NCBI RefSeq assembly: GCF_018476645.1
Contig: NZ_JAHCTB010000002.1
Span: 496,001-560,000, forward strand
Direction of reading: 5' to 3'
Source of the DNA: Aequorivita echinoideorum
GTDB taxonomy: Bacteria; Bacteroidota; Bacteroidia; Flavobacteriales; Flavobacteriaceae
Length of the DNA: 64,000 nucleotides
Positions within the stretch are counted from its first letter, which is position 1, and each line of letters begins with the position of its first letter. This document shows positions 1 to 64,000 of the stretch, piece after piece. Below the pieces are notes generated by a model. That model worked only from the letters and a program-made list of their open reading frames with translations, was not told the origin of the DNA and did not search any database. A program made the translations under genes and the position numbers.

Positions 1-300
1 AATTTTTATCAATTTACTTTCTTCAAGTATTTCAATATTCACAAGCAATTTGGGATTTTTTTCGGGATTGATCAACGCCAAAAATTTTACATTGGTTGAA
101 GTTGAAAGCCTTAATTTTTTTCCTACCGCCACTTCGGTCAATTCCTTTAAAATTTGAAGCATACAAACGCCCGGCATTACTGGATTTCCGGGAAAATGTC
201 CCGAAAAAATGAGATGCTCGGCATTTAAATTAAGATGTACGGAAATTCCGTTCTCTGTTTTTTCTTGTGTCGAAATGGAATATAAATCTTGGAACAGCAT
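1..300 (-). CDS. ApeI-like hotdog 3-hydroxyacyl-ACP dehydratase, 3' end beyond window
   Basis: Read directly from the reverse complement: an open frame of 100 codons starts with ATG at 300 and runs off the left edge. It carries FSGHFPGNPVMPGV at about residues 34-47, the hotdog-fold dehydratase signature of the FabA/FabZ/ApeI type; the catalytic His is in GHFPG. It begins one base after the stop of the lipoprotein gene, so it belongs to the same operon. In aryl-polyene and flexirubin clusters such a protein removes water from 3-hydroxyacyl-ACP so that conjugated double bonds form. The family call is firm; the exact substrate is inferred from context. Confidence 0.8.
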   Translation of the reverse strand, partial: MLFQDLYSISTQEKTENGISVHLNLNAEHLIFSGHFPGNPVMPGVCMLQILKELTEVAVGKKLRLSTSTNVKFLALINPEKNPKLLVNIEILEESKLIKI

Positions 301-301
301 T

Positions 302-928
302 TTATTCTTTTTTAAATTTTTCAAGCTCGATACGGAGCTTAAAATTTTCGTGCTGAAGCGTTATGCTTTGGGCAATATTTTCTTCTACAATTTTGAAATC
401 TATTGTTACTTTTTCCTTCCTTTTTGATGCTTTTACAATTTTTCGCAATCTTCGTGAATCTTTTTCAAAAAAATAAAAGCCAAAATTCTTTCCAATATCG
501 GTTTTGTAAATGTTTTGCGCTTCGGAATCAAATTCTTCCAAAACTTGAATCTTTTCAGAAATAAGCAGTCGGAAATCTTGTTCCAATGTTTTTACAACCA
601 ACTTTTTATCCATTTCCGGAATAATGAAATTCTTCTGAAAATTTTCTCCTTCAAAATAAAAATCGAAAAGTTTGCTCCCAAATTCCGTTGTAAAAACAAC
701 CCGGTGGCTGTCCGAGCCGGTCTTTTTAATAATTAATATGCCACCAAAATTTTTATCGTACAGTGCAATTTTGGCTTTGTAAACATAATCCACCTCAGCA
801 TTGGAAAAATAAGGATTGCTGATGGTAGGTTGAGCTACAGTAACTTCGCGCAATCCTTCCGTGGTTTTTAACGAACAGCCAGCGGTAACGAGAACAATGA
901 ATAGGCTAATTGCTAAAAACCGAATCAT
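302..928 (-). CDS. Lipoprotein of unknown function in the pigment operon
   Basis: 208 residues with a type II signal peptide: hydrophobic residues 4-16, then the lipobox VTAGC with the lipidated Cys at residue 18. The rest is a beta-rich, lysine-rich domain that I cannot assign by eye. Its start overlaps the end of lolA by 23 bases, and the ApeI-like gene begins one base after its stop, so it is embedded in the operon. Sitting next to a LolA homologue, it may be an outer-membrane acceptor or anchor for the polyene lipid, in the manner of LolB, but that is inference. No enzyme motif was seen. Confidence 0.75.
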   Translation of the reverse strand: MIRFLAISLFIVLVTAGCSLKTTEGLREVTVAQPTISNPYFSNAEVDYVYKAKIALYDKNFGGILIIKKTGSDSHRVVFTTEFGSKLFDFYFEGENFQKNFIIPEMDKKLVVKTLEQDFRLLISEKIQVLEEFDSEAQNIYKTDIGKNFGFYFFEKDSRRLRKIVKASKRKEKVTIDFKIVEENIAQSITLQHENFKLRIELEKFKKE

Positions 929-1535
929 CGATGGGAACGTTTAACTGCCTATTTTTAAAAATAATCTGGGTAAAATCCTTTGACGGCTCCACCATTTTTA
1001 CTTCAAAAACCTGTGCGTTTTCTTTATTGAAAAACAATTCAAAGGAAGCGATGTATTCAACCAATTTTTTATCTTTTGGAATAAATACAGCCTTGTAAAA
1101 CTGGGGACTTTCAAAGAAAGAAATTTCAAAATCCGCATCGCTGAACATATTTCCCCTAACACTATTGACAATAAGTTCATTCAGTTTTTGAAAAAGTTTG
1201 CTGCTGCCAATATCGACCTTGCTTTTAGTGCCACCATGGTTGATGAGCAATTGATCCTCCTTAAAAATCACACTATATTTATAGGGATTTGTATATTCCC
1301 ATTTTACCAAATTCGGCGATTTATAGGCCATTTTTCCCGAAGTTTTTACATCATCCGCCAAAAAATCGAGATGTTTTAATTGGATAAAATCAGCTTTAAT
1401 GGTTTTGGTTTTCTTGGCCTCAGCAATTACTTTTTCCTTGAATTTTGCTACCTCAGCACCATCCAAAATTGATTCTTGGGAATGTAAAGAAAGCGCAAAA
1501 CTGAAAAAAAATATCAAAAATAAAATGTTACGCAT
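906..1535 (-). CDS. lolA: LolA-family outer-membrane lipoprotein carrier
   Basis: About 209 residues. An N-terminal signal peptide (MRNILFLIFFFSF, cleaved near HSQ) is followed by a LolA-type domain: KADFIQLKHLDFL, SGKMAYKSPNLVKWEYTNPY and KVDIGSSKLFQKL match the family's half-barrel pattern. LolA ferries lipids or lipoproteins across the periplasm. The ATG at 1535 overlaps the stop of the upstream deacetylase as ATGCGTAA. A TTG nine bases further up is in frame but less likely. The location among fatty-acid-type genes suggests a dedicated carrier for the pigment lipid, not the housekeeping copy; this is inferred. Confidence 0.85.
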   Translation of the reverse strand: MRNILFLIFFFSFALSLHSQESILDGAEVAKFKEKVIAEAKKTKTIKADFIQLKHLDFLADDVKTSGKMAYKSPNLVKWEYTNPYKYSVIFKEDQLLINHGGTKSKVDIGSSKLFQKLNELIVNSVRGNMFSDADFEISFFESPQFYKAVFIPKDKKLVEYIASFELFFNKENAQVFEVKMVEPSKDFTQIIFKNRQLNVPIDDSVFSN

Positions 1536-2304
1536 ACGTATCAATTTTCAGGATTTTATCTACCGTGACAGGCTTCAATTCTTGAGTTTGCAAAAATAAC
1601 AATAACTGTTCCAATACGGCTACCGTTTTTGGGCCAGTGTCGTGGAGTAAAATGATGTCTCCTTTTTTTAAATCCGTTGTAATTCTTCTTAAAATCTTTA
1701 TTTCAGAAAGTTTTGTGGTATCAAAACTCCGCTTGCTCCAGCCTATAGAATGCATTTGTGTATCTGCTAATGCCTTTTTCAAGTTCGGATTTGTAACACC
1801 AAAAGGCGGCCGGAAAAATTTGGTTTCAATTCCACTAATTTCCTTCAAAATTGAATTCGTTTTTTCTATTTCAGAAGAAATTTTATTTGAAGAAAAAAAG
1901 CCAAAATTCCTTGAATGTGAATAAGAATGATTGCCAATAGCGTGACCTTCCGCTATAATCTGATTAACCAATTCTGGATGGTTTTCGGCATTTTTTCCGA
2001 TAAGAAAAAAAGTTGCTCTTGCATTGAATTTTTTCAGAAGTGCCAAGATTTTTGGAGTAAAAATGGGATGCGGGCCATCATCAAATGTTATGGCAATTTC
2101 ATTTTCAGTGATTCGGTGATTATGGCTGAAAGATTGAAAATGGTAATTCAAACCTATTTGAAATGAACCGATTGCAGTAATTATGGCCCAAATAATAATG
2201 AACAAAAAATACAGCCATAGCGAAACATTCCCAAAAATTCCAGCGAAAATTAGCATTGAAAATAATGCTATAGCAAGTGCATTGACTGTGTAGAATTTCA
2301 ACAT
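1528..2304 (-). CDS. Membrane-anchored polysaccharide deacetylase (NodB homology)
   Basis: 258 residues. Two hydrophobic segments at about 5-30 and 32-50 anchor the protein. The NodB domain follows with ITFDDGPHP (motif 1, metal Asp), HSYSHSRNF (motif 2, metal His pair), RPPFGVTNP (motif 3) and LLHDTG (motif 5 His), so the catalytic set looks complete. Family members remove N- or O-acyl groups from sugars. The stop overlaps the start of lolA and the start lies just inside the end of the chain-length-factor-like gene, so it is co-transcribed with the pigment genes. It may act on a glycosylated polyene or the anchor sugar; the real substrate is unknown. Confidence 0.85.
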   Translation of the reverse strand: MLKFYTVNALAIALFSMLIFAGIFGNVSLWLYFLFIIIWAIITAIGSFQIGLNYHFQSFSHNHRITENEIAITFDDGPHPIFTPKILALLKKFNARATFFLIGKNAENHPELVNQIIAEGHAIGNHSYSHSRNFGFFSSNKISSEIEKTNSILKEISGIETKFFRPPFGVTNPNLKKALADTQMHSIGWSKRSFDTTKLSEIKILRRITTDLKKGDIILLHDTGPKTVAVLEQLLLFLQTQELKPVTVDKILKIDTYA

Positions 2305-3365
2305 TTTTTAAGCAATACAAAACTGTGGTTTTCTCCACGATATTGATTATAAAGCAAGATATTTTTTATTTCGGAAGGAGCAATTTCGCCCATTTTTGCA
2401 ACTTCCGGGATTATCTGTAATTTCAAAATTTTTGAGGCCAGCCAAAACCCGAACGCGGAGGCCGTAAAAAATTCGCCGCACAAATGTTTGTAATAAATGC
2501 GATTTATTTTGTTTAGCATTCCATCCGCCAACGTGTGGAAATACACGTCAAACTTGGCATCGCCATTATTCCCCAAAACGGCTAAATCTATTTCATCGAC
2601 ATGTAAATCATTTGCTTTTAAAAACGCTTCGAGGTTATTTGGTAAATTTTCAACTGAAAGCGTGTTTATAATTTCAATAGCAGCCAATTCGGCATAACAA
2701 TTTATATTTTTTTGGTTGGATGTAATAAAAAAACTGGCACCCTCGCCAAAAATGGTTCCCTCACTTTTAGAGCGCAATAGTTGGGATGAATCAATTCGCT
2801 CAAATTTTATGTGCTTTATTTTCTCGTGAATTTTTAGGGTATGTTCCGTAAGTTCATCCACGCCGCCTACAAGTATTGAAGCGGCTTCGTTATTTTCAAG
2901 TTGAAGTTTAGCATCCAGCAAAGCAGATTCAAAAGAAACCGAACCGTGTACATATGTATTGTTATACCCAGTGCATTTCATTCCGAGAGCAATTTGGCCA
3001 GCAACGGTGTTGTGGGTGCTTTGGATAAAAGGAGTCGGGGTTAAAAATTCTTCACTGCTATCAATAATGGCGCTTACAAACTTGTCTGAATCAATCTTAC
3101 ATCCCAGTCCGGTCCCAATAATAATTGCGTCCAAAATTGAAGTTTCCGCATTATCTATCGCCATTTTTGATGCTGCCACGCTCATTTTTACGCCTTTAGC
3201 CATCCTGCGGGCGGATGCGGCAGGTATTAATTTAGTGTAATCCGGTTCCACCGCCCAAAAGACATTATCTGCAGTGCTTTGAATTTCTTCAAAAAACGAA
3301 CTATTCCCACTCGCTTTTTGGGCCGAAATACAAGCTGCACCATTAATGTATACTTTGCTTCTCAC
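2298..3365 (-). CDS. Chain-length-factor-like ketosynthase without catalytic residues
   Basis: About 355 residues from a GTG at 3365 that overlaps the stop of the preceding ketosynthase as GTGA. A TTG 30 bases upstream is the only other candidate. The fold is beta-ketoacyl synthase: GTGLGCKID, NTVAGQIALG and SILVGGVDEL are recognisable. The Cys of the usual STACSS nucleophile elbow is missing (VHGSVSFES), the first active-site HGT motif is replaced by NNGDAKF, and the GH of the second by GEFFTASAFG. All three catalytic positions are therefore lost. This pattern is typical of chain-length factors such as ApeC, which pair with an active ketosynthase, here probably the gene immediately upstream. 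Confidence 0.8.
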   Translation of the reverse strand: MRSKVYINGAACISAQKASGNSSFFEEIQSTADNVFWAVEPDYTKLIPAASARRMAKGVKMSVAASKMAIDNAETSILDAIIIGTGLGCKIDSDKFVSAIIDSSEEFLTPTPFIQSTHNTVAGQIALGMKCTGYNNTYVHGSVSFESALLDAKLQLENNEAASILVGGVDELTEHTLKIHEKIKHIKFERIDSSQLLRSKSEGTIFGEGASFFITSNQKNINCYAELAAIEIINTLSVENLPNNLEAFLKANDLHVDEIDLAVLGNNGDAKFDVYFHTLADGMLNKINRIYYKHLCGEFFTASAFGFWLASKILKLQIIPEVAKMGEIAPSEIKNILLYNQYRGENHSFVLLKKC

Positions 3366-4564
3366 GGCTGCTTCGTAAAAATTAATGTTGAACAATTACC
3401 TCCAAAGCCGAAAGAATTTGAAAGTACTGCATTCAACTCCTTATTTTTTGTTTCGGTCTGGGGAAGCAAGTGAAATTCCTTCATAGGAGTTTCAAAATTT
3501 AAATTGGGAAAAATAATATTGTGCTGCAAAGCCAAAACCGAAAAAACCGCCTCCACCGCGCCCGCCGCCGCTAAGGTATGGCCCGTAAAGGCTTTGGTAG
3601 AACTAAAACCTGGAATCGTATTTCCAAAAACACGAATCAAAGCGCGCCCCTCCGAAAGGTCGTTATTGCCCGTGGCAGTCCCGTGAACATTTACATAATC
3701 AATTTGGGACGGCAGCATTCCAGCCACTTTTAATGCTTTTTCCATAGCAAGTGTCGCGCCATCACCATTTTCAGAAGATGCGGTTTGATGAAAAGCGTCA
3801 TTTGCATTGCCGTATCCCTTCACATAAGCGAGTACTTTTTTATGCTCCTTTTCCACAATTTCATCGCTTTCCAAAACCAAATAGGCAGCACCTTCGCCTA
3901 AATTCAACCCATTTCTATTTTCATCAAATGGTGCACTGTGCGTATCACTTAAAATCATTAGGGTTTTGAAACCGTTTATTGTAAATTTTGAAAGCGAATC
4001 CGTTCCGCCAACTATAACTCGATCCAATTTGCCAGCTTTTATAAGCCTTGCGCCAAGCATAATAGCATTGGCTGCTGAAGAGCAAGCTGTGCTGATGGTG
4101 GTAACCAAACTTTGGGATATCCCCAATTGCTCCGCAATTTTTTGGGTGGAATCGCCCGCGGGGTGGCTGGTGATGTATTTCTGTGAATCACTTTCTGAAA
4201 GATAGTCATAGAAATATTTTTCGGTCATATCCATTCCTCCAACGCTCGTGGAACTGACGAGGCCGGTTCTATATTTTGATATATTAAAAATATTTGCGTT
4301 TGAAATAGCCTGCTTCGCAGCAATGGAACCGAGCATTGCGGTACGCGTATAGTTATTGTTGGACGGCAGATCCAACGGGGCCTCCAGTTGTGCGTTGGTA
4401 AGTTTTATCTCACCAACCATAATTTCATTTTTATGCGCGGTATCTAAAAGTTCAATTTTGGAAATGCCATTTTTTTTATGAATGAGCGCCTGAAAATTTT
4501 CTTCTGTATTGATTCCAATAGCAGATATAATTCCCATCCCGGTTATGGCCACGCCTTTGCCCAT
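3362..4564 (-). CDS. Beta-ketoacyl-ACP synthase (FabF/ApeO type), catalytic
   Basis: 400 residues, full family length. The catalytic triad is visible: Cys161 in STACSSAAN, His294 in NVHGTATGN and His329 in AFTGHTLAA, with the C-terminal NSFGFGGNC glycine loop. It condenses malonyl-ACP with a growing acyl-ACP. The chain-length-factor-like gene follows with a four-base overlap, the arrangement expected for a KS-CLF heterodimer that elongates polyenes. An ACP gene lies 14 bases upstream of its start. Family and activity are secure; the role in polyene elongation is inferred from the operon. Confidence 0.9.
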   Translation of the reverse strand: MGKGVAITGMGIISAIGINTEENFQALIHKKNGISKIELLDTAHKNEIMVGEIKLTNAQLEAPLDLPSNNNYTRTAMLGSIAAKQAISNANIFNISKYRTGLVSSTSVGGMDMTEKYFYDYLSESDSQKYITSHPAGDSTQKIAEQLGISQSLVTTISTACSSAANAIMLGARLIKAGKLDRVIVGGTDSLSKFTINGFKTLMILSDTHSAPFDENRNGLNLGEGAAYLVLESDEIVEKEHKKVLAYVKGYGNANDAFHQTASSENGDGATLAMEKALKVAGMLPSQIDYVNVHGTATGNNDLSEGRALIRVFGNTIPGFSSTKAFTGHTLAAAGAVEAVFSVLALQHNIIFPNLNFETPMKEFHLLPQTETKNKELNAVLSNSFGFGGNCSTLIFTKQP

Positions 4565-4578
4565 TTAGCTAATTTGAA

Positions 4579-4836
4579 TTATTTGGTCCTATTGGCTTCA
4601 ATGTAATCTGCCATTACCTGCACAGATTCAAAGATTTTTTTGCCTTCCTTTGGATCGCTCAATCTAATGCCATAATCCTTATCCAGCATCACTATAAGCT
4701 CCAATGCATCAATGGAATCCAGCCCTAACCCGTCACCAAATAAGGAATCGTTGTCATCAATTTCTGAAATAGTAACATCTTCCAGATTCAACTGCTCTAT
4801 GATTTTGGCCTTCAATTCCTGTTTTAAATCGCTCAT
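4579..4836 (-). CDS. Acyl carrier protein 1 of the pigment operon
   Basis: 85 residues, acidic, with the phosphopantetheine attachment motif GLGLDSIDALEL; Ser41 is the modified residue. ACPs of this type carry the starter and intermediates between ketosynthase, reductase and dehydratase. The ATG overlaps the stop of the upstream short ketosynthase-like gene by four bases (ATGA). A second ACP is encoded further upstream at 8546-8803, so the pathway has two carriers, as aryl-polyene clusters usually do. Which carrier serves which ketosynthase cannot be read from the sequence. Confidence 0.9.
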   Translation of the reverse strand: MSDLKQELKAKIIEQLNLEDVTISEIDDNDSLFGDGLGLDSIDALELIVMLDKDYGIRLSDPKEGKKIFESVQVMADYIEANRTK

Positions 4837-5450
4837 TCGTTGTAATATAAACTTTCTATTTTTTGAACCGTATGTGGAATTTCAGCATTTTTTTCAACAA
4901 GATATAGAAATGCTTTATAATCGTCCCCATCAAATTCCACCCAACCACACAGCACTTTTTCGGCTTTTTTTGTGCGGAGTAGATTGTGGGCATACAGCTG
5001 TAAATGCTCTGCATTGAACTTTTCAAAGATAAAAAAACTATTTTCAGAATACAGGCGGTGGCGTATACTTATCTCGCCCAGGCAAATATTGGGCAAAGTG
5101 TAAACAAAGACCGCCGGACTTGGAAAAATTGAACCTGAATTTTCAATTGATTTTTGATGTTTTCTATCCGTATCCAAGCTCGAAGCCCTGTTCGAAAAAA
5201 CCAGCGCAATATTATTTTTGTCAGCATCTAAATTTTCATTCTTCAGAATTATTTCTGCTGCTAAAAAAGCCAATTTGCTCAAGTTGTCCATTTTGAAAAA
5301 TTTTGGATATGAAATTTCAAAATGCCTGTAAGTTTCTTTGCTGAAGTTTGAAAAAATTTCGCTTTCAGTCGTGAAAATTGTATTGCCATTGAACATTACT
5401 TGGCCATTCTCAATTCGGCAAAAGGATTTTATAAAAAATTCCGCTCTCAT
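4833..5450 (-). CDS. Short ketosynthase-like protein (Ketoacyl-synt_2 type), no catalytic residues
   Basis: 205 residues, about half a ketosynthase. Segments such as SGSIFPSPAVFVYTLPNICLGEISI and KAEKVLCGWVEFDGDDYKAF fit the N-terminal half of the thiolase fold, where full enzymes have the GSP..F..T.PN stretch and the VGG motif. The nucleophile elbow between them (RLYSENSFFIFEKF) has no Cys. The protein ends before the second half of the fold. It overlaps the active ketosynthase upstream and the ACP downstream by four bases each, so its dose is tied to theirs. A scaffold or chain-length subunit is likely; an enzymatic role is unlikely. Confidence 0.65.
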   Translation of the reverse strand: MRAEFFIKSFCRIENGQVMFNGNTIFTTESEIFSNFSKETYRHFEISYPKFFKMDNLSKLAFLAAEIILKNENLDADKNNIALVFSNRASSLDTDRKHQKSIENSGSIFPSPAVFVYTLPNICLGEISIRHRLYSENSFFIFEKFNAEHLQLYAHNLLRTKKAEKVLCGWVEFDGDDYKAFLYLVEKNAEIPHTVQKIESLYYNE

Positions 5451-6613
5451 TTTTCAACCTTTTTAAAAATTGCAGCCGTATTGCAACCGCCAAAACCAGA
5501 AGCAGTTTTCAGAAAAATGGAAAGTGGTTTTTCAATATTTTCTGAAATAACATTTATTTTTTCTGAAACACCCAATTCATCAAAACCTTTGGATGCAAAC
5601 AACGTATTTCTTTCCAAAGAATGCATCCCGATAATGGTTTCCACTAAGCCTGAAGCGCCAAGCGTATGACCAAAATACCCTTTCAAACTATTAAGCGGCA
5701 CGTTTTGTATGCCCAGCCTGTTGAATGCAATCGCTTCCATTTCGTCATTGTAATCTGTTGCGGTGCCGTGGGCGGAGATATAATCCAACTGTGAAGCCTC
5801 AATTTTTGCCTCCTTCATCGCTAATTTTACACTTCTGTACAAACCTTCGCCCGTGCGGGACGGACCCGAGATGTGGTTGGCATCATTGCAGGTGGAATCA
5901 CCCAAAATTTCAACGGATTCACTGGGTAAGATTTCCTGCACGCCCGCAGACAAACTTTCGGAAGAGGTGACCAAAACACTCGCGGAAACTTCACCCAGAT
6001 TTATTCCGGTTCTGTTTTTATCGTACGGCCGGCACGGATTTGGCGATAATGCCTGAAAAGACTGGAATCCCGAAAGAACAAATTTTGAAACCAAGTCGCC
6101 ACTCGTTATAAAAACGTGATCGTATTTTTTTTCCGAAATGAATTTTTTGGCAACAGAAATCGCCAAAACACCAGAAACACAAGCGTTTGAAAGTATAATT
6201 GCTTCATTTTTGAATCCGAAAAAATTTTTTATGGTTTTTCCCAATTCGCTTAAATAGGCTCTTTCTTTTGGAAAATGTCTATTGTTTTCCAAAACATCTA
6301 TATTTCCTTTTGTAGTTGAAATTATAAGGCCCACTTTTTCGCCCAATTCAATTTTTGAAGCAGTGATTACTTTGGCTAACGAAAGAATCAGTAACTGTTC
6401 GAGTTTTTTAAAATTTTCAGCTTTGGAAATTTTATTGAATTCACTCTTTATTTTTTCTGAAGAAATGATGGACGCGCAAAATGGACTTGGCAATAATTCT
6501 GGATTATGAAATATTTTCAATCCAGAATTTCCATTTGAAATAGCATCAACTACGGCTTTACTGTCAAAGCCAAGACTCGAAATAATTTTATTATGTGTTA
6601 GAAAAAATCGCAT
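5447..6613 (-). CDS. Beta-ketoacyl-ACP synthase, catalytic
   Basis: 388 residues with an intact triad: Cys145 in LSNACVSGV, His282 in SAHGTATDYND and His316 in GYFGHTLGASG; the C-terminal loop is ASGFGGCN. The N-terminus (MRFFLTHNKIISSLG) lacks the usual VVITG strand and is somewhat shortened. It overlaps the short ketosynthase-like gene downstream (ATGA) and touches the thioesterase stop upstream by one base, so translation is probably coupled. It is one of three active ketosynthases in the operon. It could handle initiation or the alkyl side chain of a dialkylresorcinol, but that assignment is inference. Confidence 0.88.
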   Translation of the reverse strand: MRFFLTHNKIISSLGFDSKAVVDAISNGNSGLKIFHNPELLPSPFCASIISSEKIKSEFNKISKAENFKKLEQLLILSLAKVITASKIELGEKVGLIISTTKGNIDVLENNRHFPKERAYLSELGKTIKNFFGFKNEAIILSNACVSGVLAISVAKKFISEKKYDHVFITSGDLVSKFVLSGFQSFQALSPNPCRPYDKNRTGINLGEVSASVLVTSSESLSAGVQEILPSESVEILGDSTCNDANHISGPSRTGEGLYRSVKLAMKEAKIEASQLDYISAHGTATDYNDEMEAIAFNRLGIQNVPLNSLKGYFGHTLGASGLVETIIGMHSLERNTLFASKGFDELGVSEKINVISENIEKPLSIFLKTASGFGGCNTAAIFKKVEK

Positions 6614-7044
6614 TATTCAATCCCCATTTTTTCTTTCCAATCAGTAAAAAATGGAGGATTGGTCAGTGAAAGTTCGCCCTTATCATTCAAAAAAACCTGA
6701 ACGGTTTCGCCCGTGCAGACTAAATTTCCGGAGGGGTCAAAAATTTGGTATTTGAAGATCATTTTCGCCGCTGGCGAATTCATAAAAATGGTCTTTACCG
6801 TGGCAACATCGCCGTACCGCAGCGGCAATTTATGCTCGCAGGAAGATTTGACGATAGGTGAAGTAAAACCGTTTGCTTTTTGCTCCAAATACGAAATCCC
6901 AAACTTTCGCCCAAAAGCTTCGCGGCCGTCCTCAAAATATTGAATATAGTTGCCGTGCCAGACAATGCCCAAAGGATCTGTTTCAGTAAAACGCACCCTG
7001 ATTTTTGATATAAAGGAAAGTTCTTTTTTTTCTTTGGACTGCAT
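6613..7044 (-). CDS. 4-hydroxybenzoyl-CoA thioesterase family (hotdog) acyl thioesterase
   Basis: 143 residues. The motif TETDPLGIVWHGNYIQYFEDGREAFG at about 15-40 is the 4HBT/YbgC signature; the Asp in TDPLGIV is the usual catalytic residue. These enzymes hydrolyse acyl-CoA or acyl-ACP thioesters. In aryl-polyene clusters a thioesterase (ApeK-like) releases or edits chains. It lies 38 bases after the ApeP-like dehydratase gene and shares one base with the ketosynthase that follows. Substrate is not shown by sequence. Confidence 0.85.
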   Translation of the reverse strand: MQSKEKKELSFISKIRVRFTETDPLGIVWHGNYIQYFEDGREAFGRKFGISYLEQKANGFTSPIVKSSCEHKLPLRYGDVATVKTIFMNSPAAKMIFKYQIFDPSGNLVCTGETVQVFLNDKGELSLTNPPFFTDWKEKMGIE

Positions 7045-7082
7045 TTTTTCGTTCGTTATAATTCAAATTTTTCCTTGAAAAT

Positions 7083-7517
7083 CTATACGGCCAAAACGGT
7101 TTTCATTTCGCATTGCGCCATAATTTTTCCGTTGCATTCCACTTGGGCAGTAAGAACGGTAACGCCCATAATCTCGTGAAGCAATATTACGGTGGTTTCC
7201 AATTCTTCACCAACTTTTGGCAGGTCAAAAATTTCAACTTTTTTTATGGAACCAATATAGCCCGTAGGTGCATTTCCAGAGCTATCAAAATGCTTGCAGC
7301 CTGTGTGCAGCGCAGATGTCTGCGCCATGTTTTCAATGAGTCCGGCTTCAGAAAAAAATCCATTTTCCACCAATATATTTTCAGAATTCACGCTGAAACC
7401 AGAACGAATTTCCCGTTCCCCAAATTCCAAAAGCTTATCCACCATCACAAAGGGAAACTTCTGCGGAATAAGCTTTTCTATAAAATTTCTATCTGTAATT
7501 TTTTCTGAAAAATCCAT
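7083..7517 (-). CDS. ApeP-like 3-hydroxyacyl-ACP dehydratase
   Basis: 144 residues, hotdog fold. LIPQKFPFVMVDKLLEF at about 16-32 and FSEAGLIENMAQTSALHTG at about 54-72 match the FabZ/ApeP pattern, with Glu60 in the place of the catalytic acid of the family. With the ApeI-like enzyme at the left edge this gives the operon two dehydratases, as in aryl-polyene systems where the ApeI and ApeP partners form a heterodimer. A 125-base gap separates it from the acyltransferase gene upstream, and that gap holds a possible internal promoter. Confidence 0.85.
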   Translation of the reverse strand: MDFSEKITDRNFIEKLIPQKFPFVMVDKLLEFGEREIRSGFSVNSENILVENGFFSEAGLIENMAQTSALHTGCKHFDSSGNAPTGYIGSIKKVEIFDLPKVGEELETTVILLHEIMGVTVLTAQVECNGKIMAQCEMKTVLAV

Positions 7518-7571
7518 CGTTTAGCATTCAATCAAATTAATATAGCCGATTATTTTAGCTTTCAGTTTAGC

Positions 7572-7579
7572 CAAAAATA
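7572..7579 (-). promoter_or_regulatory. Possible -7 element of an internal pigment-operon promoter
   Basis: Read on the minus strand this is TATTTTTG, a match to the Bacteroidota -7 element TAnnTTTG, about 55 bases upstream of the ApeP-like start, in the longest intergenic gap (7518-7642) of the operon. I see no good -33 TTTG at the 19-20 base spacing. In DNA this AT-rich the motif alone has a notable chance of occurring randomly. Confidence 0.35.
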
Positions 7580-7642
7580 CGACAAATAGAATTGGGCGAT
7601 TATTGAAAACAGCGGTAATAATTGAACATTTAGGACAAAAAT

Positions 7643-8527
7643 TTAAAGTCTTTCCTTTTCCCAAAAATCAAAATAATTGAACCACTGCAGAGGATATTTT
7701 TCCAAAATGCCCGTAACGCTGGCAGTAAACTGATGCAGCAAATCTTCGGCATTTCCTTTTTTTACCTGCGCTGTTCTGGCGTAAAGATGGTAATGTTTGG
7801 ATTTTTCGCGCATTACGTAGACAAAAAGCACCGGCAAGTTCAAACGGGAAGCGATTGAAAACGGGCCCGCGGGAAACTTTGCCTTTTTTCCCAAAAAATC
7901 CGCTTTCATAAATTTTGAACCTTTTACGAACCGGTCGCCGGCGATACACAAAATTTCATTGTTGGCTAACGCCGAATTTATTTCGAAAATGTGCGACATA
8001 TCTTCCTTGAAAATAATAAATTTTGTACGGCTTTTTCTGAAAAATTGCTGCATATATTCTTTGATGGCCTGATGTTCTGCGTCTGAAATCAGCAATGTAA
8101 TTTTGGCATCCTCGGCCAATTCATCCAAGAAATAATCTGCAATTTCAAAATTACCAACGTGTGCGCTGATTAGAATTCCGCCTTTTTTCTGTTTTAAAAG
8201 ATTTTTTAGATTTTCAATACCGTCGAAATTATATGTGTATTTATTTCGAAGTCCACTGGAAATGGCGACTTTGTCTATGATGGTTTTTCCAAAGACCAAA
8301 TAATTTTTGAAGACGGAAATGGCACTTTTGAAAAAAGAATATTTCAATCTTTTTCTGAAGTAATAAAAAATAGAAGTTGTGCTCTTAACGGAAAAAATGG
8401 TATAATAAAATGCTACAAAAAATAGAAGCGCGTAAGCGGCATTGATTCCAAGATTTTTAAGGAGAAAAATGAAAATTTTATATCCAAATACGGTTCCCTT
8501 GCTTTTTCCTTCCCAATTGGCCGCCAT
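7643..8527 (-). CDS. LpxL/HtrB-like lysophospholipid acyltransferase
   Basis: 294 residues. A hydrophobic anchor at about 20-45 (LLKNLGINAAYALLFFVAFYY) is followed by the acyltransferase domain with HVGNFE at about 122-127, the HX4E/D catalytic motif of the LpxL family, and GDRFVKGSKF further on. Homologues in pigment clusters join the polyene acid to a resorcinol or lipid hydroxyl. It lies 18 bases after the second ACP gene, which could present the acyl chain. Housekeeping lipid A acylation is an alternative, but the position inside the operon favours the pigment. Confidence 0.87.
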   Translation of the reverse strand: MAANWEGKSKGTVFGYKIFIFLLKNLGINAAYALLFFVAFYYTIFSVKSTTSIFYYFRKRLKYSFFKSAISVFKNYLVFGKTIIDKVAISSGLRNKYTYNFDGIENLKNLLKQKKGGILISAHVGNFEIADYFLDELAEDAKITLLISDAEHQAIKEYMQQFFRKSRTKFIIFKEDMSHIFEINSALANNEILCIAGDRFVKGSKFMKADFLGKKAKFPAGPFSIASRLNLPVLFVYVMREKSKHYHLYARTAQVKKGNAEDLLHQFTASVTGILEKYPLQWFNYFDFWEKERL

Positions 8528-8545
8528 TGGATTTTATAAAATTTT

Positions 8546-8803
8546 TCAATTTATTTTCGCTTCAATAAGATTGTAAAAATCCTGAAGTGTGACTACGTTC
8601 ACAAAATCATCGCCCTTCAATTTCACGCCAAAGTTGGACTCGACGGCCACAACGAGATCCACGAAATCAAGGCTATCGAGCTCCAATGTTTCCTTTAAAT
8701 TTGCGCTTGGGTGGATATCATCTTTTTCCACTTCAAACTCATCAACCAAAAAGTAGTTTATCTTTTCAACTATCAATTCTCTATTCATTGCTACTAATTG
8801 CAT
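8546..8803 (-). CDS. Acyl carrier protein 2 of the pigment operon
   Basis: Up to 85 residues with the carrier motif LELDSLDFVDLV; the phosphopantetheinylated Ser is residue 44. The first ATG (8803) overlaps the upstream ketosynthase stop by ten bases. A second ATG at 8788 starts MNRELIVEKI, just after that stop, and is equally plausible. The sequence differs clearly from ACP 1, so the two are unlikely to be recent duplicates and may serve different ketosynthases. Confidence 0.9.
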   Translation of the reverse strand: MQLVAMNRELIVEKINYFLVDEFEVEKDDIHPSANLKETLELDSLDFVDLVVAVESNFGVKLKGDDFVNVVTLQDFYNLIEAKIN

Positions 8804-10011
8804 TTTTTAATTATTAATGCGGAATTGGTGCCCCCAAAACCGAAAGAATTTGACAAAAATACATCAATTTTTTTGTTTAACGTTTTGTTAACAAGGTTTA
8901 ATTGTGAAGCCGCCTCATCTGGGTTTTCAAGATTGACATTGGGTGCTATAAATGAATTTTCCATCATAATCATAGAATACACAATCTCGCTTGCACCTGC
9001 CATCCAGCACTCGTGTCCGGTCATTGATTTTGTTGAACTTACGTAAGGAAATGCTTTCCCAAAAACATCTGATATGGCCCGAGCCTCATTGGCATCGCCC
9101 ACAGGTGTTGATGTAGCGTGGGCATTGACATAATCAACTTTGGAGGCATCAATATTTGCCTGCTCCAGTGCCATTTTCATGGCGCGTGCGGGCCCATCAA
9201 TATTGGGCGTTGAAATATGATCGCCGTTGCTGGAAAACCCATAGCCAATTATTTCGCCTAAAATTGGTGCGCCGCGTTTTACCGCACTTTCATAGCTTTC
9301 AATAACCAACGTGGCTGCGCCGCCGCTGGGAACCAAACCATCCCGATCTCTATCAAAAGGTCGGCACGCCTTTAAAGGATCTGTTTTTGTTGAAAAGACC
9401 CCAAGCCCATCAAAACTTCCCATAGCCAATGTGTTGACTTCCTGTGCTCCGCCAGCAATTATGATGTCCTGCATTCCATTTTTTATAAGAAAATACGCCA
9501 TCCCAATGGAATGCGAACCGCTCGCACACGCCGCGCTGATGGTAAAGTTGACTCCTCTCAATTTAAAAATGGTGGAAAGGTTCATTGTAACCGTAGAATT
9601 CATCGCTTTAAAAATAGCCCCCGAACCTACCAAAGTTGTATCTTTCTTTTCGCGGATTTTATCCACTGATTCTATTACGGATTTTGTTGTGCTATCGTTT
9701 CCGTATAAAATCCCTACATCATTTGTGTCCAAAAAATGCTGGTCAATTTTTGCCTGCTGTAAAGCTTCGGCGGTTGCCGCGTACGCGTATGCCCCCTCTT
9801 CGCCCAAGCTTACACGCTGTCTTCGCGAAAGATATTCCTTTAAATCGGGTTCCTCAACCCACCCTGTAAGACAAGAGCGGTAGCCGAAATCCTTTCGGTC
9901 TTCAGCATATATGATTCCGGATTTTCCATTATACAGAGATTCTTTTACTTGCTCCTTATTCTTGCCAATGCAGGAGTAAATTCCCATTCCTGTGATAACC
10001 ACACGCCTCAT
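8794..10011 (-). CDS. Beta-ketoacyl-ACP synthase (ApeR/FabB-like), catalytic
   Basis: 405 residues with Cys162 in SAACASGSHS, His298 in NAHATSTPVGD and His333 in SMTGHECWMAGA, and the terminal NSFGFGGTN loop. The ATSTP form of the first His motif and GHECWMAGA are the FabB-like variant. This enzyme is therefore of a different subfamily from the two other active ketosynthases of the operon. It is followed immediately by ACP 2 and preceded by FabG (12 bases), making a compact condensation-reduction module. The precise elongation step is inferred. Confidence 0.92.
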   Translation of the reverse strand: MRRVVITGMGIYSCIGKNKEQVKESLYNGKSGIIYAEDRKDFGYRSCLTGWVEEPDLKEYLSRRQRVSLGEEGAYAYAATAEALQQAKIDQHFLDTNDVGILYGNDSTTKSVIESVDKIREKKDTTLVGSGAIFKAMNSTVTMNLSTIFKLRGVNFTISAACASGSHSIGMAYFLIKNGMQDIIIAGGAQEVNTLAMGSFDGLGVFSTKTDPLKACRPFDRDRDGLVPSGGAATLVIESYESAVKRGAPILGEIIGYGFSSNGDHISTPNIDGPARAMKMALEQANIDASKVDYVNAHATSTPVGDANEARAISDVFGKAFPYVSSTKSMTGHECWMAGASEIVYSMIMMENSFIAPNVNLENPDEAASQLNLVNKTLNKKIDVFLSNSFGFGGTNSALIIKKCN

Positions 10012-10023
10012 ATTCCGTTTCTT

Positions 10024-10773
10024 TTAAGAATAAATCCCCCCATTAATATTTATGACTTCGCCGGTAATATACGAAGCATTTTTTGAAGCCAAAAAACTTA
10101 CCAGATGGGCCACTTCCTCAGCCTCACCAAAACGATTCACGGGAATCATTTTTTTAAGTTCCTTTTCGTCAAGACCTGCGGTCATATCACTATTTATGAA
10201 GCCGGGTGCTACCGCATTCACCGTAATATTTCGTTTGGCAATTTCCTGAGCCAAAGCTTTTGTAGCGCCAACAACGGCTCCCTTTGCAGCGGAATAATTT
10301 ACTTGACCTGCCGTTCCTTTCAGTCCAGATACCGAAACCATATTGATAATCCTACCATATTTGTTTACCAGCATTTGCTGCATCAAATAATTGGTCACGT
10401 TGTAAAATCCATTTAAACTAGTGTTTAAAACGCTGTTCCAATCCTCGGATTTCATCCACACGAAAAGCCCGTCCTTATTGATTCCCGCATTATTGATTAC
10501 CACTTCAATAACAGCATTTTCATTTTTTTGAAACCAACCATCAAAAGTTTTTTGCACACTCTCCGCATTTGCTACATCAAATTTTAAAATTTCACCCTTT
10601 GTGCCAGCATTTTCTACTTCCTTTAAAGTTTCCAAAGCGGCGGCTTCGTTGTGATTGTAATTTATAAGAATTGAATACCCGGAATCTTTCGCAAGCTGAA
10701 TACAGATGGCACGACCTATTCCGCGCGAACCGCCGGTCACTAATGCATATTTCTTTTTTGGCTGTTTTTCCAT
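10024..10773 (-). CDS. 3-oxoacyl-ACP reductase (FabG-like SDR)
   Basis: 249 residues, classic short-chain dehydrogenase. TGGSRGIGRAI near residue 15 binds NADPH and NNAGINKDGL near 93 is the structural motif. The catalytic Ser (MVSVSG), Tyr and Lys (YSAAKG) are all present. It reduces 3-oxoacyl-ACP to 3-hydroxyacyl-ACP, feeding the dehydratases. It is the second gene of the operon, 62 bases after the ammonia-lyase. It could in principle also supply primary fatty acid synthesis, but the neighbourhood makes a dedicated pigment reductase more likely. Confidence 0.92.
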   Translation of the reverse strand: MEKQPKKKYALVTGGSRGIGRAICIQLAKDSGYSILINYNHNEAAALETLKEVENAGTKGEILKFDVANAESVQKTFDGWFQKNENAVIEVVINNAGINKDGLFVWMKSEDWNSVLNTSLNGFYNVTNYLMQQMLVNKYGRIINMVSVSGLKGTAGQVNYSAAKGAVVGATKALAQEIAKRNITVNAVAPGFINSDMTAGLDEKELKKMIPVNRFGEAEEVAHLVSFLASKNASYITGEVININGGIYS

Positions 10774-10835
10774 AAAATCTATGTGCTACAAAATTAAAAG
10801 ACGCTGAAAATTCAAAATTATAACTGCGCCTAAAA

Positions 10836-12362
10836 TTAATCTTCGGTTTCCATTAAAAACGCCTTGACTTTATTTACATATGGATACATTACTACATCTT
10901 CCGCAAAAACGGGCACTATTTTACGAATGTCCTCATACATTTTCTTTGTTTTTGAAGATATTTTATCTTGAACTTTCAAATATTCAATAGCCTGAACAAT
11001 GGCAATAATTTCAATAGAGATTACTTCGAAGGAATTTTCTATAACTTTCTTTGTGATAAGTGCGGCATTGGTTCCCATGCTTACCACATCCTGATTATCA
11101 TTATTGTTTGGAATACTGTGCACATACATAGGGTTGCTGAGCATTTGGCTTTCGGCTGTGGTTGATGTGGCGGTAAATTGTACGCCCTGCATCCCAAAGT
11201 TGAGTCCCAGCTTTCCCAAATTTACAAATGGCGGAAGCATCTCGTTCAATTTTGAATTCAACAGATAATTTAATTGTCTTTCAGCGAGCATCGTCATTTT
11301 TGCAATTACCATTTTCAGCTTGTCCATTTCAAGTGAAATATAGTCGCCATGGAAATTGCCCCCGTGATACACATTTCTTTTATCGACATCAATTATGGGG
11401 TTATCGTTCGCTGAATTCACTTCTTCAATCAGAATTTTTTCAACATTATTTATTGTGTCCAAAACCGGGCCCAAAATCTGGGGAACGCAACGAAGTGAGT
11501 AATATTCCTGCACTTTTTCGTGAAAAACCTCAACATCATTTGCACCATTATATAAGTGATGCTCACGTTTACGGGTCAAATGGCTATCGCTTAAATGGTC
11601 ACGCATTTTTGCGGCAATTTCCCGCTGCCCGCTATGTTTTTTAGCTTGGTTCAATTCGCTGCTCAAATGGTCATCGTAAGCATTCACAATCTCGTTGATT
11701 GCAGAAGAGCAAGCCACCATCCAGCGAAGCGCCCTCTTCGAATATAGCAAATTTACCGCGCCAATTCCAGACATTACTGATGTACCGTTCATAAGCGCTA
11801 ATCCTTCGCGAAGCTCAACTTTTATGGGTTGAAGATTTTCAGCTTTAAAAATTTCTTCAGTATTTTTTATTTCGCCTTTGTAAAAAACCTCGCCCTCACC
11901 AATTAAAACCAAAGCTAAATGAGCCAACTGCACAAGATCCCCGCTGGCGCCCACGCCGCCATGCTCATAAATAAGCGGAACAATATCTCTGTTCAGCAAT
12001 TCTGCCATCAAATGGATTACTGAAGGATGCACGCCGCTATGGCCCAAGCTTAGCGTATTGAGCCGCGCCAGCATAGCCGCCCGAACATATTTTTCAGAAA
12101 TGGGGTTCCCGGTGCCGGAAGCGTGGCTTCGTATTAAATTATACTGAAGCTGGACGCGCTCGTCGTCCTTAATTTTATATTGTGCCATGGGCCCAAAGCC
12201 AGTATTCACGCCATAGATTACTTTGTTTTCTGAAAATTCTTTCAAAAAATCAAAACTCTTGTGAACCGTTTCTACTGTATCTTTGTGGACTTGGACGGGC
12301 TGATTTTTAAAAATAACATCATAAAAATCTGCCAGTTCCAGTTTTCCTTTCAATATTGGCAT
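10836..12362 (-). CDS. Tyrosine ammonia-lyase (HAL/PAL family)
   Basis: 508 residues. Catalytic Tyr50 lies in IYGVNTGFG, and Ala139-Ser140-Gly141 in GGVGASGDLVQL cyclise to the MIO cofactor. The selectivity loop reads IRSHASGTG. From memory the sequence closely follows the Flavobacterium johnsoniae tyrosine ammonia-lyase of the flexirubin cluster, including NSANDNPIIDV and GNFHGDYISLEMDKL. The enzyme removes ammonia from tyrosine to give 4-coumarate, the aryl starter of flexirubins. It is the first gene of the operon and is divergent from the halogenase-like gene. Histidine ammonia-lyase is the alternative, but no other hut gene is nearby. Confidence 0.92.
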   Translation of the reverse strand: MPILKGKLELADFYDVIFKNQPVQVHKDTVETVHKSFDFLKEFSENKVIYGVNTGFGPMAQYKIKDDERVQLQYNLIRSHASGTGNPISEKYVRAAMLARLNTLSLGHSGVHPSVIHLMAELLNRDIVPLIYEHGGVGASGDLVQLAHLALVLIGEGEVFYKGEIKNTEEIFKAENLQPIKVELREGLALMNGTSVMSGIGAVNLLYSKRALRWMVACSSAINEIVNAYDDHLSSELNQAKKHSGQREIAAKMRDHLSDSHLTRKREHHLYNGANDVEVFHEKVQEYYSLRCVPQILGPVLDTINNVEKILIEEVNSANDNPIIDVDKRNVYHGGNFHGDYISLEMDKLKMVIAKMTMLAERQLNYLLNSKLNEMLPPFVNLGKLGLNFGMQGVQFTATSTTAESQMLSNPMYVHSIPNNNDNQDVVSMGTNAALITKKVIENSFEVISIEIIAIVQAIEYLKVQDKISSKTKKMYEDIRKIVPVFAEDVVMYPYVNKVKAFLMETED

Positions 12363-12427
12363 GAATGGGAATCAGTTAATTTGATTAAAACGCTGCTTTG
12401 CGAATTTGGGCACGAAACTTTAGATTG

Positions 12428-12435
12428 CAAATTTA
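12428..12435 (-). promoter_or_regulatory. Probable -7 element of the pigment-operon promoter
   Basis: On the minus strand the bases read TAAATTTG, an exact match to TAnnTTTG, about 66 bases upstream of the ammonia-lyase ATG inside the 101-base divergent spacer. No convincing -33 TTTG lies 19-20 bases further up, so the call rests on the -7 and on position. A run of A/T inverted repeats (about 12435-12460) lies beside it and could influence both divergent genes. Confidence 0.45.
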
Positions 12436-12463
12436 GAATTTTTTAAAAATTTAATTCTTAATA

Positions 12464-13714
12464 ATGAAGAATGATATTTCGGTGGATGTGTTGATTATTG
12501 GCGCGGGGCCTTCCGGCTGTGTTGCGGCGGCGTATCTAAACGGCAAGGGAATAAGCACAAAAGTGGTTGAAAAAAACAAATTCCCAAGATTTGTGATCGG
12601 CGAAAGCCTGTTGCCACGGTGCATGGAGCATTTTGAGGAAACTGGATTGCTTGACTGCCTGAAAGCAAAAAATTTTGAAGTAAAGGCAGGCGCACGGTTT
12701 TTGAAAGACGGGATGGTCTGTAATTTTGATTTCAGCAAAAAATTTACTTCAGGCTGGGATTATACGTGGCAAGTCCCTAGAGCCGATTTTGATAATACCT
12801 TGGCTCAAGAAATCATTAAAATGGGCGTCGATGTTTCTTTTGAAGAACAAGTAACCGAAGTGAATATTGACGAAACCGGAAATTCATGTACAAACGTTGT
12901 AAATGTTGAAGGTAAATCCTATAAAATCAACGCCAAATTTATAATAGACAGCAGTGGTTTTGGCAGGGTTTTACCCAGATTGCTGGATCTTGACAAACCT
13001 AGCGTTATACCGAAGCATTCTGCCATTTACACCCATATTGCTGAAACCGAACGACCCAAGGGCACCGAAGGCACGCTGATTACATTTGATGTGGTCACGG
13101 ATACGTGCTGGCTCTGGGTTATCCCATTTTCAAATGGCACTACCAGCATCGGTTTTGTGGGACCTTCAGATTTTATTGAGAGTTTCAAAGGGAATGCTGC
13201 GGAAAAACTAACGGAAATGCTGAAACTTTCAGAATATTATTATGATCGTTTAAAAGAAAAACCATTTCTCTTTGAACCCCATATAATCAAGGATTATTCA
13301 AAAGCGGTAAAATCCATATTTGGAAAAGGTTTTGCACTTACAGGAAACAGTGCCGAATTTCTGGATCCGGTTTTTTCGTCTGGCGTTACCTTTGCCACAG
13401 AATCTGGATTATTGGCTGCAAAACTCATCACGAAGCAGTTAAACAATGAAAAAGTTGATTGGGAAAAAGAATACGAAGAATATATAATGAAGGGTGTTGA
13501 TGTTTTTAGGACCTATGTGAATGAATGGTATACAGGAAATCTTCAGAAGATATTTTTTCACCCCATTGAAAATCCAATTATAAAATCGCAAATATGCTCT
13601 GTACTTGCGGGTTATGTTTGGGATGAAAAAAATCCATTTGTAAAAAACCATAACAGACTGGTAAAAACCGTGGCGCAGTATGTGGAAATGGAAAGGGAGT
13701 CTTTGCTGAATTAA
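12464..13714 (+). CDS. Flavin-dependent halogenase-like oxidoreductase
   Basis: 416 residues. IIGAGPSGCVAAAYL at 11-25 is the FAD-binding GxGxxG motif. FPRFVIGESLLP at 40-51 is typical of tryptophan/phenol halogenases. Lys74 in EVKAGARF aligns by eye with the halogenase Lys that carries the chloramine. WLWVIP at 216-221 fits the WxWxIP motif. LDPVFSSGVTFA at 300-311 is the conserved FAD-domain segment. Divergence from the flexirubin operon suggests it chlorinates the phenol ring of the pigment, since chlorinated flexirubins are known. Non-halogenating monooxygenases share much of this pattern, so activity is not proven. Confidence 0.8.
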   Translation: MKNDISVDVLIIGAGPSGCVAAAYLNGKGISTKVVEKNKFPRFVIGESLLPRCMEHFEETGLLDCLKAKNFEVKAGARFLKDGMVCNFDFSKKFTSGWDYTWQVPRADFDNTLAQEIIKMGVDVSFEEQVTEVNIDETGNSCTNVVNVEGKSYKINAKFIIDSSGFGRVLPRLLDLDKPSVIPKHSAIYTHIAETERPKGTEGTLITFDVVTDTCWLWVIPFSNGTTSIGFVGPSDFIESFKGNAAEKLTEMLKLSEYYYDRLKEKPFLFEPHIIKDYSKAVKSIFGKGFALTGNSAEFLDPVFSSGVTFATESGLLAAKLITKQLNNEKVDWEKEYEEYIMKGVDVFRTYVNEWYTGNLQKIFFHPIENPIIKSQICSVLAGYVWDEKNPFVKNHNRLVKTVAQYVEMERESLLN

Positions 13715-13738
13715 TTTCAATTTTTTAAAAAAAAGAAA

Positions 13739-13766
13739 AATCCCAATCTTTTTTAAGATCGGGATT
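13739..13766. terminator. Bidirectional terminator between halogenase-like gene and tRNA-Gln
   Basis: The arms AATCCCAATCTT and AAGATCGGGATT pair with one mismatch around a TTTT loop. An A-rich run lies on the left and CGTTTTTT on the right, so it can end the plus-strand gene and the minus-strand tRNA transcript. Confidence 0.8.
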
Positions 13767-13775
13767 CGTTTTTTG

Positions 13776-13848
13776 TTGGCCCACTAGGGCTCGAACCTAG
13801 ACTCTTCTGGACCAAAACCAGACGTGTTGCCAGTTACACCATGGGCCA
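13776..13848 (-). tRNA. tRNA-Gln (anticodon TTG)
   Basis: 73 bases fold as a cloverleaf on the minus strand. The acceptor arms TGGCCCA and TGGGCCA are followed by discriminator A. The anticodon stem TCTGG/CCAGA closes the loop TTTTGGT, giving anticodon TTG for Gln (CAA). The T arm is CTAGG-TTCGAGC-CCTAG. The CCA end is not encoded. It stands alone between the halogenase-like gene and the DUF2723 gene, with its own promoter and terminator. Confidence 0.95.
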
Positions 13849-13865
13849 ATTCCACAATGAGGTGG

Positions 13866-13896
13866 CAAATTTAATACAAACTTTGGCTTGTACAAA
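13866..13896 (-). promoter_or_regulatory. Promoter of tRNA-Gln
   Basis: On the minus strand, TTTG (13893-13896), a 19-base spacer and TAAATTTG (13866-13873) match the Bacteroidota sigma-A consensus TTTG-N19-TAnnTTTG exactly. Transcription would begin about 8-10 bases before the mature tRNA 5' end. Confidence 0.8.
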
Positions 13897-14040
13897 TTTT
13901 TCTTTCAAAAAATTGCGGTTTCTTTTTTCCATTGGCAAATCCTTCAAAAATAACATTACCTAAAGTACGTTACTCCATATAAATAAGTGCATCTATTTAT
14001 ATTATTAGTAAATTCGCGGCAAGAAAATTTTTAAGCATCT

Positions 14041-17000
14041 ATGGGTTCTTTCAACTTTACGAAATGGAATAAAATTACAGGATGGGGTGTATTTGCCATC
14101 GCACTGCTAACCTACTGGCTTACAGTAGAACCCACAGCAAGTTTTTGGGATGCCGGCGAATATATAACCACTGCGAGCAACCTTGAAGTTGGCCACCCGC
14201 CAGGTGCTCCTCTCTATCAATTATTGGGAGCATTTTTCTCTATTTTTTCACCAGATGCGGCGCACATTGCGCTTACCATTAATTTGATGTCGGTTTTTGC
14301 CAGTGCATTTACCATACTTTTTATGTTTTGGTCATTAACCATTTTATTGACCAATCTCATTTCAAAACACCACGAGACTTTAGAAAGCACACATTTTATC
14401 GCCATATTGGGGAGTAGCGCTATTGGGGCACTTTCATTTGCGTTTACGGATAGTTTTTGGTTCAATGCAGTGGAAGCTGAAGTTTATGCGAGTGCGGCAT
14501 TTTTAATGGCGGTGCTTTTTTACACTGCGCTGCGCTGGGAAAGGGAAATGTTGAGCCCACGCGGAAATAGATGGCTTATATTGATAGCCTTTATTGTAGG
14601 ACTTTCCTTTGGTGTTCACTTTATGGCATTATTGACGATTCCGGCAATAGGATTTCTTTATTTCTTCAAGCATTATAAAACAGTTACCGTAAAAAACTTC
14701 ATCATTGCGAATATTGTGACGGTGGCAATTTTGGTATTCATTTTTATATTGCTTCTGCCTATGACAATGAAATTCTTCAGTGCTTCTGAATTATTTTTTG
14801 TCAACACTATTGGGCTTCCGTTTAACTCTGGAACTATTTTCGCCGGACTATTGTTCGCATTTATTTTCTTTTATGGACTTAAATATTCGCGCAAAAAAGG
14901 GTTTGTTCACGTAAATACGCTTCTGCTCTGTGTGTTGTTCATTTTTATCGGTTTCTCAAGTTGGCTTATGTTGCCCATTCGCGCGAATGCCGGTACTGTA
15001 ATCAATGAAAATAACCCAAACAATGCGCGTGAACTTTTAGCTTATTACAATAGGGAACAATATCCTGAAACACATTTATTCTACGGCCCATTGTTTACAG
15101 AGGTTTATGGTGGTTTAGATCCGGATGATCCCTATAAAGATGATAAGCCAAAGTATGAGAAGGATGAAGAAACCGGTAAGTATATTATTGTAAATGAATA
15201 TAAAAATGCAAGCCAGAATCTTGAAGATAAGCACAAAGCATTTTTGCCCAGAATGTGGAGCACGGAACATAATGCAAATTATATGGAATTTACCGGAGGG
15301 CTTGATTTCACTATTAAAAGTGAATATTTAAGCGAACCGCGATTGGTAGAGGAAGTAAATAAATTTAAGCAAGCCTATAATTCTGGGCTGGTGGATAAGA
15401 GTGACTACAATTCATTCCTGAAAAATTTTGGACAATATCTCGATATTGAAAAACCCAGTTTTTTTCAGAATATGAAATTTATGTTTGAGTTTCAATTTGG
15501 GTATATGTATTGGCGCTATTTTATGTGGAATTTCACGGGAAGGCAAGATGATATTCAAGGTCAATACACAGATTTGCACGGCAATTGGCTTAGCGGCGTG
15601 AAGTTTATTGACGAATTACGCTTGGGCTCACAGGATAATTTACCGAGCGATGTAAAAAACAACAAAGCGCGAAATACCTATTATTTTCTTCCGCTTATTT
15701 TGGGAATAATTGGCTTGATTTTCCATTTCAAAAATGATCAAAAAAGCTTTTGGGTTCTGTTGGTTTTATACCTGTTTACGGGACTTGCGCTAAAAGTTTA
15801 CCTTAACGAAAGACCTTTTGAACCGCGGGAACGTGATTATGCACTAGTGGGTAGTTTTTACGTGTTTGCTATGTGGATAGGCTATGGCGTTTATGCACTT
15901 TTCGATTTAATGAAAAATTACCTGAAGCCAAAAATGGCGCTTCCGTTAGTTTTGGGTATTACCGCGCTTGCAAGCCCAGTGCTTTTGGCCTATCAAAATT
16001 GGGATGACCATGATCGCTCAGGCCGCTACACGGCGCAATCCATGGGAAAAATGTATCTGGATAGCTGTGATGAAAACGCCATACTTTTTACCATTGGTGA
16101 CAATGATACCTTTGCGCTTTGGTATGCACAGAATATTGAAGGCTACAGGCAGGATGTGCGGATTGTGAATACCAGCCTTTTCCAGATTGACTGGTATATT
16201 GATGATATGAAGAAAAAGGCTTTTACCAGCGACCCTATTCCCTCACAACTCACCCACGACAAATATCGTTGGGGAACACGGGATTTTACCGTTTTTCAGC
16301 CCACAACAAAAGATACCATTGATATAAAAACGTGGATGAATTTTGTGGCAAACGATAGCCCGGCCACACAAATTGAACTTCAAAGCGGGCAAATGGTCAA
16401 TACCTTTCCTTCAAAAGTAATCCGCATTCCCGTTGATAAGGAAGCAGTACTTCGAAACGGAATTGTGCCACAAAAAGATGCCGATAAAATTGTTTCTGAA
16501 ATATTCATCAATCTAAAGGGTGATGTTATCTATAAAAATAGATTGCTAATGCTGGATATTATTGCGAACAATAACTGGGAACGCCCCATTTATTTTAGCG
16601 GTGGAAGCTTTGGTGATGATGATTATCTGTGGATGAAGGACTATTTGCAACTTGATGGGGTAGTTTACAAACTAGTGCCCATAAAAACACCAATTGATAA
16701 AAGAAACCCATTTGATATGGGCAGGGTTGATGCCGAAAAAATGTATGATATTGTGATGAAATGGGATTGGGGCAACAGCGGCAACCCAGATATCTATCAC
16801 GATACCGAAACCCGCCGAAACGGAATTACGTACCGAAGCAATTTGGCAAGACTCGCAGAAACCTTAATCAATGGTGGAAAAAAGGACAAGGCCGAAAAAG
16901 TTTTGGACCTGGCAATGGAAAAAATGCCCGTTGATTATTTTGAATACTATTCACTTTTAGAGCCATATGTTCTGGGTTATTATGAACTTGATAAAACTGA

Positions 17001-17367
17001 AAAAGCTCGGAAAGTATATCAAGACGTTGCTGAAAAATACAAGGAACATCTAACCTACTACAGTGGATTGAAATTCAACAAACAACGCGCCATTGTAGAT
17101 GAAATAATTAGTGATATGGAACGTTTGCGTAGTTTGGTGCAAATAGTTGTAATGTATGATGACGAAGCGTACGGACGCGCCGAGGCGAAAAAATTCAACG
17201 ACTATCTAAAAATGTTCCGCCATTTCTATTCGGAAGATGAGCAGATGAACCCAGACGCAGATATTCCGCAGGATTCTACCATCAACATTCCGCTGGATTC
17301 CACGCTAATGGAGCAAATGTCTGAACGGCCGCTACAGAACACGGAAGGTCAAGACCCCCTAGAATAG
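14041..17367 (+). CDS. DUF2723 protein (protein O-mannosyltransferase-like), multi-pass membrane
   Basis: 1108 residues. The N-terminal half has about 11-12 hydrophobic spans. The first is followed by TASFWDAGEYITTASNLEVGHPPGAP, the DUF2723 signature; the Asp in FWDAGE occupies the place of the catalytic acid in GT-C O-mannosyltransferases. After residue about 640 comes a large soluble domain (GDNDTFALWYAQ) ending in TPR-like helices near 925-1040 and an acidic tail. It probably glycosylates exported proteins, since general O-glycosylation is known in Flavobacteriia, but no direct evidence is present. A 21-bp gap separates it from the preferred start of the deacetylase downstream. Confidence 0.85.
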   Translation: MGSFNFTKWNKITGWGVFAIALLTYWLTVEPTASFWDAGEYITTASNLEVGHPPGAPLYQLLGAFFSIFSPDAAHIALTINLMSVFASAFTILFMFWSLTILLTNLISKHHETLESTHFIAILGSSAIGALSFAFTDSFWFNAVEAEVYASAAFLMAVLFYTALRWEREMLSPRGNRWLILIAFIVGLSFGVHFMALLTIPAIGFLYFFKHYKTVTVKNFIIANIVTVAILVFIFILLLPMTMKFFSASELFFVNTIGLPFNSGTIFAGLLFAFIFFYGLKYSRKKGFVHVNTLLLCVLFIFIGFSSWLMLPIRANAGTVINENNPNNARELLAYYNREQYPETHLFYGPLFTEVYGGLDPDDPYKDDKPKYEKDEETGKYIIVNEYKNASQNLEDKHKAFLPRMWSTEHNANYMEFTGGLDFTIKSEYLSEPRLVEEVNKFKQAYNSGLVDKSDYNSFLKNFGQYLDIEKPSFFQNMKFMFEFQFGYMYWRYFMWNFTGRQDDIQGQYTDLHGNWLSGVKFIDELRLGSQDNLPSDVKNNKARNTYYFLPLILGIIGLIFHFKNDQKSFWVLLVLYLFTGLALKVYLNERPFEPRERDYALVGSFYVFAMWIGYGVYALFDLMKNYLKPKMALPLVLGITALASPVLLAYQNWDDHDRSGRYTAQSMGKMYLDSCDENAILFTIGDNDTFALWYAQNIEGYRQDVRIVNTSLFQIDWYIDDMKKKAFTSDPIPSQLTHDKYRWGTRDFTVFQPTTKDTIDIKTWMNFVANDSPATQIELQSGQMVNTFPSKVIRIPVDKEAVLRNGIVPQKDADKIVSEIFINLKGDVIYKNRLLMLDIIANNNWERPIYFSGGSFGDDDYLWMKDYLQLDGVVYKLVPIKTPIDKRNPFDMGRVDAEKMYDIVMKWDWGNSGNPDIYHDTETRRNGITYRSNLARLAETLINGGKKDKAEKVLDLAMEKMPVDYFEYYSLLEPYVLGYYELDKTEKARKVYQDVAEKYKEHLTYYSGLKFNKQRAIVDEIISDMERLRSLVQIVVMYDDEAYGRAEAKKFNDYLKMFRHFYSEDEQMNPDADIPQDSTINIPLDSTLMEQMSERPLQNTEGQDPLE

Positions 17368-17388
17368 GTGAGCTTTCGTTTCGTAAAA

Positions 17389-18036
17389 ATGCCCAGATTT
17401 ATTCAGCGATTGTATCCTGAATTGGTCTGGGCATTTTTCAATAAGAAAAATTCTGTTTATCTAACTTTTGATGATGGCCCCATTCCTGAGGTTACGCCGT
17501 GGGTTTTGGATGAACTTAAAAAGTTTAATGCCAAAGCAACTTTTTTTTGCATCGGGGAAAATGTACGGAAGCATCCCGAAATTTTTGAAAGAATTATAGC
17601 CGAAGGCCACGCCGTGGGCAACCACACTTTCAACCACTTAAATGGTTGGAAAACCTCTACTTCCGAATATATTGGGAATGTTGTAAAAGCTGAAAGACAG
17701 ATGCAAGATTCAGGGTTCAATTCCCATAACTTTCGGAATCAAAATTCGGGATTGTTGTTTCGTCCGCCGTATGGAAAAATAACCGGAAAACAATCAAAAT
17801 CCCTGCGTAAAAAAGGCTACAAAATTGTGATGTGGGATATAATAAGTTATGATTATGATTCCAATGTTTCCAAAGAAAAATGCCTCCAGAACGTGCTTAA
17901 AAACTTGAAAGGTGGAAGCATCATTGTTTTTCACGATAGCCTAAAGGCAGAAAAAAACCTTCGATTTGTTTTGCCGAAGGTCTTGAATGTTATTTCAAAT
18001 AAAAAATTTTCCATTAAGAAAATACCAACTTTTTAA
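17389..18036 (+). CDS. Polysaccharide deacetylase family protein (NodB)
   Basis: About 215 residues from ATG 17389 (MPRFIQRLYPELVW); a GTG at 17368, abutting the previous stop, is also in frame. The NodB motifs are present: LTFDDGPIP (metal Asp), HTFNHLNGW (His pair), RPPYGKITG and VFHDSLKA. There is no clear signal peptide, only an amphipathic N-terminus, so it may work at the inner face or be exported by other means. It follows the DUF2723 gene closely, hinting at one transcript and a joint role in glycan modification. Its last four bases overlap the convergent gene that follows. Confidence 0.85.
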   Translation: MPRFIQRLYPELVWAFFNKKNSVYLTFDDGPIPEVTPWVLDELKKFNAKATFFCIGENVRKHPEIFERIIAEGHAVGNHTFNHLNGWKTSTSEYIGNVVKAERQMQDSGFNSHNFRNQNSGLLFRPPYGKITGKQSKSLRKKGYKIVMWDIISYDYDSNVSKEKCLQNVLKNLKGGSIIVFHDSLKAEKNLRFVLPKVLNVISNKKFSIKKIPTF

Positions 18037-19451
18037 TCTAAGATTAGATTGTATGAAGTTGTTAAAAATTGTTCATTTCCACTAGTGAGTTTTTGTACAT
18101 ATATTTCAACATACTGTGATGGATTTATGTCTACTGTGCCTATAACCGAAACAGTTTGTCTTTGATTAGTTTGTAAAACATCATAAATGGCTGTAGTTCC
18201 CGGAACCAAAACACCATTCTTATATATGGAAAAGGCATAACGCGAACCTCCGGTAGCTGTAAATGAAATTGAAGCAAAAATATTAATAGATCTAGGTTTA
18301 CTTCCTTCGTAAGTAATTCTATTTGAAACGCTACTACTTGTTCTGAAATTTCTAACAGATATTGTAGTAACTGGTAACTTAAACGCGTTGTTATCTGTAA
18401 TGTTTACAACAGAAGAACTATCGTAATACAAATTTCCCGTTGCTACTTCGTCAGATTCTCGGGGTATTCCCGGACAATTCACTGTCCAAGAATTTGTAAA
18501 ATTATAACCTGGATATGTTCCTGTAGTATATTTTCTAATAAAACCAGAAGGAGCTGAGGTTGTTCCAGAAAATGCCCTACTTAATATGACACCATTTCCA
18601 ACTGTTGGATTTGAACTTACATCCATTGCTACATCAGACCCATTAAGTGAAGTGAACCCGCTCACTTTCTCAATCAACCCAAATGTACCGGTGAAAGTCT
18701 CAAATGTGCCATTATTTGAATCTAACCAAGCTTGATTATTTAAAAGCAAATTTCCAATATTATTATAGGTTATCCCATTGGCATTATTGACGAACTGTAC
18801 AATATTACTGAAATATAAACCTATATTGGAGATAGTTCCCACATTCGCAAAATTGGCAACCACAGTGTTTTGTACCAATAGAGAAGTTCCTCCTGTAATC
18901 GCAAAAGCTGAACCGCCACCAGTTAAGGTAACATTTCGGATACTGCCGCCTGTAGTCCCCTGGAAAATAGGCCCTGTAGCCTTAAATAAAACATCTTCAG
19001 ATGCATCTAAGCCAGAAATATAGGCACTATTTAAATCAATAGGAAAAGCCAAAGTTATGGTTCCATTAATTTCATATAAAGTATTGGATTGAAGCAAATA
19101 TTTGGAACCTCCGCCTGCTGCGAGTTCAGGTGCCAAATCTGCCACTGATTTTACCAATTTATAATTATTTCTTTGATTCGCACCTGAATTCAATCGTACC
19201 CAAGCGCCGGGAGCCGGAGTACTGTCGTAATAAAAGAAAGATTCCGCTGTGGTATCATAAACCAATAAACTGTTGGCAGGCGTAGTGATGGCGTTGCGCT
19301 GGGCTGTTGTCATTCTTGGCGCAAGCATACCTTGAGTAGTAGATGTAATGTCGAGTGCGGCAGTGGGATTGGGATTCGTATTTCCAATACCTACTTGAGA
19401 AAAAATTTGGGAGGTTATGAGCAAAATAAAGAGCAAAATTAAACTCTTCAT
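18033..19451 (-). CDS. Exported fibre-like surface protein of unknown function
   Basis: About 472 residues from ATG 19451 (MKSLILLFILLITSQIFSQ, a good signal peptide); an ATG 24 bases upstream is also in frame. The mature protein starts VGIGNTNPNPTAALDI, a repeat-like opening common in flavobacterial exported proteins that resembles tail-fibre stalks. It continues with LVYDTTAESFFYYD, then a Gly/Asn/Thr/Ser-rich body likely to form beta-helix or beta-sandwich structure. No type IX sorting tail was seen at the C-terminus, which ends in a jelly-roll-like segment (RYAFSIYKNGVLVPG). Cell-surface adhesion is a guess. It has only four bases of overlap with the convergent deacetylase. Confidence 0.75.
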   Translation of the reverse strand: MKSLILLFILLITSQIFSQVGIGNTNPNPTAALDITSTTQGMLAPRMTTAQRNAITTPANSLLVYDTTAESFFYYDSTPAPGAWVRLNSGANQRNNYKLVKSVADLAPELAAGGGSKYLLQSNTLYEINGTITLAFPIDLNSAYISGLDASEDVLFKATGPIFQGTTGGSIRNVTLTGGGSAFAITGGTSLLVQNTVVANFANVGTISNIGLYFSNIVQFVNNANGITYNNIGNLLLNNQAWLDSNNGTFETFTGTFGLIEKVSGFTSLNGSDVAMDVSSNPTVGNGVILSRAFSGTTSAPSGFIRKYTTGTYPGYNFTNSWTVNCPGIPRESDEVATGNLYYDSSSVVNITDNNAFKLPVTTISVRNFRTSSSVSNRITYEGSKPRSINIFASISFTATGGSRYAFSIYKNGVLVPGTTAIYDVLQTNQRQTVSVIGTVDINPSQYVEIYVQKLTSGNEQFLTTSYNLILD

Positions 19452-19651
19452 TATATTATTATAAGACTGGTTCATTGCTATTTGGGGATTAAGCGTAAAA
19501 CTATTCTTACAAATATATACTTCTTATCGGAAAAATTAGCCTTTAAACGATTAAATTAAAGAAATTTTAGGAAAAAAACTTTAGTATTTGGTTTAAATGA
19601 AAACCATATAAAATATGAATACTTTAACTTATGAATAATTAGAACAATATT

Positions 19652-19948
19652 TCAAAAATATTCCTTCACCAAACCTATAAGCGTATTTGCGTCCTGCTCC
19701 CCACTCTGGCGCCATTTCATCTCGCCATTTTTGTAGATCATTAATGTGGGAAGCCCTTTAACTCTTAGTGCCTCTGCAAGTTCCTTATTTTTCTCGACGT
19801 CAATTTTTATTACGCGGGCCTTATCGCCCAAAGCCGCAGCAACATCCCGTAATACCGGATGCATCCCTTTGCAGGCTTCATCCCACTCCGCATAAAAATC
19901 CAAAAGGACAGGAATGCGGGTTTCAATTAATTCTCCAAATTTTGACAT
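19652..19948 (-). CDS. Thioredoxin-like protein with the first active-site Cys replaced
   Basis: 98 residues, thioredoxin length without signal peptide. LLDFYAEWDEACKGMHPVL at about 15-33 is the active-site helix. Thioredoxins have WCGPCK here, so the pair CxxC has become DxxC and only the second Cys remains. The cis-Pro loop is kept (VKGLPTLMIYKNG). It cannot carry out normal dithiol reduction. It may bind partners, act as a monothiol, or sense redox state. It stands alone, with the metallophosphoesterase gene downstream in the opposite reading order (the two start sites are not adjacent). Confidence 0.85.
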   Translation of the reverse strand: MSKFGELIETRIPVLLDFYAEWDEACKGMHPVLRDVAAALGDKARVIKIDVEKNKELAEALRVKGLPTLMIYKNGEMKWRQSGEQDANTLIGLVKEYF

Positions 19949-20002
19949 TTACGTAATGTGTTAGTTGAACAATTGTACTACAAATATAGCATTTCCCATA
20001 TA

Positions 20003-21229
20003 CTAAACGGTATTGCGTTTCTTTTTAAGTTGAATCACGGTTATTTCGGGCCAAATTCCTACACGCCCAGGATACCCCAAATATCCAAAGCCCCTATTCA
20101 CATTTATATAACGACCAAATTCCTCATAAATCCCAGCCCAGTTTTTATATCTGTATTTTACCGGACTCCATTTTATGAGACCGGGAATCTCGATTCCAAA
20201 CTGCATGCCGTGCGTGTGTCCACTTAAGGTTAAATGAAAATTGCGATCGTCGGTTTTCACCTTTTCCTGCCAATGTGAAGGATCGTGGCTCATCAAAATC
20301 TTAAAGTCTGAGGATTCTATTCCCTCACAAGCCTTGTCAAGGTCACCCGCTTTTTTGAAGCCGCCTGCGCCCCAGTTTTCCACACCTACCAAGGCGATTT
20401 TTTCGCCATTTCTTTCCAAATATTTATTTTCGTTCAGCAAAAGTTGCCAGCCCATTTCGCGTTGCGAATTTTTTAATCGATCCAGATTCTCACCTTGCTC
20501 GCTTCGATTTTTCCACGAAACATAATCGCCATAATCGTGATTTCCCAAAACTGAAAAAACCCCATCTCTTGCTTTTAAAGTTGAAAAAAGTTCTTTCCAA
20601 TTGTTCAATTCATCCGCAACATTATTTACCAAATCTCCAGTAAAAAGAATTGCATCGCTCTGCTGCTCATTCACGAGATTGATAGCATATTCTACCTTTT
20701 CATGATTATCGAAACTACCGCTATGGATATCGCTTATTTGGGTTAACGTGTAGCCGTCAAAGGCTTCTGGAAGATCTTCAAATTCAAGAGCATATTTAAG
20801 AACACGATAATCATATTTCCCTTTGACCATTCCATAAATAAGCGATGCAAAAGGAATTGCCGCTATTCCCAAAGCCACGGTACTTACAAATTTTCTTCGG
20901 GAAGGCATATAAAATGCTTTTTCACTGCCGGAAAATTTCATAAATATTCCAACAAAAAATCGCACAATATCTTCCCCGAACATGAATATAACAAGCAAAA
21001 GTTTGGGGACGAAAACAGCAAGAAAAATCCCGAACACGTACATTCTGGGAGGTTCCATCATTTTTTCGGAACCGCGCAGCGAGATTTCATAGATTATTCC
21101 CGCCAATAGCAGCAATGAGATGAGTATGTAAACACCGTAGAACCACTGATTTTTGGTAATCGTTTTTATGCTCTGAAACGCATAAATATCTACAAAAATG
21201 TAAAAAAGGATAAAAAGAAACCAGCGCAT
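20003..21229 (-). CDS. Membrane-anchored metallophosphoesterase
   Basis: About 408 residues from ATG 21229 (MRWFLFILFYIFVDIY); a TTG 27 bases upstream is less likely. Four hydrophobic spans fill the first 150 residues, then a calcineurin-like phosphoesterase domain: QISDIHSGSFD, FTGDLVNN, LGNHDYGDY, MSHDPSHW and LSGHTHGMQFG give the complete two-metal set. The layout resembles the YkuE/YaeI group, which includes UDP-diacylglucosamine or phosphodiester hydrolases. The actual substrate is unknown. It stands alone on the minus strand. Confidence 0.9.
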   Translation of the reverse strand: MRWFLFILFYIFVDIYAFQSIKTITKNQWFYGVYILISLLLLAGIIYEISLRGSEKMMEPPRMYVFGIFLAVFVPKLLLVIFMFGEDIVRFFVGIFMKFSGSEKAFYMPSRRKFVSTVALGIAAIPFASLIYGMVKGKYDYRVLKYALEFEDLPEAFDGYTLTQISDIHSGSFDNHEKVEYAINLVNEQQSDAILFTGDLVNNVADELNNWKELFSTLKARDGVFSVLGNHDYGDYVSWKNRSEQGENLDRLKNSQREMGWQLLLNENKYLERNGEKIALVGVENWGAGGFKKAGDLDKACEGIESSDFKILMSHDPSHWQEKVKTDDRNFHLTLSGHTHGMQFGIEIPGLIKWSPVKYRYKNWAGIYEEFGRYINVNRGFGYLGYPGRVGIWPEITVIQLKKKRNTV

Positions 21230-21328
21230 ATTTGAAAGAATTTTTAAAGGTAACAAGTTTCGAAAAAAGGAAGCGGGCGTTCACTTTATTTTAACGGTTT
21301 TAGTATCTTTCAAAGCCAAACCTTGTAA

Positions 21329-24265
21329 ATGAAAAAGCCATTATCTCTTTTCTTTATTCTCTTTTCTTTTTTCTGCTTTTCCCAGGAAAATAGTTCTTCC
21401 AAAAAACTAATTAATTATGTAAATCCATTCATCGGCACTGGTGGCCACGGCCACACTTATCCCGGCGCCACGCTGCCTTTTGGGATGATGCAGTTGAGCC
21501 CGGACACACGTTTGGATGGCTGGGACGGTTGTAGCGGTTACCACTACAGCGATGAATATATTTATGGATTTTCGCACACCCACCTCAGCGGCACGGGCGT
21601 AAGCGATTATGGCGATGTGCTTTTAATGCCAACAAATGAAGTAAATTTTAATAACGGATCTGACGGAAATTCGGGGTACAAAGCACATTTTTCGCACGAT
21701 AATGAAAAAGCCTCCCCAGGATATTATAAAGTTTTGCTCGACAAAACCAATATTGAAGTGGAACTAACAGTTTCAAAACGAAGTGGAATCCATCATTACA
21801 CGTTTCCGAAGGGTTCAAAACAGATTGTAATTCTCGATCTCGACCATCGCGACAAGATTCTTTCATCTGAAATTAGACCCCTTTCAAAAACCGAAATCTC
21901 CGGTCACCGACATTCCGAAGCGTGGGCAAAGGACCAGCGGCTTTTTTTCAACATTGAATTTTCCCGTCCGTATAAATCGGTTACCCATTATACTTCCACA
22001 GAAAATTCCCCCTTTGGGGGTAAGGGGGCCAAAGCGGCCTTTGAATTTGATGCTTCCGCCGAAAAAGATCTTTTTGTGAAAGTTGGCATTTCGGCTGTTA
22101 ATGAAAAAGGGGCATATGAAAATCGAACTTTTGAATTGCGTCATAAATCGTTTGAGGAAATTAAGACTGAAGCCGAGACTGCGTGGGAAAATCAGTTAGA
22201 AAAAATAGTGATTGAAACTCAAAGTATTGACCAAAAAACCATTTTCTACACAGCGCTTTATCACACGATGATTGCGCCAAATCTCTATCAGGATGTTGAC
22301 GGTCGCTACCGCGGAATGGATTTGGAAATCCATCAAAGCAACGATTTTGAAAATTACACTGTTTTTTCACTTTGGGATACCTATCGCGCGGCGCATCCGC
22401 TTTACACAATTATTGAAAAAGATCGCACCACACATTTTATAAATTCGCTTTTGGCGAAATATGATGAGGGTGGCATACTTCCCATTTGGCCATTAGCGGG
22501 CAATTACACGTGGTGTATGGTCGGGTATCACGCCGTGCCCGTAATTTCGGACGCGTATCTAAAAGGAATTCGAGGTTTTGATGCCGAGAAAGCGTTGCAA
22601 GCAATGAAACACAGTGCGATGCAGGATAAACTGGGATTGAAAAGCTATAAGGAATTCGGGTTTATTCCCGTGGAGGAAGAAAGCGAATCGGTTTCAAAAA
22701 CGCTGGAATATGCATACAATGATTGGACTATTGCCCAAATGGCGAAAGCGATGGGCAAAACTGAGGATTATAATTATTTTATGGAAAGGTCACAAAACTA
22801 TAAAAACGTTTTTGACCCCGAAACCAAGTTTATGCGCGGCCGTTTCCGCAATACGTGGTTTGCTCCTTTTGATCCGTACGAAGTGAATTTCAATTACACC
22901 GAAGCCAATTCGTGGCAATACAGTTTTTACGCCCCACAGGATATTTCTGGTTTGGTAAATTTAATGGGCGGAAAGGCTGAATTTGAAAAACAGCTCGACA
23001 AACTTTTCACTGCAAAAAAGGAAACTTCCGGCCGCGAACAAGCTGATATTACTGGTTTGATCGGCCAATACGCCCACGGAAACGAGCCCAGCCACCATAT
23101 GGCCTATCTCTATAATTTCGTAAACAAACCTGCAAAAACACAGGAAAAAATTCATCAAATTTTAAATGAAAAGTACCAAAATGCTCCCGACGGAATTTCG
23201 GGTAATGAAGATTGCGGCCAAATGAGCGCGTGGTACGTTTTCAGCGCGATGGGTTTTTATCCCGTAACGCCTGCAAGCAATCAATATATTATTGGCACGC
23301 CTTTGTTTGAAAGCACTACGATAAATTTAGAGGACGGAAAAAAGTTTGAAATTGCTGCTGAAAATCTTTCAGATGAAAACAAATACATCGCTTCGGCAAC
23401 GTTGAATGGAAAACCGTTAACCCGAAGTTATATCAATCATTCCGAAATTATGGATGGTGGAAAACTGGTTTTCAAAATGACCGATAAACCTTCCACTTGG
23501 GCAACAAAAGATGAAGAAATCCCAAAGACAGAAATCACCGAAAATTTGATTGTTCCCGCGCCATTTATTGCAAAAGGCGATGTTGCTTTTAAAAATAAAA
23601 CTGAAATTTCATTGGACCTGCCTATTTATGAAGCCGAGATTCTATACAGTATAAATAATTCTGAATTTAAAATTTATTCTGAACCATTTACAATTTCCGA
23701 AGAAACAGAATTGAGAACATATTCATCTAACGGTTACGGAAAAGAAAGCAAAACACTTTCAACCCATTTCTACAAAATCGACCCAAACCTCAGCATAAAA
23801 TTGGAAACCGAATACGCAAACCAATACAATGGTGGTGGGGATAACGCCTTGATTGACGGCGTTCAAGGCGCAATTGATTTTAGGACGGGCTCGTGGCAGG
23901 GCTATCACGATACGGATTTAAAAGCGACTTTGGATTTGGGCTCAAAAAAAGAAGTACAAACTGTTTCAGTTAATTTTCTGCAGGACCAACGTGCATGGAT
24001 ATTTTATCCCACCGAAGTTTCCTGTTCGGTTTCGGAAAACGGAAAAGATTTTACCGAATTGCCAATTCAAAAAATTGACGCCGAAATCCCTTCGGAGGAA
24101 GCGGGAATCAAAACAATTCAATTCGAAATAAATAAAAACATCCAATTCATAAGAATTACTGCAAAAAACTTCGGAGCCCTCCCGAAAGGACATTTGGGGT
24201 ATGGCGGAAAGGCTTGGCTTTTTGTGGATGAAATCAGCCCCCTAATCCCAAAAGGAGACAACTAA
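21329..24265 (+). CDS. GH92 alpha-mannosidase with C-terminal carbohydrate-binding domains
   Basis: 978 residues. A signal peptide (MKKPLSLFFILFSFFCFSQ) is followed by the GH92 domain: NPFIGTGGHGHTYPGATLPFGMMQLSPD at about 31-58, FSLWDTYRAAHPL near 350, HGNEPSHHMAYLYNF near 590 and GNEDCGQMSAWYVFSAMGFYPV near 628. Residues about 760-830 look like a chitobiase-C/beta-sandwich segment. Residues about 835-970 look like an F5/8 type C (CBM32-like) domain. GH92 enzymes are calcium-dependent exo-alpha-mannosidases acting on N-glycans and mannans. It opens a four-gene operon with a second GH92, a glycosylasparaginase and a sugar permease. Confidence 0.93.
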   Translation: MKKPLSLFFILFSFFCFSQENSSSKKLINYVNPFIGTGGHGHTYPGATLPFGMMQLSPDTRLDGWDGCSGYHYSDEYIYGFSHTHLSGTGVSDYGDVLLMPTNEVNFNNGSDGNSGYKAHFSHDNEKASPGYYKVLLDKTNIEVELTVSKRSGIHHYTFPKGSKQIVILDLDHRDKILSSEIRPLSKTEISGHRHSEAWAKDQRLFFNIEFSRPYKSVTHYTSTENSPFGGKGAKAAFEFDASAEKDLFVKVGISAVNEKGAYENRTFELRHKSFEEIKTEAETAWENQLEKIVIETQSIDQKTIFYTALYHTMIAPNLYQDVDGRYRGMDLEIHQSNDFENYTVFSLWDTYRAAHPLYTIIEKDRTTHFINSLLAKYDEGGILPIWPLAGNYTWCMVGYHAVPVISDAYLKGIRGFDAEKALQAMKHSAMQDKLGLKSYKEFGFIPVEEESESVSKTLEYAYNDWTIAQMAKAMGKTEDYNYFMERSQNYKNVFDPETKFMRGRFRNTWFAPFDPYEVNFNYTEANSWQYSFYAPQDISGLVNLMGGKAEFEKQLDKLFTAKKETSGREQADITGLIGQYAHGNEPSHHMAYLYNFVNKPAKTQEKIHQILNEKYQNAPDGISGNEDCGQMSAWYVFSAMGFYPVTPASNQYIIGTPLFESTTINLEDGKKFEIAAENLSDENKYIASATLNGKPLTRSYINHSEIMDGGKLVFKMTDKPSTWATKDEEIPKTEITENLIVPAPFIAKGDVAFKNKTEISLDLPIYEAEILYSINNSEFKIYSEPFTISEETELRTYSSNGYGKESKTLSTHFYKIDPNLSIKLETEYANQYNGGGDNALIDGVQGAIDFRTGSWQGYHDTDLKATLDLGSKKEVQTVSVNFLQDQRAWIFYPTEVSCSVSENGKDFTELPIQKIDAEIPSEEAGIKTIQFEINKNIQFIRITAKNFGALPKGHLGYGGKAWLFVDEISPLIPKGDN

Positions 24266-24270
24266 AATAT

Positions 24271-24294
24271 GTCTGGTCGAGCGCAGTCGAGACC
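24271..24294. repeat. REP-like palindromic element
   Basis: GGTCGAGCGCAGTCGAGACC in the 50-base gap between the two GH92 genes forms an imperfect hairpin. It shares the 12-base core GAGCGCAGTCGA with the element at 26636-26660, suggesting a dispersed family. Confidence 0.55.
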
Positions 24295-24315
24295 ATTTTT
24301 TAATTAAAATTTAAA

Positions 24316-26604
24316 ATGATAAAAAAACTGATTTTCACCATCGCAATTTTCAGTTGTGTAAACACATTCGCACAAACCAAGGATTTCACGCAATTTGTAA
24401 ATCCATTTATTGGCACGGACCGGATGGGGCACACCTTTCCCGGTGCCACGGCACCTTTCGGAATGGTGCAATTGAGTCCGCAGACAAATGTGCAAACAAT
24501 GGTCAAACCCGATGGAAGTTACAACCCAAAAACCTATGAATATTGCGCCGGTTATCAATATGCAGATTCCACAATTATCGGGTTTGCGCATACCAATTTC
24601 AGCGGAACGGGACATTCTGATCTGGGCGATTTTTTGGTGATGCCAACGGTTGGGAAATTGGTTCTGGACCCGCTAAAAACGGAAACTGGCGAAAAAGGTT
24701 TTGCTTCCACATTTTCACATACAAACGAAATGGCCTCACCCGGATTTTATAAAGTGAAATTGGACGATTACAAAATTACAGCAGCGCTTACTGCCAGCGA
24801 CCGCGTGGGTTTTCATCAATATACTTTCCCGAAAAGTGATGAGGCGCATATTATTCTCGATATGGTTTACAACGTTTACGGGCACGACGATAAAAATGTG
24901 TGGACTTTTGTTCGTGTTGAAAACGATTCCACGGTTACAGGTTATCGGCAAACACACGGCTGGGCGCGGACTCGGACGGTTTATTTTGCGATGGAATTTT
25001 CAAAACCTTTCAAAAGTTACGGCCATAAAAAATATGACAAAGCCAAATACAACGGTTTTTACAGAAAATTTAACGAGGAAGAAAATTTCCCCGAAATGGC
25101 CGGAAAGGAAATTCGTGCCTACTTCAATTTTGATACTTCGGAAAACGAAAAAATTGCTATAAAATTCGCACTGTCTTCCGTTAGTACGGAAGGGGCGATG
25201 AAAAACCTAAAAGCTGAAATTCCGCATTGGGATTTTGAAAAAACCAAAGCCGAAACCCAACATAAATGGAACAGCGAACTTTCAAAAATTGAAGTAAAAT
25301 CAATAACACCCGAAGATAAAATCAATTTTTACACCGCGCTTTACCATACGATGCTCAGCCCAATTATTTACGAGGATGTGGACGGAAAATACCGCGGACT
25401 GGATCAAAACATCCATACTTCGGAAGGTTTTACCAATTACACCATTTTTTCACTTTGGGATACCTACCGCGCGCTGCATCCGCTTTTCAATATTTTGCAG
25501 CCAAAACGCAATAATGATATGATAAAAAGTATGCTCGCCCACCACGATCAAAGTGTGCATAAAATGTTGCCCATTTGGAGCCATTATGCCAATGAAAATT
25601 GGTGTATGATTGGCTATCACGCCACTTCGGTAATTGCAGATGCGGTGGCGAAAAACGTAGGCGATTTCGATAAAACCCACGCCTTGCAAGCTTCCATAAA
25701 CACTGCAAATGTTGATTATTTTGATGGCGTTGGCGATTACAAAAAAATGGGCTTTGTTCCCGAGGACAAAAGCAGTTCGTCAGTTTCGAAAACCTTGGAA
25801 TATGCTTATGACGACTGGTGCATTGCGCAAATCGCTCAACGAGTTGGTAATATTGAAGCTGAAAATGAATATTTGGCACGTTCGGAATATTTCAAAAATG
25901 TGTATGACCCGAAAATTGGCTATATGCGACCGAAACTTTCCGATGAAAAATTCAGAAAGGAATTTGATCCGCTTGATACGCACGGACAAGGCTTTATTGA
26001 AGGCAATGCTTGGAACTACGGGCTTTATGTACCGCAGAATTTGGATGAAATGATTGCAATGATGGGCGGAAAGGAACGGTTTTCAAAACATTTGGATTCG
26101 CTTTTCACCATGGAACTCGACGATAAGTACATTGAAAAAAATGAGGACATCACCCGCGACGGAATTATGGGCAATTACGTGCACGGCAACGAACCTGGCC
26201 ACCATATTCCGTATATTTATAATTGGACCGGAGAGGATTGGAAAACACAGGAACGCGTTCGGAAAATTATGAACGAAATGTACGCCCCAAAAGAGGACGG
26301 CCTTTGTGGAAATGACGATGCCGGACAAATGAGCGCGTGGTATATTTTCAGCGCATTGGGTTTTTATCCCGTTACTCCCGGCTCGCCCAATTATGCTTTG
26401 GGAAGTCCGTTGGTTGCGGAAGCAGTTTTGCATTTGGACGGAAATTCAGTAAAAATCATTGCAAAAAACCAAAGCCCAAAAAATGTGTATGTGAAAAGCG
26501 TTTCGGTTGATGGAAAAAAACTGGAGCGGAATTTTTTAACGCACGATGAGGTTACAAAGAGCAAAGAGATTGTTTTTGAAATGAGCTTGAAAAGAAAGGA
26601 TTAA
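24316..26604 (+). CDS. GH92 alpha-mannosidase
   Basis: 762 residues, the catalytic core alone. A signal peptide (MIKKLIFTIAIFSCVNTFAQ) precedes NPFIGTDRMGHTFPGATAPFGMVQLSPQ. FSLWDTYRALHPLF, HGNEPGHHIPYIYNW and GNDDAGQMSAWYIFSALGFYPV are all present. It lacks the C-terminal binding domains of the previous GH92, and the two diverge enough (for example GNDDA against GNEDC) that they may cleave different mannosyl linkages. The linkage cannot be read from sequence. It is 50 bases downstream of the first GH92 with a REP-like hairpin between. Confidence 0.93.
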   Translation: MIKKLIFTIAIFSCVNTFAQTKDFTQFVNPFIGTDRMGHTFPGATAPFGMVQLSPQTNVQTMVKPDGSYNPKTYEYCAGYQYADSTIIGFAHTNFSGTGHSDLGDFLVMPTVGKLVLDPLKTETGEKGFASTFSHTNEMASPGFYKVKLDDYKITAALTASDRVGFHQYTFPKSDEAHIILDMVYNVYGHDDKNVWTFVRVENDSTVTGYRQTHGWARTRTVYFAMEFSKPFKSYGHKKYDKAKYNGFYRKFNEEENFPEMAGKEIRAYFNFDTSENEKIAIKFALSSVSTEGAMKNLKAEIPHWDFEKTKAETQHKWNSELSKIEVKSITPEDKINFYTALYHTMLSPIIYEDVDGKYRGLDQNIHTSEGFTNYTIFSLWDTYRALHPLFNILQPKRNNDMIKSMLAHHDQSVHKMLPIWSHYANENWCMIGYHATSVIADAVAKNVGDFDKTHALQASINTANVDYFDGVGDYKKMGFVPEDKSSSSVSKTLEYAYDDWCIAQIAQRVGNIEAENEYLARSEYFKNVYDPKIGYMRPKLSDEKFRKEFDPLDTHGQGFIEGNAWNYGLYVPQNLDEMIAMMGGKERFSKHLDSLFTMELDDKYIEKNEDITRDGIMGNYVHGNEPGHHIPYIYNWTGEDWKTQERVRKIMNEMYAPKEDGLCGNDDAGQMSAWYIFSALGFYPVTPGSPNYALGSPLVAEAVLHLDGNSVKIIAKNQSPKNVYVKSVSVDGKKLERNFLTHDEVTKSKEIVFEMSLKRKD

Positions 26605-26635
26605 ATGACAAAAAGACGAAAAGAAAAAATAAACT

Positions 26636-26660
26636 GTCACCCTGAGCGCAGTCGAAGGGC
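26636..26660. repeat. REP-like palindromic element
   Basis: GTCACCCTGAGCGCAGTCGAAGGG lies in the gap before the glycosylasparaginase gene. CCCT and AGGG ends can pair. The core GAGCGCAGTCGA is shared with the element at 24271-24294. Such sequences are frequent between flavobacterial genes. Confidence 0.55.
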
Positions 26661-26680
26661 TTAAAACTGAAAATATAATT

Positions 26681-27685
26681 ATGAAACGTAGAAAATTCAT
26701 CCAAAACGCTTCACTTTCCACTTTTGGAATTGCAATGGGAAGTTCGGTTTTTGCTTCGAAAAACAATAATTCTTTGTTCACTTCCGAAGAAAAAAAAGCT
26801 CAAAATTCAGCTGAGAATTTTCCGCTGGTAATCGCCACTTGGAACGTAAAAGAAAGCACCGCCGAAGCTTGGCGGGTTTTGCAGGATGGGAAATCGGCGC
26901 TAGATGCCGTGGAAAAAGGTTGCAATATTGAAGAGGCAAATGCCGAAGGGCAATCCGTTGGAATTGGCGGTTTGCCCGATCGCGATGGGAACGTAACCCT
27001 CGATGCCTGCATTATGGACAGCAACGGCAATTATGGCGCGGTGGTTTACCTTCAAAATTTTGTGCACCCCATTTCGGTTGCGCGGAAAGTGATGGAAAAA
27101 ACACCGCACGTTTTGTTGGCTGGAAAAGGCGCCGAGCAATTTGCAATTTCGGAAGGTTTTGAGAAAACGAATTTGCTTACCGAAGCTTCAAAAAAAGCGT
27201 GGGAAGAGTGGAAAAAAACTTCGCAATACAAACCCATCATCAATATTGAAAACCACGACACCATCGGGATGTTGGCAGTTGACAAAAATGGTGATATCTC
27301 GGGCGGCTGTACTACAAGCGGTTTGGCTTACAAAATGGCGGGACGCGTAGGCGATTCTCCCATAATTGGTTCGGGACTTTTTATAGACAATGAAATTGGT
27401 GGCGCAACCGCGACGGGTCTCGGCGAAGAAGTCTTGAAAACCGTGGGCAGTTTTTTGATTGTGGAATTGATGCGCCAAGGAAAAACACCTCAACAGGCTT
27501 GTGAGGAGGCAATAGGTAGAATTATAAAAAAGAATCCAAATTATAAAGATTTTCAAGTGGGCTACATTGCCGTTAACAAAAAGGGTGAGACGGGTTATTA
27601 TTCCATTCACGAAGGTTATTCCGTCACTAAATATCAAAACGGGAAAAACGAAAATATCCCATCTGATTTTTACAATAAAAAATAA
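26681..27685 (+). CDS. N4-(beta-N-acetylglucosaminyl)-L-asparaginase (glycosylasparaginase)
   Basis: 334 residues, Ntn-hydrolase. The N-terminus MKRRKFIQNASLSTFGIAMG carries a twin-arginine motif (RRKFI) and a hydrophobic stretch, so export by Tat is likely. Autoprocessing and catalysis centre on Thr194 in NHDTIGMLAVDKNG, with the substrate loop GRVGDSPIIGSGLF, as in the flavobacterial glycosylasparaginase. The enzyme splits the GlcNAc-Asn bond of N-linked glycans. Its place after two mannosidases and before a sugar permease fits complete dismantling of glycoprotein glycans. The isoaspartyl peptidase at 32936-33868 is a relative with a different role. Confidence 0.92.
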   Translation: MKRRKFIQNASLSTFGIAMGSSVFASKNNNSLFTSEEKKAQNSAENFPLVIATWNVKESTAEAWRVLQDGKSALDAVEKGCNIEEANAEGQSVGIGGLPDRDGNVTLDACIMDSNGNYGAVVYLQNFVHPISVARKVMEKTPHVLLAGKGAEQFAISEGFEKTNLLTEASKKAWEEWKKTSQYKPIINIENHDTIGMLAVDKNGDISGGCTTSGLAYKMAGRVGDSPIIGSGLFIDNEIGGATATGLGEEVLKTVGSFLIVELMRQGKTPQQACEEAIGRIIKKNPNYKDFQVGYIAVNKKGETGYYSIHEGYSVTKYQNGKNENIPSDFYNKK

Positions 27686-27725
27686 CCCCAACAGCATCCA
27701 TAGAATCCATAGCATCATTTAAAAT

Positions 27726-29036
27726 ATGACCGAAAAAAAATCCTTCCGCTCCGCATTTATCACCGTTACCGTTCTCTTTTTCCTTTGGGGATTTATTACC
27801 GTTTTGGTGGATAGTTTGATTCCGAGGCTAAAAGACGTTTTTGAGCTTAGTTACTTTCAAGCTGGGTTGGTTCAATTTGCCTTCTTTTTGGCGTATTTGG
27901 TCATTTCAATTCCGGCCGGCGCTTTGCTATCGCGAATTGGTTATCAAAAAGGAATAATTGTAGGGTTGGTTACCATGGCAATTGGCTGTTTGCTTTTTTA
28001 TCCAGCGGCTTCAGAGAGGGTTTTCGGAATATTTTTACTTGCTTATTTTACGCTCGCCGCGGGAATTACCGTTTTGCAAGTTGCGGCAAATCCCTACGTT
28101 TCGGTATTGGGAAGCGAGGACGGCGCTTCCAGCAGATTGAATCTTTCGCAGGCATTTAACTCATTGGGAACTGCTATTGCTCCATTGATCGGTGCTTCAT
28201 TTTTGTTGAGTGATACTATTATGACTTCGGAAGAAATTTCAACTTTAAATGATTTCGAAAAAAATTCCTATTACATTTCCGAAGCATCCGCCGTGCAGAT
28301 TCCTTTTCTGTACATTGCAGGTTTCATAGGGCTTTTGGCAATTTTATTTCTATTTATAAAACTTCCGAAGATTTTGGAGAAAAATCCTGTGGGCGGTTAC
28401 GGAAAGCTTTTGAAAAACAAAATCGTGCTGCTCGGCGCATTGGGTATTTTCGTTTATGTGGGTGCGGAAGTTGCCATTGGCAGCTATTTGGTGAATTATT
28501 TTTTAAGCATGAATCTTTCTGAAATAATCCAACAAAACGATACAATGAAGTACATTTCCGAACGACTTTTAAATACCGATTTAAATTCAATTGACAGTAA
28601 AGCAATTGTCGGAACTTTCGTTGTTTTTTATTGGAGCGGTGCCATGGTGGGAAGATTTATTGGCGCGTATTTAACCAAGATAATGAACCCTACAAAAGTG
28701 CTGGCCATTTTTGCAGGCTTGGCGGTGTTGATGTTGCTTATTTCCATGCATAGCTACGGTTTGGTTTCTATGTGGTCCATCCTTTTGGTCGGATTTTTCA
28801 ACTCAATCATGTTTCCAACAATTTTTGCTTTGACCATTGATGGTTTGGGCGATTTAAAACCGCAAGCCTCAGGATTGCTTTGTATGGCGATCGTGGGCGG
28901 TGCAGTAATTCCGCCAGCGTATGGTTTTTTAACCGATACTATCGGATTTAAATTTGCTTTATTCTTAATTATTGCCTGCTACGCGTACATTCTCTTATTT
29001 GGCATTTTAAAAAGAAAATCAGCGGTTTCCATTTGA
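27726..29036 (+). CDS. MFS sugar permease (FucP/NagP family)
   Basis: 436 residues, about 12 hydrophobic spans. FFLWGFITVLVDSLIPRLKDVFELSYFQAGL near the N-terminus and QVAANPYVSVLGSEDGASSRLNLSQAFNSLGT are characteristic of the fucose/N-acetylglucosamine permease family. Such proton symporters bring monosaccharides across the inner membrane. The operon context suggests mannose or GlcNAc released by the upstream enzymes. It starts 40 bases after the glycosylasparaginase stop and is followed by a strong hairpin (29154-29185), so it is probably the last gene of the operon. Confidence 0.9.
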   Translation: MTEKKSFRSAFITVTVLFFLWGFITVLVDSLIPRLKDVFELSYFQAGLVQFAFFLAYLVISIPAGALLSRIGYQKGIIVGLVTMAIGCLLFYPAASERVFGIFLLAYFTLAAGITVLQVAANPYVSVLGSEDGASSRLNLSQAFNSLGTAIAPLIGASFLLSDTIMTSEEISTLNDFEKNSYYISEASAVQIPFLYIAGFIGLLAILFLFIKLPKILEKNPVGGYGKLLKNKIVLLGALGIFVYVGAEVAIGSYLVNYFLSMNLSEIIQQNDTMKYISERLLNTDLNSIDSKAIVGTFVVFYWSGAMVGRFIGAYLTKIMNPTKVLAIFAGLAVLMLLISMHSYGLVSMWSILLVGFFNSIMFPTIFALTIDGLGDLKPQASGLLCMAIVGGAVIPPAYGFLTDTIGFKFALFLIIACYAYILLFGILKRKSAVSI

Positions 29037-29153
29037 AAAATAACTTCGGAAAAAGCATTGCTTTAAGTTAACATTTGCGTAAAATCGAAGCTCTAAAAAC
29101 ATCCTATTTTTGGTGCGGTAATTAGAATTGAGAGATTTTAGATTAGCCATGGA

Positions 29154-29185
29154 AAAAGGCCGCTTTTGAGGGGAAGCGGCCTTTT
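29154..29185. terminator. Bidirectional terminator between sugar permease and cphA
   Basis: Perfect 12-base arms AAAAGGCCGCTT and AAGCGGCCTTTT around an eight-base loop, between convergent genes. The T-run on each strand suits termination in both directions. Confidence 0.85.
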
Positions 29186-29231
29186 GTTGCAAAATAAACT
29201 AAAGGTTTTTTGAAGCCTTTCGGGATAAGAA

Positions 29232-31868
29232 TTAATGCGAAAAGGTCAATTGGCCATTGCTTTCCTGCTCTTTAAATTTCATAACAAGTTCAAGCGCATC
29301 TGGAATCACATCACTACAACAGATAATTAATGAACCTTTTTTGGCATTCTTCACGGCATGTGTAATTGCTTCTTTTTCTGAAGGGATTATGGTCGTTTTT
29401 TTGTTTGGCTGCTTCGATTTTATTCCGTCGTTCAGCATTTTTATTAAATCTTCCTCCGATTTTCCACGAAGATTTTTATCCTGTCTGATGATAATTTCAT
29501 CAAACATTTCGGCGGCGATGCTTCCCAATTCGTTGGTGTCTTCTTCCCTTCTATCGCCTACTCCGGCAATAATTCCCACTTTTACGGTCGCTTCCATGGA
29601 ATCTGTAAAATTCTTTAGAGCCAGCATTCCTGCAGGATTGTGGGCATAGTCTAGCAATATGCTAAAATTTTCAAATTGAAAAAGATTAAGCCTTCCTGGA
29701 GTTTGCGTGGCCGACGGAATAAAAGTTTCCAAAGCCACTTTCATATCTTCAATGCCAATTCCGCGGACGTTGGCGGCAATTACTGCGGGAAGAATATTCT
29801 GAATCATAAATGTTGCCTTCCCGCCGTATGTCAACGGAATATTTTCAGCTTTCATTATGCGCATTTTCCATGTTCCGCGGCAAAGTGTAACATATCCATT
29901 TTCATAAATTGCCGTGATTCCACCTAATTTTTGAAGCGCTTTTATCCTTGGATTTTCTTCATCCATTGAAAATAAGGCCAAGTTACAGTTTATGTTTCGG
30001 CGCATTTCATAAACCAAATCATCATCTGCGTTTAAAATAGCGTACCCATCGGGCAAAACGGTTTCTGGAATTACACCTTTTACTTTAGCCAACTGATCCA
30101 TAGTATGAATTCCCTTTAATCCCAAATGGTCTGAAGCAACGTTTGTCACAATTCCCACATCACATTTTTTGAATCCCAATCCCGCACGCAATAATCCGCC
30201 GCGCGCGCATTCCAAAACCGCAAAGTTTACGGTGGGGTCTTTCAATACAAATTCTGCACTGGCTGGACCCGTGCAATCACCTTTCATTAAAAGTCTATTT
30301 TGAATATAAACGCCATCGCTCGTAGTGTAGCCCACGCGATGACCTTTCATTTTTGCCATATGTGCTATGAGGCGTGTTGTGGTGGTCTTTCCGTTTGTTC
30401 CGGTTACGGCAATAATGGGAATTCTGCCCGTATCGCCTTGTTTCGGAAATAATTTATCCACTACGGGAGCGGCAACATTTCTGGGAAGTCCGGAAGTAGG
30501 TGCCAAATGCATTCTGAAACCTGGGCCTGCGTTTACTTCTAAAACTGCCCCGCCGGTTTCGTTTAATGGCTGACTAATATCTGTAGTCATAATATCAATT
30601 CCGCAGATATCAAGATCAATTATTTTTGAAATCCGTTCAGCCATGGAAACATTTGAGGGATGTACGATATCTGTAACATCTTCTGCCGTTCCGCCCGTAC
30701 TTAGGTTTGCGGTGTCTTTCAAAATTACGCGCTCACCTTCTTTTGGTACAGATTCTTCCGTATATCCTTTTCCTGAAAGTATGGTCTTTGTAAGATCGTT
30801 AATGGTTATTTGTGTGAGCACATTTTCGTGCCCATAACCGCGGCGCGGGTCTTTGTTTACTTCATCTACCAATTGTTTTATGGTAGATTTTCCATCGCCT
30901 ATTACGTGCGCGGGGCTTCTTTTTGCAGCTGCTACTAAAACGTTATTTATTACCAACAACCGATAATCCTCACCAGTTATATATTTTTCAATAATTACCT
31001 TTTGGGAAACATTTTTCGCGGCGTGAAATGCCACTAGCGCATCTTCGTAATTTTTGATATTTACGGTAATTCCACGCCCGTGGTTACCGCCCACAGGCTT
31101 TACTACCAACGGAAAACCAACGTAGCGGCAAGCTTCTTCCAGACTGCTTTCCCGACCGATGATGTCACCTCGGGGAACTTCAACTTCGGCTTGTTCCAAG
31201 AGGAATTTCGTGTCTTCCTTATCGCAGGCAATTTCAACTCCAATGCTGCTGGTTTCAGAGGTAACCGTTGCCTGGATTCGCTTTTGGTTGGCACCGTAAC
31301 CCAATTGGCAAAGCGAATACTTATTTAAACGAATCCACGGAATTCCGCGCGCTTCGGCTTCTTCAACAATGGAACCCGTGCTTGGTCCAAGACGTTCTTC
31401 TTCGCGAAGCTCCCGCATTTTTTGAATATCATTTTCAAGATTATAATTTTCTCCAGAAATTAAAGCTTTGCAAATTTCAACCGAAGCTTTTGCGGCATAA
31501 CGTCCCACATTTTCTTCCAAATATGAAAAAACAACATTGTACACGCCCGGTTCTCCATAACCACGGGTTCTACCGAAGCCTGTATCCATTCCCGCAAGCG
31601 TTTGTATTTCTAAGGCTATATGCTCAATTACGTGGCCCATCCACGTTCCTTCCTCCACTCTTTGGAAAAATCCACCCGGCTCGCCCACGGAGCAACGGTG
31701 TTCGTACATACTTGGGAACATCATTTTGAGCCTGTCCAAAAAGCCATCAATTTTATTTGATGGACGATCTTCCATTTCCTCCAGGTCTAGCACCATTACT
31801 ATTAATTTATGACGACGAATGGACCAGTAATTTGGCCCGCGCATAGCGTTGATTTCCCGTATTCTCAT
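29232..31868 (-). CDS. cphA: Cyanophycin synthetase
   Basis: 878 residues in the three-domain order of CphA1: an N-terminal domain (1-160), an ATP-grasp domain (about 200-480; PVGGNHGRGITVNIKN, EVNAGPGFRMHL) and a Mur-ligase domain (about 490-878; VTGTNGKTTTTRL P-loop, LDYAHNPAG). The enzyme polymerises Asp and Arg into cyanophycin, a nitrogen reserve. cphB diverges from the 108-base spacer, and an isoaspartyl peptidase lies beyond it. A long spaced-out homologue without storage function is conceivable, but the three neighbours together make the call firm. Confidence 0.93.
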   Translation of the reverse strand: MRIREINAMRGPNYWSIRRHKLIVMVLDLEEMEDRPSNKIDGFLDRLKMMFPSMYEHRCSVGEPGGFFQRVEEGTWMGHVIEHIALEIQTLAGMDTGFGRTRGYGEPGVYNVVFSYLEENVGRYAAKASVEICKALISGENYNLENDIQKMRELREEERLGPSTGSIVEEAEARGIPWIRLNKYSLCQLGYGANQKRIQATVTSETSSIGVEIACDKEDTKFLLEQAEVEVPRGDIIGRESSLEEACRYVGFPLVVKPVGGNHGRGITVNIKNYEDALVAFHAAKNVSQKVIIEKYITGEDYRLLVINNVLVAAAKRSPAHVIGDGKSTIKQLVDEVNKDPRRGYGHENVLTQITINDLTKTILSGKGYTEESVPKEGERVILKDTANLSTGGTAEDVTDIVHPSNVSMAERISKIIDLDICGIDIMTTDISQPLNETGGAVLEVNAGPGFRMHLAPTSGLPRNVAAPVVDKLFPKQGDTGRIPIIAVTGTNGKTTTTRLIAHMAKMKGHRVGYTTSDGVYIQNRLLMKGDCTGPASAEFVLKDPTVNFAVLECARGGLLRAGLGFKKCDVGIVTNVASDHLGLKGIHTMDQLAKVKGVIPETVLPDGYAILNADDDLVYEMRRNINCNLALFSMDEENPRIKALQKLGGITAIYENGYVTLCRGTWKMRIMKAENIPLTYGGKATFMIQNILPAVIAANVRGIGIEDMKVALETFIPSATQTPGRLNLFQFENFSILLDYAHNPAGMLALKNFTDSMEATVKVGIIAGVGDRREEDTNELGSIAAEMFDEIIIRQDKNLRGKSEEDLIKMLNDGIKSKQPNKKTTIIPSEKEAITHAVKNAKKGSLIICCSDVIPDALELVMKFKEQESNGQLTFSH

Positions 31869-31976
31869 AGCTTGATTGATTTGTTAGTGTTGATACTTAT
31901 TTGTATCGAATTAGATAAATATATAATTAATTTTCATAACAATTAGCGTATTTTTGCCAGCAAATCAAATAAATTC

Positions 31977-32849
31977 ATGAGCGTAAAAGGAACACTGATC
32001 CCCATAGGTGGTAACGAAGACAAAGGAATTGAAAAGAGTGAAATTTATACATTAGAATATATTACGGACGGCATACTCTCACGAGTTGTTCGCGAAAGCG
32101 GTGGAAAAGAGGCGTTTATAGTTGTAGTGCCCACCGCATCCAGTATTCCCGAAGAAGTAAGCCAAAACTACATCGACGCCTTTAAAAAACTTGGCTGTGA
32201 AAATGTTCACGTTATGGACATCCGTGAGCGATCCCAATCTGAAGATCCCAAGAATATTTCATTAATGAAAAAAGCAGACTGCGTTATGTTTTCCGGTGGC
32301 GACCAGTCTAAAATTGTTCAATATATTGGCGGAACGGAGCTTCACAAAATTATTGTCGATCGTTATAAAAATGAGGATTTTGTAATCGCGGGAACCAGTG
32401 CGGGCGCTATGTGCATGAGCAAGGAAATGATTACTGGCGGAAGCGGAAAAGAAGCATTTATAAAAGGCGCGGTAGGCATGGGTGAAGGGATGAATTTTAT
32501 ACCAAACCTCATTATCGATTCCCATTTTATACGTCGAGGACGCTTTGGAAGGCTTGCCGAGGCAGTTGCTCGTTTTCCGAAAATGATAGGCATCGGTCTA
32601 GCTGAAGATACCGGTTTGGTTATAAAAAACTGCAATATGGCCGAGGTTATCGGCTCTGGAATGGTTATTCTTTTTGACCCAAGAAAATTGAAACACAATA
32701 ATCAAAAAGTTGTGGCAGAAGGTTCTCCAATGTCCTTAACAAATTTAAAGACGCACATTCTTGCAAATGGTGATAGAATTGATATTAAAAAGAAGAAAAT
32801 CAAAATCTCTCCAGTACACATTGAAATGACCGATGCGGATGCTTTTTGA
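31977..32849 (+). CDS. cphB: Cyanophycinase
   Basis: 290 residues, S51-family serine exopeptidase. The nucleophile Ser141 sits in AGTSAGAMCMS; FSGGDQSKI near 105 and HFIRRGRFGRLAEAV near 183 are the conserved substrate pocket. No signal peptide was found, so it acts on cytoplasmic granules. It cleaves cyanophycin to beta-Asp-Arg dipeptides. The stop codon lies inside the first unit of a seven-base tandem repeat. The TATTTTTG at 31949-31956 is a possible -7 element for this gene. Confidence 0.93.
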   Translation: MSVKGTLIPIGGNEDKGIEKSEIYTLEYITDGILSRVVRESGGKEAFIVVVPTASSIPEEVSQNYIDAFKKLGCENVHVMDIRERSQSEDPKNISLMKKADCVMFSGGDQSKIVQYIGGTELHKIIVDRYKNEDFVIAGTSAGAMCMSKEMITGGSGKEAFIKGAVGMGEGMNFIPNLIIDSHFIRRGRFGRLAEAVARFPKMIGIGLAEDTGLVIKNCNMAEVIGSGMVILFDPRKLKHNNQKVVAEGSPMSLTNLKTHILANGDRIDIKKKKIKISPVHIEMTDADAF

Positions 32850-32894
32850 TTGTTGATTGTTGATTGTTGATTGTTGATTGTTGATTGTTGATTG
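32846..32894. repeat. Seven-copy tandem repeat of TTGATTG
   Basis: Seven perfect head-to-tail copies of the heptamer TTGATTG (49 bases) start within the last codons of cphB and fill the space towards the convergent isoaspartyl peptidase gene. The copy number is likely variable by slippage. Confidence 0.9.
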
Positions 32895-32935
32895 AAAATA
32901 TAATATTCTCTACAGAATCTAAATAATTTACAGCA

Positions 32936-33868
32936 TCAGTTTTTATAAATTCCTATTTCTTTTTCCCCTTCTGATGTTTTGAAGCCTCGGTACATTCCTT
33001 CGGTATTAAACGTCATGGCAATATTTCCCTTCGCATCAACAGCGATTAATCCACCATCGCCGCCAATTTCCAAAACTCTTTTATTTATTACTTCGGAAGC
33101 GGCATCTGCTAATGCCATTCCTTTGTATTCCATTAAACAGGAAACATCATAAGCTACTACGCCACGGATAAAATATTCGCCACTTCCCGTACAACTTACC
33201 GCACATGTTTTATTGTTGGCATAATTTCCGGCGCCAATCATAGGACTGTCGCCGATACGTCCCCATTTTTTATTGGTCATTCCACCCGTTGATGTTGCCG
33301 CGGCAATATTTCCATTTTGGTCACACGCCACAGCGCCAACTGTTCCAAATTTTCCTTCCTTTTTCATGGAATGGTCCAATTCAAATTTGTCGCTGTCCTT
33401 TATATTTTGCCATTGTTGATAACGATGTTCGTCATAAAAATATTCCGGTTTTTCCAACGTATAATCCAAACTTTTCGCAAAACGCATAGCTCCCTCGCCC
33501 GCCAAAAAAACATGATCGCTTTTATCCATAACGTCACGCGCAAGCGAAATTGGATTTTTTATTCCAGTAATTAATGACACCGCGCCTGCTTTCAAATTGC
33601 TTCCGTCCATGATGGCAGCGTCCATTTCGTGTGTGCCTTCATTTGTAAAAACACTTCCCCTTCCTGCATTGAAAAGTGGGGAATTTTCCAAATGGTTTAC
33701 CGAGGTTTCCACAGCATCCAATGCGCTTCCGCCGTTTTCCAAAACAGCGTAGCCTTTTTCCAATGCTTCGTTTAAAGCCGCTTTGTATTGCTCTTCTTTT
33801 TCGGGCGTCATCAACCCCTTCAACAGCGTGCCTGCACCTCCATGTATTACTAGTGAATATTTTTTCAT
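32936..33868 (-). CDS. Isoaspartyl peptidase / L-asparaginase (Ntn-hydrolase)
   Basis: 310 residues without signal peptide. The N-terminus LVIHGGAGTL, NAGRGSVFTNEGTHEMDAAIMDG and GKFGTVGAVACDQNG (catalytic Thr176) with GRIGDSPMIGAG give the complete plant-type asparaginase pattern. Such enzymes split beta-aspartyl dipeptides. Next to cyanophycinase it would hydrolyse the beta-Asp-Arg product to free amino acids, completing the cyanophycin cycle. It is convergent with cphB and divergent from polA. Confidence 0.92.
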   Translation of the reverse strand: MKKYSLVIHGGAGTLLKGLMTPEKEEQYKAALNEALEKGYAVLENGGSALDAVETSVNHLENSPLFNAGRGSVFTNEGTHEMDAAIMDGSNLKAGAVSLITGIKNPISLARDVMDKSDHVFLAGEGAMRFAKSLDYTLEKPEYFYDEHRYQQWQNIKDSDKFELDHSMKKEGKFGTVGAVACDQNGNIAAATSTGGMTNKKWGRIGDSPMIGAGNYANNKTCAVSCTGSGEYFIRGVVAYDVSCLMEYKGMALADAASEVINKRVLEIGGDGGLIAVDAKGNIAMTFNTEGMYRGFKTSEGEKEIGIYKN

Positions 33869-33966
33869 TCAGAATAATTTTAATGGCGAAAAGTACGAAT
33901 TGCAATTCAATTAATTTCGCCCCACGGCAGAAGTTTTGTAGTTTTGAAATTCGTCAAAATAAAACT

Positions 33967-36807
33967 ATGTCCACCCAAAAACGTCTTTTCCTTCTCGATG
34001 CCTACGCCCTTATTTTTCGTGGGTATTATGCACTTATAAAAAACCCAACAATTAATAGCAAAGGGCAGGATACCTCGGCAATTATGGGATTTCTCAATTC
34101 GCTTTTTGATGTAATCCGTCGTGAACGGCCCGACCATTTGGCGGTGTGCTTTGACAAGGATGGGAGCGCCGAGCGTACGGAACTTTTTGCGGACTATAAA
34201 GCCAATCGCGACGAAACTCCAGATGCAATCAGCCAATCCATACCTATCATTCAGGAAATTTTGAAAGCCATGCACATTCCCTGCGTTGAACTTTCGGGTC
34301 TTGAGGCAGATGACATCATTGGAACGCTTGCGCAACAAGCTGAAAAACAAGGCTATCAGGTTTTTATGGTCACGCCGGATAAGGATTTTGGGCAATTGGT
34401 TTCTGAAAATATTTTTATGTATCGCCCCGCGCGAATGGGAAATGCCATTGAAATATGGGGAATCCCGGAGGTGCAGAAGCGTTTTGGCGTTGAGCGTCCC
34501 GAACAGGTGATTGATTATTTAGGGATGATGGGCGACGCTAGTGATAATATTCCCGGTCTGCCCGGCGTTGGCGAGAAAACAGCGAAAAAATTTATTGCTG
34601 AATTCGGAACCATGGAAAATCTGTTGGCGAACACCGATAAGCTGAAAGGTAAGATGAAGGAAAAAGTTGAGGAAAATGCCGAATTGGGTCTTCTTTCAAA
34701 AAAATTGGCTACCATTTGCACTACCTGCGACGTTGAATTTAACGAAGAGGATTATGAGCTCTCGATGCCTGATGGCGAAAAAGTGCAGCAGATTTTTGAG
34801 GAATTGGAGTTTCGAAGAATGAAGGATCAATTTCTCAAATTATTTTCAGAAGAGGGCGCTTCAGAAAGGGTTACGCAGATTTCAAATTCCGAAAGTGCGA
34901 AAAAAGCGACCGCGTCTTCGGCTGGAAGCGGCCAATTTTTGCTTTTTGGCGGGAATGAAAATGCTTCAGATGAAATCAAAAATTACAACTCCCGCGCAAC
35001 TATTGAAAATACGGAACATTTTTACCAAACGGTACAGCCGGGAATGGGCACTAAGCTTTTTCTTCAGAATTTATTGAAACAGAAAAGTGTATGTTTTGAC
35101 ACCGAGACCACAAGTTTAAATCCGCTGGAAGCTGAGGTGGTAGGGATTGCATTTTCTTGGGAAAAAGGAAAAGGTTTTTACATCCCTTTCAGCGAAAACA
35201 AAGAGGAAGCACAAAAGATTTTGGAAGAATTGCGGCCATTTTTTGAAGATGAAACTATTCAGAAAATTGGTCAAAATCTGAAGTATGATATTAAGGTGTT
35301 GGCAAAATATGATATTTCAGTCAAAGGAAAATTGTTTGATACGATGCTCGCGCATTATCTCATTAATCCAGATATGCGCCATAATATGGACGTTTTGAGC
35401 GAAACATATTTAAACTACACTCCAGTTTCCATAACAGAATTGATTGGCAAAAAAGGAAAAAACCAATTGAATATGCGGGACGTTGAGGTTGAAAAACAAA
35501 CCGAGTACGCCGTTGAGGATGCCGATGTAACATTTCAATTAAAGGAACATTTTGAAAAAGAACTCGGCGAAGCCAATACGCAAAAACTTTTTGATGATAT
35601 TGAAGTGCCGCTCCTTCGGGTGTTGGCAGATATGGAACTGGAAGGCATCAATCTGGACGAGGAATTTCTGAAAAAACTTTCTTCGGAATTGGATAAGGAT
35701 ATTCTTCAACTTGAAAAACATATTTATGAAGAGGCAGGAGAAGAATTCAATATTGCTTCCCCGAAACAATTGGGCGATATTCTTTTCGGAAAATTGAAAC
35801 TCATAGAAAAACCGAAAAAGACGAAAACAGGGCAGTATTCCACTGCCGAAGATGTGCTTTCCTATTTGGCCAAAGACCATAAAATTATTGCCGATGTGTT
35901 GGAATACCGAGGCCTCACCAAACTGAAAAGCACGTATGTGGATGCACTTCCTGGGCAGGTTGAAAAATCGACAGGCCGCGTACATACGGATTATATGCAG
36001 ACCGTGGCCGCAACTGGCCGCTTGAGCAGCAACAACCCCAACCTACAAAACATTCCAATCCGTACCGAACGTGGACGTGAAGTTCGGAAAGCTTTCATTC
36101 CGCGAAATGAGGATTACGTTTTGTTGGCGGCGGATTATAGTCAGATAGAGTTGCGCATTATTGCTGCGCTAAGCGAGGAAGCCACCATGATTGAAGCTTT
36201 TAAAAACGGAGAGGATATTCACGCCTCTACGGCTTCCAAAGTTTTTAATGTTCCCATAACTGAAGTAACGCGCGAGCAACGAAGCAATGCAAAAACAGTT
36301 AATTTCGGGATTATTTATGGAGTTTCGGCTTTCGGGCTAAGTAACCAAACCGATCTTTCCCGCGGCGAGGCGAAGGATCTGATTGACACCTATTATAAAA
36401 CCTACCCAAAGCTTCGAAATTTTATAAGTGAACAAGTACAATTTGCGCGTGAAAACGGTTATGTGGAAACTGTTATGGGCCGAAGAAGATATTTAAAAGA
36501 CATTAACGGGAGCAACCAAGTAGTGCGCGGCGCCGCGGAACGAAATGCCGTAAATGCACCCATTCAAGGGAGTGCGGCGGACATCATAAAGCTTGCGATG
36601 ATCAATATTCACAATAAGTTGGAAGCTGAAAATTATAAAAGCAAAATGTTGCTTCAGGTTCATGATGAATTGGTTTTCGACGCATATAAACCGGAGCTTG
36701 AAAATTTAAAGACCATGGTTAAGTACGAAATGGAAAACGCCCATAAACTTAGCGTTCCGCTAGATGTGGATTTGGGTGTGGGAGAAAATTGGCTAGAAGC
36801 GCATTGA
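33967..36807 (+). CDS. polA: DNA polymerase I
   Basis: 946 residues from ATG 33967 (MSTQKRLFLLDAYALIFRG). The open frame extends 291 bases further up, but that part is antisense to the asparaginase gene and was excluded. Residues 1-290 are the 5'-3' exonuclease (ELSGLEADDIIGTLA, GLPGVGEKTA). About 350-540 is the 3'-5' exonuclease with CFDTETTSLN, so the proofreading DxE motif is kept. About 550-946 is the polymerase with ADYSQIELRIIAALS, RSNAKTVNFGIIYG and LQVHDELVFDA. A TAGTTTTG -7 element lies at 33939-33946. It repairs DNA and removes RNA primers. Confidence 0.96.
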   Translation: MSTQKRLFLLDAYALIFRGYYALIKNPTINSKGQDTSAIMGFLNSLFDVIRRERPDHLAVCFDKDGSAERTELFADYKANRDETPDAISQSIPIIQEILKAMHIPCVELSGLEADDIIGTLAQQAEKQGYQVFMVTPDKDFGQLVSENIFMYRPARMGNAIEIWGIPEVQKRFGVERPEQVIDYLGMMGDASDNIPGLPGVGEKTAKKFIAEFGTMENLLANTDKLKGKMKEKVEENAELGLLSKKLATICTTCDVEFNEEDYELSMPDGEKVQQIFEELEFRRMKDQFLKLFSEEGASERVTQISNSESAKKATASSAGSGQFLLFGGNENASDEIKNYNSRATIENTEHFYQTVQPGMGTKLFLQNLLKQKSVCFDTETTSLNPLEAEVVGIAFSWEKGKGFYIPFSENKEEAQKILEELRPFFEDETIQKIGQNLKYDIKVLAKYDISVKGKLFDTMLAHYLINPDMRHNMDVLSETYLNYTPVSITELIGKKGKNQLNMRDVEVEKQTEYAVEDADVTFQLKEHFEKELGEANTQKLFDDIEVPLLRVLADMELEGINLDEEFLKKLSSELDKDILQLEKHIYEEAGEEFNIASPKQLGDILFGKLKLIEKPKKTKTGQYSTAEDVLSYLAKDHKIIADVLEYRGLTKLKSTYVDALPGQVEKSTGRVHTDYMQTVAATGRLSSNNPNLQNIPIRTERGREVRKAFIPRNEDYVLLAADYSQIELRIIAALSEEATMIEAFKNGEDIHASTASKVFNVPITEVTREQRSNAKTVNFGIIYGVSAFGLSNQTDLSRGEAKDLIDTYYKTYPKLRNFISEQVQFARENGYVETVMGRRRYLKDINGSNQVVRGAAERNAVNAPIQGSAADIIKLAMINIHNKLEAENYKSKMLLQVHDELVFDAYKPELENLKTMVKYEMENAHKLSVPLDVDLGVGENWLEAH

Positions 36808-36819
36808 TCTAGTTTTCAG

Positions 36820-36837
36820 TCCCGATAGCTATCGGGA
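36820..36837. repeat. 18-base perfect palindrome (REP-like)
   Basis: TCCCGATAGCTATCGGGA is a perfect palindrome just after the polA stop and before the main terminator. Similar GC-rich palindromes are dispersed in flavobacterial genomes. Confidence 0.6.
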
Positions 36838-36856
36838 TCAGTTGCAGTTAGCAGTA

Positions 36857-36894
36857 AAAACAGAGGGCATTTTATTAAAAATGCCCTCTGTTTT
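36857..36894. terminator. Bidirectional terminator between polA and the lipocalin-like gene
   Basis: Arms of 17 bases (AAAACAGAGGGCATTTT and its complement) surround a short loop ATTA. The ends are A-rich and T-rich, so it serves both convergent genes. Confidence 0.9.
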
Positions 36895-36902
36895 GGAGGA
36901 TT

Positions 36903-37349
36903 TTAGTTCTTTTGGAAAACCAGCTCCACATTTCCATAGGTCTGAAATTCGAAATTTCCGCTTAGGGTGTTTCCATTTAAATCTACCGTTGCCGTTGTTG
37001 TTTCTCCACTACTTTCAGTAATTGTTAATTGGTCTCCATTGAGTTCGTATGTTCCTGAATTCGTAGTAGCCGGGCCGCAATCCAAACCTTCATTTACCGG
37101 AATTACAGTACTTATTCTCCGGGTATATGTTTCATTTACTTCAAAATTGACAGATCCTTCAAAGCAAGGAAATTCATCCAGCACATCTCTATTTTGCGTC
37201 CCGTCTTGGTTAATGTCTACAGGTATGGCAAGATTTGCCTCAGTAAGAATCCACGTTCCTACGATGGAATTTTCAGAAGATGAATCATCATCTGATGAGC
37301 AGGAAGCCATCATTCCTGCAGCAAAAATTATTAAAAGTAGTCGTTTCAT
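36903..37349 (-). CDS. Lipocalin-like lipoprotein
   Basis: 148 residues with a lipoprotein signal (MKRLLLIIFAAGMMASCSSD; lipidated Cys at residue 17) followed by an Asp/Ser-rich linker. The domain SIVGTWILTEANL ... SGTYELNGDQLTITE ... LSGNFEFQTYGNVELVFQKN matches the small lipocalin-like repeats (DUF4923/lipocalin_5 style) frequent in Bacteroidota. Two Cys residues (about 71 and 101) may form a disulfide. Ligand and function are unknown. Confidence 0.82.
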   Translation of the reverse strand: MKRLLLIIFAAGMMASCSSDDDSSSENSIVGTWILTEANLAIPVDINQDGTQNRDVLDEFPCFEGSVNFEVNETYTRRISTVIPVNEGLDCGPATTNSGTYELNGDQLTITESSGETTTATVDLNGNTLSGNFEFQTYGNVELVFQKN

Positions 37350-37483
37350 AGTTTTAGAATTTATTAGCTAAATATAGAATTTTTATAACAGTAAAATTTA
37401 TGTTTAGTATTGAGAATGTTTTGTCTAAAATAAAAAACTTGTATTTTGCGCCCAAAAATTTTTAAAGGACTTAAATTATAGTT

Positions 37484-39037
37484 ATGAAACAAATATTTAC
37501 AATTTTTGTCATTTTTTTATCATTATTGACAGCTCAAGCCCAAGATCCAAACATCCTTTGGCAGCGGACTTTTGGTGGAAGTGGCAGTGATAAACTATGG
37601 TCAATAATTGAAACAAACGATGGTGGTTTTTTTGTTGCTGGGGAGTCTGACTCAAACATTTCTGGCGAAAAGAATGAAAATTCTCGAGGCGAAAATGATT
37701 ATTGGGTTCTAAGGTTAGATTCTTATGGAAATATAATGTGGCAAAAAACTTTAGGGGGCAGTGCAGATGAGAGATTATTCTCTGTGAAGCAAACAACCGA
37801 TGGAGGATTTATTTTGGGAGGACATTCCAATTCTAATATTTCTGGTGATAAAACTGAAAATTGCCAAGGTGATTACGATTATTGGATAATAAAACTTGAT
37901 AATTCAGGAAATATTCAGTGGCAAAATACCATAGGGGGTAATGGCATTGATATAATTAGTAAGATTGTTGAAACTGATGAGGGAAGTTTTTTGATAGCCG
38001 GTTATTCTACTTCGTCTATATCAGGGGACAGATCGGTTTATAAAAATGGTTTTCGTGATATTTGGCTTGTAAAGTTAGATGCAACCGGAGATATTTTATG
38101 GCAGAAGTCATATGGGTATGATGATGTGACTCTTACTGGATTGGAAAAAACACCTGATGGAGGGTTTATATTAAGCGCTACCATATTTGGAATTACACCA
38201 CTTCATGATGGATTCTGGGCATTAAAAATAGATTCTTTTGGCAATCAAATTTGGAGTAAAGTTATTGGAGGAGACAAGTCTGATTTGTTTCCAAAGATTA
38301 GCCCGACTACTGATGGTGGCTATATTATGGCTGGAGCTTCAGATTCAGATGCATTTGGTGACAAGTCTGAAAACTCACAAGGTTCTTTTGATTATTGGGT
38401 TGTAAAATTAGATGAAGACGGCAATGTTGTCTGGGAAAATACCATTGGAGGCTCAGAACCCGAACAGCCAGATTCTATTATTCAGTGTTTAGACGGAGGT
38501 TATTTGGTTTGCGGGTATTCATCCTCCAATATTTCGGGAGATAAGACAGAGAATTCTCAAGGAAGTTCAGATTACTGGTTTCTTAAACTTAACAGTGTAG
38601 GCATTATTGAATGGCAAAATACAGTGGGGGGCGAAGGTGCCGACCTTCGTGCACGTGCAATACAAACAAATGATAGAAGTTATATAGTTGGCGGATATTC
38701 AAGCTCTAACATTTCCGGAGACAAAACCGAAAATTCAAGAGGAGAGTTTGATTTCTGGATTATAAAACACTCCCAAACATTAGGCTTAGAAGAAAACTCC
38801 TTCACATCCTCAATAACTCTCTCCCCCAACCCTACAAAACACACCCTGCAACTAAACACCAAAGATAAAACCATAGACCAAATAAACATTTATACTATGA
38901 CGGGCAGCAAAGTTTTGCAATTGGATGTTGACACCATTTCTCCCACCGTAGACGTTTCAAATTTGGCTCCGGGCGTTTATTATGTGCAATTGTATTCTGG
39001 GAAGAATGTGGCTTTGAAAAAGTTTGTGAAAGAATAA
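37484..39037 (+). CDS. Seven-repeat secreted protein with type IX sorting domain
   Basis: 517 residues. A signal peptide (MKQIFTIFVIFLSLLTAQAQ) is followed by seven repeats of about 57 residues. Each runs from a variant of WQ.T.GG..SD through T.DGGF..AG.S.SNISGDK.EN..G..DYWV.KLD..GN. Seven such units suggest a seven-bladed beta-propeller. The last 75 residues (ITLSPNPTKHTLQLN ... GVYYVQLYSGKNVALKKFVKE) are a type A T9SS C-terminal domain, so the protein is exported by the type IX system and probably anchored or released at the surface. No catalytic motif was seen. Confidence 0.88.
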   Translation: MKQIFTIFVIFLSLLTAQAQDPNILWQRTFGGSGSDKLWSIIETNDGGFFVAGESDSNISGEKNENSRGENDYWVLRLDSYGNIMWQKTLGGSADERLFSVKQTTDGGFILGGHSNSNISGDKTENCQGDYDYWIIKLDNSGNIQWQNTIGGNGIDIISKIVETDEGSFLIAGYSTSSISGDRSVYKNGFRDIWLVKLDATGDILWQKSYGYDDVTLTGLEKTPDGGFILSATIFGITPLHDGFWALKIDSFGNQIWSKVIGGDKSDLFPKISPTTDGGYIMAGASDSDAFGDKSENSQGSFDYWVVKLDEDGNVVWENTIGGSEPEQPDSIIQCLDGGYLVCGYSSSNISGDKTENSQGSSDYWFLKLNSVGIIEWQNTVGGEGADLRARAIQTNDRSYIVGGYSSSNISGDKTENSRGEFDFWIIKHSQTLGLEENSFTSSITLSPNPTKHTLQLNTKDKTIDQINIYTMTGSKVLQLDVDTISPTVDVSNLAPGVYYVQLYSGKNVALKKFVKE

Positions 39038-39040
39038 ATT

Positions 39041-39062
39041 TTAATTCTTAATTCAGAATTAA
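39041..39062 (+). terminator. Terminator after the T9SS seven-repeat gene
   Basis: TTAATTCT and AGAATTAA pair around TAATTC and are followed by TTTTTG. The stem is AT-rich and weak, but it is placed right after the stop. Confidence 0.6.
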
Positions 39063-39136
39063 TTTTTGTGTTTTGTCTTAAATCTTTCAGCGCAGCGGTT
39101 ATATATCTTTTTCACAACAAAATATATTCCGCACAC

Positions 39137-39167
39137 CTTGCTTTTCAAATAAATAACATTACATTTG
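39137..39167 (+). promoter_or_regulatory. Promoter of the rplM-rpsI operon
   Basis: CTTG (39137-39140), a 19-base spacer and TACATTTG (39160-39167) fit the Bacteroidota promoter. Transcription would start near 39174, leaving a leader of about 70 bases before rplM. Confidence 0.7.
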
Positions 39168-39170
39168 CAC

Positions 39171-39202
39171 CCCTCTTAGGCAAAATCCGTTTTGTCTTAG
39201 GG
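39171..39202 (+). promoter_or_regulatory. Leader hairpin upstream of rplM
   Basis: In the rplM leader, CCCT/AGGG closes an internal loop and CAAAA/TTTTG forms the top stem with loop TCCG. It is a candidate for L13 autoregulation; comparative evidence is not available here. Confidence 0.4.
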
Positions 39203-39242
39203 TGAGAAAACAATGATTTATTAACCTATTGACAAAAAACTA

Positions 39243-39698
39243 ATGGATACATTAAGTTACAAAACAGTATCTGCCAACAAAAATACCGTTACAAAAGAAT
39301 GGTTGTTGGTTGATGCGGACGGCCAGGCATTGGGTCGTCTTGCCAGCGAAGTTGCAATTTTGCTTCGCGGAAAGCACAAGCCAAGTTTCACCCCACACGT
39401 AGATTGCGGTGATAACGTTATTATTATCAACGCCGGTAAAGTTAATCTTACCGGAAATAAATGGAATGACAAAACGTACATTCGCCACACTGGCTACCCA
39501 GGCGGGCAACGTAGCCTTACCGCTACCGAGATGTACAAAAAAGATCCTGCAAGGCTTATCGAAAAAGCTGTGAAAGGGATGCTTCCAAAAAACAAATTGG
39601 GAGCAGAAATGTTCAGAAACCTCAAAGTGTATGCAGATGCAAACCACGGACAGGAAGCACAAAAACCTAGAACTTTTAACCTTAACAACAGTAAATAA
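39243..39698 (+). CDS. rplM: 50S ribosomal protein L13
   Basis: 151 residues, normal length. [55 protein letters not shown] and [19 protein letters not shown] are the classic L13 motifs. It binds 23S rRNA early in large-subunit assembly. Its stop overlaps the start of rpsI by one base (TAATG), the universal rplM-rpsI pair. A good promoter and a hairpin lie upstream. Confidence 0.98.
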
Positions 39699-40084
39699 TG
39701 GCAACTATCCACAAAATAGGCAGAAGAAAGACCGCTGTTGCACGTGTTTACCTTACCGAAGGAAAAGGCAACATTACCATCAACAAGCGTGAACTGGAAA
39801 ACTATTTTCCAACAGGAACTTTACAGTATAAAGTAAAACAAGCATTAACACTTACCAATAACGAAGATTCATACGATATAAGGGTAAACGTATTTGGTGG
39901 TGGTATTACTGGACAAGCTGAGGCTATCCGTCTTGCTATTTCCCGCGCAATGTGCGAGGTAAATGACGAAAACCGTGGAATCTTGAAACCAGAAGGTTTG
40001 CTTACAAGAGACCCAAGAATGGTAGAGCGCAAGAAATTCGGACAGAAAAAAGCACGTAAGAAATTCCAGTTCTCTAAACGTTAA
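39698..40084 (+). CDS. rpsI: 30S ribosomal protein S9
   Basis: 128 residues. IGRRKTAVARVYLTEGKGNITIN at the start, GGGITGQAEAIRLAISRAM in the middle and the basic tail RKKFGQKKARKKFQFSKR identify S9; the C-terminal KR reaches the P-site tRNA. It is translationally coupled to rplM. A hairpin lies in the 178-base gap to rpsB. Confidence 0.98.
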   Translation: MATIHKIGRRKTAVARVYLTEGKGNITINKRELENYFPTGTLQYKVKQALTLTNNEDSYDIRVNVFGGGITGQAEAIRLAISRAMCEVNDENRGILKPEGLLTRDPRMVERKKFGQKKARKKFQFSKR

Positions 40085-40098
40085 TATTAATCAAATAG

Positions 40099-40126
40099 AT
40101 TGGGTATCTCTTTGGGGATGCCCAAT
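40099..40126 (+). promoter_or_regulatory. Hairpin between rpsI and rpsB
   Basis: ATTGGGTATC and GGATGCCCAAT pair (with a wobble) around a short loop, 15 bases after the rpsI stop. No strong T-run follows, so it may be an attenuator or RNA-processing site. A second small hairpin, ACCCGAA/TTCGGGT, lies at 40172-40188. Confidence 0.45.
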
Positions 40127-40262
40127 TACAGTTGAAAAGTTCATATTCATAATTAATTAAAAAAGCTGTTAACCCGAAAAATTCGGGTGTTAGTTTAGCA
40201 TCTAAACCATATTCAATATAGAAGAGGTTGCTATCCTTTCACAGAACGTAAACTAAAACAAA

Positions 40263-41141
40263 ATGGCAAAAAAAGTAGAAGTAAAAGACTTACTTGAAGC
40301 TGGTGTGCACTTTGGCCACCTTACCCGCAAATGGAACCCAAATATGGCGCCCTACATTTACATGGAGCGCAACGGGATCCACATTATCAACCTTTATAAA
40401 ACCGCTGCAAAAATAAATGAGGCCAATGAGGCTCTTAAAAAAATCGCAGCCAGTGGACGCAAAGTTCTTTTTGTAGCCACCAAGAAACAAGCAAAGGATA
40501 TTGTTGCTGAAAAAGCAAAAAACGCAAACATGCCTTACATCACTGAAAGATGGCCGGGCGGTATGCTTACCAACTTTGTGACTATCCGTAAAGCCGTTAA
40601 AAAAATGTCTTCAATCGATAGAATGAAGCAAGACGGTACTTTCAACACACTTTCCAAAAAGGAACGTCTGGCGGTAGATCGTCTTCGTGCAAAATTGGAA
40701 AAAAACTTAGGTTCCATTTCAGATATGAGCCGTCTTCCCGCAGCACTTTTCGTGGTAGATACCACTCGCGAGCATATTGCGGTAGCTGAGGCATTAAAAT
40801 TGAACATCCCAGTATTCGCAATGGTAGATACCAATAGCGACCCACGCGTTATTGATTATGTAATACCAAGTAACGATGATGCTTCAAAATCTATTGAAAG
40901 CATTATGAGCTTTGTTTCTGAAGCAATTATCGAAGGCCTTTCTGAAAGAAAATCCGGTAAGGACGAAGAAGATGATGACGAAGAAGGAATGGCAAAAAAA
41001 GCAAAAGCCCCTAAAAAAGACGGCAAAAAAGCAAAAGCTGAAGTTCCTTCAACAGATGAAGAAGATGTAGAGGCAATGCGCGAGGCAAAACAACCGGTTC
41101 GCCAAAAGTCTAAAAAAGAAGTTCTAAACGAAGAAGAATAA
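40263..41141 (+). CDS. rpsB: 30S ribosomal protein S2
   Basis: 292 residues. VKDLLEAGVHFGHLTRKWNPNMAPYIYMERNGIHIINL, ERWPGGMLTNFVTIR and PALFVVDTTREHIAVAEA are diagnostic of S2. The core ends near residue 235. The rest is a charged low-complexity tail with an acidic block (DEEDDDEEG), a lysine block, and another acidic stretch. Long tails of this sort are usual in Bacteroidota S2. It is followed by a terminator-like hairpin and then tsf. Confidence 0.98.
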   Translation: MAKKVEVKDLLEAGVHFGHLTRKWNPNMAPYIYMERNGIHIINLYKTAAKINEANEALKKIAASGRKVLFVATKKQAKDIVAEKAKNANMPYITERWPGGMLTNFVTIRKAVKKMSSIDRMKQDGTFNTLSKKERLAVDRLRAKLEKNLGSISDMSRLPAALFVVDTTREHIAVAEALKLNIPVFAMVDTNSDPRVIDYVIPSNDDASKSIESIMSFVSEAIIEGLSERKSGKDEEDDDEEGMAKKAKAPKKDGKKAKAEVPSTDEEDVEAMREAKQPVRQKSKKEVLNEEE

Positions 41142-41160
41142 TAACCTTAACTTAAAATTT

Positions 41161-41210
41161 AAAAGTCGTTTAGTTCTTTTCTTTAGTGAAATAAATTGAA
41201 CGACTTTTTT
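41161..41210 (+). terminator. Terminator-like hairpin between rpsB and tsf
   Basis: AAAAGTCGTT and AACGACTTTT pair across a 28-base loop and are followed by a run of T. Partial read-through would set the ratio of S2 to EF-Ts. Confidence 0.6.
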
Positions 41211-41237
41211 TAATATTAAACTCAAAAAATTATAAAA

Positions 41238-42203
41238 ATGGCAAATATCACAGCCGCAGAAGTAAATAAACTAAGACAAACCACCGGAGCCGGGATGATG
41301 GACTGTAAAAAGGCATTGGTAGAGGCAGACGGAAATATGGAAGAAGCAATTTCAATCCTTAGAAAAAAAGGCCAAAAAATTGCTGAAAAAAGAGCAGACC
41401 GTGACTCTAGTGAAGGAGTTGCTACCGCTAAAGTTAACAGCGACAATACAAAAGGTGTTGCTATTTCATTGAATTGCGAAACAGATTTCGTTGCCAAAAA
41501 TGATTCATTCGTAGAAATGGCAAATAAAATGGCCGAGATCGCTTTGAATACTTCTTCAAAAGAAGAATTTTTGAATTCAAAATTTGACGGAATCACAGTT
41601 TCTGAAAAATTGACCGAGCAAACTGGTGTAATTGGTGAGAAAATTGAAATAGGTGGCTACGAGATTTTGGAAGCTCCCTTTGTAGGTTCATATGTTCACG
41701 GTAACAAAATTGCCGCGTTGACTGGACTTTCCAAAAAAGTTGACAATGCTGATGAATTGGCAAAAGATGTATCCATGCAAGTAGCATCTATGGGAGCTAG
41801 CACGCTTTCTTACAAAGATTTTGATGCAGATTTCATTGCTTCTGAAACTGAAGCGAGAATCGCCGTTATCGAGAAAGAAAACATAGAATTGGGACGTCTG
41901 GGCAAAACCCTTAAAAATGTTCCTAAATACATTTCAAGAGCGCAATTGACTCCAGAAGTTTTGGCTCAAGCCGAAGCAGACGCAAAAGCAGAATTGAAAG
42001 CAGAAGGCAAGCCTGAGCAAATATGGGACAAAATTCTACCTGGAAAAATCGAGCGTTTCATCAGTGACAACACCACTATGGATCACGAAAAAGCGCTGCT
42101 TGACCAAAACTTTATTAAAGACGACAAAAAGAGCGTTGGGGATTACGTGAAAACGTACGGCGACGTTGAGGTTGTTGGCTTCAAAAGAGTTTCTTTGGCG
42201 TAA
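41238..42203 (+). CDS. tsf: Elongation factor Ts
   Basis: 321 residues. ITAAEVNKLRQTTGAGMMDCKKALVEADGNMEEAI is the UBA-like N-terminal signature; ISLNCETDFVAKNDSF is the EF-Tu contact region with the conserved TDFV. It exchanges GDP for GTP on EF-Tu. The rpsB-tsf order is conserved throughout bacteria. A strong terminator follows at 42231-42266. Confidence 0.98.
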   Translation: MANITAAEVNKLRQTTGAGMMDCKKALVEADGNMEEAISILRKKGQKIAEKRADRDSSEGVATAKVNSDNTKGVAISLNCETDFVAKNDSFVEMANKMAEIALNTSSKEEFLNSKFDGITVSEKLTEQTGVIGEKIEIGGYEILEAPFVGSYVHGNKIAALTGLSKKVDNADELAKDVSMQVASMGASTLSYKDFDADFIASETEARIAVIEKENIELGRLGKTLKNVPKYISRAQLTPEVLAQAEADAKAELKAEGKPEQIWDKILPGKIERFISDNTTMDHEKALLDQNFIKDDKKSVGDYVKTYGDVEVVGFKRVSLA

Positions 42204-42230
42204 GTTTTCATCATAAGCTTTATAAAAATG

Positions 42231-42266
42231 AAAAGAGGCTGAATTATTTCAGCCTCTTTTTTTTTT
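42231..42266 (+). terminator. Rho-independent terminator after tsf
   Basis: Perfect 12-base arms AAAAGAGGCTGA and TCAGCCTCTTTT around ATTATT, then a ten-base T-run. It is the clearest intrinsic terminator in the window. Confidence 0.93.
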
Positions 42267-42296
42267 CAAAAACAATTAAGAATTTCTTTATTTTTT

Positions 42297-43670
42297 CTAT
42301 TCCTTAATAATTTTCTTCACGGTTTGTTTCCCTTCGGAAGAAATAATTGCCAAGTACATTCCACTATTTAATCGCGAAAGATCCAATTCTATATTTAATC
42401 CATTCGGAAAAGTTTCCAAAACAATTCTTCCCATAACATCATACACCCTGATTTTATCCATTTGCGAAGTTGACGTGATGTTTACTTTATCTGAAGTGGG
42501 ATTGGGATGAATGGACACCTCATTGACTATCACGTCTGCTGTCCCAAGATTGGTATTTACTCCAAAAATAGTTTCGTATGAATTTCCACCAAATTCAACC
42601 TCAACGTTATAAACACCATCTGGCCAGGTGGCGTCCACCTCAAAATTCCACTGTGCGTAGGCTTGGGGATAAAATTGCCACGGCGAAGCAAAAACCCAGT
42701 CATACTGAATAGTTCCATCCGGTTTTCTGAAAATGATATGTGTTTCGGCATCCGTTTGTAAATCCCTATAAAAAATTCTGAAAACCAGCTCATCGCCCGG
42801 TTCAAAATTCAATTCTTCGTAGGTGTTTTCAACCACCCCGCAGGTGTCATCAAACGCTTGTGTGCTGTGAGTAGAAAGATGATTGATCGCCGGAACAAAA
42901 TAATCTGGCTGGGCAGCCCACCAACTATCACTATTCATAGTATTGCAAGGCCCTTGGTACGGATCTATCAAATTTCCGGAGGCATCATAAATTTCAAAAT
43001 GAAGATGCGGCACCACACTACTTCCCGAACTTCCGGCAATTCCCAAGAATTCTCCAGCAGCAACTGTTTCACCTACATTTTTTGAGGTAATCCCGCCATC
43101 CTTAAAATGCCAATACCACGCTTGCGAACCGTCTGCGTGCTCCACTATGATTCCATTCCAGTTGGGATTACCATTATTTAAACAATTAAGGTCAAAATTT
43201 CCATCGCGCTTGTCAACAATAGTACCTGGCGCAGCCGCAACAATTTCCATCAAATCTTCCTGCATCCGTTTCCAGGGGTAAGGCCAGAGCACGTAATCTG
43301 TACCTTCGTGGTTGCCATTGCTCCAATCATAAGTACGATTGCCACATTCAAAATCTAATAAATTTCCGTTGGGTGTTGGGTTGTGGTCCACATAATTATT
43401 TACCGAATAATATCCATAGCCACTAAAGCCAACTTTGGGCTGTATAGGAAAAATAAATAAAGGGTGATTTCCTTTGTGCTGAAACGCATTGGGACGTGTC
43501 TTTTCAATTTCTAATTTGTTTCTTTCAATTTGTTGACGAACTTCCGCACGTTGTGAAGCTGAAATGCATTCGGTTTTTTCAAAAGATACGGGATGAAAAC
43601 TGGCTTCCGGTGTTTGTGCCCACGCTGAAAAAGCACAGCATAATGATAAAAAGAGTAATTTCGGTTTCAT
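42297..43670 (-). CDS. Secreted M23 metallopeptidase with type IX sorting domain
   Basis: 457 residues. A signal peptide (MKPKLLFLSLCCAFSAWAQ) and a pro-region precede the M23 domain at about 130-245: NHEGTDY holds the HxGxD zinc ligands, WYWHFKDGG a further His, and HLHFEIYD the HxH ligand/catalytic pair. A beta-sandwich segment follows. The last 75 residues (VSIHPNPTSDKVNITS ... GMYLAIISSEGKQTVKKIIKE) are a T9SS type A tail. It probably cleaves peptidoglycan or other peptides outside the cell. It is on the opposite strand, splitting tsf from pyrH. Confidence 0.9.
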   Translation of the reverse strand: MKPKLLFLSLCCAFSAWAQTPEASFHPVSFEKTECISASQRAEVRQQIERNKLEIEKTRPNAFQHKGNHPLFIFPIQPKVGFSGYGYYSVNNYVDHNPTPNGNLLDFECGNRTYDWSNGNHEGTDYVLWPYPWKRMQEDLMEIVAAAPGTIVDKRDGNFDLNCLNNGNPNWNGIIVEHADGSQAWYWHFKDGGITSKNVGETVAAGEFLGIAGSSGSSVVPHLHFEIYDASGNLIDPYQGPCNTMNSDSWWAAQPDYFVPAINHLSTHSTQAFDDTCGVVENTYEELNFEPGDELVFRIFYRDLQTDAETHIIFRKPDGTIQYDWVFASPWQFYPQAYAQWNFEVDATWPDGVYNVEVEFGGNSYETIFGVNTNLGTADVIVNEVSIHPNPTSDKVNITSTSQMDKIRVYDVMGRIVLETFPNGLNIELDLSRLNSGMYLAIISSEGKQTVKKIIKE

Positions 43671-43800
43671 ATTAAATCTATTAAGGATTATATATTTCTA
43701 CATCGAAAGGCCATTGCAGATGTCATCAATTTTCCATTTAATTTTTTTTGGTGATGGATTGCAATTATAATTTTGCAAAACGTTCATCAATAATTTTCTT

Positions 43801-43808
43801 TACTTTTG
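43801..43808 (+). promoter_or_regulatory. -7 element of the pyrH promoter
   Basis: TACTTTTG fits TAnnTTTG, 18 bases before the pyrH ATG. A TTTG at 43772-43775 is 25 bases further up, longer than ideal. A start here would give a short leader and exclude the upstream TTG start. Confidence 0.5.
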
Positions 43809-43826
43809 CCACAGCAAACCCAAACT

Positions 43827-44534
43827 ATGCAATACGAAAGAATTCTTTTAAAACTTTCCGGTGAAGCCTTGATGGGCGAAAGACAATACGGAATAGACCC
43901 CGTTCGCCTTCAGGAATACGCTTCAGAAATAAAATCGCTTACAGCTAATGGCGTACAAGTGGCCATCGTTATAGGCGGAGGCAACATCTTCCGCGGACTT
44001 TCTGGCGCCAGTAGTGGGATGGACCGCGTGCAGGGTGACCATATGGGTATGCTTGCAACGGTAATCAATGGACTTGCCCTACAAAGCGCGCTGGAAAACG
44101 AAGACGTGCCCACCCGTTTGCAAAGTGCCATAAACATTAACGAAGTGGCCGAGCCATTTATACGAAGAAAAGCCATCCGGCATTTGGAAAAAGGACGCGT
44201 GGTAATTTTTGGTGGCGGTACGGGAAATCCATATTTCACCACAGATTCTGCCGCAGTACTTCGCGCTATTGAGATAGGAGCAGATGTAATTTTAAAAGGA
44301 ACACGTGTTGATGGCATCTACACAAGCGACCCCGAAAAGGACAAGCAGGCAACAAAATTTGATTTTATCAGTTTTGAAGATGTTATCAGAAAAGGGTTAA
44401 AGGTGATGGACACCACCGCCTTCACATTAAGCCAAGAAAACGAATTACCAATCATTGTTTTTGATATGAACACCAAAGGAAATCTATTGAAGGTAGTTTC
44501 TGGTGAGAAGATAGGAACAATTGTAAATTTATAA
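43827..44534 (+). CDS. pyrH: UMP kinase
   Basis: 235 residues from ATG 43827 ([17 protein letters not shown]). A TTG 21 bases up lies within the predicted -7 element and is unlikely. [47 protein letters not shown] and [15 protein letters not shown] are hallmark motifs of bacterial UMP kinase. It phosphorylates UMP to UDP. frr follows after 41 bases, the usual pair. Confidence 0.97.
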
Positions 44535-44575
44535 AGAAAGTTTAATCAAAAGATATCCGCATACGCGGGCATGTT

Positions 44576-45130
44576 ATGGAAGACGAAATAGAATTAATAA
44601 TGGACGAAGCCAAGGAAGCTATGGCAAAAGCGCTTAAGCACCTTGAAAAAGAATTAGTAAACATTCGCGCCGGAAAGGCTTCACCCTCGATGGTGGGTAG
44701 TGTTATGGTTGATTATTACGGCAGCCAGACACCTCTTAGCCAAGTGGCGAATGTCACTACTCCAGATGGGATGACCATAAGCATACAGCCGTGGGAAAAA
44801 GGAATGATTCCCGAGATTGAAAAAGGCATCCACCAGGCGAATATTGGCTTTAACCCTATGAACAACGGTGAGAGTGTGATTATAAGCGTACCACCATTGA
44901 CCGAGGAGCGTCGCAGGGATTTGGCAAAACAAGCCAAGGCAGCCGCGGAGGAATCCAAAATTGGAATCCGTAATGACCGGAAAAATGCCAATAATGAATT
45001 GAAAAACCTTGAAATTTCTGAAGACCTAAAGAAAAATCTAGAGGCCGATATTCAAGAAATGACAGATTTACACATTAAGAAAATTGATGAGATTTTCGCA
45101 AAGAAAGAAAAGGAAATAATGACGGTGTAA
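44576..45130 (+). CDS. frr: Ribosome recycling factor
   Basis: 184 residues, the normal length. LNIRAGKASPSMV-like start (VNIRAGKASPSMVGSVMVDYYGSQTPLSQVANV) and the helical KQAKAAAEESKIGIRNDRKNANNELK segment identify RRF. With EF-G it splits the post-termination ribosome. It is co-transcribed with pyrH, and a terminator follows at 45158-45179. Confidence 0.97.
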   Translation: MEDEIELIMDEAKEAMAKALKHLEKELVNIRAGKASPSMVGSVMVDYYGSQTPLSQVANVTTPDGMTISIQPWEKGMIPEIEKGIHQANIGFNPMNNGESVIISVPPLTEERRRDLAKQAKAAAEESKIGIRNDRKNANNELKNLEISEDLKKNLEADIQEMTDLHIKKIDEIFAKKEKEIMTV

Positions 45131-45157
45131 CCCATCATTCGTTAAACTAAATACAAT

Positions 45158-45179
45158 AAAGCGGCAATTGAGTCGCTTT
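45158..45179 (+). terminator. Terminator after frr
   Basis: AAAGCGGC and GTCGCTTT pair with one wobble around AATTGA, followed by CTTTCTTTTTAC. Confidence 0.75.
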
Positions 45180-45220
45180 CTTTTTACTTTTAAATCCGTA
45201 GTAATCTTCCCAACACATTT

Positions 45221-46489
45221 ATGCGCAACCTATTAGTCATTTGTTTTTTCTTCTTTGCTTTTACTTCCATTGCACAGCAGCCCGCAATTGAAACTACAAA
45301 AAAAGACAGCCTCTCAAGTATAGAAGAGAAAAAGGAACATCCGCTTTCCAGTGGGTATTATCCTATCGGGTTTTTTGATGTGGATCTTAAAACCCTTATT
45401 AAATACAATAACTATGAAGGAATCCGCTTGGGAATTGGCGGACTCACAAACGACAAGCTTTTTGAGGAATACAGATTGGGCGGTTATTTTGCGTACGGAT
45501 TTAAGGATAGGGCTGCAAAATATAGTTTGGGCGGCGCAGTGCGGGTAAATAAGGAGAAAAAGGCGTGGATCAATTTATATTACGCAGATGACATCAAAGA
45601 GATTGGGACTTTTGATTATTTGACGGATGCGCGCGTATATTCCGTATTTGAGCCACGTTTGGTAAATATTATCCAGTTTTATAAGTATCGAAAATGGTAT
45701 GCCAATATACAGAGCGAGCTTACGCCCAAAATCCTATCGGAAGTGCGGGTGGAGCATAGCAATGTTGATAATATTGAAAATTATTTTTTCTTGGATGATG
45801 GCTTTGCTTATGATAATTACCAACTTGCGGAAGCTACGGTTTCCTTCAGAATAAGCCCGAAGACGAATTTTTTCACTAACGAGGATGGCACGAAGGAATA
45901 TTTTGATGGTTTCCCAAAAATAAGTGCGCAGATTACACAGGGTTTTAAGGATGTGGCGGGCAGTGATTTCAACTATACCAAATTTGGATTGAAACTGGAT
46001 TACTATATAAAACGAACCGATCTTTCATCCACCAATATTTTACTGGAGGGTTCCCTTGCCACGGGAGACCTTCCGCTTACGCATTTGTTTCACTCCTACC
46101 CTAACCAACCTACAAAGGATGAAGTGCTGCAACGCTTTTCGGTTGCGGGGGTGCAGAGTTTTGAGACGATGTATTTTGGGGAATTTTTTTCTGATAGGCT
46201 TACCACATTGCAGGTGAAGCATAGTTTGCGCCGGTTTAAGCTTACGGAAAAGTGGAAGCCTGAAATGGTGCTGATTACCCGGCACGCACTGGGCGATATG
46301 AAGAACCGCGAGCGACATCTGGGGATACCGTTTAGCACCCTAAACCAACTGTACAATGAGAGCGGGCTGGAGCTGAATAAAATACTTTTTGGGTTTGGAT
46401 TGAGCTTTGCGTACCGCTATGGTTACTATAATCTGCCGGAGTTTGCGGATAATGTTTCTTTTAAATTTACTTTTTATTTGACGATTTAA
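45221..46489 (+). CDS. Outer-membrane beta-barrel protein, DUF5686-like C-terminal part
   Basis: 422 residues with a signal peptide (MRNLLVICFFFFAFTSIAQ). The barrel has alternating strands such as NYEGIRLGIGGLTNDKLFEEYRLGGYFAYGF, and it ends in a typical terminal strand (NVSFKFTFYLTI). It resembles the C-terminal barrel of DUF5686 proteins, which normally carry an N-terminal carboxypeptidase-like domain. That part is missing here, so this is a short form. Role unknown; transport or assembly in the outer membrane is possible. It has its own signal peptide and reads cleanly, so it is not a broken fragment. Confidence 0.7.
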   Translation: MRNLLVICFFFFAFTSIAQQPAIETTKKDSLSSIEEKKEHPLSSGYYPIGFFDVDLKTLIKYNNYEGIRLGIGGLTNDKLFEEYRLGGYFAYGFKDRAAKYSLGGAVRVNKEKKAWINLYYADDIKEIGTFDYLTDARVYSVFEPRLVNIIQFYKYRKWYANIQSELTPKILSEVRVEHSNVDNIENYFFLDDGFAYDNYQLAEATVSFRISPKTNFFTNEDGTKEYFDGFPKISAQITQGFKDVAGSDFNYTKFGLKLDYYIKRTDLSSTNILLEGSLATGDLPLTHLFHSYPNQPTKDEVLQRFSVAGVQSFETMYFGEFFSDRLTTLQVKHSLRRFKLTEKWKPEMVLITRHALGDMKNRERHLGIPFSTLNQLYNESGLELNKILFGFGLSFAYRYGYYNLPEFADNVSFKFTFYLTI

Positions 46490-46494
46490 AGTAA

Positions 46495-46782
46495 TTAAAG
46501 AATATTATTTAAATCTTGCCTACCAATTATGGCCATTATTTCAACCATATCTCCGTTTATTCTGTAGTAGATACTATCTGACCCGCAAACGCAACGTCGG
46601 TACCCTTTTCTGATATAATCAACCGCTTCAAAAGAATATGGCCTTTTCGCAATTATTTCAAAATATTCAAAAAAAGAATTGAAATATTTATCTGCCTGTG
46701 TCATTCCGAATTTGGCGATACCAAAATGGTGTATGCGTATGAGATCTTCTTTTGCTTCAATACTTATTGTATAATTAGCCAT
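46495..46782 (-). CDS. RelE/ParE-family toxin
   Basis: 95 residues. YTISIEAKEDLIRIHHFGIAKFGMTQADKYFNSF and RPYSFEAVDYIRKGYRRCVCGSDSIYYRINGDMVEIMAIIGRQD match ParE-type toxins (gyrase-directed). Its start overlaps the antitoxin stop by eight bases, so the antitoxin is made first, the standard TA order. It follows the barrel gene convergently with a five-base gap. Two Cys residues (VCGS region) are a little unusual. Confidence 0.88.
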   Translation of the reverse strand: MANYTISIEAKEDLIRIHHFGIAKFGMTQADKYFNSFFEYFEIIAKRPYSFEAVDYIRKGYRRCVCGSDSIYYRINGDMVEIMAIIGRQDLNNIL

Positions 46783-47014
46783 TAAATGAAGACTTTGATT
46801 GAGCTAAAATCTGTTCTCTCGTTTCAGTGGTGAAACCTTTATTTTCGGCTTTTTCTAGTTTTATTTTCAACCAATCAATTTGTGCTTGTTGTTTTCTGGC
46901 CTGTCTAACCAAGTCATTCACGAGTTCACTTTTACTTGCGTACTCTTTCGTGTTTACTTGATCATTTAACCAAGCGTCATTTGGGTCTGTGAATGTTATG
47001 CTCTGCCTTGCCAT
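46775..47014 (-). CDS. ParD-like antitoxin
   Basis: 79 residues from ATG 47014 (MARQSITFTDPNDAWLNDQV); a TTG 18 bases up is less likely. The N-terminal ribbon-helix-helix (QSITFTDPNDAWLNDQVNTKEYASKSELVNDLVRQARK) binds DNA and autoregulates. The C-terminal helix binds and blocks the toxin. The pair lies at the start of a patch of small accessory genes. Confidence 0.87.
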   Translation of the reverse strand: MARQSITFTDPNDAWLNDQVNTKEYASKSELVNDLVRQARKQQAQIDWLKIKLEKAENKGFTTETREQILAQSKSSFNG

Positions 47015-47178
47015 AATAAAGTTTTGGTGCAAATTTACACCATAGATTAATTTGATGCAATTTTTTATCAGAAAGGGATGATAAAATTGATTGTGGAACT
47101 GAACAGTAATCTACCAGTCTGGCGGTTTTTCAACGGTATGTGTAAGAAAACAATTGCTTTGAATGCACTTAAAAAATT

Positions 47179-47376
47179 TTATTTGTTGCTTGCCTTTTTT
47201 GGCTTTCTGGTTACAAGGGCAATAGCGATGAAAACTACGAACAACAAAAACTTTCCAGCTAAATATCCGTAACCGTAATTGGTTAATCTATCCAAATCTG
47301 TTACTAGGATTTCAATTATGTTTACTAGAAGTATTATTGCAACTGCAATAGCGATGTAGAATATTATCTTCTTCAT
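47179..47376 (-). CDS. Small two-span membrane protein, unknown
   Basis: 65 residues. Hydrophobic spans at about 3-27 (IIFYIAIAVAIILLVNIIEILV) and 40-58 (LAGKFLLFVVFIAIALVT), with a basic tail KPKKASNK on the cytoplasmic side. No family was recognised. It has the orientation of its neighbours and an ATG start. The antisense frame 47078-47272 was judged a shadow. Confidence 0.5.
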   Translation of the reverse strand: MKKIIFYIAIAVAIILLVNIIEILVTDLDRLTNYGYGYLAGKFLLFVVFIAIALVTRKPKKASNK

Positions 47377-47389
47377 AAAAGTTATAAAA

Positions 47390-47423
47390 AAAGAGAGTTT
47401 ATCTACGTTGACAAACTCTCTTT
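47390..47423 (-). terminator. Terminator of the Bor-like gene
   Basis: AAAGAGAGTTT and AAACTCTCTTT pair perfectly. On the minus strand a T-run follows, just after the Bor-like stop at 47434. Confidence 0.8.
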
Positions 47424-47433
47424 GCTTATTAAT

Positions 47434-47730
47434 TTACTTTGTTACGGTTGTGGTTGTTGGCGTATAGATGCCAAAGGTTATTGCCGAAATCAACCCATTA
47501 ACAAACGATTGTCTTGTGTGGACGGTGTAATTTTCTGCGCCGCCAGCCATTTGTTTAGAGTCTGAAACACCAACGGGTGCCAAGCCATAGATTATGTAAT
47601 GGTTCCATTCTGTGGTCTTGTTGTTTCCTTGCGCTCCTGACCCCACAACGCTGGTGTAGGAATAACAAGAGGTTAATAGCATTGATGCAGCAAACATTAC
47701 TGCCATCATTTTCATTGTTTTTTTAATCAT
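47434..47730 (-). CDS. Bor-family lipoprotein
   Basis: 98 residues. A signal sequence ends in a lipobox MLLTSC (lipidated Cys22). The body YSYTSVVGSGAQG..TTEWNHYIIYGLAPVGVSDSKQMAGGAENYTVHTRQSFVNGLISAITFGIYTPTTTTVTK follows the pattern of the Bor family (phage lambda serum-resistance lipoprotein). In free-living flavobacteria it is a small surface lipoprotein of uncertain use. It has its own terminator. Small size and setting suggest horizontal spread, but base use is not clearly different from neighbours. Confidence 0.82.
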   Translation of the reverse strand: MIKKTMKMMAVMFAASMLLTSCYSYTSVVGSGAQGNNKTTEWNHYIIYGLAPVGVSDSKQMAGGAENYTVHTRQSFVNGLISAITFGIYTPTTTTVTK

Positions 47731-47889
47731 ACTTTTTGGTTTTTAAATTAGACATTTAGTTAGATACTCTTATTGATTTTTGTGGTTTTGTTATATAATG
47801 TAGTTTTGCTAATATTATTTTCTAACTGATGTGACTTTGAATAATATTTTATTGATTTGTTGAGAACAAGCAATTACTTATAGCCAGTG

Positions 47890-48330
47890 TTAGCCACTGG
47901 TTTTATTTTTCTTTTTTATCAGTCCGTAAATGATGTTAATCGGAAAAATCAATTGTCCCACAATCATAAGCAAAATAATCAGAGTGATCATTAATGTCAG
48001 ATTATAGTTGAATTCATATTCCATAATTTCAGTCCGATAAAATTTGGTCAAAATCCATACAACTAAAGTTCCGCCAAAAGTCAGTCCAATGTGAGTCCAA
48101 TTCAACCATTTTGACAGTTTTCTGTCCGCTTTTAGCATAATCCAATATCCAATTCCGATTATTCCAAAAAATATTGAAATCAGAATTGCTAAATGCAGGT
48201 AAGCAATTATGTAATAGGTGTCGTGAACATTAATGTCCAATACTGAATCTCTGCTCAAAATTCCAATCAGCATTATTATTGGAATCGTAAGTAAGAAAAT
48301 CAGATGTGGTTTTTCAATTAGTTTGTTCAT
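47890..48330 (-). CDS. Four-span mini membrane protein resembling a piece of cytochrome oxidase subunit I
   Basis: 146 residues, four hydrophobic spans (about 11-25, 40-64, 77-95, 108-132). The stretch DINVHDTYYIIAYLHLAIL copies the helix-X region of haem-copper oxidase subunit I, which reads HDTYYVVAHFHYVL. Here AHFH has become AYLH: the His that binds the active-site haem is a Tyr, and the other His remains. The later GIGYWIMLKADRKLSKWLNWTHIGLTFGG also fits. The other copper and haem ligands are absent, so oxidase activity is excluded. Role unknown. Confidence 0.7.
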   Translation of the reverse strand: MNKLIEKPHLIFLLTIPIIMLIGILSRDSVLDINVHDTYYIIAYLHLAILISIFFGIIGIGYWIMLKADRKLSKWLNWTHIGLTFGGTLVVWILTKFYRTEIMEYEFNYNLTLMITLIILLMIVGQLIFPINIIYGLIKKKNKTSG

Positions 48331-48451
48331 TCAACTTGTGGCTAAAATGTGAATATATAAAATAGTATAGAAGTAACGTATATACCGCACAGGTATGCCG
48401 TGCTTTTTTGTTTTCTTTCAAATATAAACATTCTATTTGTTTATGGAATTG

Positions 48452-48475
48452 AAACGCCCGCTGTTGCGGGCGTTT
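48452..48475 (-). terminator. Terminator of the VOC gene
   Basis: AAACGCCCGC and GCGGGCGTTT pair perfectly around TGTT, in the 252-base gap after the VOC gene. On the minus strand a weaker T-run follows; it could work both ways. Confidence 0.75.
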
Positions 48476-48582
48476 GGGTTTAGATTTTGTAGCCTTTTAT
48501 GAGGCGGTATTCTGGGGATTGGGCGCCGTATTGTGATTTTTATCTTATGTATTCATTGGTAATAACCAGATCTACAATTGCA

Positions 48583-48993
48583 TTACATATAAAAGACATT
48601 GAACTTATGCCCATCGAGGTCTGTAAAAACGCAGGTGTAGAAGTTGTTTTCGGTATACAGTTTCTTTGAATGCTTTTGTGGGTTAAAGAGGATGGTGCCG
48701 CCGGCTTCGGTTACCTTGGTTACCCACTGGTTTACTTCTTCCCTGCTTTCTGCGGAAAGGGTGAACATGACCTCGTTGCCTTTGGACAGGTCTGCGAGCT
48801 CGCCTTCCAGGCTTGTTTTGAAACGTTCCTTTTCAAAAAAATGAATTACGAAGTCATCATCGCCCACTAAAAAGCTTGCAAGCTCCTTGGTAGTGTGCGG
48901 ACCATTGGGTCTAAAGCCGAGTTTGGTGTAAAATTCCCTTGTTTTCTCCACATTGCTTACGGCGAGGTTTGCCCAGATTTTTTTTGGTTTCAT
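48583..48993 (-). CDS. VOC-family (glyoxalase/bleomycin-resistance fold) protein
   Basis: 136 residues. IWANLAVSNVEKTREFYTKLGFRPN starts the first beta-alpha-beta-beta module; TCVFTDLDGHKFNVFYM ends the second. Metal ligands are possible at His57 region (DFVIHFFEKE) and the final DGHKF Glu/His positions but the set is not clearly complete. Members act as lactoylglutathione lyases, dioxygenases or drug-binding proteins. The specific function cannot be told. It is single and transcribed away from the RND gene. Confidence 0.85.
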   Translation of the reverse strand: MKPKKIWANLAVSNVEKTREFYTKLGFRPNGPHTTKELASFLVGDDDFVIHFFEKERFKTSLEGELADLSKGNEVMFTLSAESREEVNQWVTKVTEAGGTILFNPQKHSKKLYTENNFYTCVFTDLDGHKFNVFYM

Positions 48994-49115
48994 GGTTTTT
49001 TTGTTTTTATTAAATCTACTAAAAAGGCTTCAAATAATATTGGAATATTCATTTCAAAATTATGTTGCGCTAATGAATATAACCAGTAAAAACTTTACCT
49101 CTGTTTATATATTAT

Positions 49116-49123
49116 TACCTTTG
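49116..49123 (+). promoter_or_regulatory. -7 element upstream of the RND exporter
   Basis: TACCTTTG fits TAnnTTTG, 22 bases before the TTG start of the RND gene. The expected -33 position holds CTTTA, a weak match. The position supports use of the TTG start codon. Confidence 0.45.
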
Positions 49124-49144
49124 CCAAATCATTAAAAAACAGTT

Positions 49145-51541
49145 TTGAACAAACTTTTCAGCATCGGGTTTTGGTCTGCCGTGGCCCGTTTTATTCTTCG
49201 CAACCGTACTTTTATATTGATTGCCATTGCGGCGGCTACCCTTGCGCTCGCCTTTCAGTGGAAAAATATGCGGTTTACATACACGGAGGCGAACCTGCTG
49301 CCGGACGACCACCCCATAAATCTGGAATACAATGAATTTCTGAAGCATTTTGGCGAGGAAGGAAATCTGATTGTCATGGGCATACGGGACTCGACACTCT
49401 TTACGCCCGAAAAGTTTACCGCGTGGACGCAACTTTCAAAGGAAATTAATAAGTTTGATGAAGTAGAATTGACACTCTCGCTGGGCAATTTAAAAAAACT
49501 TCAGAAAAACCCCGACACCACGGGGTTTGAGTTGGTGCCATTCATAACGGATTCCATTTTTACAAAGAAAAATCTGGCTGGCTACCAAGATGAACTTTTT
49601 GACAACCTGCCCTTTTACGATGGATTGATCTATAGCCCGGATAAAAAATCGGTGCGGTCTGCCATTTATCTGAAAAAGGATATAGTGAATACTGCCGCGC
49701 GGCGGGATTTCATCATTAATGACCTTATTCCGCTGATTGAAAATTTTGAGGAAAGGACGGGGATTGAGGTGCATACCTCTGGCATGCCTTACATCCGCAC
49801 ATTGAATTCACAAAACATTATCGATGAAATTGGGATGTTTATTGGTGCGGCGCTGCTGGTGACTTCGCTCATCTTTTTCTTCTTTTTCCGTTCGTGGCGC
49901 GCGACTTTTATTTCTATGTGCACGGTGATTATTGGGGTGATGTGGGCGTTCGGTATTTTGGGGCTGCTTCATTATGAAATTACGGTGCTTACGGCATTGA
50001 TTCCGCCGTTGATTATTGTGATTGGTATCCCCAATTGTATTTTTCTCATTAATAAATATCAGCAGGAGATAAAACAGCATGGCAACCAAGCGAAATCGCT
50101 TCAGCGCGTGATTACCAAAGTGGGCAACGCCACGTTGATGACCAACCTTACGACGGCTTCGGGGTTTGCAACGTTTATTTTGGTGAAAAGCCAGCTCTTG
50201 CGGGAATTTGGGATTGTGGCTTCCATCAATATTGTGGCTATTTTCCTATTGAGCCTGTTGATTATCCCCATTGTGTACAGTTATATGAATGTGCCGAAAA
50301 CGAAGCATCTTGAGCACCTCAATAAAACGTGGATCAACGGTTTTGTGAATTGGATAGAACGAATGGTAAAAGAGCGGCGTATCACCATTTATATTTCGGC
50401 TGTCGTGCTGCTATGTGCTAGTATTATTGGTATTTATAACATTCGCGTTTCCGGAAGCTTGATTGAGGATATGCCGAAGAGTGCCGATTTCTTTAAGGAC
50501 ATCCGCTTTTTTGAAAAGGAATATGAAGGTATTATGCCTCTGGAAATTATGGTGGATACGAAGCGAAAAAAGGGCGTGATGACGCTTCCCACCTTAAAAA
50601 GAATTGATGAATTGCAAGACCACATTAAGGAAATACCGGAATTTGCGAAGCCGCTTTCCGTGGTTGAATTGGTGAAATATTCCAAACAGGCGTATTACAA
50701 CAACAATCCGGAATATTATCAATTGCCGAATAGCCAAGAACGCACATTTTTACTTTCGTATGCAAAAAGTAGTGCCGGAAACACCAATTTGTTAAGCAGT
50801 TATGTAGATAGCACGGGTCAGTTTGCGCGTATAACTACCTTTATGAAGGATACTGAAACCGATAGGTTTGAACGTATAGAGGCGAACCTGCACGATGAAA
50901 TTGATAAGGTTTTTCCACCAGAACGTTATAATGTAAGCGTTACGGGAAAAGCGCTCGTTTTTCAAAAGGGGACGCATTATCTGGTGAACAATCTTATTTT
51001 GTCGCTATCGCTCGCCATCGTTTTAATTGCGCTTTTTATGGCGTGGATGTTCCGAAGTGGAAAGATGATTCTTATATCGCTTATCCCGAATTTACTTCCG
51101 CTTATAATAACGGCAGGGTTGATGGGTTTTTTGGGCGTTCCCATTAAACCATCCACGATTTTGGTTTTCAGTATTGCCTTTGGAATTTCGGTGGATGATA
51201 CCATTCACTTTTTGGCAAAATACAGGCAAGAATTGATGGCGAATGATTGGAAAATAAAGAAATCGGTTTACGGTGCGCTCCGCGAGACGGGCGTAAGTAT
51301 GTTTTATACTTCCATTGTGCTTTTCTTTGGATTTTCGGTATTTACCATTTCCAGTTTTGGCGGTACGGTGGCTTTGGGCGCGCTGGTTTCAGCCACACTT
51401 CTATTTGCAATGCTATCAAACCTGTTATTGCTCCCTTCCCTATTGCTTTCTTTGGAACGAAGCATTGCCAATAAGGAAACTATGCGAAAACCTGCGCTGA
51501 AGATTATTCCGGACAATGAGGAAGATGAGGAGGAGCGGTGA
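49145..51541 (+). CDS. RND-family (MMPL) exporter
   Basis: 798 residues from TTG 49145 (MNKLFSIGFWSAVARFILRN); the first ATG (49268) would cut off the first membrane helix. Twelve hydrophobic spans in two halves, each half with a periplasmic loop (about 50-225 and 430-610), is the MMPL plan. Sequences near IVIGIPNCIFLINKY and FGISVDDTIHFLAKYR carry the conserved residues of the proton relay region (the Asp pair in SVDDTIHFL). It may export lipids or hydrophobic compounds across the inner membrane. It is not near the pigment operon and has its own promoter. Confidence 0.87.
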   Translation: MNKLFSIGFWSAVARFILRNRTFILIAIAAATLALAFQWKNMRFTYTEANLLPDDHPINLEYNEFLKHFGEEGNLIVMGIRDSTLFTPEKFTAWTQLSKEINKFDEVELTLSLGNLKKLQKNPDTTGFELVPFITDSIFTKKNLAGYQDELFDNLPFYDGLIYSPDKKSVRSAIYLKKDIVNTAARRDFIINDLIPLIENFEERTGIEVHTSGMPYIRTLNSQNIIDEIGMFIGAALLVTSLIFFFFFRSWRATFISMCTVIIGVMWAFGILGLLHYEITVLTALIPPLIIVIGIPNCIFLINKYQQEIKQHGNQAKSLQRVITKVGNATLMTNLTTASGFATFILVKSQLLREFGIVASINIVAIFLLSLLIIPIVYSYMNVPKTKHLEHLNKTWINGFVNWIERMVKERRITIYISAVVLLCASIIGIYNIRVSGSLIEDMPKSADFFKDIRFFEKEYEGIMPLEIMVDTKRKKGVMTLPTLKRIDELQDHIKEIPEFAKPLSVVELVKYSKQAYYNNNPEYYQLPNSQERTFLLSYAKSSAGNTNLLSSYVDSTGQFARITTFMKDTETDRFERIEANLHDEIDKVFPPERYNVSVTGKALVFQKGTHYLVNNLILSLSLAIVLIALFMAWMFRSGKMILISLIPNLLPLIITAGLMGFLGVPIKPSTILVFSIAFGISVDDTIHFLAKYRQELMANDWKIKKSVYGALRETGVSMFYTSIVLFFGFSVFTISSFGGTVALGALVSATLLFAMLSNLLLLPSLLLSLERSIANKETMRKPALKIIPDNEEDEEER

Positions 51542-51664
51542 TCAGTTTTCAGTTATCAGTTATTAGTTATCAATATTTTGGGATCATTATTGCAGGGCAC
51601 TTTGGTTTTTAAACTGTTGCTATTTTGGATTTTGCCATTTTTCTTTTTTGGAATTTTTTTGAAG

Positions 51665-51672
51665 TATATTTG
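51665..51672 (+). promoter_or_regulatory. -7 element upstream of asnS
   Basis: TATATTTG matches TAnnTTTG, 20 bases before the asnS ATG. The -33 region is T-rich without a clear TTTG at the ideal spacing. Confidence 0.45.
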
Positions 51673-51691
51673 CTCCTCTTAAACAAAAACC

Positions 51692-53134
51692 ATGCAGCAC
51701 AAAACCCTAATTGAACTCATTAACAGCGAACCCTCACACCATGAAATTACCGTACGCGGGTGGGTGCGCTCTTTCCGAAGCAATCGTTTTATTGCATTGA
51801 ATGACGGTTCTACCATAAAAACGCTTCAGTGCGTGGTAGATTTTGAAAATTTTGAGGAAGAAATTCTGAAGAAGATTACCATTGGCGCTGCCGTACAGAT
51901 TACCGGTATTCTGGTTGAGAGCCAAGGCCAGGGACAAACCGTGGAACTTCAAGTTTCCAAAGTGAAGGTTTTGGGCGAAGCAGATCCGGAAGAAGTAAAG
52001 TTGACTATTCTTTCCCCAAAAAGACATACGTTGGAAAAACTGCGCGAGCAGGCGCATTTGCGTGTTCGCACCAATACTTTTGGCGCGGTAATGCGTACCC
52101 GTTCCAAACTTGCCTTTGCCATCCACGAGTATTTTCATAAAAATGGATTTTTCTATATGCACGCCCCAATTATTACGGGAAGTGATGCGGAAGGTGCTGG
52201 CGAAATGTTTCACGTAACGGCACTGGATGCTAAAAATCCACCTTTAACAAAGGATGGAAAAATTGATTACAAAGAAGATTTTTTTGAAAAGGAAACCAAC
52301 CTAACCGTGAGCGGGCAATTGGAGGCTGAAACCTACGCGATGGCTTTGGGAAAGGTGTACACCTTCGGCCCAACTTTCAGGGCAGAAAACAGTAATACCA
52401 GCAGGCATTTGGCTGAATTCTGGATGATTGAACCGGAGGTCGCTTTCAATGACTTGGATGCAAATATGGATCTTGCGGAAGATTTCATAAAATATGTGAT
52501 AAAATATGCGCTGGATAATTGCGCTGATGATCTGGAATTTCTGGAAAACAGATTGCTGGAAGAAGAAAAAAGCAAACCGCAAGACGAGCGCAGCGCTATG
52601 AAATTGCGTGAAAAGCTTCAGTTTGTGCTGGAAAATAACTTTAAAAGGGTGAGCTACACCGAAGCTATTGATATCTTAAAAAATTCAAACCCAAATAAAA
52701 AGAAGAAATTCAAATATATAATTGAAGAATGGGGCGCAGATTTGCAAAGTGAACACGAGCGTTTTCTGGTTGAAAAACATTTTAAATGCCCCGTAATTCT
52801 TTTCGATTACCCCGCAAAAATCAAAGCTTTCTATATGCGTTTGAATGATGACGGCAAGACGGTACGCGCTATGGACGTGCTTTTTCCGGGCATTGGTGAG
52901 ATTGTAGGCGGATCGCAGCGTGAGGAGCGTTACGATGTGCTTAAGGAGAAAATGGAAGCTATGGACATAAGCGCCGAAGAGCTTTATTGGTACTTGGATT
53001 TAAGGAAATTTGGTACTGCAACACACAGCGGTTTCGGTTTAGGTTTTGAGCGTTTGGTGCAATTTGCTACCGGGATGGGTAACATTCGCGATGTGATTCC
53101 CTACCCGCGAACGCCGGGAAATGCTGAGTTTTAA
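51692..53134 (+). CDS. asnS: Asparaginyl-tRNA synthetase
   Basis: 480 residues. An OB-fold anticodon-binding domain ([23 protein letters not shown]) leads into the class IIb catalytic core: motif 2 [21 protein letters not shown] and motif 3 [29 protein letters not shown]. The insertion is that of AsnRS, not AspRS. Since tRNA-Asn is charged directly, transamidation is not needed for Asn. A terminator follows at 53172-53210; rpoN is next. Confidence 0.97.
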
Positions 53135-53171
53135 TATTCGGGCACCTTTAAAAATTACTAACATTATATTA

Positions 53172-53210
53172 AAACTAGCTGCTGGATTACATTAGTAGCT
53201 GGTTTTTTTT
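53172..53210 (+). terminator. Terminator after asnS
   Basis: AAACTAGCTGCT and AGTAGCTGGTTT pair with two wobbles around GGATTACATT, then a run of eight T. Confidence 0.85.
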
Positions 53211-53236
53211 AACTTTATATGTAGTTAATTCAAGCA

Positions 53237-54697
53237 ATGTTAAAACAGCAACTCAATTTTAAACTTTCACAGAAATTATCTCCACAACAAATACAGTTGA
53301 TGAAGATGATACAGCTTCCCACGCAAGCTTTTGAGCAACGTATTTCTCAGGAATTAGAAGAAAATCCCGCACTTGAAGGCGGTAAGGAAGAGGCAGATAG
53401 TTATGAGGATGAGTTTGACAATAACACGGATGACACCTATGATGAAGGTAATGAAGTAATTGAAACCGAGATAAATGTTGATGATTATTTGAGTGATGAT
53501 GAAGTGCCCAGCTATAAGCTTTCGGCAAATAATTACAGCGCTGATGATGAAGAAAAGCAAATGCCATACGCCGCTGGCACATCATTCAATCAACATTTAC
53601 TTCAGCAATTGAATACTTACAGGCTTGATGAAGAGGAGGAAGAAATTGCAAAATTTTTAGTGGGCAGTGTTGACGAGAGCGGCTATATTCGCAGGGAGTT
53701 GCAGGAAATTGTTGATGATCTTGCTTTTACCCAAAATGTTTACACCACAGAAGATAAAGTAGAAAAAGTGCTGAAAATTGTTCAGGAACTGGATCCAGCC
53801 GGGGTTGCCGCACGCGATTTGCAGGAGTGCCTTTTGCTTCAGCTTGAGAGACGCGAGCCGACTCCTTCGGTTACCTTGGCAATCTCTATTATAGAGGATT
53901 CCTTTGACCACTTCAGCAAAAAACATTACAAAAAATTACTTCAGAAATTTGATATTTCAGAAGAACAGCTTCGCGACGCCATACACGAAATAGAAAGTCT
54001 CAACCCGAAGCCGGGAGGAACCTATTCTGGCAATAATAGAATGGTCGAACACGTAGTTCCAGATTTTGCAATAAAAATTGTGGATGGTGAACTCGATCTT
54101 ACGCTTAATGGTAGAAATGCCCCAGAATTGCACGTTTCTCGTGATTACACCAATATGCTGAAGGGATACAAAGAGTCCAAGGATAAATCGAAATCCCAAA
54201 AGGATGCCGTAATGTTCATTAAACAAAAACTGGACGCCGCAAAGTGGTTTATAGATGCAATCAAACAAAGACAGCAGACGCTTTTTGTGACTATGAATGC
54301 CATTATGCATTATCAGGAAGAGTATTTTTTAAGCGGCGACGAGCGCAAGTTGCGGCCTATGATCTTGAAGGACATCGCGGATAAAATTGGAATGGATGTT
54401 TCAACAGTTTCCCGAGTTGCCAATAGCAAATATGTGGACACGCCCTATGGAACAAAGCTTATTAAGGAATTTTTCAGCGAGTCGATGACAAACGATCAAG
54501 GTGAGGAGGTTTCAACGAAAGAAATAAAGAAAATTTTGGAAATAACAATTTCTGAAGAGAACAAGCGCAAGCCATTAACAGACGACAAACTTGCGAAAAT
54601 TTTGAAGGAAAAGGGGTATCCCATTGCCAGAAGAACCATCGCGAAATACCGGGAACAGTTGGATTTGCCCGTGGCTCGTCTCCGAAAAGAAATTTGA
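53237..54697 (+). CDS. rpoN: RNA polymerase sigma-54 factor
   Basis: 486 residues. Region I (QQLNFKLSQKLSPQQIQLMKMIQLPTQAFEQRI) binds core and activator. An acidic region II follows (about 45-110; EDEFDNNTDDTYDEG). The DNA-binding part has the HTH (DIADKIGMDVSTVSRVANSKYV) and the RpoN box (ARRTIAKYREQL, about 464-475). It directs transcription that needs AAA+ activators. The gene overlaps the PAP2-like gene downstream (TGATG). Confidence 0.96.
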   Translation: MLKQQLNFKLSQKLSPQQIQLMKMIQLPTQAFEQRISQELEENPALEGGKEEADSYEDEFDNNTDDTYDEGNEVIETEINVDDYLSDDEVPSYKLSANNYSADDEEKQMPYAAGTSFNQHLLQQLNTYRLDEEEEEIAKFLVGSVDESGYIRRELQEIVDDLAFTQNVYTTEDKVEKVLKIVQELDPAGVAARDLQECLLLQLERREPTPSVTLAISIIEDSFDHFSKKHYKKLLQKFDISEEQLRDAIHEIESLNPKPGGTYSGNNRMVEHVVPDFAIKIVDGELDLTLNGRNAPELHVSRDYTNMLKGYKESKDKSKSQKDAVMFIKQKLDAAKWFIDAIKQRQQTLFVTMNAIMHYQEEYFLSGDERKLRPMILKDIADKIGMDVSTVSRVANSKYVDTPYGTKLIKEFFSESMTNDQGEEVSTKEIKKILEITISEENKRKPLTDDKLAKILKEKGYPIARRTIAKYREQLDLPVARLRKEI

Positions 54698-55302
54698 TGA
54701 AATTCTTCCTTAAAATTGCCTCATATCTTTTCCATCCACTATTGATGCCGTTGCTTGGTACGGCGCTCTATTACACTGTTACCCCACGATATCTCGAGCC
54801 GGAATTAATACAGGCAAAGCTTTTTGCAATAGCCATAATAACACTCTTTATACCCATAGTTGTATTTTTTCTTTTGAAAAATTTGGGGGTTGTTGAATCT
54901 ATTCATTTAAGGGAAGTAGGTGAGCGAAAATATCCATTAATGATTCAATGTGGGTTACTATTGTTAATCATTAAAATGGTATTTGATCCTTATGATGATC
55001 CAGAACTTTACTATTTCTTTGTGGCTATTTTATTTTCAACATTTAGTGCATTGATCATGGTTTTTTTCAAAATGAAAACCAGTCTTCACCAGATAGGAAT
55101 ATCTGGCGTGCTAATGTTCATAATTGGCCTAAGTGTACACTTTAAAGTAAATCTCTTAATATCTATAAGTGTATTACTTTTTGCAAACGGTTGGGTAGCA
55201 TCCTCTAGGTTATCCAGTGATTCTCACAATTATCCGGAGTTGATTTTAGGTTTACTCTTGGGAGTTATTCCACAGATAGTAATGCTAAATTTTTGGTTAT
55301 AA
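54697..55302 (+). CDS. PAP2-like membrane protein with degenerate motifs
   Basis: 201 residues from ATG 54697, overlapping the rpoN stop; a TTG three bases up is possible. Six hydrophobic spans. ERKYPLMIQCG, KTSLHQIGISGVLM and SSRLSSDSHNYPELILGLLLG line up roughly with PAP2 phosphatase motifs (KxxxxxxRP, PSGH, SRxxxxxHxxxD), but PSGH is reduced to TSLH and the terminal Asp is Glu. It may be a non-canonical lipid phosphatase or a relative without activity. It is coupled to rpoN and convergent with the barrel gene that follows. Confidence 0.6.
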   Translation: MKFFLKIASYLFHPLLMPLLGTALYYTVTPRYLEPELIQAKLFAIAIITLFIPIVVFFLLKNLGVVESIHLREVGERKYPLMIQCGLLLLIIKMVFDPYDDPELYYFFVAILFSTFSALIMVFFKMKTSLHQIGISGVLMFIIGLSVHFKVNLLISISVLLFANGWVASSRLSSDSHNYPELILGLLLGVIPQIVMLNFWL

Positions 55303-56010
55303 AATGTAAAACATCAGTCCAATTTTTATTGTTCTGAAATCTACTGCCTCGCCATTAACCGTAAAGGCATCTTTGAAGAAAGGATTTATGCTGTACGAGC
55401 CATAAAAGTTAAATGTACTAAAGCCAAAACTTAACGTTGCAGAAAGCCGTAATGGATCAAATTCAGGGATTTTAGTTTGATTTACATTATTATTTGGTTG
55501 CTTGAAGGTTGAGCGATAGTAAAATGCATAGCCTACTCTAAATCCGGCATAAATTCTCCAGAAATTACTTTCTGTTGAAGTGGAAGTACGCCAGCGAAAT
55601 TGAATAGGAGCTTCAACAATTGCCATTGTAAATCTATTTCTGGAAAAATCAATTTCGTCTTCATTCAATACTCTGAAAATCGTATTATCCATAGCGCTTT
55701 CTCCTATGAAAAGATTTTGTCCAAATTGGTCAAAGGCCAAACCAGCGCCAACCGCAATTGCTACGTTTCTTCTTTTATTGATTGGCATATCTCTCGTGAA
55801 TCCTCCTTGAATGCCACCGCTAAGACCGCGGATCCTTACTCCAGAAGGCGCAGAAGATATTAGATTATAGGTAATGCCAATGTAAAATTGATCCTCTCTG
55901 TATAATGAATCAATACCAGCACCAACTCTAATGGTGTCTTGTGAAAAGCTCGCAATGGAGATTAATGCACAAAAAATAAATATGAATTTTTTGAAATGTT
56001 TTTGCCACAT
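55297..56010 (-). CDS. Outer-membrane beta-barrel (porin-family) protein
   Basis: 237 residues. Signal peptide (MWQKHFKKFIFIFCALISIASFSQ), then eight or more amphipathic strands such as DQFYIGITYNLISS, AIAVGAGLAFDQFG, ATLSFGFSTFNFYGSYS and a terminal strand (IKIGLMFYIL). The pattern is OMP_b-brl. It resembles the PorT/porin-family proteins found near TonB-system genes in Flavobacteriia, but PorT identity is not secure. A terminator separates it from exbD, so it has its own transcript. Confidence 0.75.
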   Translation of the reverse strand: MWQKHFKKFIFIFCALISIASFSQDTIRVGAGIDSLYREDQFYIGITYNLISSAPSGVRIRGLSGGIQGGFTRDMPINKRRNVAIAVGAGLAFDQFGQNLFIGESAMDNTIFRVLNEDEIDFSRNRFTMAIVEAPIQFRWRTSTSTESNFWRIYAGFRVGYAFYYRSTFKQPNNNVNQTKIPEFDPLRLSATLSFGFSTFNFYGSYSINPFFKDAFTVNGEAVDFRTIKIGLMFYIL

Positions 56011-56055
56011 ATTAGGATAAAGATAAACGTATTTTTCAAAATATTAGAAACTAAA

Positions 56056-56079
56056 AACGCCTTGAAAATTCAAGGCGTT
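56056..56079 (-). terminator. Terminator of the exbB-exbD operon
   Basis: AACGCCTTGAA and TTCAAGGCGTT pair perfectly with two bases between. On the minus strand TTTTTAG follows, between exbD and the barrel gene. Confidence 0.88.
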
Positions 56080-56102
56080 CAATTAAAAACTTTAACTTTT
56101 AA

Positions 56103-56579
56103 CTATTGACTATCTATTTCATTTCCTGGAGAAGTGATATAGATTATTTTCAACATATTTAGGTCACGTAGTTCCTGCTTAATGTCTGTTACAAGCCCAG
56201 TATTGGTTTCTTCATCAACTTTTAGCGCCACCATTACCCTATCTTGTAATTCAGGCAGAAGCTTTTGACGCGCTTCGGTGAGAGCAAATTTAATATTTGA
56301 AACATCTGTAAATTTATCCCCAATCTGGATTTTACCTTCCTTTCCATATTTGTCCTCATATCTTTCGCTCGGTTTTCCAGCGTAAATATATACAGAACGA
56401 TCTTTTTGAAGCTTTTCAACTTGATCTGCTTTTGGAAGGGTATTTTTCACAAGCAAATTATCATCCCTCAACACGGTTACCACCATAAAAAAGAATAGTA
56501 GCATAAATACAATATCTGGAAGGGATGCCGTAGAAATGGCGGGCAATTCGCTGCTTTTTTTCTTTGTGAATTTTGACAT
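56103..56579 (-). CDS. exbD: ExbD/TolR-family protein (second copy)
   Basis: 158 residues. Basic N-terminus with KKKSSELPAISTASLPDIVFMLLFFFMVVTVLRDDNLLVKNTLP: one membrane span with the proton-binding Asp in SLPDIVFMLL. A periplasmic domain follows. ExbD works with ExbB to turn the proton gradient into motion of TonB. It follows the other ExbD by 11 bases. The two differ in periplasmic length (158 against 207 residues). Confidence 0.9.
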   Translation of the reverse strand: MSKFTKKKSSELPAISTASLPDIVFMLLFFFMVVTVLRDDNLLVKNTLPKADQVEKLQKDRSVYIYAGKPSERYEDKYGKEGKIQIGDKFTDVSNIKFALTEARQKLLPELQDRVMVALKVDEETNTGLVTDIKQELRDLNMLKIIYITSPGNEIDSQ

Positions 56580-56590
56580 ATTAAATTAAA

Positions 56591-57214
56591 TTACGATCCA
56601 GATTTCTTTGGTTCAGCTTCAGATAACTTCTGCGGGAAAAGTTTTTGGATAGTCTCAAGTTTTTCTTTGGCAGATTCCTCATTTCCATTATAGGTTCCTT
56701 CTTCAATCGCTCGATTCACTTCAGTAAACTTCCACCCATACAATCTCTCAGATTCACGATCTCTCAAAACATTGTAAGCTGCAACCAATTCATTTTGGAC
56801 TGCTATATACATTTTGTAAGATGTCAATCGATCGTTCTGCACTGAAATTACAGCTTTATCTGGATTATCTGAAGACGCTGGGTCTCTATCACCCTTGCAG
56901 TAGCTACAATACTCTGGAGAACCTGCAGGTGCACCTCCATTATCTAGAAATTCAACTGCTGCTTGGCGCAAATCTTTAAGCTCCATTAATTCGTCTTCAA
57001 CCAATAATTGATCATTCTTATTAACGTTAACTATAAAGAGATTCTTTTCCTTAATTTTTACCTGTTCATCCGTCGGCGGTTCTTTAGGCGGTAGCTGCCT
57101 AGCAATCCCCTTGTCTTTTTCAATTGTAGTTGTTACCAAGAAAAAGATTAGCAAAAGGAAAGCTATGTCTGCCATAGACCCTGCATTAACTTCAGGTGTT
57201 GATCTTCTTGCCAT
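56591..57214 (-). CDS. exbD: ExbD/TolR-family protein (first copy, extended)
   Basis: 207 residues. RRSTPEVNAGSMADIAFLLLIFFLVTTTIEKDKGIARQLPP is the single span with the Asp in SMADIAFLL. The periplasmic part is longer than usual, with an insertion around GSPEYCSYCKGDRDPASSDNPD holding two Cys in CSYC that could bind metal or make a disulfide. It abuts the 141-residue gene upstream by one base. Two ExbDs per ExbB gives a heteromeric motor. Confidence 0.88.
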   Translation of the reverse strand: MARRSTPEVNAGSMADIAFLLLIFFLVTTTIEKDKGIARQLPPKEPPTDEQVKIKEKNLFIVNVNKNDQLLVEDELMELKDLRQAAVEFLDNGGAPAGSPEYCSYCKGDRDPASSDNPDKAVISVQNDRLTSYKMYIAVQNELVAAYNVLRDRESERLYGWKFTEVNRAIEEGTYNGNEESAKEKLETIQKLFPQKLSEAEPKKSGS

Positions 57215-57639
57215 TATTTTGTTACTTTTTTAATTCCGCTGAAGACCATAGCACCTATGGCCAAAATTGCCATAATGTAAAAAGCATAGAGCCCTGTACC
57301 AACCCATTTTGAGCCACTGGAAGAAAGCATTTCGCCTTCTTGCATTTGCATCGGGGTGCTGTCAGCGAGCACATAGCTAATTGCGACGATAAGCAGAAAT
57401 GCACCTACGGACATTAAGGTTCTTTTGATATTTCCTTCAAAAATTCCTTTTAGTACGAATACTAATACAAACGCAATTACAATAGCAAATATTATGTAGG
57501 CTACGTATAGAAATCCATCTACACCATATCCTGTAGCAGTTACTTCTTCATCTCCTTTAGAGACAATCATTGCCAAAAATATAATCCCGGCAACACTAAG
57601 AAGCAATGCAATTATTTTAATGATTTTGTGTAAAGCCAT
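57214..57639 (-). CDS. Four-span membrane protein of the ExbB-ExbD operon, unknown
   Basis: 141 residues with hydrophobic spans at about 6-25, 44-66, 74-92 and 113-135. No motif was recognised. Between exbB (14 bases upstream) and exbD (one-base overlap) it is always part of the transcript, a layout I recognise in other Flavobacteriia. It may be an accessory part of the motor. Confidence 0.75.
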   Translation of the reverse strand: MALHKIIKIIALLLSVAGIIFLAMIVSKGDEEVTATGYGVDGFLYVAYIIFAIVIAFVLVFVLKGIFEGNIKRTLMSVGAFLLIVAISYVLADSTPMQMQEGEMLSSSGSKWVGTGLYAFYIMAILAIGAMVFSGIKKVTK

Positions 57640-57653
57640 TTTTATCTAAATGT

Positions 57654-58472
57654 TTATGCGTTTGGAGTTCTGTTTTTGTAATCGAATAACATATCGATCA
57701 AAGTAATGGAAGCATCTTCCATACTGTTTACGATGCTATCAATTTTTGCAATGATATAATTGTAAAATATTTGTAGGATAATAGCAACGATCAAACCGAA
57801 TACTGTCGTCAAAAGTGCCACTTTAATACCACCAGCAACAAGAGATGGGTTCATATCGCCAGCTGCTTGAATTTGGTCAAATGCCAGGATCATACCAATT
57901 ACAGTACCCATGAAACCAAGCATAGGCGCCAATGCAATAAACAGGGAAATCCAAGAAACGTTTTTCTCTAATTGACCCATTTGCACACCACCATAAGCCA
58001 CAACAGCTTTTTCAGCAATGTCAATTCCTTCATCTGCACGGTCAAGTCCTTGATAATAGATTGAAGCAACCGGACCCTTTGTATTTCGGCAAACTTCTTT
58101 TGCAGCTTCTATGCCACCGCTATTAAGAGCATCTTCTACGTTTTGAGCAAGTTTTTGAGTATTAGTTGTTGAAAGGTTCAAATATATTATTCTCTCAATA
58201 GCAATCGCCAAACCAAGGATTAAACACAAAAGAACAATCCCCATAAATCCAGGTCCACCTTCCACGAAACGCTCTTTTAAATTTTGGTGCCAGCCCTTAT
58301 CAGCAGTTTCGTCCGCAGCAGGTGCAGGCTCATCTTGAATAATTGAAACCGTAGCTGCCGTAACCAGTGCTTGGGAGCTGGTTGACATAGTTTGGGCTGT
58401 TGCAGCATTTGCATTTAATGTGCCTACAAAAACCATTGCGGCCACTGCCATAATAGAAAATAATTTTTTCAT
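57654..58472 (-). CDS. exbB: MotA/TolQ/ExbB proton-channel protein
   Basis: 272 residues with a signal-like N-terminus (MKKLFSIMAVAAMVFVGTLNANAATAQ) and an extra periplasmic stretch. The channel domain follows: GPGFMGIVLLCLILGLAIAIERIIYL, then LGFMGTVIGMILAFDQIQAAGDMNPSLVAGGIKVALLTTVFGLIVAIILQIFYNYI, the TolQ/ExbB signature. It forms the pentameric stator with ExbD. It is the first gene of the four-gene operon ending at the terminator 56056-56079. Confidence 0.93.
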   Translation of the reverse strand: MKKLFSIMAVAAMVFVGTLNANAATAQTMSTSSQALVTAATVSIIQDEPAPAADETADKGWHQNLKERFVEGGPGFMGIVLLCLILGLAIAIERIIYLNLSTTNTQKLAQNVEDALNSGGIEAAKEVCRNTKGPVASIYYQGLDRADEGIDIAEKAVVAYGGVQMGQLEKNVSWISLFIALAPMLGFMGTVIGMILAFDQIQAAGDMNPSLVAGGIKVALLTTVFGLIVAIILQIFYNYIIAKIDSIVNSMEDASITLIDMLFDYKNRTPNA

Positions 58473-58650
58473 TGCTATCGACTTAAAGTTTGTTTTTTAG
58501 TTAAAGGTTTAAAGATATAAAATTATTTAGTTAATCTACAATATTATTATTTGCGAGGGAAAAACAAAGTAACGGGTTCGTTATCGAATTGTTATCAATT
58601 TCAACAAAATCTTAACAGACTGTATCTATGCTGCACAAATTGAATTTTTG

Positions 58651-58738
58651 CAGAGAGGAAGGGATTCGAACCCTCGATACGCTTGTGGCGTATACACACT
58701 TTCCAGGCGTGCGCCTTCGACCACTCGGCCACCTCTCT
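58651..58738 (-). tRNA. tRNA-Ser (anticodon GGA)
   Basis: 88 bases on the minus strand. Acceptor arms AGAGAGG and CCTCTCT; D arm GGCCGAG..; anticodon stem CACGC/GTGTG with loop CTGGAAA gives GGA (Ser, UCC/UCU). A long variable arm (TATACGCCACAAGCGTAT) is the mark of tRNA-Ser. T arm GAGGG-TTCGAAT-CCCTT. Discriminator G; CCA not encoded. Confidence 0.94.
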
Positions 58739-58815
58739 ATTTTTCCATTATAAATGGAAATGGAACGCCAAATATCACAAAAAAATAACGCCATAAAAAA
58801 TTTTGACGGCATAAT

Positions 58816-59844
58816 TTATTTCATTTCGCCGCGTAAAGACGTTTCATATATGGTTTTGAAGCTATTAGCCGAAACTTTTTGGCCCAACATATACATTAAT
58901 TTTGCAACGGCAGCTTCAGTAGTTATATCTTTTCCGCTAATAACGCCAATTCGTTTAAGGTCTGTACTAGTTTCATAAAGCCCCATATTCACACTTCCGC
59001 CGGTACATTGTGTTACATTTATTACCGGGATTCCAGCCTTAATCACTTTTTTTATCGCAGTTATAAACCACGCTTCATTTGTGGCATTGCCGCTGCCGTA
59101 GGTTTCTATAATCAACCCCTTTAATTCTGAAAAATTTAAAAGATGCTCCACAGTTTCTTTCGCAATCCCGGGAAAGATTTTCAACAATAAAATTTTGGAT
59201 TCCAAGATTTTATGGACTTTCAGTTTTTTTCGTCTATTGGGTTTATAGATTGCCTCATTATTCACTACTAAATGTACGCCGCTTTCTGCTAATTCCGGAT
59301 AATTCATTGAGGTAAAGGCCTCAAAATGCTCTGCATTTTGTTTCGTGGTTCTATTGGCTCGATATAGTTTATATTCAAAGTAAAGACAAACCTCAGCAAT
59401 TTTTGAAGCACCCTTTTCCTGCAATGATGCCAGCTGGATGGATGTTATTAGATTTTCTTTCGCATCTGTTCGCAAATCTCCAATGGGGAGTTGCGAGCCG
59501 GTAAAAATTACAGGTTTGCCCAAATTTTCCAGCATAAAACTAAGCGCCGATGCGGTGTAACTCATAGTATCGCTACCGTGAAGCACTACAAAGCCATCTA
59601 CCTCACCATATTCATTTTCAATAATCTCCGCAATTTCTACCCAATATGTTGGATTCATATTTGAACTATCAATGGGCTTGGGAAATGTGGTGGTCGAAAT
59701 CTCGCAGTCAAGCAATTTTAACTCCGGAATGTGGTTCAGCAATTCGTCAAAATTGAAATTACGCAGTGCGCCGGTCTCAAAATCCTTGATCATCCCGATG
59801 GTCCCACCTGTATATATAAGGAGTATTTTTGGTGTTCTGTTCAT
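58816..59844 (-). CDS. ansA: Type I L-asparaginase
   Basis: 342 residues, no signal peptide. LLIYTGGTIGMIKDFETGAL holds the first catalytic Thr; VLHGSDTMSYTASAL the second (with Asp), and a Lys sits in the following segment. The C-terminal NVTQCTGGSVNMGLYETS is the type I subunit signature. It hydrolyses asparagine to aspartate in the cytoplasm. It follows tatD by nine bases, so the two are one transcript. It is unrelated in fold to the Ntn asparaginases elsewhere in the window. Confidence 0.92.
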   Translation of the reverse strand: MNRTPKILLIYTGGTIGMIKDFETGALRNFNFDELLNHIPELKLLDCEISTTTFPKPIDSSNMNPTYWVEIAEIIENEYGEVDGFVVLHGSDTMSYTASALSFMLENLGKPVIFTGSQLPIGDLRTDAKENLITSIQLASLQEKGASKIAEVCLYFEYKLYRANRTTKQNAEHFEAFTSMNYPELAESGVHLVVNNEAIYKPNRRKKLKVHKILESKILLLKIFPGIAKETVEHLLNFSELKGLIIETYGSGNATNEAWFITAIKKVIKAGIPVINVTQCTGGSVNMGLYETSTDLKRIGVISGKDITTEAAVAKLMYMLGQKVSANSFKTIYETSLRGEMK

Positions 59845-59853
59845 AAATTCGAA

Positions 59854-60618
59854 TTAAATTCCGAAAATTTCTTTGGAATTCCTAGTTGTAATTTCTGCAA
59901 TTTCTTCTTCCGAAATCCCATAAATTTCCGCGAGTTTTTTTGAAACCAAAACAATATAACTGCTTTCATTACGCTTGCCGCGGTGAGGAGCTGGGGCCAA
60001 ATAGGGCGAATCTGTTTCCAGCACGATATTTTGCAATGGGATTTTTTTCAGAAAAGTATCTATTTTACCATTTTTGAAAGTTGCAACGCCACCAATTCCC
60101 AATTTCATATTGTATGAAATTGCCATTTCTGCCTGCTGGAGTGTACCCGTAAAACAGTGAAATATCCCGAAGAGATTGTCATCCTTTTCAGATTCCAAAA
60201 CTTCAAAAATCTCATCAAAAGCTTCCCGGCAATGGATTACGATTGGCAACTTATACTTTTTTGCTAATTGGATTTGACGCCTAAAAGCTATTTTCTGAAT
60301 TTCCAGCGTGCTTTTATCCCAATAGAGATCGATTCCTATTTCGCCAACGGCAAAAAAATTTCGGTTTTCAAATTGTTTTTCAACGTGCGCCAATTCCTCT
60401 TCATAATTTTTCTTTACGGAAGTGGGATGAAGACCCATCATTAAAAATACGTTCTTTGAGTAATTCCTTTCCAAAGCATACATCGCTTCAGTATATCCAG
60501 AATCTATGGCGGGAATGAAAAAACGCTCGACACCCGCTGCAAAAGCGCGTTGCATCATTTCATTTCTATCTTCAGCAAAAGCTTCGCTATATAAATGTGT
60601 GTGGGTATCTGTCAACAT
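59854..60618 (-). CDS. tatD: TatD-family metal-dependent hydrolase (DNase)
   Basis: 254 residues. MLTDTHTHLYSEAF gives the HxH metal ligands. GEIGIDLYWD, PIVIHCREAFDEI, FHCFTGTLQQAEMA and ETDSPYLAPAPHRGKRNE are the remaining family motifs, including the metal Glu, two His and the final Asp. Members are 3'-5' exonucleases or other metal-dependent hydrolases. It is the first gene of the tatD-ansA transcript and starts near the divergent retropepsin gene. Confidence 0.92.
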   Translation of the reverse strand: MLTDTHTHLYSEAFAEDRNEMMQRAFAAGVERFFIPAIDSGYTEAMYALERNYSKNVFLMMGLHPTSVKKNYEEELAHVEKQFENRNFFAVGEIGIDLYWDKSTLEIQKIAFRRQIQLAKKYKLPIVIHCREAFDEIFEVLESEKDDNLFGIFHCFTGTLQQAEMAISYNMKLGIGGVATFKNGKIDTFLKKIPLQNIVLETDSPYLAPAPHRGKRNESSYIVLVSKKLAEIYGISEEEIAEITTRNSKEIFGI

Positions 60619-60685
60619 AGCTGCAAAGCTACTTATTTTGTTTGCTATCTTTACAGAAAAAAGAGTGAAGCAACTTCGAAAGTTT

Positions 60686-61102
60686 ATGGAGGAGCAGGGT
60701 TTTTCGCGTATTCCACTTAAAAAACTTGCTACTGGGCATTATTTATTCAATGCGCAAATAAATTCCGAAAATGGAAATTTCATCCTAGATACAGGTGCCT
60801 CAACCAGCTGTATCGGCTTCAATTATACCGAATATTTTAAATTGGCAAGCGAGGAAAGCCTTATAAAAGCTGCGGGCGCAGGCGCCGTGAATATGGAAAC
60901 GCTTTTATCGCGGGGCAATACCTTCAAACATACAAATCTTGAAGTGAAAAAAATGGATTTCATTTTATTCGATCTTTCGCATGTAAACCAAGCATTACAG
61001 CAGGTAAATGAGAATCCCGTCCACGGAATAATTGGCGCAGATTTCCTTAAAAAACATCGTGCGGTAATAGATTACGGCCGTAATTGTTTCTATGTAAAGT
61101 AG
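60686..61102 (+). CDS. Retropepsin-like aspartyl protease family protein
   Basis: About 138 residues from ATG 60686 (MEEQGFSRIPLKKLATGHYL); a GTG 21 bases up also fits. NFILDTGASTSCIG holds the active-site DTGA of clan AA retropepsins; HGIIGADFLKKHRAVIDY is the flap-and-second-strand region with IIGxDxL. It is a single-domain protein, so it would need to dimerise to be active. No signal peptide is seen. Function is unknown. The frame extends upstream antisense to tatD, and that part was left out. Confidence 0.8.
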   Translation: MEEQGFSRIPLKKLATGHYLFNAQINSENGNFILDTGASTSCIGFNYTEYFKLASEESLIKAAGAGAVNMETLLSRGNTFKHTNLEVKKMDFILFDLSHVNQALQQVNENPVHGIIGADFLKKHRAVIDYGRNCFYVK

Positions 61103-61177
61103 AAGCAGTGCCATAAAGAAGCTGTTGTTTATAAAAAATCACTATTTTTATTGTCTCCCCGCAAAAGTTTTTTTGAT

Positions 61178-63184
61178 TTGAAAAACCTCTCAGCATTACT
61201 TTTTGTAATTATGCTCGCACCATTTGTAGGTGTTTGCCAGGATATTTCATATTTCAGAAATATTGTGGATACTACAGAAAATCCCACCATTAAACTTGCC
61301 GCGTTGGACAGCTTGCTCTTCAAGACTTTTAGGCAAGACAATGACGCCTTCATTAAATACAGTCAAGAATATATAAACCTTGCACAAGAGATTGACAGTG
61401 TAGAGCCCGCCGCCAAAAAAGCAATGAATCTTCAGAATATTCTTACCAATTATGGTAACGATCCGCTAAATGCAATTACTATAATTAATGGCGTTTTAGC
61501 TAGAAAATACAAAATTAGGGACAGTTTTTTACTTGGCGGACTTTACAGTAAACGCGGCAATGCCTACGCAAAAATTGACTTAAAAAAAGCCATTGAGGAT
61601 TATACCACCGCGCTTAAAAATTTTTCATCCACAGATTTGCTTCATATTGCTGATGCCTACCTTTACAGGGGCCAAGCGTATTCCAGCCTAGGCAAATTTG
61701 TGCTTGCAGGAGAGGATTTCAAAAAAGCGTACGGTATTTATGAAGACAATAAAGAGTACCGCTATATGGTTTTTGCGCAACAGGGTATCATTAATATGTT
61801 CAGCATGAATGGTTTTTATGAAAAAGCAAAACTGGAGCGCGACATACTTATAGAAAAAATGAAATCGCTGGGCCTCAATTCATATCTCGCAAATGAGTAT
61901 TACAACCAAGCGCTGGATTACAAGAAAATGGGCGAGCGGGATTTGGAGTACAAATCCCTTTTAAAAGCTGAAAAGGTTTTCGATAGAAATTCACCGGACA
62001 AGTCCACATATATTGGCATCCATTCACGGCTTATCGAGTATTATTGCGAACACGAACAACTGGAAGAAGCCAAAGCCCATGTTGCTCTTATAGATAAGGA
62101 AGAATATCAAATCTTTAATGACAATAGCACAGAGCTCAATTATTTGAGCGGAAAGGCTAAATATTTATTGACCACTGGGAAATACGATGAAGCCCTAAAA
62201 CTTGCAAAACAAAAACTGGAAGTTGCCAAAACATTCGGGATAGAGGATGAAATAATGAATTCCTATTTTCTCCTTTCAGAGATTTTTTATGAAATGGGCG
62301 ATTTCAAAAAAAGTCTGGATAACAATAGGGCGGCTGGGGCCATCAAGGATTCTATTTATAACAGAAGTACCGCTACATCCCTGGCCTATTACCAAACACT
62401 CTATGAAACGGAGAAAAAGGAAAAGGAGCTGGTAGAAAAAACCACAAATATTTCCTTGCTTGAAAAGGACAACGAAAGCTTCAAAAAAGCAATATTGCTT
62501 GCCGGTCTCGCAATTTTGTTGGGTTTCGGAATTATAATTTTATACAGAAATCAAAGGCATTTAAAGGGAAACAAAACGCTTCAGGAAAAATTCAGTCAAG
62601 AGCTCATTGTCTCGCAGGAGAGCGAGCGCAGGCGAATTTCAAAAGATTTGCACGATGGGATTGGGCAACAATTGCTTCTGATAAAAAATAAATTGATAGA
62701 CAGCAATGATATTGAAACAAAAAAAATGGTAGATCTCACCATTGAAGAAGTCCGAACCATTTCACGCGATCTCCATCCATTCCATTTGCAGGAATTAGGG
62801 ATTACAAAAGCAATAGAATACACTATAAATTTAATTGACGAAAATACCAACCTTTTCATTTCAGCGGAGATTGACAATATTGATAATATTTTTTCAAAAG
62901 AAGAAGAAATGAATATTTACCGCATTGTACAGGAAAGTTTGAGCAATATTTTGAAGCATGCCAAGGCCGAAGCCGGGAAAGTTTCCATAAAAAAATTCAG
63001 GAATAATATTTTGATTTCCATTCGCGATAATGGAGCTGGATTTGATTTTAATGAGAAATTCCAGGACGTAAAAAGCCTTGGCCTTAAAACATTGTTGGAG
63101 CGTACCCGGTTTTTAAGGGGGCAAATGAAAGTGACCTCAAAAAAAGAAACAGGAACTTTACTTGAATTTCAATTTCCGCTATGA
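61178..63184 (+). CDS. TPR-containing sensor histidine kinase (NarL/DesK type)
   Basis: About 668 residues from TTG 61178, which gives MKNLSALLFVIMLAPFVGVCQ, a good signal peptide; a TTG at 61151 is also in frame and no ATG precedes the signal. About seven to nine TPR-like helix pairs (residues 40-410) form the periplasmic sensor. A single membrane span (LLAGLAILLGFGIIILY) follows, then HisKA_3 with the phospho-His in RISKDLHDGIGQQLL and a HATPase_c domain (NIYRIVQESLSNILKHAKA, RDNGAGFD). It overlaps the response regulator (ATGA), its evident partner. The signal is unknown. Confidence 0.9.
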   Translation: MKNLSALLFVIMLAPFVGVCQDISYFRNIVDTTENPTIKLAALDSLLFKTFRQDNDAFIKYSQEYINLAQEIDSVEPAAKKAMNLQNILTNYGNDPLNAITIINGVLARKYKIRDSFLLGGLYSKRGNAYAKIDLKKAIEDYTTALKNFSSTDLLHIADAYLYRGQAYSSLGKFVLAGEDFKKAYGIYEDNKEYRYMVFAQQGIINMFSMNGFYEKAKLERDILIEKMKSLGLNSYLANEYYNQALDYKKMGERDLEYKSLLKAEKVFDRNSPDKSTYIGIHSRLIEYYCEHEQLEEAKAHVALIDKEEYQIFNDNSTELNYLSGKAKYLLTTGKYDEALKLAKQKLEVAKTFGIEDEIMNSYFLLSEIFYEMGDFKKSLDNNRAAGAIKDSIYNRSTATSLAYYQTLYETEKKEKELVEKTTNISLLEKDNESFKKAILLAGLAILLGFGIIILYRNQRHLKGNKTLQEKFSQELIVSQESERRRISKDLHDGIGQQLLLIKNKLIDSNDIETKKMVDLTIEEVRTISRDLHPFHLQELGITKAIEYTINLIDENTNLFISAEIDNIDNIFSKEEEMNIYRIVQESLSNILKHAKAEAGKVSIKKFRNNILISIRDNGAGFDFNEKFQDVKSLGLKTLLERTRFLRGQMKVTSKKETGTLLEFQFPL

Positions 63185-63822
63185 TTGCTAAACCATCCAT
63201 AATTATTGCAGATGACCATCCCCTACTTTTAAAGGGACTGAATGACTTTTTGATTGAAAGGGAATACAACCTTGTGGGGTTGGCAAATGATGGTCTGGAA
63301 GCCTACAACCAAATTGCTGAAAAAATGCCGGAAATAGCCATTCTAGACATTCAAATGCCGCAAATGTCTGGAATTGAAATCGCCCAGATATGCCGAACAA
63401 AACAATTTACTACAAAGATTGTATTGATTACGCTTCATAAAGAAAAGGAATTGTACCAAAAGGCACAAGAACTTAATATTTTCGGATACATATTGAAAGA
63501 ATTTGCTCTGGAGGAAATTGAGAATTGTATAAAAACAGTAACTGATGGAAAACATTTTTTCAGCCCAAAAATAAAGGAGCTTATTTCAGGGTTTTCCGAA
63601 ACCGAAACTGAAAATCTAAATATTCTTACCCCTTCTGAAAAAAAGATTCTAAAGCTTATTGCAATGGATAAAACCACGCGTGAAATTGCGGAACAACTTT
63701 TTATTTCACACCGTACCGTGGAAAAACATAGGAGCAACATTATAAACAAACTTAAGATTACCGATCCCAAAACCAATAGCCTCCTCATTTGGGCCAAGGA
63801 AAATCATGAATTGCTGAAATAG
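63181..63822 (+). CDS. NarL/LuxR-family response regulator
   Basis: 213 residues. Receiver domain 1-120: IIIADDHPLLLKG acidic pocket, phospho-Asp56 in AILDIQMPQMSG, and Lys in LKEFALEE. C-terminal LuxR HTH: LTPSEKKILKLIAMDKTTREIAEQLFISHRTVEKHRSNIINKLKI. It overlaps the kinase stop by four bases. A perfect 16-base palindrome downstream (63851-63866) is a possible binding site for a dimeric regulator of this kind. Confidence 0.93.
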   Translation: MIAKPSIIIADDHPLLLKGLNDFLIEREYNLVGLANDGLEAYNQIAEKMPEIAILDIQMPQMSGIEIAQICRTKQFTTKIVLITLHKEKELYQKAQELNIFGYILKEFALEEIENCIKTVTDGKHFFSPKIKELISGFSETETENLNILTPSEKKILKLIAMDKTTREIAEQLFISHRTVEKHRSNIINKLKITDPKTNSLLIWAKENHELLK

Positions 63823-63850
63823 AGCACGTTTCTTAAAGAAATCTTAAAAT

Positions 63851-63866
63851 TACGTACTAGTACGTA
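63851..63866. promoter_or_regulatory. Perfect 16-base palindrome, possible operator
   Basis: TACGTACTAGTACGTA is identical to its reverse complement and lies 29 bases after the response-regulator stop and 35 bases before the next ATG. Position and symmetry suit a dimeric regulator; the binder is unknown. Confidence 0.45.
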
Positions 63867-63901
63867 TTTCATATTCTTTTAAATTTTAGGATATTTACCG
63901 T

Positions 63902-64000
63902 ATGAAAGATTCAGTTATTATAGATGATAATGATAAGATTGAAACAGAAACTAGCAATCCAGCCGTGGTTGTGGTTGCCGTTTCAGTAGTGTTAATTATC
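63902..64000 (+). CDS. Membrane protein, 5' end only
   Basis: An open frame of 33 codons starts with ATG at 63902 and runs off the right edge. The first 23 residues are polar and acidic (MKDSVIIDDNDKIETETSNP), then a hydrophobic stretch begins (AVVVVAVSVVLII), probably the first membrane span. Nothing more can be said. The palindrome at 63851-63866 lies in its promoter region. Confidence 0.55.
   Translation, partial: MKDSVIIDDNDKIETETSNPAVVVVAVSVVLII

Follow-up and report, generated by a model that had tools for sequence, protein, structure and literature searches.

FlxK, a halogenase-like flavoprotein beside a flexirubin-type aryl-polyene operon of Aequorivita echinoideorum: a candidate for pigment chlorination

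Chlorinated flexirubins are known, as the preliminary description of this locus had stated, and chlorine is known in the polyene half of the molecule (PMC3992019). The flexirubin of Chitinophaga pinensis, for which the stated medium is LB with 5 g/l NaCl, is C43H54O4 and holds no chlorine (PMC3992019). The cluster that we take as that of C. pinensis is a flxA-flxY set whose 25-place gene order fits the letters used in PMC3992019; the letter FlxK was assigned by this order and flxO of C. pinensis was deduced from its place. The pigment of Azoarcus is free of halogen, C41H52O4, although its arcA gene is annotated as a halogenase (PMC3949708). In the open literature searched we found no assignment of a flexirubin-chlorinating enzyme and nothing under chloroflexirubin; the accessible portions of PMC12565237, PMC12584681, PMC9248904, PMC11187115, PMC8269204, PMC11237725 and PMC9764358 contain nothing on such an enzyme.

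Against this background we place the window, by which we mean the whole 64,000-nucleotide stretch of A. echinoideorum DNA that was analysed. Positions 1-12362 form a flexirubin-type aryl-polyene operon on the minus strand, and a halogenase-like gene, flxK, diverges from its head:

1-324, minus: second dehydratase-like gene, cut by the window edge (from the sequence)
302-928, minus: LolB2-type protein (NF053540, 245 bits, cut-off 60)
906-1544, minus: LolA2-type carrier (Pfam LolA; NF053544, 257 bits, cut-off 125)
1528-2304, minus: polysaccharide deacetylase, FlxP by order (PF01522)
2298-3395, minus: ketosynthase-like, FlxO by order (no catalytic residues by pattern search)
3362-4564, minus: ketosynthase, FlxN by order (Cys-His-His residues present)
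4579-4836, minus: acyl carrier protein, FlxM by order (Pfam PP-binding)
4833-5450, minus: ketosynthase-like, 205 aa, FlxL by order (no catalytic residues by pattern search)
5447-6613, minus: ketosynthase, FlxI by order (Cys-His-His residues present)
6613-7044, minus: 4HBT thioesterase, FlxH by order (PF13279)
7083-7517, minus: FabZ-like dehydratase, FlxF by order (NCBIfam FabZ 41.6 bits, below the cut-off of 113)
7518-7642, no strand: gap of 125 bp where Aequorivita vladivostokensis carries darA-darB (locus comparison)
7643-8527, minus: LpxL-type acyltransferase, FlxE by order (PF03279)
8546-8803, minus: acyl carrier protein, FlxD by order (Pfam PP-binding)
8794-10011, minus: ketosynthase, FlxC by order (Cys-His-His residues present)
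10024-10773, minus: FlxB reductase (NF053542, 413 bits, cut-off 340)
10836-12362, minus: FlxA tyrosine ammonia-lyase (NF053541, 894 bits, cut-off 700)
12363-12463, no strand: divergent intergenic stretch between flxA and flxK, 101 bp (position)
12464-13714, plus: FlxK, halogenase-like flavoprotein, 416 aa (Pfam Trp_halogenase 91 bits, cut-off 21; FAD_binding_3 64.5)
12683-12685, plus: Lys74 codon, the halogenase lysine position (K in 112/112 orthologs)
13109-13126, plus: WLWVIP, residues 216-221 (W, W and P in 112/112, I220 in 111/112)
13361-13384, plus: LDPVFSSG, residues 300-307 (LDP[VI]FSSG in 112/112 orthologs)

The gene inventory of the preliminary description is borne out. The operon opens with a tyrosine ammonia-lyase, Pfam and NCBIfam profiles recover the two carriers, the reductase, the thioesterase and the acyltransferase, and the lipid-carrier genes are LolA2 and LolB2 of flexirubin type, above cut-off. 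Three predicted ketosynthases keep the Cys-His-His residues, which two further ketosynthase-like genes appear to lack, and the two dehydratases are the FabZ-like gene and the one truncated at the window edge. The stretch given for the operon was incomplete: it extends about 10.5 kb past the window (contig C20 of genome G000, about 485.5-496 kb), with genes for GT2-DUF2062, an MMPL-acyltransferase, a FAD desaturase-like protein, cupin_8, a C45 acyltransferase and FlxY. FlxA, FlxB and FlxY each exceed their curated cut-off in the genome and, together with the ketosynthases, carriers and Lol-type proteins, are shared with the flexirubin clusters of C. pinensis and F. johnsoniae. Relative to those clusters the cupin_8 gene is extra, whereas DarA, DarB and FlxJ were not found. 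In iron/2-oxoglutarate halogenases HxG or HxA replaces HxD; the cupin_8 gene keeps HxD (HYD in the translation) and was rejected as a halogenase.

The term dialkylresorcinol, used in the preliminary description, does not hold for this genome. The best DarB match reaches 26 bits, and the 79 genomes with DarB, out of 296 of the order, do not include A. echinoideorum. DarA gave no match at E up to 1, while the same query finds DarA at 56 percent in another genome (L147), and darA-darB is missing from the place that it occupies in A. vladivostokensis. A KASIII at C20:221598 and a type III PKS-like gene at C22:340366, the latter fitting DpgA below cut-off, were rejected as DarB, neither being among the matches to DarB (E up to 1). 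Since DarB, DarA and the ring methyltransferase FlxJ were not found in the genome, a flexirubin is not the expected product; we predict an aryl polyene that lacks the methyl group, namely a halogenated (4-hydroxyphenyl)polyene with no resorcinol.

The divergent open reading frame contains, as first described, K74, WLWVIP and LDPVFSSG. Motif counts refer to 112 non-identical FlxK orthologs, one per locus and of at least 300 bits, weaker and duplicate ones being excluded; G13, G15 and G18 of the GxGxxG FAD motif are likewise present in 112/112. In the alignment proposed earlier as a check, the Lys74 column is Lys in all five solved halogenases, and WxWxIP recurs in PltA, CndH and Bmp2. Neither feature is found in any of eight more distant family members, a comparison set of presumed non-halogenases. 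The Lys is required in BrvH and PltM, according to the available parts of PMC5945002 and PMC6424973. Conservation of Lys, both Trp, Pro and DP[VI]FSSG throughout the orthologs is more than chance. One column departs from the pattern: Asn295 occupies it in 112/112 orthologs, and Asp in the 15 other rows, including PltA, CndH and Bmp2. The best PHROGs match is tryptophan halogenase; the Pfam Trp_halogenase match alone carries little weight, as it is also obtained in 5 of 14 control genomes.

By sequence, FlxK is an ortholog of PDB 3NIX (full-length match, E 7e-138; Z 56.9, rmsd 1.3 over 405), a Cytophaga hutchinsonii protein whose PDB name goes no further than flavoprotein/dehydrogenase. C. hutchinsonii is said to make a chlorinated flexirubin, a point that we do not use as evidence. 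With this ortholog set aside, FlxK is nearest to flavin halogenases in sequence and predicted fold. The next 11 solved sequences are all halogenases, down to E 2.5e-11, and a geranylgeranyl-reductase-type entry ranks behind them (E 8.5e-10). The next fold for the FlxK model is PltA (Z 43.2, over residues 3-414), with ChlB4 at 42.9, Bmp2 and Mpy16 both at 42.5, FasV at 41.5, RadH at 38.6 and CndH at 38.0; PHBH reaches 35.6, and CmlS, at 35.0, is no better. Identity to PltA, CndH, ChlB4, Bmp2 and Mpy16 is about 24-28 percent. The preliminary description had named a non-halogenating monooxygenase clade as the contrary outcome. Our trees include five solved halogenases. In the first, FlxK groups with these (97/96), apart from the presumed non-halogenase homologs, but the inner order fails when three long rows are left out: FlxK, the halogenases and two homologs that are not halogenase-like then form a polytomy. 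In this second tree two further rows (L199 and L207), drawn first as outgroup, were counted on the halogenase side after their motifs had been seen.

FlxK behaves as a core gene, being present in all 84 FlxA-positive genomes among the 296 sampled from the order, and a strain-specific decoration gene was rejected on this ground. FlxJ, in contrast, occurs in only 9/84, all under its curated cut-off, so FlxK is unlike an optional decoration. It is kept in the six FlxA genomes that lack DarB (6/6), and this suggests action on the polyene half, in which chlorine is known. The association has exceptions: 2/29 FlxA genomes in another draw and, among the matches listed, 3/32 named genomes, all Mucilaginibacter, are without FlxK, the named search having covered 32 of at least 80 named loci genome-wide. 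Some genomes were shared between the order and phylum draws, and close relatives do not count as independent events. FlxK is often a divergent transcription unit of its own (76 of the 84 genomes, within 400 bp). Among the matches listed, 13 of the 14 named loci with both genes, several of them short fragments, have FlxJ and FlxK no more than 1.5 kb apart, and named Chitinophagaceae loci hold FlxK inside the biosynthetic operon, adjoining FlxJ.

What would FlxK do in such a pathway? FlxA would convert tyrosine to coumarate and FlxY, encoded outside the window, would ligate it to CoA; the coumarate-derived chain would then be extended on carrier proteins to a flexirubin-type aryl polyene. We regard FlxK as most probably a flavin-dependent carrier-protein halogenase, the class (variant B) to which PltA is said to belong in the part of PMC5945002 available. 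Reduced FAD, O2 and halide would yield hypohalous acid, and Lys74 would guide it to the position ortho to the phenolic hydroxyl of a carrier-bound aryl polyene. Starting from the gene content, orthology, motifs, predicted fold and co-occurrence observed for FlxK, we somewhat favor a working halogenase that acts on the phenol ring of the polyene. Of the single readings, pigment chlorination fits best, yet C. pinensis challenges it: its FlxK retains all motifs, while its flexirubin is chlorine-free.

The most serious competitor, which we hold possible though less probable, sees FlxK as a flavoenzyme descended from a halogenase that has a fixed role in all flexirubin-type pathways. It would either need no halide, for instance by carrying out redox steps on the phenol or the polyene, or add a halogen that is lost afterwards, and the finished pigment may hold no halogen. 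The 84/84 co-occurrence with FlxA, the invariant Asn295, the presence of FlxK in 59/60 genomes of the Chitinophaga genus group alongside a chlorine-free C. pinensis flexirubin, and the halogen-free Azoarcus pigment all fit such a role; against it stand the full halogenase signature, Lys included, in every ortholog, the FlxA genomes without FlxK and the existence of chlorinated flexirubins. Put as a minority view, FlxK would be a core enzyme with a complete, conserved halogenase site whose halogen is absent from the finished pigment in one producer or more. The enzyme might halogenate cryptically, or its active site might have been redirected to a different chemistry; both forms are conceivable, if rather unlikely. 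We give very little credence to a halogenase with a non-pigment substrate (for example free tyrosine, coumarate or a signal), in the manner of PltM beside PltA: the PltM product is a regulator and no pathway intermediate, according to the available part of PMC6424973, and FlxK is often a separate transcription unit, but the Chitinophagaceae loci place it inside the operon and the carrier-dependent PltA is among the closest predicted folds. It is very improbable that FlxK is a conventional flavin reductase, dehydrogenase or monooxygenase, for although the deposited name of 3NIX, the grouping of the C. hutchinsonii protein with halogenase-related oxidoreductases in the part of PMC4859513 available and a GG-red-SF match (113.9 bits, below the cut-off of 158.8) speak for it, the CmlS profile gives more bits (162.9, against a far higher cut-off of 900), the eight other homologs lack Lys and WxWxIP, and the nearest folds of the model are halogenases.

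Comparison singles out FlxK as a candidate chlorinating enzyme of flexirubins. If it does chlorinate them, the orphan structural-genomics entry 3NIX would gain a role, and a direct genetic test would be at hand; if the halogen is instead not retained, FlxK would be a widespread exception to the rule that halogenase motifs mean a halogenated product. The C. pinensis mismatch in any case counsels caution in predicting halogenated products from motifs alone. Absence of FlxK as the explanation for the chlorine-free C. pinensis pigment was rejected, as its cluster and its genus group carry the gene. The A. echinoideorum cluster, without DarB, DarA and FlxJ, should give a simple pigment in which the action of FlxK can be read without a resorcinol or methyl group. 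FlxK shares Lys, WxWxIP and DPxFSSG with PltA, CndH and Bmp2, and it resembles Azoarcus ArcA in annotation, as a halogenase-annotated gene in an aryl-polyene (arcuflavin) cluster. Its ortholog in C. pinensis, gene 11 of the cluster and 48 percent identical, stands amid the same surrounding gene set; C. pinensis has FlxJ in addition, and there FlxK lies within the operon, between flxJ and flxL, whereas in A. echinoideorum it diverges from flxA.

In our best reading, FlxK, the flavoprotein encoded divergently from the pigment operon, would act on the carrier-bound polyene and halogenate its phenol ring. The features from which the preliminary description had proposed a chlorinated aryl polyene, an operon and a divergent motif-bearing flavoprotein, are borne out by NCBIfam matches, motif counts and fold. 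The genome (2.93 Mb, 27 contigs, 99.96 percent complete) holds the following, in coordinates of the window (G000:C20:496001-560000) unless a locus is named:

1-12362, minus strand: compact pigment operon
12464-13714, plus strand: flxK, 416 residues
13775-17367: tRNA-Gln and a 1108-aa membrane protein, downstream of flxK
L004:12490-13362 (before the window on G000:C20, at about 488.5-489.4 kb), minus strand: cupin_8/JmjC-type gene within the operon
L090:4854-10260 (G000:C22), minus strand: second cluster

The operon opens with the tyrosine ammonia-lyase FlxA and the reductase FlxB (894 and 413 bits against NCBIfam cut-offs of 700 and 340), includes flexirubin-type LolB2 and LolA2 (NCBIfam, above cut-off), and encodes three ketosynthases that keep Cys-His-His; a residue-pattern search detected not one of the three residues in two ketosynthase-like operon proteins. 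Its gene list as first given is correct and stops short of the true end: in L004, the locus extended past the window edge, the operon runs about 10.5 kb further, with genes for a GT2-DUF2062 protein, an MMPL-acyltransferase, a desaturase-like FAD protein, the cupin_8 protein, a C45-type acyltransferase and the CoA ligase FlxY (722 bits against 520). The cupin_8/JmjC-type gene keeps HxD and had no match in the 11 extracted and 80 named flx loci searched.

What is the divergent flavoprotein? The genus group of Chitinophaga ginsengisoli was searched in 60 genomes, and 59 have FlxK; the group includes G654, which we take to be C. pinensis. The G654 cluster has 25 places compatible with the gene letters of PMC3992019 (ketosynthases at C, I, L, N and O, the O gene being inferred and hidden in the gene list; dehydratases at F and S; ligase at Y). 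Gene 11 is a flavoprotein directly after the best match to three queries for FlxJ, an NCBIfam name for the ring methyltransferase (one query over the cut-off, two under), and on gene order the window's flavoprotein is FlxK. The words halogen- and FAD are absent from the main text of PMC3992019, and no FlxK model stood among the best 25 of 54 NCBIfam families matched. In a sequence search of solved structures the best match was 3NIX, the Cytophaga hutchinsonii ortholog (E 7e-138), followed by 11 matches, all halogenases (PltA, CndH, Bmp2 and its mutant, FasV, CmlS, ChlB4, Mpy16, RadH and two PltM; E down to 2.5e-11), and next by a geranylgeranyl-reductase-type entry (8.5e-10); two Chitinophaga orthologs gave a like ranking. 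Orthologs scoring 300 bits or more, one from each locus and no two identical, numbered 112; Lys74, W216, W218, P221 and DP[VI]FSSG are each kept in all of them and I220 in 111. The Lys and WxWxIP positions singled out at the outset align with those of all five aligned solved halogenases, which carry both; none of eight more distant family members from the compared genomes has either. An odd residue is Asn295, present in 112/112 FlxK; at this position the other 15 aligned rows all carry Asp. Mutants show that the Lys is needed in BrvH (K83A; PMC5945002) and PltM (K87A; PMC6424973), and WxWxIP has been suggested to prevent monooxygenase activity of the halogenase (PMC5945002). The predicted model (20 sequences, pLDDT 89.8) matches 3NIX with Z 56.9, rmsd 1.3 and 405 aligned.

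Further structural matches of the FlxK model (Z; rmsd; aligned)
PltA: 43.2; 2.8; 404
ChlB4: 42.9; 2.7; 399
Bmp2 mutant: 42.5; 2.9; 386
Mpy16: 42.5; 3.0; 396
FasV: 41.5; 3.0; 384
RadH: 38.6; 2.8; 399
CndH: 38.0; 4.1; 370
PHBH: 35.6; 3.1; 368
CmlS: 35.0, below PHBH

The substrates of both PltA and CndH are carrier-bound (PMC5945002). In the tree, 17 FlxK rows form a single clade (100/100) that shares a group (97/96) with the five solved halogenases and with two halogenase-like rows from the genomes, and adjoins the Bmp2 mutant (96/84), both under a long-branch warning; without three long rows the inner order is lost and two other homologs enter the polytomy. FlxK carries the sequence signature and predicted fold of a carrier-type halogenase. 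Two FlxK-bearing genomes hold a second halogenase-like gene (L199, G192:C13; L207, G601:C20) with Lys and DPIFSSG kept, and with W.W..P in L199 and W.F..P in L207.

FlxK is a widespread enzyme. FlxA exceeded its cut-off in 84 of 296 genomes of the order, and FlxK (called at E <1e-110; next match 1.8e-36) was present in exactly those 84; the two genes are divergent with a gap below 400 bp in 76 and within 10 kb in six, far apart in one and on separate contigs in one. A phylum-wide draw of 325 genomes, overlapping the order sample, gave 29 with FlxA and 27 with FlxK (FlxA without FlxK in G384 and G505). Matches were found in 29 of 32 named genomes searched, with none in Mucilaginibacter sp. BT774, M. 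agri and M. corticis. In Niabella hibiscisoli the match lies in two pieces with a TGA (G588:C1:1357008-1358218), possibly a natural loss; within 10 kb (L125) no searched flx gene was found beyond FlxA and FlxB. FlxJ-like genes (E ≤1e-60) occurred in 9/296, none above cut-off, and FlxJ and FlxK lie at most 1.5 kb apart in 13 of the 14 named loci holding both. The resorcinol enzyme DarB (E ≤1e-80) was found in 79/296, 77 above cut-off; it is absent from six of the 84 FlxA genomes, the window's among them, and all six keep FlxK. FlxK therefore tracks the polyene half, and it is in this half that flexirubin chlorination is known (PMC3992019). A DarB in two pieces with a TGA (G067:C1:3280889-3282020) is possibly a decayed copy.

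The term 'dialkylresorcinol' in the preliminary description is wrong for this genome, in which searches found neither DarB nor DarA; FlxJ was not found there either. Aequorivita vladivostokensis (L147) shares the flank and gene order, but carries darA-darB between the FlxE and FlxF genes, a position at which the window has a 125-bp gap, and has BtrH/ABC genes afterwards. As 78 of the 84 FlxA genomes have DarB, loss is the simpler reading. Aryl polyenes lead to flexirubin-type pigments when resorcinol proteins are present (PMC5932025), so the product here should be an aryl polyene only. The 1107-aa protein after flxK in L147 has an N-terminus near-identical to that of the window's 1108-aa protein, and for this reason the two organisms are probably near relatives. 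The second cluster (L090) encodes a GG-reductase-like FAD protein, a methyltransferase, a type III PKS-like protein (DpgA-like, below cut-off), an SDR, a dehydratase and a ketosynthase.

Is the pigment halogenated? In the open-access literature searched, we found no assignment of the enzyme that chlorinates flexirubins. Chlorination is plausible, but is challenged by C. pinensis, whose flexirubin is reported as C43H54O4, the stated medium being LB + NaCl (PMC3992019); this pigment is chlorine-free although the FlxK of C. pinensis keeps every motif. The mismatch might stem from halide preference or regulation, from cryptic halogenation, or from a change in the enzyme's role. The C. pinensis case has a parallel in Azoarcus, where arcA is annotated as a halogenase and the pigment is reported as C41H52O4 (PMC3949708).
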